Shown piece by piece: positions 1 through 28,441 of a DNA stretch of 28,441 nt (positions are counted from its first letter, which is position 1; each line of letters starts with the position of its first letter). The notes beneath the pieces were generated by a model, which was not told where the DNA came from, made no database searches, and saw only the letters and a list, made by a program, of their open reading frames with translations. Position numbers and translations under genes: made by a program. This DNA comes from a virus, in the IMG/VR virus record IMGVR_UViG_3300021599_000294, positions 1 through 28,441 of that record; one strand, 5' to 3'.

Positions 1-2
1 TT

Positions 3-257
3 TATTATCGTAAAAGACCGAAAGTAACCAATGCCAGAGCAGGTCAAAGTCCTCATAACTATTACCCATCTCGGGCATTTGATATTGCCTTTGTTAAGGT
101 TGGCAAACGTGAACTTGATTATTCCGCAAAGCATTTCAAAGAGTTTTGGGAACTACTGCAATCGGTAAGCAATAAGCTAACTTGGGGCGGTAATTTTAAA
201 TCGTTCAAAGATATGCCACATTATGAACTTTCTAATTGGAAAATGACTATCATATGA
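3..257 (+). CDS. Endolysin, M15-type peptidase (C-terminal part)
   Basis: This is the end of an open frame cut by the left window edge; the first complete codon is at base 3 and about 84 residues are visible. It reads QSPHNYYPSRAFDIAF and later LTWGGNF followed by DMPHYEL. These match the zinc-binding SxHxxxxAxD and the WGG...D.PH(Y/F)E signatures of the M15 family (VanY/CwlK-like L-Ala-D-Glu or D-Ala-D-Ala peptidases, Peptidase_M15_4 type), with the metal-binding His, Asp and His all present. Phages use this family to cut the peptide stems of peptidoglycan at lysis. Its TGA overlaps the ATG of the next gene (ATGA), and a holin candidate and a spanin-like gene follow, which supports a lysis role. 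The N-terminus, any signal peptide and any cell-wall-binding domain lie outside the window. Confidence 0.85.
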   Translation, partial: YYRKRPKVTNARAGQSPHNYYPSRAFDIAFVKVGKRELDYSAKHFKEFWELLQSVSNKLTWGGNFKSFKDMPHYELSNWKMTII

Positions 258-439
258 TAAAGGGTACACGCTACACGAATGGCACAGAGGTCATCACTTT
301 CAGCAAAATAGATTTCATTGTCATCGGAGGTCGAAAGATTGACCACGTTTATTTTAGGCGAAAAGATAAAGTAGATTTAATTATGCCTTTGGTAGAATGG
401 AATTTAAAGGGTAAATTTGAATGGTTAATTACGAATTGA
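254..439 (+). CDS. Small unknown protein in the lysis cassette
   Basis: A 61-residue protein of unknown function. I chose the ATG at 254 because it overlaps the endolysin stop as ATGA, the usual coupled start; an in-frame ATG at 236 would add six residues but would overlap the endolysin by 22 bases. The protein is soluble-looking and rich in Lys, Ile and aromatic residues, with alternating hydrophobic positions that suggest a small beta-rich domain (FIVIGGRKIDHVYF). It has no membrane helix and no Cys or His cluster. It ends at 439 and the holin candidate begins at 441, so it is embedded in the lysis operon. It may be a lysis regulator or an unrelated accessory gene; the sequence does not decide. 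Confidence 0.6.
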   Translation: MIKGTRYTNGTEVITFSKIDFIVIGGRKIDHVYFRRKDKVDLIMPLVEWNLKGKFEWLITN

Positions 440-440
440 T

Positions 441-722
441 ATGAGAAAAATAGCAAAGAGTTTTATTAGTAGTTTCAGCACCGATAAAATGGGCTTTTCT
501 GCCCGAAAACTATCAGCATTTGCAGCAGTTTTAGTGTCGGTAATTATCACAATGAAGAAGATACCAGAGATTGCAATGATAGATGCTTTATACGCTTGGC
601 TTTGCTTTGGTTTATTGTGTTTAGGCATCGTTACAATTGAGCAAATTATTAACTTAAAAAACAGTACACCACCACCGCCTCCAAGCCCTACCAAAATTGA
701 GGATGGGAGTGTTGGTTGCTAA
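441..722 (+). CDS. Holin candidate, two membrane helices
   Basis: A 93-residue protein with two hydrophobic stretches, about residues 23-38 and 46-66, joined by a short turn containing KKIPE. The N-terminus is short and basic, and the C-terminal tail is hydrophilic with five consecutive prolines near residues 77-81. Size, two-helix layout and position between the endolysin and a spanin-like gene fit a class II-type holin, which would open the inner membrane for the endolysin. No family signature was recognised, so the call rests on topology and neighbours. The start follows the previous stop by one base and is preceded by an A/T-rich stretch with no Shine-Dalgarno site. Confidence 0.6.
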   Translation: MRKIAKSFISSFSTDKMGFSARKLSAFAAVLVSVIITMKKIPEIAMIDALYAWLCFGLLCLGIVTIEQIINLKNSTPPPPPSPTKIEDGSVGC

Positions 723-732
723 CAATAACAAT

Positions 733-1299
733 ATGAAACCACAACACCAACTTATCACATTCGCTATCCTATGCCTATTGTTAGTAATAGGTCTTAACCA
801 TTGCGCCAAAGAGAAACCGAAAGTAATCCCATTTGATTACAAAGCAGAAGCCGAAATGATGAAAAAACAATTCGGTATAGAACAAGCAATATTGCTCAAC
901 CAACTGGAAGCAGTTAACCGAAGACTGCAAGTTGCCAACAACGCAAAAGATAGCATTAGACAACGTGAATTATCATTAAGCAACACTAACATAGCTTTGC
1001 TTAAGAAGTTGCGCCAAACTCTTCCAAAAGAATGCGATACTGTGTTTGTTCTATGCGATGAGATTATCAATGTTAAGGATAGTAGCTATGCAGCGTTATT
1101 TAATGCATTTCAACTTTGCGCTGATGGAAGTACTATTAAGGATAGTTTAATAGTTAATTACAAGGCGGAGAATGTAACCGATAGCACTCTGTTAGTGATA
1201 AGTAAACAAGAAACGAAACAACAACGCAAAGGTAAGATAGCAGCGTGGTGTGTTGGCGGTGCTATGTTTATTTTGTGGCTTGTTGTGGGATTGAAATAA
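733..1299 (+). CDS. Spanin-like protein, possible unimolecular spanin
   Basis: A 188-residue protein if it starts at the ATG at 733, just after the holin stop and behind an A-rich leader; an ATG at 697 in the same frame would overlap the holin gene. Residues about 7-22 form a hydrophobic signal or membrane segment that ends at Cys24 in the context GLNHC. The middle, about residues 35-165, is hydrophilic and partly coiled-coil. A second membrane helix covers about residues 168-186. An N-terminal lipid-type signal plus a C-terminal membrane helix is the layout of unimolecular spanins such as T1 gp11, which bridge and fuse inner and outer membranes. The lipobox is poor (His before the Cys), so a two-helix inner-membrane protein is the alternative. 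It is the last gene of the lysis operon. Confidence 0.5.
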   Translation: MKPQHQLITFAILCLLLVIGLNHCAKEKPKVIPFDYKAEAEMMKKQFGIEQAILLNQLEAVNRRLQVANNAKDSIRQRELSLSNTNIALLKKLRQTLPKECDTVFVLCDEIINVKDSSYAALFNAFQLCADGSTIKDSLIVNYKAENVTDSTLLVISKQETKQQRKGKIAAWCVGGAMFILWLVVGLK

Positions 1300-1304
1300 A
1301 TTAG

Positions 1305-1312
1305 TATATTTG
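1305..1312 (+). promoter_or_regulatory. Putative Bacteroidota -7 box
   Basis: TATATTTG lies just after the stop of the spanin-like gene, on the + strand. It matches the -7 consensus TAnnTTTG. No perfect TTTG is found at the expected -33 position, only a TTG about 19-20 bases upstream, so promoter strength is uncertain. Transcription would begin near 1319 and would meet the hairpin terminator about 20 bases later. Confidence 0.4.
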
Positions 1313-1318
1313 CCACGT

Positions 1319-1370
1319 TCAGTGTTAGTTATTAGGTGAAGCCCTTGCAGAAATGTAAGGGCTTTGTTTA
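1319..1370 (+). ncRNA. Candidate short non-coding transcript
   Basis: This is inferred from the -7 box at 1305-1312 and the terminator at 1339-1364. No open frame of useful length lies between them. The RNA would be about 50 bases: a 20-base unpaired 5' part and the terminator hairpin. It would be antisense to the last few bases of the 58-residue gene on the opposite strand. It could equally be only the 3' end of the lysis operon mRNA with a chance -7 match. Confidence 0.25.
1339..1364 (+). terminator. Intrinsic terminator after the lysis operon
   Basis: The inverted repeat AAGCCCTT / AAGGGCTT forms an 8 bp stem, extendable to 10 bp through a G-U and a C-G pair, with a 6-base loop. It is followed on the + strand by a T-rich tail (TGTTTATTT). 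It sits between the convergent lysis operon and tail operon. The other side is not T-rich, so it acts mainly on + strand transcripts. Confidence 0.75.
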
Positions 1371-1544
1371 TTTATCATCGATAATCCCAAGCATAACTAA
1401 CAACGCTATTACACCGCCCTTGAATATTCTACCTACATTCTTGGCTATTTCTCGGTATTGATATAGCATCGCAACAAGGTAAAAAAACAAAACAATCAAG
1501 ACTAATATGAATGGCTTTAGTGCTACAATTTCTTGATTAGTCAT
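1368..1544 (-). CDS. Small two-helix membrane protein (58 aa)
   Basis: A short frame that is easily missed. It starts at an ATG (1542-1544) that overlaps the stop of the upstream gene by eight bases (AATGACTAA) and ends with TAA at 1368. The protein begins MTNQEIVALKPF, has a strong membrane helix at about residues 11-28, a basic middle (QYREIAKNVGRIFK), and a second hydrophobic stretch at about 44-55. It ends with DDK. The tight overlap and clean membrane topology argue that it is a real gene, the last one of the long - strand operon. A holin or anti-holin function is possible because it follows a second small membrane protein, but no family was recognised. Confidence 0.6.
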   Translation of the reverse strand: MTNQEIVALKPFILVLIVLFFYLVAMLYQYREIAKNVGRIFKGGVIALLVMLGIIDDK

Positions 1545-1743
1545 TCTTGTTTTTCTTTGCCACTCTGTAAGATGCCCACATTGATACTATCAATGCACCA
1601 AGTTTAGCACCATCGTAAATCGTGTCATAAACACCAGTTAGTTGTATGTTGCCAAACCAGTCGGAAGTCCACACTCCTGCTTGAATTATTACGCTTGTAA
1701 TGATGACTAAAATGCTATTGTCGTGGTGTTCTTGATGTATCAT
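1537..1743 (-). CDS. Small membrane protein, holin-like
   Basis: A 68-residue protein starting at the ATG at 1743, which overlaps the previous stop as ATGA; a longer in-frame start would run far into the upstream gene. It has a hydrophobic segment at about residues 9-25 (SILVIITSVIIQAGVW), a polar middle, and a second at about 46-58, followed by a basic tail (RVAKKNKND). This charge distribution is seen in small phage holins with a cytoplasmic basic C-terminus. It lies downstream of the tail-tip genes, where many siphoviruses keep lysis genes. Function is inferred from topology and place only. Confidence 0.55.
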   Translation of the reverse strand: MIHQEHHDNSILVIITSVIIQAGVWTSDWFGNIQLTGVYDTIYDGAKLGALIVSMWASYRVAKKNKND

Positions 1744-1982
1744 AAAATAATTTCTTTTGGAGTATAAGGTATCAAAGGTAAGTCTTTTACCCATATAAAT
1801 TCTAATGTTATTGTTTGTTCCATTTCTTCAACCGAAATTATCCAATTATTGTTTAAATCTTGGATAGGATTGTAATATGAATAGGGCGCATACAACTGCC
1901 CCACTAACTCATCTTTTTGATTTTCTGTTAAAAGACCTACATAAAGTAGCTTTTCTTCTTCTGTTAGTTGTGTTAGTTTCAT
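1740..1982 (-). CDS. Small unknown protein after the tail genes
   Basis: An 80-residue protein with no membrane helix. The N-terminal half begins MKLTQLTEEEKLLYVGLLTE and looks helical; the C-terminal half is rich in Trp, Ile and Pro (NNNWIISVEEME, FIWVKDLPLIPYTP). It starts one base after the stop of the lectin-like tail protein and overlaps the next gene by ATGA, so it is a firm member of the operon. The C-terminal half suggests a small beta domain. Possible roles are a tail-tip accessory factor or a fibre chaperone, but neither is shown by the sequence. Confidence 0.6.
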   Translation of the reverse strand: MKLTQLTEEEKLLYVGLLTENQKDELVGQLYAPYSYYNPIQDLNNNWIISVEEMEQTITLEFIWVKDLPLIPYTPKEIIL

Positions 1983-1983
1983 T

Positions 1984-2757
1984 TTATACGTTTCTTGAAA
2001 GTGAAGTTTGCATTGCTTGAATTAATGTGTATAATGTTGATGCATCTCCGCTTGATAAACCGCTTCCAACAGATGCAAATGCTAACTCTCTGGCTGTGTA
2101 ACTTTCAGTAGTGCCATTGTTATTTCGTGCTGCTAAAAATAAATTAGTTGTAGGTCTTGAAATAGATGCAGCAGTTGATGTTGCGCTACTTGCTCCATTC
2201 TTATAAGTAGTTAACAACGTAGATGTTGTTCTTGAAATAGTAAACCAGCCACGAGAATCGGCATTAGCGACTGTTAAAAATGTCAAATTATTAGCAATTC
2301 CTCGAAAGTTTCCTACATTTCTTGAATCTAACTCAACTGCAGTGCCAGTACTTTGACAACCAAGGTCAGCACCAGCGTTTGTGTTGTTTCTTAAATATGC
2401 ACTAAAATGCGTATCATTTAAAGATAGCGTTGTGCTTGGTGTAATTCCAGTATTTGCGTATGCATTCGTTCCATTTGGCAACGCACCATTTGCCGAATGT
2501 GTCCAACCTCCGTTAAATGACAACGCAAATGTTGAAGTGTTCATAAAGTTAAATGCGTGTTTAGTATTTGTGCCTCCCACAAATGGATAAATCGCATTAA
2601 ATTTACCAGTCAAACTATTCGCAATTAAACCTGCTTCAAATGTGTTTAAAGCGTTTAAAATAACAGTATCTGTTTCCGATGTTGCAGCTATCCACGCAGT
2701 TGTTAATGGTAGATAACCAGCAGCAGCAGGTCTTATGTATATCAGTCTTCTACCCAT
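1984..2757 (-). CDS. Tail-tip protein with lectin-like (ConA-type) fold
   Basis: A 257-residue virion protein. The body is rich in Asn, Thr, Ser and aromatic residues in a beta pattern, and contains stretches such as FSAYLRNNTN, TTYKNGAS and NLFLAARNNNG. It ends with ELAFASVGSGLS and a helical close ending in LSRNV. This is the style of concanavalin A-like/LamG-like jelly-roll domains that end many Bacteroidota phage tail genes, where they are thought to bind surface glycans. The start overlaps the previous stop as TAATG, so it is translated together with the fibre protein upstream. The likely role is adsorption, as part of or attached to the fibre. The assignment is from fold-like pattern, not from a search. 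Confidence 0.6.
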   Translation of the reverse strand: MGRRLIYIRPAAAGYLPLTTAWIAATSETDTVILNALNTFEAGLIANSLTGKFNAIYPFVGGTNTKHAFNFMNTSTFALSFNGGWTHSANGALPNGTNAYANTGITPSTTLSLNDTHFSAYLRNNTNAGADLGCQSTGTAVELDSRNVGNFRGIANNLTFLTVANADSRGWFTISRTTSTLLTTYKNGASSATSTAASISRPTTNLFLAARNNNGTTESYTARELAFASVGSGLSSGDASTLYTLIQAMQTSLSRNV

Positions 2758-4340
2758 TATATTCTGGTTGTTTTTAACGATGCTTGTAAATTAGTCAATG
2801 CACTATTCGATGTTGTGACTAATGTAATTTTATCACCTATTGCTACTGTGTTGGCAGCAGTAGCAGTGCCAGTTGCTATGGTGCTGCTTACCGCTACTGC
2901 ACTAATGCCAGTTACATCTACTCCATTTATCTTTACTGCTACTGTGCAAGTGCCAGATGCAGAGATAATTTTTAGTTGATTTATTGTGTACGCATAGGCA
3001 GCATAAAGTTCTAATGTATACGTTGTTGCTGCTATGCTTGAGCCACCATCTTGAAGAGAAATGTTTTCAACTTTTAAAGCATTAAAAGCACTCCAATCAG
3101 CCGATGATAATGCGCCTCTGTTAGATGCAGATGCAGTTGGTAAATTAAAGTTATGAATGCCAGATGCTGAACTTATTGCAAAATCAGTACCAGTAGTTCC
3201 AACTGCGAATGTTTGCACTTGCTCTGTTAGACCATTCAACGCAGTTAAACCAGTTGAAAAAGTTGTAATAACTTGACATAGATGACTATTTTCTGTGTGC
3301 AATGTTATTGTTCTACCGCTATGAGTAACATAAATTCTAATTGCTAATCTATCAGTTAGTGCAAGTGTTGTTTGCGGAACTGCTATTGTACTCAAATATA
3401 AGTCAATAGTAGTGCCTCCAGTAATTGCTTCTGGTGTTGTTGAATTCGATGCAATTAATGTTAATGTTGTTCCATCCCATTTGTGCAGTTCAATGTAAAA
3501 TGATGGTGAACCACCGCCACTTGATGCACTCATATAAGTTTCAAAATTCCAATTCCCTGCTGGTATTGTCAACTGATTTGGGTCATTCGCATCTGTGATA
3601 AATGATTGAATATATCCATCAGCAGCAATAGTGAAATCAGTACCAGTACCGATAATAGGCACTTTATTAATTTCTTTCATTGCCACACCGCCAAATGTAC
3701 CTTGAGAAACTGAACCATTTAAGTAGTAGTTTACTGATGCACCACCGCCACCGCTTGTTGGAAAATTAGCTAATGAACCATCACCTCTCACATATTGACT
3801 TGTAAGCCCTGCTCCAGTTACCGCTATTGTTCCAGATGTTGTGACTGGACTACTTGCAACGCTGAATGCTGATGGCATTGTTAAACCTACACTTGTAACT
3901 GTACCGCTACCAGCACCAATATCACTTAACATCGCAAAGGTTTGTGGGCTTGTTGTTTTGTCTGGTAGTTGAAATTCCGTTGCGGTTGTAAGTGTAGGTG
4001 ATGTTATTGTGGCATTGCCTAAAGCATTATTGATAATTATTTGGTCGTGCTTAACATCAATGCTTTCACCTGCACCATTATCAATAGTAATGCCTACTGA
4101 TGTTGTAGAACCAGCATCTGTCACTTGTTGCAATGTAGGTGCTGCCAATGTAAACACACCAGTAACCAAGTCAAATGTCCCAAATGCACCACTTGTAACA
4201 TCAATGGCATACTGATAGATTTGATTAGTAACACCACTTGCAGCCATTACCAGATACAATGTGCTTCCATCATCAATAAGGTAGTTTTTTAATGACACCA
4301 AATCACCAGCAGTTGCCAATGTTTGCATATCTGCTAACAA
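2757..4340 (-). CDS. Tail fibre protein, start uncertain
   Basis: About 527 residues from a TTG at 4340; the first in-frame ATG is at 4328. The N-terminal part reads ADMQTLATAGDLVSLKNYL, followed by SGTVTSVGLTMPSAFSV and SPVTTSGTIAVTGAG, and then QYVRGDGSL. This block is a recurrent shaft motif of Bacteroidota phage fibres. Later regions (residues about 200-360) look like a beta-sandwich head, and the C-terminus is a second beta domain. It would be a trimeric fibre at the tail tip. The open frame continues upstream to a TAG near 4411 without an ATG, and the usual TAATG junction is present at 4367-4371 but in another frame, so the true N-terminus is unclear. It stops as TAATG into the lectin-like gene. 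Confidence 0.7.
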   Translation of the reverse strand: MLADMQTLATAGDLVSLKNYLIDDGSTLYLVMAASGVTNQIYQYAIDVTSGAFGTFDLVTGVFTLAAPTLQQVTDAGSTTSVGITIDNGAGESIDVKHDQIIINNALGNATITSPTLTTATEFQLPDKTTSPQTFAMLSDIGAGSGTVTSVGLTMPSAFSVASSPVTTSGTIAVTGAGLTSQYVRGDGSLANFPTSGGGGASVNYYLNGSVSQGTFGGVAMKEINKVPIIGTGTDFTIAADGYIQSFITDANDPNQLTIPAGNWNFETYMSASSGGGSPSFYIELHKWDGTTLTLIASNSTTPEAITGGTTIDLYLSTIAVPQTTLALTDRLAIRIYVTHSGRTITLHTENSHLCQVITTFSTGLTALNGLTEQVQTFAVGTTGTDFAISSASGIHNFNLPTASASNRGALSSADWSAFNALKVENISLQDGGSSIAATTYTLELYAAYAYTINQLKIISASGTCTVAVKINGVDVTGISAVAVSSTIATGTATAANTVAIGDKITLVTTSNSALTNLQASLKTTRI

Positions 4341-4368
4341 AATTTGCTCAATGTTTTCCGAATTTCCA

Positions 4369-5295
4369 TTAGTTACGATGTTTTTTATAATTATTATATC
4401 TTTGGCGCACCTCTAATTTTACTGGTGCTAATTTACTGATTAAAGGCTTCCATACTGGTTTATATTCCGTTTGAAACATTATTTCTTTATCAACATACTT
4501 TTCAGCATTTCTTGAATTATAATCCGTTATAGTGCATCTATCTGATTGCATTATTGAAATCCTAAATAAGTTGTGCAATTGTGCAGGAATTCTCTTTGTT
4601 TCTAAAATGTAAATCGGTTCTTGCTCATCGAATGTCCACTCTCTAACACCATTTTGATATTGAATCTCTTCCTTCGTATAATCAGCAGTTGGATAGCCAA
4701 AGTAACCAGACAATCTTATTTGATTTACCCAATTTAAATTCAAGTAATTTACTGTTAATTTATCATCACTTAAGCTACCTATTAAACCATTTTGATACCA
4801 TTGTAATCTAATGGTCATCTCTGCTCTATCTGCTCTGTATTCGCACAATTTAAAATCAAAAGAAAATATTGAAACATTGCCCAACACCCCATCAGTAACT
4901 GCTAATTCCACCTTGTAAATACCACCTCCGTGCAATGTCAACACCTTATGCCATTCTATTTTGTAGCCTACATACTTTTGATTGTTCACTGTTTGAAAGC
5001 CAAAAGGATAGTTGACACCATAAGTAGTTCCACCGCTCATTGTTGCTAACAAAACATTGTCTTTGTACAATTTATAAACTGCCCCAGAAGCGGTTGGTGA
5101 GCAGATGTCCATAAATGTAAAGAAATCATTCTTCATTGCATCACTCCCATCACCATATGCTAACTGCAATAATTTAAAATCAGCGCAGCAGTCCCACAAA
5201 TCTGTGTTAGGCAATAGTAACGTAGGCACTACTGCACTTGCTGCTGGTAGTGTAAAGAATGTTTGCTTTGCTGCTTCTCCATCAAATGTTGGCAT
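4369..5295 (-). CDS. Tail-tip structural protein, unknown
   Basis: A 308-residue protein with no recognised family. It begins MPTFDGEAAKQTFFTLPAAS and has alternating hydrophobic positions, many aromatic residues and short beta-like segments throughout. It has several Cys residues (such as DLWDCCADF) but no metal-site spacing. The C-terminus is basic (QRYNNYKKHRN). It starts with a TAATG overlap from the 824-residue protein and lies before the fibre gene, so it is probably a baseplate or tail-tip adaptor that holds the fibre. Only gene order supports this role. Confidence 0.6.
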   Translation of the reverse strand: MPTFDGEAAKQTFFTLPAASAVVPTLLLPNTDLWDCCADFKLLQLAYGDGSDAMKNDFFTFMDICSPTASGAVYKLYKDNVLLATMSGGTTYGVNYPFGFQTVNNQKYVGYKIEWHKVLTLHGGGIYKVELAVTDGVLGNVSIFSFDFKLCEYRADRAEMTIRLQWYQNGLIGSLSDDKLTVNYLNLNWVNQIRLSGYFGYPTADYTKEEIQYQNGVREWTFDEQEPIYILETKRIPAQLHNLFRISIMQSDRCTITDYNSRNAEKYVDKEIMFQTEYKPVWKPLISKLAPVKLEVRQRYNNYKKHRN

Positions 5296-7769
5296 TATGC
5301 TATAGATTTAAGGTTACCATCTGTTGTTGTCTTGAATGTACCATCAGTCATTGTTTTGTCGAATTCTGGGTCTGGTGTTTTTTCAACCTCGTAAATTCTT
5401 GCAACGATATCATAAGTAATGTTGCCAACTGGCAATGCATTGTGGTCAAGAACCGCTTCTGCCTTAATAGTAGTTGAATTTATTTGCGTTAAAACAACTT
5501 TATCATCTATTCCCGAAATGGGAACAAACCAAGTTAATGGGAATGTTGTTTCCCACACACTTGAAAACCTTACTCTGCCACCTATACCACCTTGTTCGTG
5601 TATTTCAATTCCAAATACTACCTTGCTTTCTTCAATCAATAAACCAGTTGGCTTGGTAAACGTAGCCCTTACAATTGTGTTGCTACCTGCTTGAATGTAA
5701 TTGACACCTCCAGCAGTTAATGGTGTACCTCCACTTGTGAATGTTTCAACTTTCTTTACTGAATATGCAGGGTTTGATGCATAATCGTTAATTGGTATCA
5801 AAATGTCCTCATCGAAATGGTAAGGATTTACGCTTGAAACCACATCATAACCAGTTCTAAAATATATCTCCCAATTCGCAGTTAAGTAATGAAACCAATC
5901 TTGATTTTGACCATTGTTTTGTTGCGATGGGTTGAAGAAATCTGAATTCACACCAAGCAATGCTACCCACGCTTCCCATCTTATCATAAATGGATAACTG
6001 ATTTTAAATTTAGCACTTGATGGGGTTGGTACTGCATCAACTATTGTAACTGTTATCGGTTTACGAATTTCAGTTGTTGGAATATTGAAGACTGTGTTGT
6101 TTGAATAGTTGATAAATGGCGCACCACCTTGAAATATAACTGGCACATTTAACTGAAAATCCTCTAACAAAAATTCAGCACCATCACTTATTCTTTTTGC
6201 AACAACTTGCTGATAAATTTTAGTTAAATAAACTGAATCTACAGTAGATGGGAATTCCTCCCAAGTGCCATAGATAAGGCTTTCCATAACACACTCATCA
6301 TTCTTGAATGTAGTGATGTCATCTGTTATCCCAGCATCACTTGCATCTTCATAATGCCTCTTAAATGTTTGCAAACAGTTGAGGTCTGCTGGTCTTACTA
6401 CATTATTAAAGTTCTTAACACCACTCCATATTACTTGTTTATTTGAATTGACAACCTGCGTAAATGCTGGGTTTGCAATGTTAGAAAAGAAGCAGAATCG
6501 TGGTGTTAAACTTTCATTTAATATTGTTATTGTATCAGCAACCAAAACCAAATAAATAGTAACGTGAATAGTGTTTGCGTTTATGAAATCTGCCTTTACA
6601 CTATCAATAAAATTACCATCATTTCCATATGGATTTGTGTAAACCAAACCATCAACATATGGGTACAAATCAGCAAACAAAAAGTTTTCTCCAAGTGACC
6701 TACCATTGTTTTGATATTCGATTTGATTGTTTGGCAATTTCATTGCACCAATGGAAATTCTTTGCCCTGCTGCAAAGTCACCAGTTGCACTTGTTATATC
6801 AAATTCAATCGTTTGGTCATACCCAATAAAACTGCTTAATTCAGTTATAGGAACTCCATTGTTAAAGTACTCAATGTTTTGAATAAAATAATCTTGCGCC
6901 CCTTGATTAAATGACTCATCAAACCAACCACTATTACCTAATATGCTGCTATTTGTTTCAACAACTTGCAATGAATTTGGGTCATTAATACTCCTTAATC
7001 CAGATACCTTAACAACGTATTTTAAGCAGTTACCATTCAAGTAATAAGCAGGTGCAATATTGTTGGTTGCATCTATTAATTGTGATGCTAAATACAATGG
7101 TGTAGCAACAACATAATGTCTTATTCTGAAAACTTGTCTACCATTACTTGTATCGTAGCTTATACGATAGGCATCTGATGTGCCAACAAAATTAGACCTA
7201 ATTTGCCATTCCAAACCTCCTTGAGGAACAAGTGTTGATGGTGTGCCAAAACTTGATGCATCAATGTTATCTGCCTTATACCATTGTAGTTGGTTTGTGG
7301 TTAAGGAATTAAATTGATTTGGCTGCCCATTCTCAATAAAATTATATTGATAATCTAATGATTGAATCTCTGTTAAGTTATACAGAATAGCATCAGCATT
7401 GCTTTCGTTATTCGTTACTGGCAAACCGCTAACAATGGCATTAGAAACTAATATCTCATTGTTGCTATATTTAACCAATACAGTAACTTTTTGATTGTTT
7501 GCAGTAGCAAAGAAACCTGCACTACAAACTATTCTTATGGTATCACCAACACTTACATTCGCAAATCTATTGCTTCCGTATAAATGGTTTTGATTTAAAG
7601 CACTACCCGTAACCAAAGGGACTGCAGGTGTAAATTTTACTTCAGTAAAAAATTCAACATCTGTCCACACTAATAATGACTCTCCTATGTTGAATAATGG
7701 AAAATTACTTCCACTACTACCAGCAGTAATTACATCGTAAAATGTTTGACCAATTATAGTTACCGCCAT
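5295..7769 (-). CDS. Large tail-tip / baseplate structural protein
   Basis: An 824-residue protein, the second largest in the window after the tape measure. It is beta-rich, with many Asn, Thr, Tyr and Phe residues and few long helices, and has no signal peptide. It begins MAVTIIGQTFYDVITAGSSG and ends with repeated MTDGTFKTTTDGNLKS-like strands. Position after the Dit/Tal-like protein and before the fibre genes fits a central tip or baseplate hub component. Its start overlaps the preceding 67-residue gene as TAATG and its stop overlaps the next gene the same way. No enzymatic motif was seen. The size and pattern are usual for minor structural proteins of Bacteroidota siphoviruses, but I cannot name the family. 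Confidence 0.65.
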   Translation of the reverse strand: MAVTIIGQTFYDVITAGSSGSNFPLFNIGESLLVWTDVEFFTEVKFTPAVPLVTGSALNQNHLYGSNRFANVSVGDTIRIVCSAGFFATANNQKVTVLVKYSNNEILVSNAIVSGLPVTNNESNADAILYNLTEIQSLDYQYNFIENGQPNQFNSLTTNQLQWYKADNIDASSFGTPSTLVPQGGLEWQIRSNFVGTSDAYRISYDTSNGRQVFRIRHYVVATPLYLASQLIDATNNIAPAYYLNGNCLKYVVKVSGLRSINDPNSLQVVETNSSILGNSGWFDESFNQGAQDYFIQNIEYFNNGVPITELSSFIGYDQTIEFDITSATGDFAAGQRISIGAMKLPNNQIEYQNNGRSLGENFLFADLYPYVDGLVYTNPYGNDGNFIDSVKADFINANTIHVTIYLVLVADTITILNESLTPRFCFFSNIANPAFTQVVNSNKQVIWSGVKNFNNVVRPADLNCLQTFKRHYEDASDAGITDDITTFKNDECVMESLIYGTWEEFPSTVDSVYLTKIYQQVVAKRISDGAEFLLEDFQLNVPVIFQGGAPFINYSNNTVFNIPTTEIRKPITVTIVDAVPTPSSAKFKISYPFMIRWEAWVALLGVNSDFFNPSQQNNGQNQDWFHYLTANWEIYFRTGYDVVSSVNPYHFDEDILIPINDYASNPAYSVKKVETFTSGGTPLTAGGVNYIQAGSNTIVRATFTKPTGLLIEESKVVFGIEIHEQGGIGGRVRFSSVWETTFPLTWFVPISGIDDKVVLTQINSTTIKAEAVLDHNALPVGNITYDIVARIYEVEKTPDPEFDKTMTDGTFKTTTDGNLKSIA

Positions 7770-7972
7770 TACTTTTGCAAGTCTTTAAGTTTTTCTCTTA
7801 CTGTTTCAAATTCTTTTAAAATGCCACTCTGCTCTAATTTCTTTGCAAACATAGCTTTCTCTTCATTTGTTTCTATGCCTTGCTTTGCCTTGCTAATTAA
7901 GGTTTCCACCTCACTAAACATCCCTGCTAAACCACTTAATGCTAATTTTGCGTTATTCTCCAGTTGGCTCAT
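7769..7972 (-). CDS. Small helical protein between tail-tip genes
   Basis: A 67-residue protein, almost entirely helical and charged: it begins MSQLENNAKLALSGLAGMF and ends with VREKLKDLQK, with heptad-like spacing of Leu, Ile and Phe. It overlaps the end of the 607-residue gene by 20 bases and the start of the next by TAATG, so the frame is well supported. It might be a coiled-coil adaptor or an assembly chaperone for the large tip proteins. No family was recognised. Confidence 0.6.
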   Translation of the reverse strand: MSQLENNAKLALSGLAGMFSEVETLISKAKQGIETNEEKAMFAKKLEQSGILKEFETVREKLKDLQK

Positions 7973-9776
7973 TGAATGTTTTGATTAAATTCGTGGTGTA
8001 AATATAAGGAGTTTTTGTTTTAATGTCACAAATTTTATTCCAAATGTTGTATTTTGCTGATTCAATCAAACCAACCGATGCGCCATTAAACACCAATGGA
8101 TTTATTCTTATTTGATTAAAGCTAACAGTATTGAATGGTAGCCCTGCCCAGTCTTGATATTTATATTGCGTAAAGTAGTCAATTGTGTAGAACAAATCAA
8201 ACTGCTCTCTGGCAGTTGGCTGCGTTGTTGTTAGCTTCCCATCACTCTCTATTCGCAATAATTTATCCACCATAAAACTATCTTTCTCAAGCAATAGCAT
8301 TCCTATTCTATTATCTAATAATTCACCCAATGGTGAGTAAGGAATCTCTGGTATCTGTGGGATGTCTGGAATAGTAATATTAAATCCAACAAGACCACCT
8401 AAATCCTCAAAGAAATCAACCATATTATTGATGCCATCTATAACATCGTTAATGACATAAATGATAGTATTAAGTAGGTTTACCGAACCGCCTACAATGT
8501 TATCAATCTGCTCATTTATCTCATCAAAAAAACGCTCAACTGCGGTCAATTCAAGTTTTCTTTTCCCAAGTGCATAAGCAAATTCAACTTGATTTAATCC
8601 TTTCATTAAAACAAATTGAGAATTTACAATATTTATTGGGCGCAAAGTCACTTGATAGTTAGTGCCTAAATAGTCTGTGATAGTGTTGCTTTCGGTAACA
8701 TCCGTTTGAAATGTACATACAAAATTACTTGTAAATTCATCGGTGTTCAACTGATATTTTGTGTTTATGACACTTGGAATAGTATATTGTGGTGTAGCAA
8801 TTTGAAAATCTTTGCGCTCAAATAATAACTGATTGCCATTGAACAACACCTTTCCATTGTACAAGTCTTTCATTTTAATAATGAAATCAGCAAATGTCCC
8901 ATCTGGAAAACCAAATTGCACAAATTCATTAGGTGTAAATGCACCTAACAAATCTAAATTGAATGGGTTAGATGGGTTCTTTGGCACATAATATTTCTTT
9001 GGCAGGATTACATCATTTGCAACAATAATGCTGCTTTGAAATGATAAACCTAAATATTGGCAACCTCTTATGAATAGTGTTCTAATCGGAATTGCTTTGT
9101 GATACTTTACTCTTTGAATTATTACCGCAAACATTCGCTTAATCAATGCAAATGCAGCAATCATTAAGCCAATGAATTTAAGGATTTCACCAATCAACAA
9201 AAAGTAATTTCCCCAATCTGGTGATGCACTAATAACCGAAGCAATTGCGCCACTTAAACTATTGGCAGATGCTACAAGCCCATCAACAATTAGCGTTAAA
9301 CCGATTACTGTAATGGCTAACTTTTCGTAATCTGGAATTGAAGATATTACATAAGGAATATCAACGAAATCAGACTGCGTTATTATACCTGCTTCAGTAT
9401 ACAAGTAGTCAAAACTAAAACCACTTGCAACATCGTTCAACCAATCAATAGAATATTTTGGTTTGCTTTTCGCAACAATGCCATACTCATCAAATTGTGT
9501 TTGGTCGGAAAGGTCAATGTAACCATCAAAGAACGTAGTTATAACACCATTTAAGTCTGTTTCTTCAATACGAAATGGCATACCTTCAAAAATAAATCCA
9601 GCAGTTATCCAGCCATTAATTGCATCAATGTTTTCACGAACAAATTCAAAATCATTAATGGTCAATTGCTGATTCGCAAATTCCCCATCTTGAAAGTTAA
9701 CTTCAACCGCTAATTCTCTTAAATTCTTTGGAGGATTAATCAGCACATTGTTAAGATACAATTTCAAGTTTACCAT
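7953..9776 (-). CDS. Distal tail / tail-tip protein with membrane-like helices
   Basis: A 607-residue protein directly after the tape measure, the place of Dit/Tal (distal tail and tail-associated) proteins. The N-terminal 110 residues look like a beta domain (VNLKLYLNNVLINPP). Two strongly hydrophobic stretches follow, about residues 151-171 and 189-221, with a basic patch (RVKYHK) after the second. The C-terminal part contains IPDIPQIPEIPYSP, a Pro-rich linker. A tail protein with buried helices could insert in the host membrane at DNA entry; this is inference. The start is a TAATG overlap with the tape measure. Confidence 0.6.
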   Translation of the reverse strand: MVNLKLYLNNVLINPPKNLRELAVEVNFQDGEFANQQLTINDFEFVRENIDAINGWITAGFIFEGMPFRIEETDLNGVITTFFDGYIDLSDQTQFDEYGIVAKSKPKYSIDWLNDVASGFSFDYLYTEAGIITQSDFVDIPYVISSIPDYEKLAITVIGLTLIVDGLVASANSLSGAIASVISASPDWGNYFLLIGEILKFIGLMIAAFALIKRMFAVIIQRVKYHKAIPIRTLFIRGCQYLGLSFQSSIIVANDVILPKKYYVPKNPSNPFNLDLLGAFTPNEFVQFGFPDGTFADFIIKMKDLYNGKVLFNGNQLLFERKDFQIATPQYTIPSVINTKYQLNTDEFTSNFVCTFQTDVTESNTITDYLGTNYQVTLRPINIVNSQFVLMKGLNQVEFAYALGKRKLELTAVERFFDEINEQIDNIVGGSVNLLNTIIYVINDVIDGINNMVDFFEDLGGLVGFNITIPDIPQIPEIPYSPLGELLDNRIGMLLLEKDSFMVDKLLRIESDGKLTTTQPTAREQFDLFYTIDYFTQYKYQDWAGLPFNTVSFNQIRINPLVFNGASVGLIESAKYNIWNKICDIKTKTPYIYTTNLIKTFNEPTGE

Positions 9777-12622
9777 TAGATTCTACGTTGTCTTTTGTGG
9801 ATTAATACACGCTTTACACCAGCAGTTATTTGAGTTTCTATAACATCACCCAAATTGCTCAAATTGGTATGGTTTACTGGCTTGTTTTCAATTGCTCTCT
9901 TTACCTCCAACAACAAGTTATTAGTGCTTCTCAAGTCAATGTGTTGATTTGGCACATTAATAATTGGCTGCGTTACATCACCGTAGTTGAATAGTTTTCC
10001 ACTCTGGTAGTCTGATAGTATTTGAGCAGCCTCATCGTTGCTTATATCACCTATTTTTGCGTTCTGTTGTGGGTTAAATATACGCTCATCACCATCAACT
10101 GCAATAACATAACCATCTTTGCCATTATGAACCTTGTTTCCGCTCAAATCACGTTCAACATTTTCAGTCCCATCAATGAAGCTACCTGCTACTATTTCAG
10201 CTAACGTAGTTTCTAAAATTGCTTTTTGCAATGCAGTTGCTGGTTCTGTTTTTGCGTAACCGCTTAACAAGTTATAGAATGCAACACGCTTTTGCTGCTT
10301 AATTTCTTGTTCTTGCAATCTTTTGCGTTCAAGTTGCAATTTTGCTGCCTTACTTTGCTCAAATGCTAATGTGTTTGCAAGACCTCTTTCTGCCAATCTT
10401 TGCTGCTGCTCAATGGCTTTTTCAGTATCAGATATTTTAGTATCTAATTCTTCATTTGCTAATTCATTTCTTCTTTGAACTGCCTTCGCAATTGCGTTGG
10501 TTACCTTGTCAATCTCATCTATTACAACTTCAGTTTGTTTTTTTCTTAATGCTTCAGTTTCTTCCTTCGTTTTTTGCGTTGCTGCCTTTTCAGCATCATA
10601 TTTTTTGTTAGCTAATTTGTCCAAATCAATAGCTAATTTTTCATTTATTTTTTTTATTTCTTCTGCCCTTATTTTCTCATCAGCAATTGATTCTGCTGCT
10701 TTGATTCTCTCATCTTCTGCCCTTGCTTCTAATGCCCTTTTTGCAGTATCGTATTCGCCTTGTATTAAATCATTTTGTAATGATAAATAATACTCTCTCA
10801 TTTTTAATCTCTTTAAATTAAAAGCATTGTCACCCTCTAATAATTTAGCATTGTTTTGTTCTCTTCTTTGATTTACATTTTCAGTTGTTTGTTGCGCTAT
10901 TTCAGCCTCATAATCTAACTGATTCTGCAATATTTGTCTATCAATTTCAGCAATCTTTTGCGTTCTTTTTATTTTTTCCTCTTCTTGCTTTGCTATCGTT
11001 TCATTACTGGCAATGACATTGTCTTGATAAATCTTAACTATTTTTGCTAATTCGGCAGTTGCTGCTTCGCCTAATCCTAATGCTTCTAATCTCTTTTTTA
11101 AGGCTATTGCATTCTCCTCATTAAATAGTTTTGTCTCATCAAACTGGATGCCTATTCCCTCCTTAAAAATTCTAATCTCTTCTTGACTTGTAGCCTTTTG
11201 TGATGCAAGTAACTTTTTATTGATGTCTATTCGCTCCTCTAATTGTCGCTGCTGGTCTTCAAGTTGTTGCTTCAATATTTGTTCTTCACCTTTTGCATTT
11301 AACTTTTTGCTTCTTGTCAATTCAATTTCAGCAATGGTAGCATTAAGATTTGCCTCTCTGGTTCTTTGTTCGTTTATCCTTATCAAATCTCCTTGCTCAT
11401 CTAATGCAGCATTTAATTTTAAAGCAGCCTCATTTTGTTTTTGATAAAATTCTGGGTTTGCACCGCCAACTGGTATAAGAGGATTTGCTTCTTGTGCTGC
11501 AACCGCAGCATCTGCAATATCCTTTTCGCTTTGAGCAATTTTTACTGCTACTGCTGCCCTTTTTTCACTTAATTCAATTGCAATTGCAAGTGCCTCATTT
11601 CTCTTTTGAAAAGATAATGTTGAATCTTGAGAAATCTCATTGTAATCCTGCTCATCAAGTGATAATTTTTGAAATTCTAAATTTAACTTTAATAATTCCT
11701 TACGAAATGAAATAGTAAGCCTTTCTAAATTTTCAAAAGGTTTTCCACTTAAAAGCAAATCTTTACCTTGTGCTATCTTAATATTTACCGCATCTTGTGC
11801 TGCTTGATTCATATCATATAACTCTTTTGCAGATGCTGCTGCTGCCAATGCTATGCCAATTAACGTAAGTTTTACTGCTTTACCAAACTTACCACTCCCT
11901 TCCGCTGCATCATCTTGCTGCTCTTTTAATTTCTTTAGTGTACCAATAAGCCTACCTATTCCAGTATTAAACAAACCAGTTTCACCAACAACATCTTTCA
12001 ATGCTTCTTTGTAATTACCAACCGACCTTTGAAACTCACCAACGCTTTCTTCAGCACTTCTCACACGCTTATCTAATTCGCCAAATTCTTTGCTTAATGA
12101 TTGATAAACTTTAGTGTTTTCTTGACCAGTAAATTTTAATTCTTTTAGTTGTACTTTTATTTCTGCTAATCTTTTAACACCCTGCTTGTATTCTGAATTT
12201 AAATCCTTTAAAGATTTTAACTGCTTTGCTTTTTGTTTTTCTTCTGCTTCAATGGCTTTAGTTAAGTCTTGTTCAGCCTTTAATTGCTCTCTGGTTAATC
12301 TATTCTTTTCAATCGTAGTTTTGATTATTGACTGCTCCAATGATTGTTGTTGCTGCAATACTTTTAATTCAGCAACTTCCAACTGCTGCTTCATTTTGAT
12401 GAGGTCAGAGGTCTGCTTTAACTCCGTGTTTACCTTCTTAACATCATCAAAAGATTTCGGTTTAAACGTAGAAACAAATTGCTTTTGTGATGCTAAACTG
12501 CCCTTTATTTCTTTGTTGGTTTCACGAATAATTTTAAGCAATTCATCAGCACCTTTAATGGCATCACTAAATGCATCACTTTCAAATAAATCATCTTTGC
12601 CTAACGCTTTACCTTCTGCCAT
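9776..12622 (-). CDS. Tape measure protein
   Basis: A 948-residue protein made mostly of long charged helices (Glu, Lys, Gln and Ala rich), the hallmark of tape measures, which set the tail length and pass into the host on infection. One short hydrophobic helix lies at about residues 250-265 (LTLIGIALAAAASA). The C-terminal end holds a beta region with GTENVERDL and VDGDERIFNPQQNAKIG, a pattern I associate with the tails of Bacteroidota tape measure proteins. With about 1.5 angstrom per residue, the tail would be near 140 nm. It follows a TAATG overlap from a gene in the tail-chaperone position and precedes the distal-tail gene by another TAATG. Confidence 0.85.
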   Translation of the reverse strand: MAEGKALGKDDLFESDAFSDAIKGADELLKIIRETNKEIKGSLASQKQFVSTFKPKSFDDVKKVNTELKQTSDLIKMKQQLEVAELKVLQQQQSLEQSIIKTTIEKNRLTREQLKAEQDLTKAIEAEEKQKAKQLKSLKDLNSEYKQGVKRLAEIKVQLKELKFTGQENTKVYQSLSKEFGELDKRVRSAEESVGEFQRSVGNYKEALKDVVGETGLFNTGIGRLIGTLKKLKEQQDDAAEGSGKFGKAVKLTLIGIALAAAASAKELYDMNQAAQDAVNIKIAQGKDLLLSGKPFENLERLTISFRKELLKLNLEFQKLSLDEQDYNEISQDSTLSFQKRNEALAIAIELSEKRAAVAVKIAQSEKDIADAAVAAQEANPLIPVGGANPEFYQKQNEAALKLNAALDEQGDLIRINEQRTREANLNATIAEIELTRSKKLNAKGEEQILKQQLEDQQRQLEERIDINKKLLASQKATSQEEIRIFKEGIGIQFDETKLFNEENAIALKKRLEALGLGEAATAELAKIVKIYQDNVIASNETIAKQEEEKIKRTQKIAEIDRQILQNQLDYEAEIAQQTTENVNQRREQNNAKLLEGDNAFNLKRLKMREYYLSLQNDLIQGEYDTAKRALEARAEDERIKAAESIADEKIRAEEIKKINEKLAIDLDKLANKKYDAEKAATQKTKEETEALRKKQTEVVIDEIDKVTNAIAKAVQRRNELANEELDTKISDTEKAIEQQQRLAERGLANTLAFEQSKAAKLQLERKRLQEQEIKQQKRVAFYNLLSGYAKTEPATALQKAILETTLAEIVAGSFIDGTENVERDLSGNKVHNGKDGYVIAVDGDERIFNPQQNAKIGDISNDEAAQILSDYQSGKLFNYGDVTQPIINVPNQHIDLRSTNNLLLEVKRAIENKPVNHTNLSNLGDVIETQITAGVKRVLIHKRQRRI

Positions 12623-13074
12623 TATTTCTCGATTTTAACCTGCTGCTTTGAATAATTTTTAACATAACTGAACCATTCAGCTACTGTTATCGTATGCAAA
12701 GATAAATGAAATCCTTTATACTTTTCCAAATAATCTTTTATCTCATCAGTAGTTGAACTTTTGCGGTTTGTCAACTCCTTTAATTCACTCTCTGCAATGC
12801 CAATTAATGTTTTGTTAAACCTATCATCGGTAATGTGCAAATCAATCTGCAAACACGCTATTTCGCACCTTTTTTCAAGTACTTCCATATAACTTTCCGA
12901 AATGCCAAATCTATTTACTAATTGTCGCTGGATATCTTCCAATGCAATGGTGAAATTGCGCTTAAATAGTCCCCATTTGCAAATTAATGCATTCTTGTTG
13001 CCCTGCTCCACAACTTGTAGGTAGTTGTAGATTGGCATCGTGTCAATGTTATTGTAGTATTGTGTTCTTAACAT
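12622..13074 (-). CDS. Tail assembly chaperone candidate
   Basis: A 150-residue protein located between the tail-tube region and the tape measure, the place of tail assembly chaperones (lambda G-like). It begins MLRTQYYNNIDTMPIYNYLQ, then helical charged regions with several Cys. I keep the ATG at 13074, which overlaps the previous gene by 26 bases, because the YYNNIDTMPIYNY stretch looks like part of the conserved N-terminus; an ATG at 13038 would drop it. No slippery sequence leading into an extended frame was seen, so there is no sign of the G/GT-type frameshift. Role inferred from gene order; family not recognised with certainty. Confidence 0.55.
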   Translation of the reverse strand: MLRTQYYNNIDTMPIYNYLQVVEQGNKNALICKWGLFKRNFTIALEDIQRQLVNRFGISESYMEVLEKRCEIACLQIDLHITDDRFNKTLIGIAESELKELTNRKSSTTDEIKDYLEKYKGFHLSLHTITVAEWFSYVKNYSKQQVKIEK

Positions 13075-13510
13075 AATCTAAAACTATTGGTTTTGATTTT
13101 ATAATTAACTTTTCCTTGCTATACTCATCAAGACCCACGAATTGTCCCCAAGTTTTTTGCAGGTCTTTGCCCTCTTTTATTGAATTGACATCCAGCATCA
13201 ACTCATCACCAACTATTTTGGTCTTAAATGTTCGATACATTGCGCCAGTATCACGCAATGTGACTCTATCTGTGGGCTGATTTTTATCATTTTTAATTGC
13301 TATGGTGTAATCAGCATAAACATTGCTTCCTCTGGCATATTGTGACCTCATCGAAACACCAAATACATCTACACCCCTTTTAAATAATTGCTCATCACGA
13401 TTCAACCTAATAGCCTCAAGTTGTATGGCTGGATTGCGAATGACCTTTTGAAACGCTTTATCTTCGTTTAACTTCTTGACATTTCTGGCAATTACTTCAA
13501 GATTCCACAT
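13049..13510 (-). CDS. Neck / tail completion protein candidate (gp10-like)
   Basis: A 153-residue mixed helix-strand protein. It has an N-terminal helical part, a basic stretch RSQYARGSNVYADY, and then DRVTLRDTGAMYRTFK, similar in style to HK97 gp10-type neck and completion proteins, which often contain a LRDTG(x)M-like turn. It ends with a helix. It is placed after the major tail protein rather than before it, which is unusual but seen in Bacteroidota phages. Its ATG lies inside the end of the 48-residue gene. The assignment is moderate; minor capsid or tail-to-head joining protein are close alternatives. Confidence 0.5.
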   Translation of the reverse strand: MWNLEVIARNVKKLNEDKAFQKVIRNPAIQLEAIRLNRDEQLFKRGVDVFGVSMRSQYARGSNVYADYTIAIKNDKNQPTDRVTLRDTGAMYRTFKTKIVGDELMLDVNSIKEGKDLQKTWGQFVGLDEYSKEKLIIKSKPIVLDYVKNTILQ

Positions 13511-13643
13511 ATTCAGCGATAAATATTTTACTGTTTTTAGTTGGATGCAAAATTACACGCTTATGTTTAATATCATCATTTAATATCAATCTATCTTTTT
13601 TTCGATTGATAGCCCAAATGAGGTGTTTGTTTTTTAGTTTCAT
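13497..13643 (-). CDS. Small basic protein (48 aa)
   Basis: A short frame with an ATG at 13643 and a TGA at 13497-13499 that overlaps the next gene by 14 bases. The protein is basic, MKLKNKHLIWAINRKKDRLI followed by NDDIKHKRVILHP, and ends IAEYVES. It has many Lys, Arg and His residues and alternating Ile and Val, so it could be a small nucleic-acid- or protein-binding domain. The TATATTTG box ends 7 bases before the ATG, so the transcript could be leaderless or nearly so. It is the first gene of the tail transcription unit. No family recognised. Confidence 0.55.
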   Translation of the reverse strand: MKLKNKHLIWAINRKKDRLILNDDIKHKRVILHPTKNSKIFIAEYVES

Positions 13644-13650
13644 TGCATTG

Positions 13651-13658
13651 CAAATATA
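13651..13658 (-). promoter_or_regulatory. Bacteroidota -7 box before the tail genes
   Basis: TATATTTG on the - strand matches TAnnTTTG. A TTTG is found 23 bases upstream, inside the terminator stem, slightly farther than the usual 19-21. It lies between the terminator and the 48-residue gene, so a new transcript for tail genes can start here even when transcription of the tail-tube unit ends. Confidence 0.55.
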
Positions 13659-13659
13659 C

Positions 13660-13692
13660 AAAAAAAGCCTTCACATCTCTGCAAAGGCTTTT
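13660..13692 (-). terminator. Intrinsic terminator after the major tail gene
   Basis: On the - strand, AAAAGCCTT and AAGGCTTTT form a 9 bp stem around a loop of about 12 bases and are followed by a run of seven T. It starts 17 bases after the stop of the major tail protein, as expected for an abundant transcript. The upstream A-run also makes it usable from the other strand. Confidence 0.75.
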
Positions 13693-13709
13693 CAATTTTA
13701 ATGGTTAAA

Positions 13710-14660
13710 TTAAATTACTGTACCAGTTGTTCCAATCATTGTAACACCATCTAATCCGTTTTTCTTGATTAAAGGTTGCAACACTTCAGAAGCTACTGCA
13801 CCAGTATAAGTTAAGGTATAACGACCATCAACAGTTGTGCTTTCAGTAGCAGCAACAGTTAAATCAGATGCATCAGTAATGTTATACATTTTACTTGTTG
13901 AACCAGTATCACTTGAAACGAAATCAGCAGTAACAAGACCTTCGATTGGGTAGTTAGTAACGATGTTACCAACTTTAGCATAAAGGTCAAGTACCATTGT
14001 AGTAGTGCTTGTGCTTACTATTGTTGCATAAACATTCATTAAACCTTTCAAGTTTACGATGTTAGCAGCAGTTATTGAAGATGCTGAAATCATACGCAAA
14101 TCATCATCCTTTTGTAACACATCCCATTGACCTTGCAACATTATCTTTTGGATAGTTGTGTCGGTTGTGAATACTGGCTTTGCGTAAAAAGTAGCAGCAT
14201 CAACCGCAATTGGGTAAAGGTAATTACTTCCAGTTTTGGTAGTGCCTAAAATGTTACCATCTAAATCAACGATAAAGATTCCGAAAGTTGAACATCTGTT
14301 AGCGTTGAATTGTTTTGCTAATTCAAAGCTACCTTTGATAATCATTGCGGTAAAATTTCTGATACCATCACGGATAAATACACTTGAACCATCTTCAAAT
14401 GTTTCAAGGATAGGGTCTGCTCTATCAGTAGTAACATTCTTTAATTTGCCAGTTGGATACCAACGCTTACTATCATCTGCTTCGTTAATTAATGCAGTAA
14501 AGTAAGCATCATTCAAAGTATCAGTTGGGTCAATGTAGTTAAATGTACCATCGTTGGCAATTAACGGAACTAAAATAAAATTTGCTGCAACACCCATAAC
14601 TGGGGCGCAACTTGGTGAACCAGTGTTTTGAAGCGACACATCGCAAGAACATAATGACAT
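13710..14660 (-). CDS. Major tail tube protein candidate
   Basis: A 316-residue protein followed by a strong terminator, typical of a highly expressed structural gene. The N-terminus is Cys-rich (MSLCSCDVSLQNTGSPSCAP), a feature I associate with tail-tube proteins of Bacteroidota phages. The middle is mixed helix-strand, with FIRDGIRNFTAMIIKGSFEL in the position of the tube-domain helix. The last 90 residues are a Thr- and Ser-rich beta domain that could be a surface Ig-like decoration. It lies downstream of the connector genes and upstream of the chaperone and tape measure. A gap of 37 A/T-rich bases precedes the start. Confidence is from gene order and composition, not from a search. Confidence 0.65.
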   Translation of the reverse strand: MSLCSCDVSLQNTGSPSCAPVMGVAANFILVPLIANDGTFNYIDPTDTLNDAYFTALINEADDSKRWYPTGKLKNVTTDRADPILETFEDGSSVFIRDGIRNFTAMIIKGSFELAKQFNANRCSTFGIFIVDLDGNILGTTKTGSNYLYPIAVDAATFYAKPVFTTDTTIQKIMLQGQWDVLQKDDDLRMISASSITAANIVNLKGLMNVYATIVSTSTTTMVLDLYAKVGNIVTNYPIEGLVTADFVSSDTGSTSKMYNITDASDLTVAATESTTVDGRYTLTYTGAVASEVLQPLIKKNGLDGVTMIGTTGTVI

Positions 14661-14697
14661 ATTTTTTTTGTTTTAAATATTAATAATTTGTTTTAAT

Positions 14698-15381
14698 TTA
14701 ATTTTCGCAGCAGGAAAAACACTTGTTAAATGGAATGTTTATTAGCAGTTCAGTACCAGAGGTGTTGTCCGCAAAGATTTGACTCTTCACTCCTTCCCAT
14801 TGCACCTTCCCGAAATTGGCATAATCATTTTCAACGTATGTAATCTTACTACTTGCGTTAGTTCTACTATACGCAAATAAAGAACGAATAAACTCGGCAC
14901 ATAGTGATTTCATTGGCTTGATTGCTTGTTCTAAATGTGTTGACCTCAACCAATTTTTAGGGTCAGCATCAACAAGAAAATAGATAACGCAATCACTTAC
15001 AAAATCAATAGTAGATTCCTCATCAGCGAATTTTTCTGGTGCGTTCATATGCAGGTAAATCAATGGTAATTTATTGTTGCTGCTTGATACCTTAATCAAT
15101 TCGGAATTGGTTTCTAAAAATGTCCCAAAATAAAAGAATGGTGATGTTAAATTATAGATGCCAGTTGCAGGTTGTGTAGCTGATGCAATAGTGATTGATT
15201 CATTGAATACAACCTCCTTAATTACCTTACCACTTAACACTTTTCCAAATGTTGCCCACTTCGTATTAGTTGTCATCAGTTTCCAGTTGCTACCATCGGC
15301 AACAACTGAATTAACCACAATAGTTTTATCTATTGAGTCAACAACATTTTTTATATGGTCTTTAGTAGTAGTTAAGCCCAC
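14698..15381 (-). CDS. Head-tail connector / tail terminator candidate
   Basis: A 227-residue protein between the head-tail adaptor and the major tail protein, where stopper, completion and tail terminator proteins are found. It begins with a short helix (MGLTTTKDHIKNVVDSI), continues with beta-rich regions (GIYNLTSPFFYFGTFLE; VIYFLVDADPKNWLR), and ends with a Cys-rich tail (KCFSCCEN) that might bind metal or form disulphides. It overlaps the previous gene by 10 bases. No family recognised; the role comes from place in the gene order. Confidence 0.5.
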   Translation of the reverse strand: MGLTTTKDHIKNVVDSIDKTIVVNSVVADGSNWKLMTTNTKWATFGKVLSGKVIKEVVFNESITIASATQPATGIYNLTSPFFYFGTFLETNSELIKVSSSNNKLPLIYLHMNAPEKFADEESTIDFVSDCVIYFLVDADPKNWLRSTHLEQAIKPMKSLCAEFIRSLFAYSRTNASSKITYVENDYANFGKVQWEGVKSQIFADNTSGTELLINIPFNKCFSCCEN

Positions 15382-15878
15382 GACATATAATGTTTTAAAA
15401 CACCTTTGAATGTTGGATAATCGGCAACTTTTACCGACTCAATATAGTTTTGAATTGCCTTGAAAGTGCTAATCATTTTGTTGTAATCAATGCATAATGA
15501 TGTGTAACTCATTGCGCTGGGCATATTAATAGTGCCTTCTGCTTGTGTGTTACCTTGAATGGTATTGGTTTGTGGCTGCGTTCTAACGTAGTGGAAAAAT
15601 ACCCATTTAACCAACATAACCTTCATACCATCACTTGTAATCATCTCATCATCTATTTCTTTAACAAACGCTTCGTAAATGGTCACATACTTCGCAGTTT
15701 GTGGCACACCTCCAACAAGGTCTGCAATGAATAAATCATACAACTCAATGCCCATTAATTCATAAAGTAACTTTGCCTCATAAATGGTAATAAAAGCATC
15801 TAATTCAGCATCCGTGAACACATCAGTTGCTATTTTATTTTCGCCTATGAAATCGGAGGCTGATATTAGAATTCCCAT
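15372..15878 (-). CDS. Head-tail adaptor candidate (gp6-like)
   Basis: A 168-residue, mainly helical protein. It begins MGILISASDFIGENKIAT and then FTDAELDAFITIYEAKLLYELMG, which resembles the helical core of HK97 gp6-type connector proteins placed right after the capsid genes. The middle contains KVMLVKWVFFHYVRTQ and the C-terminus another long helix. It would form the ring that joins the portal to the tail. It starts one base after the stop of the small head gene and overlaps the next gene by 10 bases. Confidence 0.6.
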   Translation of the reverse strand: MGILISASDFIGENKIATDVFTDAELDAFITIYEAKLLYELMGIELYDLFIADLVGGVPQTAKYVTIYEAFVKEIDDEMITSDGMKVMLVKWVFFHYVRTQPQTNTIQGNTQAEGTINMPSAMSYTSLCIDYNKMISTFKAIQNYIESVKVADYPTFKGVLKHYMSWA

Positions 15879-15879
15879 A

Positions 15880-16095
15880 TTATTTTACAAGACCTTTATT
15901 AGTTAATAATTCAGCAATGTTTTCAGAAACAATTACTTTTTCACCTGCTTTTAAGCCTTTAAAATCCTTAATAACAACAACCTCAACTTCTCTTTTTGAT
16001 TGCGTTACTTCTTTCGCTTCTGATTTCTTTTCAGAAGGAGCAGCAGCAGAGGCTTTTGCCTCCACTACTACTTCTTTAGATTTTATTTTGCTCAT
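15880..16095 (-). CDS. Small head protein with Lys/Ala-rich N-terminus
   Basis: A 71-residue protein. The first 35 residues are low-complexity Lys, Glu, Ala and Ser (KEVVVEAKASAAAPSEKK), likely disordered. The last 35 form a small beta domain, VVVIKDFKGLKAGEKVIVSE followed by a helix ending LLTNKGLVK. This resembles short accessory proteins next to the major capsid gene in many phages, which can help in DNA packaging or shell stability. It starts four bases after the major capsid stop. Confidence 0.55.
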   Translation of the reverse strand: MSKIKSKEVVVEAKASAAAPSEKKSEAKEVTQSKREVEVVVIKDFKGLKAGEKVIVSENIAELLTNKGLVK

Positions 16096-16099
16096 TTAA

Positions 16100-17407
16100 T
16101 TAAGCAGTTTCTAATGCAGCAATATCAGTTGCAAATGTACCTTTCACAAACGCAGTTCTGTCGTTGTTTTTAGTTACTAATGCACCTCTCCACTCTGCAA
16201 TGATTGTACGTAAGTTTTTAGTCCAGTCATTACCATCAAGTCCCATATTGATAGTTACTGCATTCTTCTGATACATTGTTGACATATTGAAATTACCAAC
16301 TAAATAAGTTCCAGCAGTAACCAATGTGCTTCCAATCATCGGCACACCATCAAGTGTAAGTGTATTGCCAATAAATATTAATCTGTCAATGTATCTTCTA
16401 TCAGTAGCTGAAACCTTGTACAACTTCAATTTAGTGATGTCAGATGGGTGCATCATAATTGCGTTCGGTGCTTCTTGGTTAGCAATTGCAATCTGGTTAA
16501 TAGCAACTGTCAACACATCGGCTTCGTTTGCATTATCAACTGTCCCTGCGAAAGTACCAGCAGCGAATGCAGTAGCAACTGTTCTGATACCATTTAAGTT
16601 AGGTGCAGTTCCGTTACCAGAGTAAGCAGTTGATTCGATGTCTAACATCAATAAACGCATCAATTCATTGTTGATTTCTGATTGAATAAAATCAATATCA
16701 TCTAACATTTCAGTTGATATTTTGATGTAAGCAGTACGCTTAACAACCGCTTGAGAAGCAACTACTAAATCAAAATCAATTTGATTCTTTGTGTCACCTT
16801 CAGCAGTACCACCAGCAGCACCATCTCTGTTTGCTTGATACACCCAAGAAATGATGTTTGAACTTGCAGCACCTTTTGCGAATAAGTCCATTAAACGTAA
16901 TTGTCTTGTAGCAATAAGGTTCAATCCAGCAATACGTTGTTCAACTGGAACATTACCACCACTTACGTTAGTAGACTCTAACATAGTACCAGCAGCCTTA
17001 ATTTCAAAGGTGATACCATTCTGTTCAGCAGATGCTTTGTTTAAGCCTTTTAATGCGCTTAATTTAGCTTTGTTTTCTTCAGTTGATAAAGAATCCTTTA
17101 CGCTTGTAGCGTTTGAAATCAAACTTCTTTCAGAATTGTTTTTGTTCAATTTCTCAATTGCCAAACCATACTCTTTTAAAGTTTTGTTTAATTGCACCAT
17201 TTGCTCCTTTTGAGAAGATGCAATTTCTGATTTCAAAGACTCAATGTCTTCTTTACTTGCACTTTTAGCAACCGCATCCTCTAATGCTTTTCTTGCTTCT
17301 TCGTTGTATTCGTTATACAACTTTGCCATTTCTTCTGCTTCTTGACCTGCGAAAGATATGGTGTTCAATCCTTTTGTTTCAAGGAATAATTCAAATTTAC
17401 TCTTCAT
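16100..17407 (-). CDS. Major capsid protein (HK97 fold) with delta domain
   Basis: A 435-residue protein. Residues about 1-135 are helical and charged and form the scaffolding delta domain removed by the protease. After FEIKAAGT (about 134-141), the mature shell protein begins; cleavage probably lies near here. The mature part shows the usual HK97-type features: an N-arm, a VVKRTAYIKISTEMLDDIDF spine-helix and P-domain region, a later helix with NELMRLLMLDIESTAY, and the loop GNGTAPNLNGI followed by the A-domain with MMHPSDITKLKLYK. The order (protease, capsid) is canonical. It starts two bases after the protease stop. Confidence 0.9.
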   Translation of the reverse strand: MKSKFELFLETKGLNTISFAGQEAEEMAKLYNEYNEEARKALEDAVAKSASKEDIESLKSEIASSQKEQMVQLNKTLKEYGLAIEKLNKNNSERSLISNATSVKDSLSTEENKAKLSALKGLNKASAEQNGITFEIKAAGTMLESTNVSGGNVPVEQRIAGLNLIATRQLRLMDLFAKGAASSNIISWVYQANRDGAAGGTAEGDTKNQIDFDLVVASQAVVKRTAYIKISTEMLDDIDFIQSEINNELMRLLMLDIESTAYSGNGTAPNLNGIRTVATAFAAGTFAGTVDNANEADVLTVAINQIAIANQEAPNAIMMHPSDITKLKLYKVSATDRRYIDRLIFIGNTLTLDGVPMIGSTLVTAGTYLVGNFNMSTMYQKNAVTINMGLDGNDWTKNLRTIIAEWRGALVTKNNDRTAFVKGTFATDIAALETA

Positions 17408-17409
17408 TT

Positions 17410-18342
17410 TTAAATGTTTTTTGTAAGATTAATAAAAAATTGTTTTTGTTTTTGTTTACTTTTTTGTAGTGATAAATCGGCTACGTTTTTTTGCGTGTTT
17501 ATTAACGGCGCAATATTTTTGCGTGGCATTCCACAAGATGAGCAATATTCGCCACCCATTTCATTGCCACAACTTTCACATTCTTTTGTTTGTTCTTCAA
17601 TTTCTGGATTCTGAAGCAATGGTGTTGCATCATTGCTACCCTTTACTACCATACTACCCTCATCTCTAATCTTTAATTCCAAAACTGCCCAAAAGTAACC
17701 TGCCATATCAGCATCTGCTTTATTAGCAATCATTTTGTAGTACTTGTCCCAATTCGCTTTCTCTACTTTATACTCTGGTCTTTTATCATCAATGCAGGTA
17801 ACGAAATTTACATATTGCATCCTTATCGAATTCTGAACTGGTCTATTGTATTCAATAATGTCTTCGATGCTTTCACTCTCTACTAATGCATCTTTACTTA
17901 TCTTGAATATTAAACATTCAGCATTTCCACTATAGTCTTTACCTAATGTAGAAAATGGTAATTCAGTTACCATCATTTCAACATCTGATTGCCAAGCTAT
18001 GATAGTGTCAACACTTATGTTGTGGTCTTTGCAATATAATATTTTACCTTGTTGTTCTTGTACTGTCTTCTTGAAGCAGCCATTGATATGCACATCTCCG
18101 TGACTATCTAAATAGTTGGTAGTGCTTATTACTGGATAAATATAACCATCTTCAATAGTCAATGCTTTTGTAGTAGCATCTTTTATTTTGATGGATGATT
18201 TCGATATGTGATTACGTTCGTGACTAAATATTATCTCGGCTTTTTTTAATGCCTTGATTCTAACCTCATCATTCTTAATAGCATCAAACAACTCTGCTTT
18301 AGAACTAAATTCTTTATTTGGAAAGTATATTGATGTTATCAT
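17410..18342 (-). CDS. Prohead protease (S78-like) with C-terminal zinc ribbon
   Basis: A 310-residue protein that starts with an ATGA overlap from the tiny peptide gene. Residues about 65-180 fit the HK97 prohead protease family: TNYLDSHGDVHINGCFKK, then the candidate catalytic His107 in CKDHNIS, and the candidate Ser172 in VQNSIRMQYV. The protease cleaves the delta domain of the next gene's product. After the protease domain, CESCG and CSSCG (Cys255, 258, 267, 270) form a four-Cys zinc ribbon, followed by a basic tail (KSKQKQKQ). The ribbon is not part of the core family and might hold the enzyme in the shell or bind DNA. The family call is from motif reading. Confidence 0.75.
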   Translation of the reverse strand: MITSIYFPNKEFSSKAELFDAIKNDEVRIKALKKAEIIFSHERNHISKSSIKIKDATTKALTIEDGYIYPVISTTNYLDSHGDVHINGCFKKTVQEQQGKILYCKDHNISVDTIIAWQSDVEMMVTELPFSTLGKDYSGNAECLIFKISKDALVESESIEDIIEYNRPVQNSIRMQYVNFVTCIDDKRPEYKVEKANWDKYYKMIANKADADMAGYFWAVLELKIRDEGSMVVKGSNDATPLLQNPEIEEQTKECESCGNEMGGEYCSSCGMPRKNIAPLINTQKNVADLSLQKSKQKQKQFFINLTKNI

Positions 18343-18422
18343 TTATTTACAATATTTTGTTTTTTTAATGCACTTTTAGCCTTTATTTCTTCTAATTCTT
18401 TTTTTGTTTTGGTCTTTCCCAT
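18339..18422 (-). CDS. Tiny basic peptide (27 aa)
   Basis: A short frame from the ATG at 18422 to a TGA that overlaps the protease ATG as ATGA. The peptide is MGKTKTKKELEEIKAKSALK followed by KQNIVNK: ten Lys, helical, no hydrophobic core. It lies only four bases after the -7 box TACTTTTG, so its mRNA could be leaderless or nearly so. It could be a real small protein or a leader peptide that couples ribosomes to the protease gene. Confidence 0.45.
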   Translation of the reverse strand: MGKTKTKKELEEIKAKSALKKQNIVNK

Positions 18423-18426
18423 AGTA

Positions 18427-18459
18427 CAAAAGTATTTAATAATTATTGATTAATGCAAA
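18427..18459 (-). promoter_or_regulatory. Bacteroidota promoter for head genes
   Basis: A -33 TTTG (18456-18459) and a -7 TACTTTTG (18427-18434) are spaced by 21 bases on the - strand, a close match to the TTTG-N(19-21)-TAnnTTTG consensus. It lies after the portal gene and before the tiny peptide and protease genes. Confidence 0.7.
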
Positions 18460-18471
18460 TTAATTTATTTT

Positions 18472-19701
18472 TTATTGTGCAGGTTGTGTAAATGAACTTG
18501 CTGCTTGTGCGCCAACTTTGGGTAAATCACTATGTCCTAATCCAACTAATGCTCTTATCTCATCTTCAGTCAACTGCCCAATCACTTGAGTAGCTAATAA
18601 TGGACTCATACCACTTAACGCTTCAAGTGTTGCATTAGGTTGCTCAAGTTTTGGCATACCTAACATTTCAGCAGCAGTACTGGCTGAAATAATACCCTTT
18701 TCCTTCAACAATGCTATTCTATCAGCCTCTTCTTTATTGTTGCTTTGTAGGCATTTTACACCGCTAAAGTCTTGTCGCATTCTCACATTTTCATAAGGAA
18801 AGTGATTCTTGCATAGAAAGCCAGTTAGTGCCTCACTTAATTTATCACTTAATGGAATGATGCAATTCGTGTACATAGCCTTTTCAGCCTCTACCCTATT
18901 GTTGTAGGTCTTGTTTTCTGGGTCATTTAATAGTGATGAATCAATGCCTAATACATTGCATAATGTTCTGGTTGTTACTACACCTTTTTCAAGTAGTTGC
19001 ATATCGGCACTACTCATACCTAATTGAATGTAGCCCAAATCTTTATTGGTCGCTACTACCTTGCCAAAGTTATTAGCACCACCTATCTTATCACGCAGGG
19101 CAGAGTCAATCAAGTCAAACTCATCTTGAGTCATTGGCAACTGACTCTTATCGGTAATGAAACCACTTGCACCTTTATTGCTCAATATACTTGCATCGGC
19201 AATCCAACGCTCATTACCTACTTGAACTACGTTAGCAGCTACTTGAATAGGTATTGTTACCGATTGACTTGGTAAGATGTCAACCTCTTCAATTAATGAA
19301 GAATTGAATTGTGTGTTACCAATTAAATAGGTGTTGCCAGTAATCAATAAATAAAGTAATATTTGTTCTTCAATGTCATCCCAAGTATACGCTTTTGCCA
19401 TATTAGGGGCAGCCATTAGTTCGTGCAAAGTAGTGTCTTTTAACTCCTTCCAGTTACCATTTGCTTGTTTTTTTTCAACTATCCAAGGTACACTTTTACT
19501 AATATCAGTAATTTTTTTTATGATTGAATAAACATCAACATTTTGAGAATAACCTTGACTTATTTGATTTGATAAATTATTGTTAAAATTTAATGGCATA
19601 AATCCACCAAAAAAACTAAAAAGATTAGATGGGTTATGCCCTGCAAGGTTTCCACCTAAACTTTTTATAATATAATCTTTTGCGTTTTTTACAAATCCCA
19701 T
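18472..19701 (-). CDS. Portal protein (HK97 family), possible internal deletion
   Basis: A 409-residue portal, the ring through which DNA is packaged. N-terminal features include NVDVYSIIKKITDISKSVPW and LLYLLITGNTYLIG (about 115-128), then ILPSQSVTI. The C-terminal part shows DASILSNKGASGFIT, GVVTTRTLCNVLGIDSSLL and EKAMYTNCIIPLSDKL, all typical of PF04860 portals. What is missing is the segment with the (V/L)LHI and YGLSP-like motifs usually found between the two halves; here VVQVG is followed at once by NERWIADASIL (junction near residue 162, base 19215). The frame stays open. This may be a true variation or a sequence artefact. It is preceded by its own promoter. Confidence 0.8.
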   Translation of the reverse strand: MGFVKNAKDYIIKSLGGNLAGHNPSNLFSFFGGFMPLNFNNNLSNQISQGYSQNVDVYSIIKKITDISKSVPWIVEKKQANGNWKELKDTTLHELMAAPNMAKAYTWDDIEEQILLYLLITGNTYLIGNTQFNSSLIEEVDILPSQSVTIPIQVAANVVQVGNERWIADASILSNKGASGFITDKSQLPMTQDEFDLIDSALRDKIGGANNFGKVVATNKDLGYIQLGMSSADMQLLEKGVVTTRTLCNVLGIDSSLLNDPENKTYNNRVEAEKAMYTNCIIPLSDKLSEALTGFLCKNHFPYENVRMRQDFSGVKCLQSNNKEEADRIALLKEKGIISASTAAEMLGMPKLEQPNATLEALSGMSPLLATQVIGQLTEDEIRALVGLGHSDLPKVGAQAASSFTQPAQ

Positions 19702-19723
19702 TTTAAATGAATATTAATTGATG

Positions 19724-19757
19724 CAAATGTATTAATTTTTATTTACTAATTAACAAT
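19724..19757 (-). promoter_or_regulatory. Bacteroidota promoter for the portal gene
   Basis: The -7 box TACATTTG (19724-19731) on the - strand matches TAnnTTTG; a partial -33 element ATTG (19754-19757) lies 22 bases upstream inside the end of the large terminase gene. The portal ATG is 22 bases downstream of the box. Confidence 0.55.
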
Positions 19758-20932
19758 GCACTCTGTGTTAAGTAGTCAAATGCATACCTTAAAGGGTCAA
19801 TTTGATGGTTGTATGCATCTATTGGCACTTGTGACCGCTTATCGTGCCAGATGTAATTTCGTAACTCATTGATGAGGTTTAGGCTATTTGCATCTACTAT
19901 TATTTCGTAATCTTGTATTCTCTTTATTCCATTTCTTACACTATCAGCACCTTTTTTTGCTGGATAAATGTTCAATCCTCTTTGCCTTATGTCATTTATC
20001 GTGCGTGGGTCAGCAGAATCGGCAACAACAACACTCTTCAATGGGTTTAACCTATTGTTTAAGATGTCAATTAATTGGTCTGTGCTATTACCAGTCTTGT
20101 AAAGCACCTCACTTGCGTATATTATTTTTCGTTTTTTATCTACTGCAACCTTTATCAATGAATCTGGGTCATTACTGAACCCGAAATCCAAACCATATAC
20201 GTGAGGTAAACTCTCATCGAATAAACCGATTTGCCAATTTTGAAATATTGCACCCTGCAATGTGCCAACTTCACCATCAATGTACACCTTGCACCAGTTA
20301 TGCCAGTAATCACTCTTAATGTTTTTAGGGTCTGTTCTATCACCAGATGGGTTATTGTATGCCTTACCTAACTTTATATTTAACTCCGAAAGTATTTCTG
20401 GAGGACAAGCCTCATTGTCTTTGTAGGTCAATAAAAGAAATTCAGAATCGGCTTCAGTCAATATTTCATCGTGTACCCAAAATTGGCGGTCTGGGTTAAA
20501 GTCTATCCAAATAGTATTGCTTCTGGTTATTAGCGCATCAGCAATATCGTAATCAATGTGGTTTGCTTCGTTCAAGAATAGCACATCACGCTTACCTGCT
20601 GCCTTTGCCTTGCCTACTGAATCGAATGCAGTAAACTGAACTATTGCACCATTTGAGAACTTATACTCCATAGGATTACTGCGCCAATGCTCTTCAATCC
20701 AACGATTCGTATCAAACATCGTGTCTTGGAATATCTTTACCGCTCCATTCCTTACTGCTGGTATTGATTCAGCAACTACTGTGATGAGGTGTCTTGGGTG
20801 TTTAGTTGCGTAATCAATGGCTGCAACTGGAATAATGCCATAGGTTTTACCAGCACTTGTGCCACCTTGTATAACACGCTTTCTGGCTTTCATAGCCAAT
20901 AGTTTGTTTATGGCAGTAGTTCTTTGAAACAT
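19739..20932 (-). CDS. terL: Terminase large subunit
   Basis: A 397-residue packaging motor: ATPase plus nuclease. The ATPase half has Walker A GGTSAGKT (23-30) and Walker B DVLFLNEA (116-123), with the catalytic Glu at 122. The nuclease half shows the RNase H-like acidic residues: Asp249 in YGLDFGFSNDPD, Asp305 in VVVADSADPRT, and Asp379 in HQIDPLRYAFDY. This set is complete. It starts two bases after the small terminase stop; the portal gene follows after a promoter. The size is somewhat short but normal for this family. It would cut concatemeric DNA and drive it into the prohead through the portal. Confidence 0.93.
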   Translation of the reverse strand: MFQRTTAINKLLAMKARKRVIQGGTSAGKTYGIIPVAAIDYATKHPRHLITVVAESIPAVRNGAVKIFQDTMFDTNRWIEEHWRSNPMEYKFSNGAIVQFTAFDSVGKAKAAGKRDVLFLNEANHIDYDIADALITRSNTIWIDFNPDRQFWVHDEILTEADSEFLLLTYKDNEACPPEILSELNIKLGKAYNNPSGDRTDPKNIKSDYWHNWCKVYIDGEVGTLQGAIFQNWQIGLFDESLPHVYGLDFGFSNDPDSLIKVAVDKKRKIIYASEVLYKTGNSTDQLIDILNNRLNPLKSVVVADSADPRTINDIRQRGLNIYPAKKGADSVRNGIKRIQDYEIIVDANSLNLINELRNYIWHDKRSQVPIDAYNHQIDPLRYAFDYLTQSALLISK

Positions 20933-20934
20933 AG

Positions 20935-21393
20935 TTAATTAAACAATGGTTGCTCACCTACAACTTTTACTTCTGTTTTCGCAGGTGCATAATCACCACC
21001 CATCTTGTTTAACTCTGCTATGGCTGCTCTTCTTTCCCCAAACGATGGTTTGACTAATAAAGTTACTATCCCACTTGGTGTGCTTATCTCCTCTTCAATG
21101 CTTAACTCACCTCTTAATATTTTGGTAAGCATCTGCATACGTTCAGCAGCATCGGCAATACTTCCATCGGCAATAACTTGAGATGCTTTCTCATTAGCCA
21201 TTGCAACTATCTTTTTGTTTTCAAGTTGCAGTTCAGAAATGTAAGACTTAATTTTATCGCTTTTAAGCAATCTTGATGATGCTGCCTTACTTGTACCTTG
21301 TTTAGCAATAGTAAATGCAATAGAATAAGAATCTGTAGCGTTTTTACCACTAACAAACAACTTGCAGAACTCTTTTTGTTTCTCGGTTAACAT
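20935..21393 (-). CDS. terS: Terminase small subunit
   Basis: A 152-residue protein, MLTEKQKEFCKLFVSGKNAT followed by SYSIAF and the ASSRLLKSDKIKSYI segment. This is the Terminase_2 (PF03592) pattern: an N-terminal helix-turn-helix DNA-binding domain (about residues 1-55), then a coiled-coil oligomerisation region and a C-terminal region that contacts the large subunit. It recognises the packaging site and hands DNA to TerL. It is the first gene of a transcription unit with a promoter and a palindrome in front of it. Confidence 0.88.
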   Translation of the reverse strand: MLTEKQKEFCKLFVSGKNATDSYSIAFTIAKQGTSKAASSRLLKSDKIKSYISELQLENKKIVAMANEKASQVIADGSIADAAERMQMLTKILRGELSIEEEISTPSGIVTLLVKPSFGERRAAIAELNKMGGDYAPAKTEVKVVGEQPLFN

Positions 21394-21407
21394 TTGGTTA
21401 TATGTTG

Positions 21408-21423
21408 GTTAACAATTGTTCAC
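21408..21423. promoter_or_regulatory. Near-perfect 16 bp palindrome, operator candidate
   Basis: GTTAACAATTGTTCAC is a palindrome in seven of eight pairs. It lies immediately downstream of the -7 box of the terminase promoter, over the likely transcription start, where a repressor would block initiation. A second GGTTAACA copy lies at 21385-21392, across the terminase start codon. Confidence 0.4.
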
Positions 21424-21455
21424 AAAGATAAGTATTATTTTAATAACATAACAAT
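21423..21455 (-). promoter_or_regulatory. Bacteroidota promoter for terminase genes
   Basis: The -7 box TATCTTTG (21423-21430) matches TAnnTTTG on the - strand; a partial -33 ATTG (21452-21455) lies 21 bases upstream. It sits between the VRR-NUC gene and the small terminase gene, where replication genes give way to late genes. Confidence 0.6.
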
Positions 21456-21773
21456 TAGTGATTGAAACTCCTCAAGTGACCTAATAATGTGATATTGAAA
21501 ACCATTGCTCCTAACCAATGCTGCCCACTCACGTTGCCCAACTGATTGCGCCCCATCAGATGTTTTAAACTCAATCATAAACGCATTTGATTGGTAGTAA
21601 AGCACCATATCAGACCGACCTGCTATTAGACCTTTAGCTTTGTTTCTTGCACCATCAATTCGATTTTTTGAATTGTTTAAGTTATAGCACAATAGCCCAC
21701 GATGTTGTGGGTAGGTGTTGTGAAACCAAACGTAGCAATCACTTTGTATTTTATCCTCCGACTCTTTTATCAT
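21435..21773 (-). CDS. VRR-NUC domain nuclease
   Basis: A 112-residue single-domain protein. It shows SEDKIQSDCYVWFHNTYPQH, then GARNKAKGLIAGRSDMVLYY, MIEFKTSDGAQS, and QREWAALVRSNG. These are the VRR-NUC (PF08774) motifs of the PD-(D/E)xK superfamily: the catalytic Asp in GRSD, the Glu-x-Lys in EFK, and the trailing Gln. Phages encode stand-alone VRR-NUC proteins that probably cut branched DNA. It overlaps the helicase gene by 23 bases, so the two are coupled and may work on the same substrate, such as Holliday junctions or replication forks. Confidence 0.85.
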   Translation of the reverse strand: MIKESEDKIQSDCYVWFHNTYPQHRGLLCYNLNNSKNRIDGARNKAKGLIAGRSDMVLYYQSNAFMIEFKTSDGAQSVGQREWAALVRSNGFQYHIIRSLEEFQSLIVMLLK

Positions 21774-23232
21774 TTAGTAATTTTGTTATTAGTTCTTGAT
21801 GCCATTTATTATTATTCACTTTATATTTATCACACCATTTGCTTAATTCTGTCCCTGCCAATTGCAATGAATAAGATGGTGTTACTATGTTGCTATACTT
21901 TTGCTCATACGCAATGATGTGTTCAGCTATTTTGTGCAAAACTGCATAAGGCTTCCATTGCCTCTCATCTGCCAAATCAAACAATCTTTGTGTCGGAATG
22001 TTTATGGGTCTTTCTTTAGTTAATTTTACTAATTCCTTAACTTTTTCTTCTGCTACTTGGTTTGCTCTTTCCTCTTCAAAATCGTGTCCACAATTTTCGC
22101 ACACTACTTTTCTTGTATGCTGAAGATGGTTACAACTTGGACACTCCTTAACTGGTGACATTCCAACACTTGTCTTTTCTTTTTTAGTGCCATTTCTGAA
22201 ATATGTTTCCCAATCAAAATAGTCATCATAATATCCGTGCCTTACTGTGTTTTTGCCCAAATCAATAACAGTAAATTTGCTCTTATTTTCGCTGGGTCTG
22301 CTCCCCCTACCTATCATTTGCAGATATAATGATAGAGATTTTGTTGCTCTGTTAAGTATTATCGTTTCAATGGTTGGCTCATCAAATCCAGCAGTCAACA
22401 CACCAACATTACAAATTATGGCATCATTTTCAGCCTTGAATTTTTGCAATATTTCACTACGTTCTTTTTTTTCCGTATCTCCAGTAATCGAATAAACATT
22501 TAAGCCCTCATTTTTAAATGCATTATAGACTGCTGCATTATGATTTAAATTTACGTTAAACACCATTGTTTTTTTACCTGCTGATAATTTCCAGTAACTT
22601 TCAATGACATTATTAACCATCTTTTCGCTGGAGTAAAATTCCTCCATTTGCCTCTCATCAAATTCACCCCCTTTAATTTTGAATTTTTGCGCTCCAACCA
22701 AATCAGATGCAAAACCAAATGCATCACAATTTACCAAGTGACCATCTGCAATAAGATTGCTTATTGATACTGGCTGAATAAGTTCAGCATAGTAGTTTGC
22801 CAATGGGTATTCATTAATCGGTGTTGCAGTTACTCCAAGCACTTTGCATTCTTGGTCTTCAAAGAATGGCATTTTCTTGAAATTACCGATGTGGCACTCA
22901 TCAATTATAGTAAGACCAAATTTAGGTAACTTGTTGATGCGCCTTGCAACTGTTTCCACCATTCCGACATAGTAATTGTAGTCACTTGGTATGGCTTTGA
23001 CACCTGCTTCAATCAAGAAGCACTTTTCACCCAAACTATTTTTGGCTTGTTGCAATAGTTCATTACGATGCACCAATATTAGCACTCTATTGATGTTTTC
23101 AGCATAGTAACGCTTTGCATATTCGCAAAAAGTAAAAGTTTTGCCAGAGCCAGTTGGCATTTGTAACGCAATGTTCTTGTTTGCGCTACTTTCGATTGTC
23201 ATTATTGCTTTGTTTTGGTATTCTCTTAACAT
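21751..23232 (-). CDS. SF2 DNA helicase, RadD-like, with zinc ribbon
   Basis: A 493-residue superfamily 2 helicase. Motif I PTGSGKT (26-32), motif II DECH (111-114), motif III TATP (135-138) and motif VI QMIGRGSR (305-312) are all intact. After the two RecA-like domains comes a four-Cys zinc ribbon (Cys364, 367, 378, 381: CPSC and CENC) and a helical C-terminal extension of about 110 residues. This set resembles RadD/YejH-type helicases, which act in strand exchange and branch processing; phage versions support replication and recombination. It follows the iteron cluster and overlaps the VRR-NUC gene. Confidence 0.88.
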   Translation of the reverse strand: MLREYQNKAIMTIESSANKNIALQMPTGSGKTFTFCEYAKRYYAENINRVLILVHRNELLQQAKNSLGEKCFLIEAGVKAIPSDYNYYVGMVETVARRINKLPKFGLTIIDECHIGNFKKMPFFEDQECKVLGVTATPINEYPLANYYAELIQPVSISNLIADGHLVNCDAFGFASDLVGAQKFKIKGGEFDERQMEEFYSSEKMVNNVIESYWKLSAGKKTMVFNVNLNHNAAVYNAFKNEGLNVYSITGDTEKKERSEILQKFKAENDAIICNVGVLTAGFDEPTIETIILNRATKSLSLYLQMIGRGSRPSENKSKFTVIDLGKNTVRHGYYDDYFDWETYFRNGTKKEKTSVGMSPVKECPSCNHLQHTRKVVCENCGHDFEEERANQVAEEKVKELVKLTKERPINIPTQRLFDLADERQWKPYAVLHKIAEHIIAYEQKYSNIVTPSYSLQLAGTELSKWCDKYKVNNNKWHQELITKLLNDKRVGG

Positions 23233-23240
23233 AATTTTAT

Positions 23241-23472
23241 TGTTACAGATGTTACACTTTGTTTACACTTTTTTTTCAATCTGTAACCTACTGCTGCAAG
23301 GATGTTACAGATGTTACAGATTATTATCATTATTATACTTACTATACTATACACACACACACACACACACGCACACATTATTTTATATGGGCTAATTGAA
23401 ATATGCATTTTATCTGTAATCTGTAACATTTATAGAGTATCTGATTCATTATCAACATTATAGGATGTTACA
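23241..23472. repeat. TGTTACA iteron-like cluster, candidate origin
   Basis: Direct copies of TGTTACA lie at 23241, 23250, 23303, 23312 and 23466, in two pairs with a 9-base period (unit TGTTACAGA). Inverted or near copies are TGTAACA at 23422, TGTAACC at 23282, TGTAATC at 23415 and TGTTTACA at 23260. They fill the gap between primase and helicase genes and reach into the end of the primase gene. An AT-rich stretch and an (AC)10 tract lie inside. This arrangement resembles iterons plus an unwinding element of replication origins; a repressor-binding array is the alternative. The gap (23233-23429) holds no convincing gene. Confidence 0.6.
23351..23370. repeat. (AC)10 dinucleotide repeat
   Basis: Ten perfect AC units, continued by GCACACAT. 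The stretch just before it (23319-23350) is AT-rich and low in complexity. Long dinucleotide runs are rare in phage DNA, and alternating purine-pyrimidine can flip to Z-DNA. It lies inside the iteron-like gap. Confidence 0.9.
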
Positions 23473-25541
23473 CTTCCTTTGATTTTTACCTCATAAGCAC
23501 GAATAGTCTTTGAACCATTCCTAAAAATGGTCTGTTCATAGCCACATTTTTTCAATGCTTGACCCATTCTTTTGGTGTTAGTTTTAAAAGTAGGATGTAA
23601 TTTTTGCAATTCCAGAATTACATCGGTGTTTGTCATTTTGCTTGTTGGGTCATTTTGGATATGTCTATTAATCAATTCGACCTCACTCATTACCTCGATG
23701 TTTTTTTCGTTGGCTTTGTTTAAGTATTCGATTTCTCTTTTGGTTAGAAACCAAGCCTCCTTATCCGACTTCCATTCGTTGTATAGTTCGATAAATAGTT
23801 TATCCTTATCAATCTTTATGTAAGCATCAAAATCAAAGCTAATCAAGTTTATTGGGATTATTCTTCGGTTACCAGTAGGGTCATTAATTACTTCAGCATC
23901 ATTCGATGTGCCTCCTAATACTGCTAAACGCAATAAGTCTTCAGATACTCTTCCGTATGGCATACGAATTGAGAATGTTTGTTGACTGCTCATACGTTTT
24001 AATTTTGTAGCATCTTTTTTTGACTTACCTCCAAACTCATCATCCACAATGAGCCACTTTTTTGTCATTAGTATTTCGGAGTCCTTGCCCTCATCCAAGT
24101 TACTTTCAGCATAAAATTTACGCAAATCTTTTGGCAATAAATTTCTGTAAAATTCAGTTTTCTTGATTCCTTGTTCTCCAGTAATAACTAAAATCATTAA
24201 CGAATAAGTGCCATAGGCAGAACCAATAAGACCTAACAACCACTTTTTAAGGTATGTATCTAAATAATCATCAAAATTATAGACACCATCATTCTCATAG
24301 ATTAACTGCTCAATTTCAAAGCACTTTTTTAGCTTATCAAATTCATTATCAGTTGTCAAATGTGAATTATGCTCAAACCAATTTCTAATGGGGTTATACG
24401 ATGTGCTATTGTCTTTATTTTGAATTAACGTAAAGACTTTGTCCTTTGAAATACCATCATCAATTTTTTGCCAAACTTTAGTGTAGAAATTTGCCAGAAT
24501 TCTGTCGGTCATTTCTTCACCATTAAATTCAAAATTGCGTGTGATTTCATTAAATTTTACATTGTTTAATTTTATAAGTTCAATTATGTCTTCAATCTCT
24601 GTATTTTCTTTTTTTAAATTAGGTTTAAGAAATTCATCTGCATCGGTAATGTTTAATTTTTTTAGGTCTTCTTGCGGATTATCAGATAACTTTACTATAC
24701 TCTTTATTTTTTCAGTTCTTTCCGATGTAGTGCTGATACCTGCTTGTCGAAAAATATAGTAGATACTTGCAATGCTAACTCCAGTTCCGCTTCTTTGCAA
24801 AGCTACATTGTAATCTCTTTCTGCTTGTCGGTGTGAATATTTTGGTGATGATTGGCAAAGTGAATGAAAATAGTTGCGACCACTTTCGCTAAATTCCTGC
24901 GTTAATGCAAATGCCAATCGAATGTAATCTTCATAGTTGTCGAATAAATTCATTGGTGCTGCCTTAACTACCATCTCATCAAAATCAGTTTTAACAACTA
25001 CTGGCTTCGGTTTTGGTTTGTCTTTTTTCTTTAGGTATGTCTTAAATGTTTTCGATTTTTTGTTTATGTAGATGTCTGGGTCATATGACACAAAACGCAA
25101 TCTGCTTGTGTCTTTGCAACTTTTGTCCAGCACAATAGAAAACTGCACCATAAAGTAATTTTCAAGCGAAAGAAACGCATCTAAATGCCTTGCACCATCT
25201 ATACGAATAAATACTGCATAGCCATTACCAGATAGTGAACGATGCACCGAGTAAACATATTCGTTGCGTTTTATTCGCTCAATATCAACTTCAGCAATCT
25301 GGTCTTTTGCATCAATGTCCAAGCAAATAAAACCACTATGTTCAAGCAATTTATTGGCTGCCCTTTGCTTGAATGAACCACTCGCAGTTACGCAAGTAGT
25401 TAACTCTTTTTGTGTGCGACCAGCACGAAAGTTTAGCACCTCATCTTGCCAACGACCATTTTTAATACCATCAAAATACTCATCAACCTCAATACTGGCA
25501 TCTGATTGGTTACTTTTTGCACTCTTAAATAATGATATCAT
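23430..25541 (-). CDS. Primase-helicase, BT4734-like plus VirE domains
   Basis: A 703-residue replication protein. The N-terminal part (about residues 35-170) matches the BT4734-like (PF08800) archaeo-eukaryotic primase-like domain: LDID (Asp75, Asp77), SVHRSLSGNGY and SRLRFVSYDPDIY. A PriCT-like helical region follows (about 195-275). The C-terminal part (about 400-620) is the VirE/VapE (PF05272) P-loop domain: Walker A-like GEQGIKKT (455-462), Walker B WLIVDDE (496-502), and GTSND with NRR (544-560) as sensor and finger residues. The usual GKS is GIKKT here. It likely primes and unwinds phage DNA. It has its own promoter, a long structured leader, and ends in the iteron-like region. Confidence 0.85.
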   Translation of the reverse strand: MISLFKSAKSNQSDASIEVDEYFDGIKNGRWQDEVLNFRAGRTQKELTTCVTASGSFKQRAANKLLEHSGFICLDIDAKDQIAEVDIERIKRNEYVYSVHRSLSGNGYAVFIRIDGARHLDAFLSLENYFMVQFSIVLDKSCKDTSRLRFVSYDPDIYINKKSKTFKTYLKKKDKPKPKPVVVKTDFDEMVVKAAPMNLFDNYEDYIRLAFALTQEFSESGRNYFHSLCQSSPKYSHRQAERDYNVALQRSGTGVSIASIYYIFRQAGISTTSERTEKIKSIVKLSDNPQEDLKKLNITDADEFLKPNLKKENTEIEDIIELIKLNNVKFNEITRNFEFNGEEMTDRILANFYTKVWQKIDDGISKDKVFTLIQNKDNSTSYNPIRNWFEHNSHLTTDNEFDKLKKCFEIEQLIYENDGVYNFDDYLDTYLKKWLLGLIGSAYGTYSLMILVITGEQGIKKTEFYRNLLPKDLRKFYAESNLDEGKDSEILMTKKWLIVDDEFGGKSKKDATKLKRMSSQQTFSIRMPYGRVSEDLLRLAVLGGTSNDAEVINDPTGNRRIIPINLISFDFDAYIKIDKDKLFIELYNEWKSDKEAWFLTKREIEYLNKANEKNIEVMSEVELINRHIQNDPTSKMTNTDVILELQKLHPTFKTNTKRMGQALKKCGYEQTIFRNGSKTIRAYEVKIKGSVTSYNVDNESDTL

Positions 25542-25558
25542 ATTTTATAAATTAAAGA

Positions 25559-25638
25559 AACCCCTAACAAAGTGCGCCACCGCCAAGAGGCTGCACGATG
25601 ATAGGGGTTATATTATTAAATTTCTTCAAGTTGGCGGT
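25559..25638 (-). ncRNA. Structured 5' leader of the primase gene (pseudoknot candidate)
   Basis: In the - strand RNA, an 8 bp stem AACCCCTA / TAGGGGTT (25602-25609 with 25559-25566) encloses a second stem GTGC-A-GCC / GGC-GCAC with one bulged A and a 10-base loop TCTTGGCGGT. Eight loop bases (TTGGCGGT, 25579-25586) are perfectly complementary to ACCGCCAA upstream (25631-25638). The pairing order a-b-a'-b' makes an H-type pseudoknot or two exclusive folds. The last stem ends about 18 bases before the primase ATG and is followed by U-rich sequence, so it could act as attenuator or translation switch. No known riboswitch class was recognised. Confidence 0.6.
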
Positions 25639-25649
25639 TATTTCGTTTG

Positions 25650-25681
25650 CAAATATAAGTAATAATTACTTAATCTGCAAA
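25650..25681 (-). promoter_or_regulatory. Bacteroidota promoter for the primase transcript
   Basis: This is the best promoter in the window: -33 TTTG (25678-25681), a 20-base spacer, and -7 TATATTTG (25650-25657) on the - strand. It lies across the end of the Gp157-like gene, and transcription would begin near 25643, giving a leader of about 100 bases before the primase ATG. Confidence 0.75.
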
Positions 25682-26160
25682 TTCCGATGTGTTTCTATCC
25701 TGCATCCAGTAACCTCAAAACCATCCTTTAACGCTGCCTTAATAGCTGCCTTATCGGCTTGTTCTGTTACTTTTACCACCTTGTAAAGTGATGGCAGTTG
25801 GTTTACATCATCCACTTCAACTGTTTCCGATTTACGAAAGTTGATTTTTACTAAAGGTGTTTTGATTTCATCAATGTTAAATAAATCCATTGCGTGTTTG
25901 ATTCGCTCCTTTAGATATTCTGAAGCCTTTTCACGTTGCTTTTTTAATGCTTGTAACCTTTTTATTTCAGCATCAATGGTATCAACATCAGCATCCATTT
26001 GCTTGATAACAAAGGAATAGGCAACTGATTTGTTTTGCAGTTGTTCTTCAGTAATGGCAAGTGCTTCCTCAAGAGAGGGGGTTAACTCACCCCCATTCTC
26101 TATAAGTTCTTCTGCTAACTGATTGTAATTTTGCTCAATTTGGAATATTGTAGTTTTCAT
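25666..26160 (-). CDS. Gp157-like siphovirus protein
   Basis: A 164-residue protein with an all-helical N-terminal two thirds, including a coiled coil (about residues 55-95, DADVDTIDAEIKRLQALKK), then a short beta region with IKTPLVKINFRKSETVEV and LPSLYKVVKV, and the closing KAAIKAALKDGFEVTGCRIE. This layout, with the K-x-x-(F/L)RKS-x-x(V) strand and the final KDG...G strand, is the siphovirus Gp157 family (PF05565), originally from phages of streptococci and often found beside recombination genes. Its role is not settled. The ATG overlaps the RecT stop as TAATG. Confidence 0.8.
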   Translation of the reverse strand: MKTTIFQIEQNYNQLAEELIENGGELTPSLEEALAITEEQLQNKSVAYSFVIKQMDADVDTIDAEIKRLQALKKQREKASEYLKERIKHAMDLFNIDEIKTPLVKINFRKSETVEVDDVNQLPSLYKVVKVTEQADKAAIKAALKDGFEVTGCRIETHRNLQIK

Positions 26161-26885
26161 TATTGTGCTGGTGTTAATTTGGTTTTCATATCATCCTTTG
26201 CTGCTAATACTCGCAAATCAGTTTTTTGATTAAGTGTCAACTTCTTCCAAACTGCTTTAATCTCATCTAACGAAACACACACTTGAATGTCATTAATGAT
26301 TTCATCAATAGATACTTTACCGCTTTGCTCAATAACCTGCACCTCTGGAACTTCTCTATAAACAACATCTTCAATTTCTTGTATTTCTTCTTTCGTGTAT
26401 GGCATACCACCTAATTCATCATTAAAACACAATCTAAAGCCTTGCGCCATTGCAACCTTTTTAATCATTGTGTGCGCTTTTTGCCAAAACTTGTTAGGAT
26501 TACCCTCCTTTAATTGCACATACTCTGAATAATAAACTTCGTGTATAAATGGCATTTTGCGGTCTTTACGATAAATTGTAATGATTGCCTTTAGACTTTT
26601 GTCATCAACTTTGCCTTCAGTAATTACTCCCCATCCATCAAGCATACCGCTTCTTTCTGCTCTTTTAATATAGGTTTCATAACCTACAATGATACTCATT
26701 TGATTACCATACTTTGAGCAGTAAATTTCACGCTTAAATGGGTTTAGCCCAAATGCTTGACTAATTTCTAAAAACTGATTTTTTTCTTTATCAGTTAATT
26801 GGGCTGCAAGTCCCATAATGTCTAAATATCCAGTCAATTGCTTGGTTGATATTTGTTGTACTGTAGTTAATTTGTTGTTTTCCAT
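26160..26885 (-). CDS. RecT/Bet-type single-strand annealing protein
   Basis: A 241-residue recombinase of the RecT family (PF03837). Conserved features are ISQAFGLNPFKREIYCSKY, the IIVGYETYIKRAERSG stretch, and NKFWQKAHTMIKKVAMAQGF with CFNDELGGMPY, which together are typical of the Bet/RecT core. It anneals complementary single strands and supports recombination-dependent replication. A RecE/exo-type partner nuclease is not visible beside it; the VRR-NUC gene is the only nuclease nearby. The last 60 residues are a more variable linker and helix. It is followed by the Gp157-like gene and preceded by the SSB-like gene. Confidence 0.88.
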   Translation of the reverse strand: MENNKLTTVQQISTKQLTGYLDIMGLAAQLTDKEKNQFLEISQAFGLNPFKREIYCSKYGNQMSIIVGYETYIKRAERSGMLDGWGVITEGKVDDKSLKAIITIYRKDRKMPFIHEVYYSEYVQLKEGNPNKFWQKAHTMIKKVAMAQGFRLCFNDELGGMPYTKEEIQEIEDVVYREVPEVQVIEQSGKVSIDEIINDIQVCVSLDEIKAVWKKLTLNQKTDLRVLAAKDDMKTKLTPAQ

Positions 26886-26909
26886 TGTTAGTTAGTTATT
26901 TATTAGTTA

Positions 26910-27230
26910 TTAAAATGGTACTTCTTGATTATCACTTGGTGCTGCTTCGGTAAACGGATTCGCATCAACTTTCCAGCACACTATTGTGTTAAACACCTTA
27001 ACTTCACCTTGTGGGCTTGTCCACTCACGACCTCTGATATTAATGTGCGCCTCAATGTCTTGCCCTACTGAAAGCGAATCTGCAAGTGAGCAGGATTTCT
27101 GCTGCAATTCGATTGATACGATTTGCGGATACTGGTCATTTGTGGTTAAGATAAGTTCCCTCTTTGAGAATTTACCATCACTTACTGTTTGCGTTGCGCC
27201 AATGCGCTTGATTGTTCCTTTGATTGTCAT
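26910..27230 (-). CDS. SSB-like protein, DUF3127
   Basis: A 106-residue OB-fold-type protein. It begins MTIKGTIKRIGATQTVSDGK, then FSKRELILTTNDQYPQIVSI and SVGQDIEAHINIRGREWTSP, and matches the DUF3127 (PF11325) family of Bacteroidota. The end reads DNQEVPF, very like the acidic-tip-with-PF of bacterial SSB tails that recruit partner proteins. It likely coats single-stranded phage DNA and works with RecT, the next gene. It starts after an A-rich leader with no Shine-Dalgarno site. Confidence 0.8.
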   Translation of the reverse strand: MTIKGTIKRIGATQTVSDGKFSKRELILTTNDQYPQIVSIELQQKSCSLADSLSVGQDIEAHINIRGREWTSPQGEVKVFNTIVCWKVDANPFTEAAPSDNQEVPF

Positions 27231-27240
27231 AATTGTTTGT

Positions 27241-27531
27241 TTATTTGTTTTTGTGTAAATACTCTGTTAATACCATAGAAAGAAATGATGTGTTTTGGAT
27301 ATAATCTTTGCTACCAAGTTGAATTTCGTGCTTGTCGTTGCTTACTGCCAAGTCACATAGTTGCATTGTCCAGAATGCATCTTTAAGGTCAATTGATGCA
27401 GTTATTTCATTGTTTTTATTCCATACATAGAATGTTGCATTGTCGGATTCATATTCGATGCGCTCATTTGACTTTTCGATTTGCCAAGTTGTAATCGTTG
27501 AAACTTTTTTTGTAATGTTGATTGTGTTCAT
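27241..27531 (-). CDS. Small unknown early protein (96 aa)
   Basis: A 96-residue, beta-rich protein: MNTINITKKVSTITTWQIEK, then NATFYVWNKNNEITASIDLK, and a helical end (SFLSMVLTEYLHKNK). No family, membrane helix or metal site was recognised. It starts with the same 20-base initiation region as the gene upstream (see 27522-27541). It lies with other small early genes before the SSB-like gene, so it is probably a host-takeover or accessory replication protein. Confidence 0.6.
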   Translation of the reverse strand: MNTINITKKVSTITTWQIEKSNERIEYESDNATFYVWNKNNEITASIDLKDAFWTMQLCDLAVSNDKHEIQLGSKDYIQNTSFLSMVLTEYLHKNK

Positions 27532-27541
27532 TTTGTTAGTT
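27522..27541 (-). promoter_or_regulatory. Repeated A-rich translation start region
   Basis: On the - strand the sequence AACTAACAAAATGAACACAA spans this start codon, and the identical 20 bases occur at 27785-27804 around the next gene's start. There is no Shine-Dalgarno motif. This is either the preferred A-rich initiation site of Bacteroidota or the trace of a duplication that copied the start region. Confidence 0.5.
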
Positions 27542-27557
27542 GTTGTTAGGTTAGTAA

Positions 27558-27794
27558 TTATCTTAAATTATTTTTTTGTTTGCACTCATTGAATAGGCTC
27601 ATAAACGCTTGTTTCTTTGTCTTATAATAGCTATCGTGATTGATACCATCATTGTCATCAGAGATTCTATCAGTTGCGCTGGTGTTAGTAGATGTGCAAG
27701 AATATTGCTTACCTCTGAATGTAATAACTACTCTTTGGTGTCCGTAACCTGCAAAACTGAAAGATACTCTTTTTTGTAATTGTGTTGTGTTCAT
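27558..27794 (-). CDS. Small unknown early protein (78 aa)
   Basis: A 78-residue protein beginning MNTTQLQKRVSFSFAGYGHQ, then RVVITFRGKQYSCTSTNTSA, an acidic loop (DDNDGINHDS), and a basic helical end (YYKTKKQAFMSLFNECKQK). It looks like a small beta-beta-beta-helix domain. Its sequence does not resemble its neighbour beyond the MNT start, though both share the same initiation region. Function unknown. Confidence 0.55.
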   Translation of the reverse strand: MNTTQLQKRVSFSFAGYGHQRVVITFRGKQYSCTSTNTSATDRISDDNDGINHDSYYKTKKQAFMSLFNECKQKNNLR

Positions 27795-27823
27795 TTTGTT
27801 AGTTTTTATTGGGTTTTATAATT

Positions 27824-27841
27824 GGGGGGTATTAGCCCCCC
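27824..27841. promoter_or_regulatory. G6/C6 hairpin between early genes
   Basis: GGGGGG, loop TATTAG, CCCCCC: a 6 bp pure G:C stem, 11 bases past the stop of the 195-residue gene. Only the + strand side is followed by T-rich sequence (TTGTTTGTTTTTT), so as a terminator it would act on + strand (antisense) transcripts. On the - strand it could stabilise or attenuate the early mRNA instead. Confidence 0.55.
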
Positions 27842-27852
27842 TTGTTTGTTTT

Positions 27853-28440
27853 TTACTTTACACTTGCTATTGATGTGCTGATAAATGACTTTAATACTGC
27901 TCTGTCAATTCCAGAACCACCACAATCAAAGCAGATACCATTTGCGTAGTAAGCAAACGCTGGGATAACACCTTTTCCGTTGCATTTACCGCAAGAACAA
28001 TCTCCTTGTGCTGCAAATACTTTTGGAGCAAAGAAATCAACACCATTACGAATAACGCTTATTAATTGCGCCACTCTGATTTGTATGTCATTAATGCTTA
28101 ATGTGTAGTTGTCATAGTAATTAATATCTAATGCATACTCTCTTGTCCCATCAAAAGCAACACTTGCTAAATATTTAGTTGTTGATTTCTTCTGAATAAA
28201 ATGACCATTATATGTTTTTCCAAAAAGAGTTACTTGATATGCGGTGCAAAGGTCTTTTTCATTAGATTTAAACCAAAACGATTGCCCACCTTCTTTTGCA
28301 TTATATTTGTCGGCATTAATAAACTTAATAGTCATCACTCCGCTATCAAGTAGCAAGTTCATATTTCTAACCGCTCTCTCACGATTAGTGTTGGTGTTTT
28401 TGTAACCAGCCTCATTAAGTAATTGAATAATTGTGTTCAT
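27853..28440 (-). CDS. Unknown early protein with DnaJ-like zinc motif
   Basis: A 195-residue protein whose start codon touches the right window edge. Residues 1-145 have no recognised family: an N-terminal helix (MNTIIQLLNEAGYKNTNTNR) and then several beta segments (QSFWFKSNEKD; YNGHFIQKKS; YALDINYYDNYTL). Residues 146-178 contain CSCGKCNGKG and CFDCGGSG (Cys148, 150, 153, 170, 173), close to the CxxCxGxG repeats of the DnaJ zinc-finger domain. Such motifs bind zinc and assist protein or nucleic-acid binding. Stop TAA at 27853 is followed by the G6/C6 hairpin. Confidence 0.65.
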   Translation of the reverse strand: MNTIIQLLNEAGYKNTNTNRERAVRNMNLLLDSGVMTIKFINADKYNAKEGGQSFWFKSNEKDLCTAYQVTLFGKTYNGHFIQKKSTTKYLASVAFDGTREYALDINYYDNYTLSINDIQIRVAQLISVIRNGVDFFAPKVFAAQGDCSCGKCNGKGVIPAFAYYANGICFDCGGSGIDRAVLKSFISTSIASVK

Positions 28441-28441
28441 T

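Follow-up and report, generated by a model that had tools for sequence, protein, structure and literature searches.

The 28,441-nt stretch of viral DNA analysed here (the window) carries, in minus-strand order, genes for an SSB-like protein, RecT and Gp157, then a leader, then genes for a BT4734/VapE-type primase and an SF2 helicase. The primase ORF reads in the same direction as the predicted promoter, which we take to be of the Bacteroidetes type and which is one of 11 pattern matches in the window (5.1 expected by chance); -7 boxes like that of the window stand upstream of the homologous leaders read. Judged from the promoter match, transcription probably starts within the first ~8 nt after the -7 box. 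The promoter spacer also contains a perfect inverted repeat (TAAGTAAT-A-ATTACTTA, window 25656-25672) that could be a repressor site.

Table 1. Genes and predicted elements at the leader locus (window coordinates)
Feature	Position	Strand	Remarks
Upstream gene, Siphovirus Gp157 / Mu Gam-like	25666..26160	-	end overlaps promoter
Predicted promoter, presumed Bacteroidetes-type	25650..25681	-	-33 TTTG 25681-25678, 20-nt spacer, -7 TATATTTG 25657-25650; pattern match
Predicted leader region	25542..25649	-	108 nt, -7 box to primase ATG
5' complementary strand	25631..25638	-	ACCGCCAA; sequence reading
HP2, terminator-like hairpin	25559..25609	-	8-bp base stem, internal loop, 7-bp inner stem, 10-nt loop
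Loop strand	25579..25586	-	TTGGCGGT, perfect complement of ACCGCCAA over 8 nt
U-rich tract after HP2 and AU-rich approach to ATG	25542..25558	-	
Primase-helicase gene under the leader (BT4734-like_N, PriCT_2, VapE-like)	23430..25541	-	

A preliminary description of this DNA had proposed a TTTG-N20-TATATTTG promoter, a hairpin with an 8-bp and a bulged-A 7-bp stem whose 10-base loop carries 8 complementary bases, and a U-rich stretch shortly before the ATG, and each of these was found in place. The base stem of HP2 (AACCCCUA/UAGGGGUU) is separated by an internal loop (UCAUC/UUUGU) from the inner stem (GUGC-A-GCC/GGC-GCAC, A bulged), which is closed by the apical loop UC+UUGGCGGU. The HP2 stem ends 17 nt from the primase ATG (25541), and the 10 nt past its last G contain 7 T, the stem-closing UU included. 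The leader holds TTG and GTG but no ATG ahead of the gene, and a leader peptide with a non-ATG start codon would still be conceivable.

The predicted fold of the window leader (-29.1 kcal/mol) is more stable than those of its shuffled versions (-18.2 +/- 3.1 kcal/mol; z -3.5, 0/200), and the combination of complementary pair and stem arises in 2.7% of 2000 dinucleotide shuffles, counted as a Watson-Crick match of at least 7 nt starting in the first 20 nt together with an enclosing stem of at least 7 bp. Taken singly, the window sequence is thus suggestive, moderately unlikely and no more, so that the comparative evidence decides. Copies of TTGGCGGT elsewhere in the window (6 in all against 0.33 expected) were considered as trans targets of the window code and rejected; the 4 extra copies lie inside genes, and some of these read as Gly-Gly by eye.

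Leaders of one design upstream of related primases

Relatives of the locus were collected with the window primase as query, with three further primase queries and with one search of bacterial genomes, which yielded a Flavobacteriales MAG locus (L115). The window query returned 66 loci, and upstream DNA was read in 63 (L044, L051 and L066 begin inside the gene). A leader of this design is found immediately upstream of the primase in 47 of these 63, with 24 distinct sequences, and in 7 of 12 further loci (L090, L098, L103, L115, L127, L137 and, weakly, L135). Sixteen loci of the first set have no leader in this position (L041, L052-L065, L067); a strict descriptor scan placed one elsewhere on the same DNA in ten of them (L041, L054, L056, L057, L058, L060, L061, L062, L064, L067), those of L054, L060 and L064 preceding an ORF that starts M(Q/K)LREYQER and is helicase-like by eye. 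L063 has a leader with just a 6-nt match, and no leader was found in the DNA examined for L052, L053, L055, L059 and L065 (5/63). Among the five further loci with nothing directly before the primase, L140 carries a leader before another ORF, and L104, L138, L139 and L172 have no convincing leader elsewhere either.

Leader families do not align in sequence, and it is the order and spacing of the parts that agree: a TATATTTG-like box, the 5' strand, an A/U-rich spacer, the complementary-loop hairpin, a U-tract and the ATG. Comparison establishes this anatomy at the sequence level, with a 7-10 nt segment near the predicted 5' end of the RNA (in many families inside the loop of a small hairpin, HP1) and, for most of the leaders read, a start codon no more than ~25 nt further on, often that of a replication gene. 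Leader length is 97-114 nt in 17 of 18 representatives (L135, 143 nt). The 5' strand begins 9-16 nt past the -7 box in 14/18 (6 nt in L127, 2 nt in L135); the automatic script misplaced this strand in L036 and L043, where reading by eye gives the pair AGGGACG/CGTCCCT for L036 and 6 nt alone (ATGCAG/CTGCAT) for L043. Automatic stems were off for several representatives, and with stems placed by eye HP2 ends ~12-26 nt before the ATG in primase leaders. Other complementary pairs include AGGGACG/CGTCCCT, AGCTGGAA/TTCCAGCT, ACGACCAA/TTGGTCGT, GGGTGAGAA/TTCTCACCC, GTAGCTC/GAGCTAC, AACTAGGA/TCCTAGTT and GGTGGAAG/CTTCCACC. The chance of the pair-plus-stem pattern in shuffles of a single leader is 1.6-13.6% among the 18 representatives, with L135 at 31%; 16 of the 18 pass this test, and L043 and L135 fail.

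Unrelated leaders occur between conserved flanks. Primases 84-88% identical to that of the window carry a window-type leader in L021, L031, L035 and L045 and a GTTGCGGC/GTTGCGC-type leader in L022-L029 and L032-L034; in L022-L029 the DNA on either side of the leader can still be aligned with the window by eye, and the leader itself is wholly different. Within the window clade, 4 of 16 aligned sequences (L005, L021, L035, L045) have an inserted C in the 5' strand together with a compensating G insertion in the loop, and changes in the HP2 stem keep pairing (by eye).

The strict descriptor gave 55 distinct matches in the relatives (scores 24-43), amounting to ~52 leaders; three of them, two with ACGAATGG and one with TAACATC, appear to be chance matches. 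A negative set of 119 viral loci (1.06 Mb, mostly unrelated) yielded a single match, with a score of 22 that was also reached in 4 of 10 shuffled windows. These loci derive from a broad GTTGCG-type pattern, which was too loose (among the matches listed, mostly unrelated DNA), and L239, a true leader, was left out of the negative set. A relaxed scan of whole contigs (looser promoter, ATG optional, score at least 24) was noisy, 4 of 6 shuffles also matching at up to 35, and the matches used from it were those at 39-40 or already known. The covariance model R1 found L054, L056, L057, L058, L060, L061, L067 and L450 among the relatives' loci, L058 being on the same contig as the R1 training row L368. 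Weaker R1 matches (L062, L063, L449, L348) scored 25-29 bits, compared with a 25.7-bit chance match in 392 kb of control DNA, and count only through the matching codes there, which in L063 amount to just 6 nt. Mirror matches of R1 on the opposite strand (L054, L058) were ignored, and R1 had no match in 199 host genomes, a search run without a positive control there.

Two records are peculiar in their assembly. In IMGVR_UViG_3300042310_000167 (L017, L030; 39.6 kb) primase loci with slightly different leaders lie near both ends, possibly reflecting a mixed assembly or a tandem. In IMGVR_UViG_3300044846_001718 (L103, L136; 31.6 kb) the primase is split over both record ends, which suggests a circularly permuted near-complete genome; no tyrosine integrase was found in it.

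Loop codes, compensatory change and the terminator-like hairpin

The complementary segment behaves as a variable code on a constant scaffold. A scan of IMG/VR for the scaffold family GGCTGCGAGG..GAGCCG-code-CGCAGC matched 58 contigs, among them the GC-rich and unrelated L377, which was removed. The remaining 57 carry 11 different 7-nt loop codes, and a perfect complement of the code lies within 75 nt upstream in all 57. Pairs were counted in 25 of the 57 contigs, aligned and chosen to cover all codes: 98% are standard pairs, the covariation score is 0.335 compared with 0.145 +/- 0.010 after shuffling (0/500), and the loop helix shows 47 two-sided and 0 one-sided changes, with 9 unpaired cells, all at the outer pair. 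The compensatory changes for which the preliminary description had suggested searching homologous leaders were therefore found in the loop helix; the scan pattern fixed the inner stem, so its invariance is uninformative. The mean pairwise difference of the spacer (0.35) is as high as that of the code (0.27-0.33); the remarkable feature is therefore that complementarity is kept, and not that the sequence varies.

Code identity was compared with flank identity in 55 (downstream) and 56 (upstream) of the 57 contigs, the contig pairs not being independent. Where the starts of the downstream genes (up to 450 nt) are 95-99% identical the code differs in 31 of 35 pairs, compared with 4 of 19 at 99% or above; for upstream DNA the corresponding figures are 64 of 74 at 90-95% identity and 0 of 12 at 99% or above. 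Many phages have a code in common; CTCTGAC, for instance, occurs in 16/57 contigs. Between L365 and L370 both code strands differ while the rest is mostly alike, with several changes in the apical-loop segment.

The order of the strands (a-b-a'-b') and the compensatory changes in both helices are those of an H-type pseudoknot, as the preliminary description had proposed. This assignment draws on the pair counts of the scaffold family and the paired insertion of the window clade, and coexistence of the two helices in one molecule is argued from topology. In many other families, however, the 5' strand lies in a hairpin loop of its own, so that "kissing loops" describes them better than a plain H-type fold. 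A stem of at least 4 bp (HP1) encloses the 5' strand in 19 of 24 leaders tested; compared with shuffled flanks the joint p is ~8e-8, an optimistic value since the leaders were hand-picked and are partly related, and singly 10/24 have p<0.05 (window, p=0.34). HP1 is clear in the scaffold family, with 7 bp and two-sided change at 3 pairs. The alternative in the preliminary description, a bistable switch, is not indicated, the hairpin and the loop helix being both conserved and topologically able to coexist, although some competition between them could still occur. In ten minimum-energy folds the code bases are mostly unpaired, 60/79 in the 5' strand and 68/79 in the loop strand (window, 8/8 and 5/8; lowest, L127, 3/8), and isolated code duplexes are predicted at -6.7 to -14.2 kcal/mol (window, -12.6).

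By shape, a stem followed by a U-tract lies between the promoter and the first gene. The 10 nt after HP2 contain a mean of 6.6 T in 18 leaders found by homology; for L038, L042, L098 and L115 the automatic stem end was set at a later GC, giving counts of 2-5 T, and by eye their U-tracts, too, adjoin the stem. Several members have interrupted U-tracts, and a terminator scan of the window limited to loops of 3-8 nt did not list HP2, which has a 10-nt loop. The strict scan required T-richness, so its matches are no test of the U-tract. HP2 and its U-tract have the shape of an intrinsic terminator, which makes transcription attenuation the first candidate, and we lean towards the view that the leader represents a new RNA class, an attenuator in which loop pairing sets read-through of the operon; termination and the direction of its effect are inferred here from sequence, as are the transcription start and any action in trans.

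It is possible, if rather doubtful, that the element works in cis as a structure alone, a pseudoknot or kissing fold that guards the 5' end of the mRNA or offers ribosomes the start site, with a non-terminating HP2. The short distance from HP2 to the ATG in primase leaders fits such a role, and Bacteroidia ribosomes are described, in the available part of the source, as working without Shine-Dalgarno pairing (PMC9976891), so that an AU-rich gap could suffice. A cis structure, however, has no need for a U-tract directly after a GC-containing stem, and it leaves the exchange of codes on a constant scaffold unexplained.

Leaders before other genes and in cultured phages

The preliminary description had assigned the element to the primase gene. 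A real a-b-a'-b' element does lie upstream of the primase, but it is not specific to it and also precedes non-homologous genes. The window-type leader pattern matched 31 stretches, of which 23 are contigs that the primase search had already returned and the other 8 lack a primase relative downstream. A 42-aa ORF follows the leader in L181, L182, L188 and L195 and, by its start only, in L191 and L198; as read from translations, a DnaB-like helicase stands behind this ORF in L182, and in L192 the leader is followed by an ORF of 49 aa, by one that is nuclease-like and, separately, by a helicase. L205 ends at the start codon after the leader. The first ORFs of 42-49 aa in L182, L188, L195 and L192 begin MKIFFIKSP.../MKSYIIYSP... 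and lie in alternative replication modules. An AGGGACG-type pattern gave 10 matches: six known primase contigs, two stretches of unrelated GC-rich DNA that were dropped (L332, L340), and two (L334, L337) in which the leader precedes a primase-polymerase/helicase-like protein (read from translation).

Second leaders precede other kinds of gene. In G006 and G012 one stands before a C5-methyltransferase-like ORF (read from translation), and in Flavobacterium phage mumin9-1 one stands before an endonuclease gene annotated by PF07463. The second leader of L211, L187, L201 and the G006 and G012 records has the code GTAGGAG and its C5-methyltransferase-like ORF begins MNVLSLFDGMSCGQ...; these phages also carry a window-type primase leader. 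A NUMOD4-HNH-like gene (read from translation) lies between leader and primase in L041. In L344 / G011 a NUMOD4-HNH-like gene with its own leader (10-bp complement) sits directly before the primase, a position that in close relatives is occupied by the leader itself.

The type of leader is thus decoupled from the protein encoded downstream, and for this reason autoregulation by the primase was judged unlikely. Recognition of the folded leader by some other protein, for example a phage single-strand-binding protein, also seems improbable. Autoregulation of T4 gene 32 is a precedent for a protein reading its own leader, and SSB-type (DUF3127) genes lie nearby in the window and in mumin9-1; one leader type, however, precedes non-homologous replication proteins, one primase family carries unrelated leaders, and with a varying loop code a protein could read shape only. 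A ligand or protein could still have some role. Least probable is an element acting as DNA, such as a replication origin, operator or cruciform beside the primase gene: the position at a replication operon and the palindrome in the promoter spacer would suit it, but the similar promoter and ATG distances, the U-tract on one strand and the leaders before methyltransferase-like and HNH genes point to RNA.

Leaders also occur in cultured phages. Mumin9-1 has two, with codes GTCGTCG and GTGGAACG, and snusmum6-1 and mymlan6-1 have the same two codes. Stinky9-1 has its first leader in common with mumin9-1, and its second, whose start codon is further off, has the code GTGAGACG (read by eye), which is also found in the second leaders of hattifnatt, hemulen, sniff and snork; that of morran9-1 has the code GTGAGAAG. 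The search for the second leader returned 46 records, with GenBank and RefSeq entries counted separately; over the 141-nt query 28 of them are identical to stinky9-1, 16, those of mumin and related phages, reach 90-95%, and 2 belong to morran9-1. Mumin-type phages, stinky-type phages and morran9-1 therefore carry three codes on one scaffold, and their hosts are Flavobacterium LMO6 or LMO9. In the available text of their description the hosts are given as strains LMO6 or LMO9, and the mumin phages are reported without lysogeny genes (PMC7077304). A small "hypothetical protein" annotated in morran9-1 (L458 38-181) overlaps the leader and is possibly a spurious gene call. The leader of FCL-2 has the code CATCCAC; 79 records are similar to this region, of which at least 9 cover most of it and at least 51 end within ~15 nt of the leader start. 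In four such records read, V186, FCV-3 and V175 have the code GTAGAGAG, and FCOV-S1 has 7/8 of those pairs. No convincing leader was found in P12024S and phi46:1.

Proposed attenuation, possible pairing in trans and known systems

In the attenuator that we favour, HP2 would be an intrinsic terminator attenuating the operon, and loop pairing would set the frequency of read-through by RNA polymerase. Since the loop strand is transcribed ahead of the 3' arm of HP2, its helix with the 5' strand has the chance to form early and would then either hinder the terminator or lock it. The terminated leader, ~85-100 nt long, would carry both complementary segments, so that leaders of the same code could pair in trans, and such pairing would make read-through depend on leader dosage.

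A more speculative extension is that the pairing serves as an identity code in trans. Terminated leaders of a resident or co-infecting phage would then bind nascent leaders that carry the same code, turning their operon off or permitting its expression, and this would give copy-number control, same-code interference and favour for rare codes. We suggest only tentatively that a 7-10 nt pairing limits replication operons of the same code and that code turnover keeps co-infecting phages orthogonal; by analogy, this might amount to an RNA-only, many-valued counterpart of plasmid incompatibility in apparently virulent phages, a comparison that we make with reserve. Codes that differ in most pairs at 95-99% downstream identity, the three codes on one scaffold in mumin-type phages, stinky-type phages and morran9-1, and the differing codes of the two strong leaders within single genomes (G006, G012, mumin9-1) are consistent with it, as is the control of P4 replication genes by RNA-induced termination, so far as the source text describes it (PMC4825925). 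However, the code is common to 15/19 pairs at 99% or more downstream identity and to 12/12 at 99% or more upstream, some codes are common, and cassette exchange alone, with no selection for diversity, would give similar variation. The tyrosine integrase domain PF00589 occurs in 0/36 virus records, which may be fragments, and this makes classical prophage immunity unlikely. If the code does act in trans, it would account for the way in which apparently virulent phages restrict or evade one another in one cell; the question is open to direct testing, since phages cultured on the same Flavobacterium strains differ in code.

Leader-RNA attenuators and complementary-loop RNAs are already known, and several systems resemble the leader in part. 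The alpha protein of phage P4 is a primase-helicase. In the accessible account of P4, pairing of CI RNA with seqA and seqC causes premature termination of the replication genes (PMC4825925), so that, as here, complementary untranslated segments lie before phage replication genes and termination is the means of control. According to that account, however, the CI RNA of P4 is processed and has two targets, and the sites are Rho-dependent (PMC4825925), whereas the present leaders have one complementary pair, an intrinsic-terminator shape and a many-valued code, and show no sign of lysogeny in the 36 records, possibly fragments, that lack PF00589. RNA pairing likewise governs attenuation or copy number in pT181, pIP501 and ColE1, and RNA I of ColE1 controls incompatibility, according to the available part of the source (PMC5415839). 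In these plasmids, however, the antisense RNA is a separate transcript of the opposite strand; here both segments lie in one leader.

Among named RNA families, c4 antisense RNA (RF01695) is listed for phages, and the STAXI motif is given as a repeated pseudoknot near SSB and other DNA genes, in the part of the source at hand (PMC2864571); no Rfam family is matched at threshold in the window or in 19 relatives. Scored against Rfam 15 at the gathering score, neither the window nor the 19 loci, which had been selected for their leaders and total 87 kb, gave a match. PK-repBA (RF01089) and PK-repZ (RF01087) are, like the present element, pseudoknots in replication-gene leaders, and both gave sub-threshold matches in the window (E 0.23 and 1.5), with scores of 16 and 12.3 compared with gathering scores of 45 and 44. 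Literature searches brought up no published description that we recognised as this element, in agreement with the preliminary description, which knew of no named class with this layout. What appears to be new is a class of leaders, placed before phage early operons, whose loop code is self-complementary and many-valued. If true, it would extend early gene control in phages of Bacteroidetes-type bacteria by a further class of RNA and supply, on constant scaffolds, a natural collection of matched RNA loop pairs. A possible lead is HMP_4078, a 109-bp Bacteroidetes candidate that is placed near D5 N domain and integrase genes in the available text of its report (PMC8040213).
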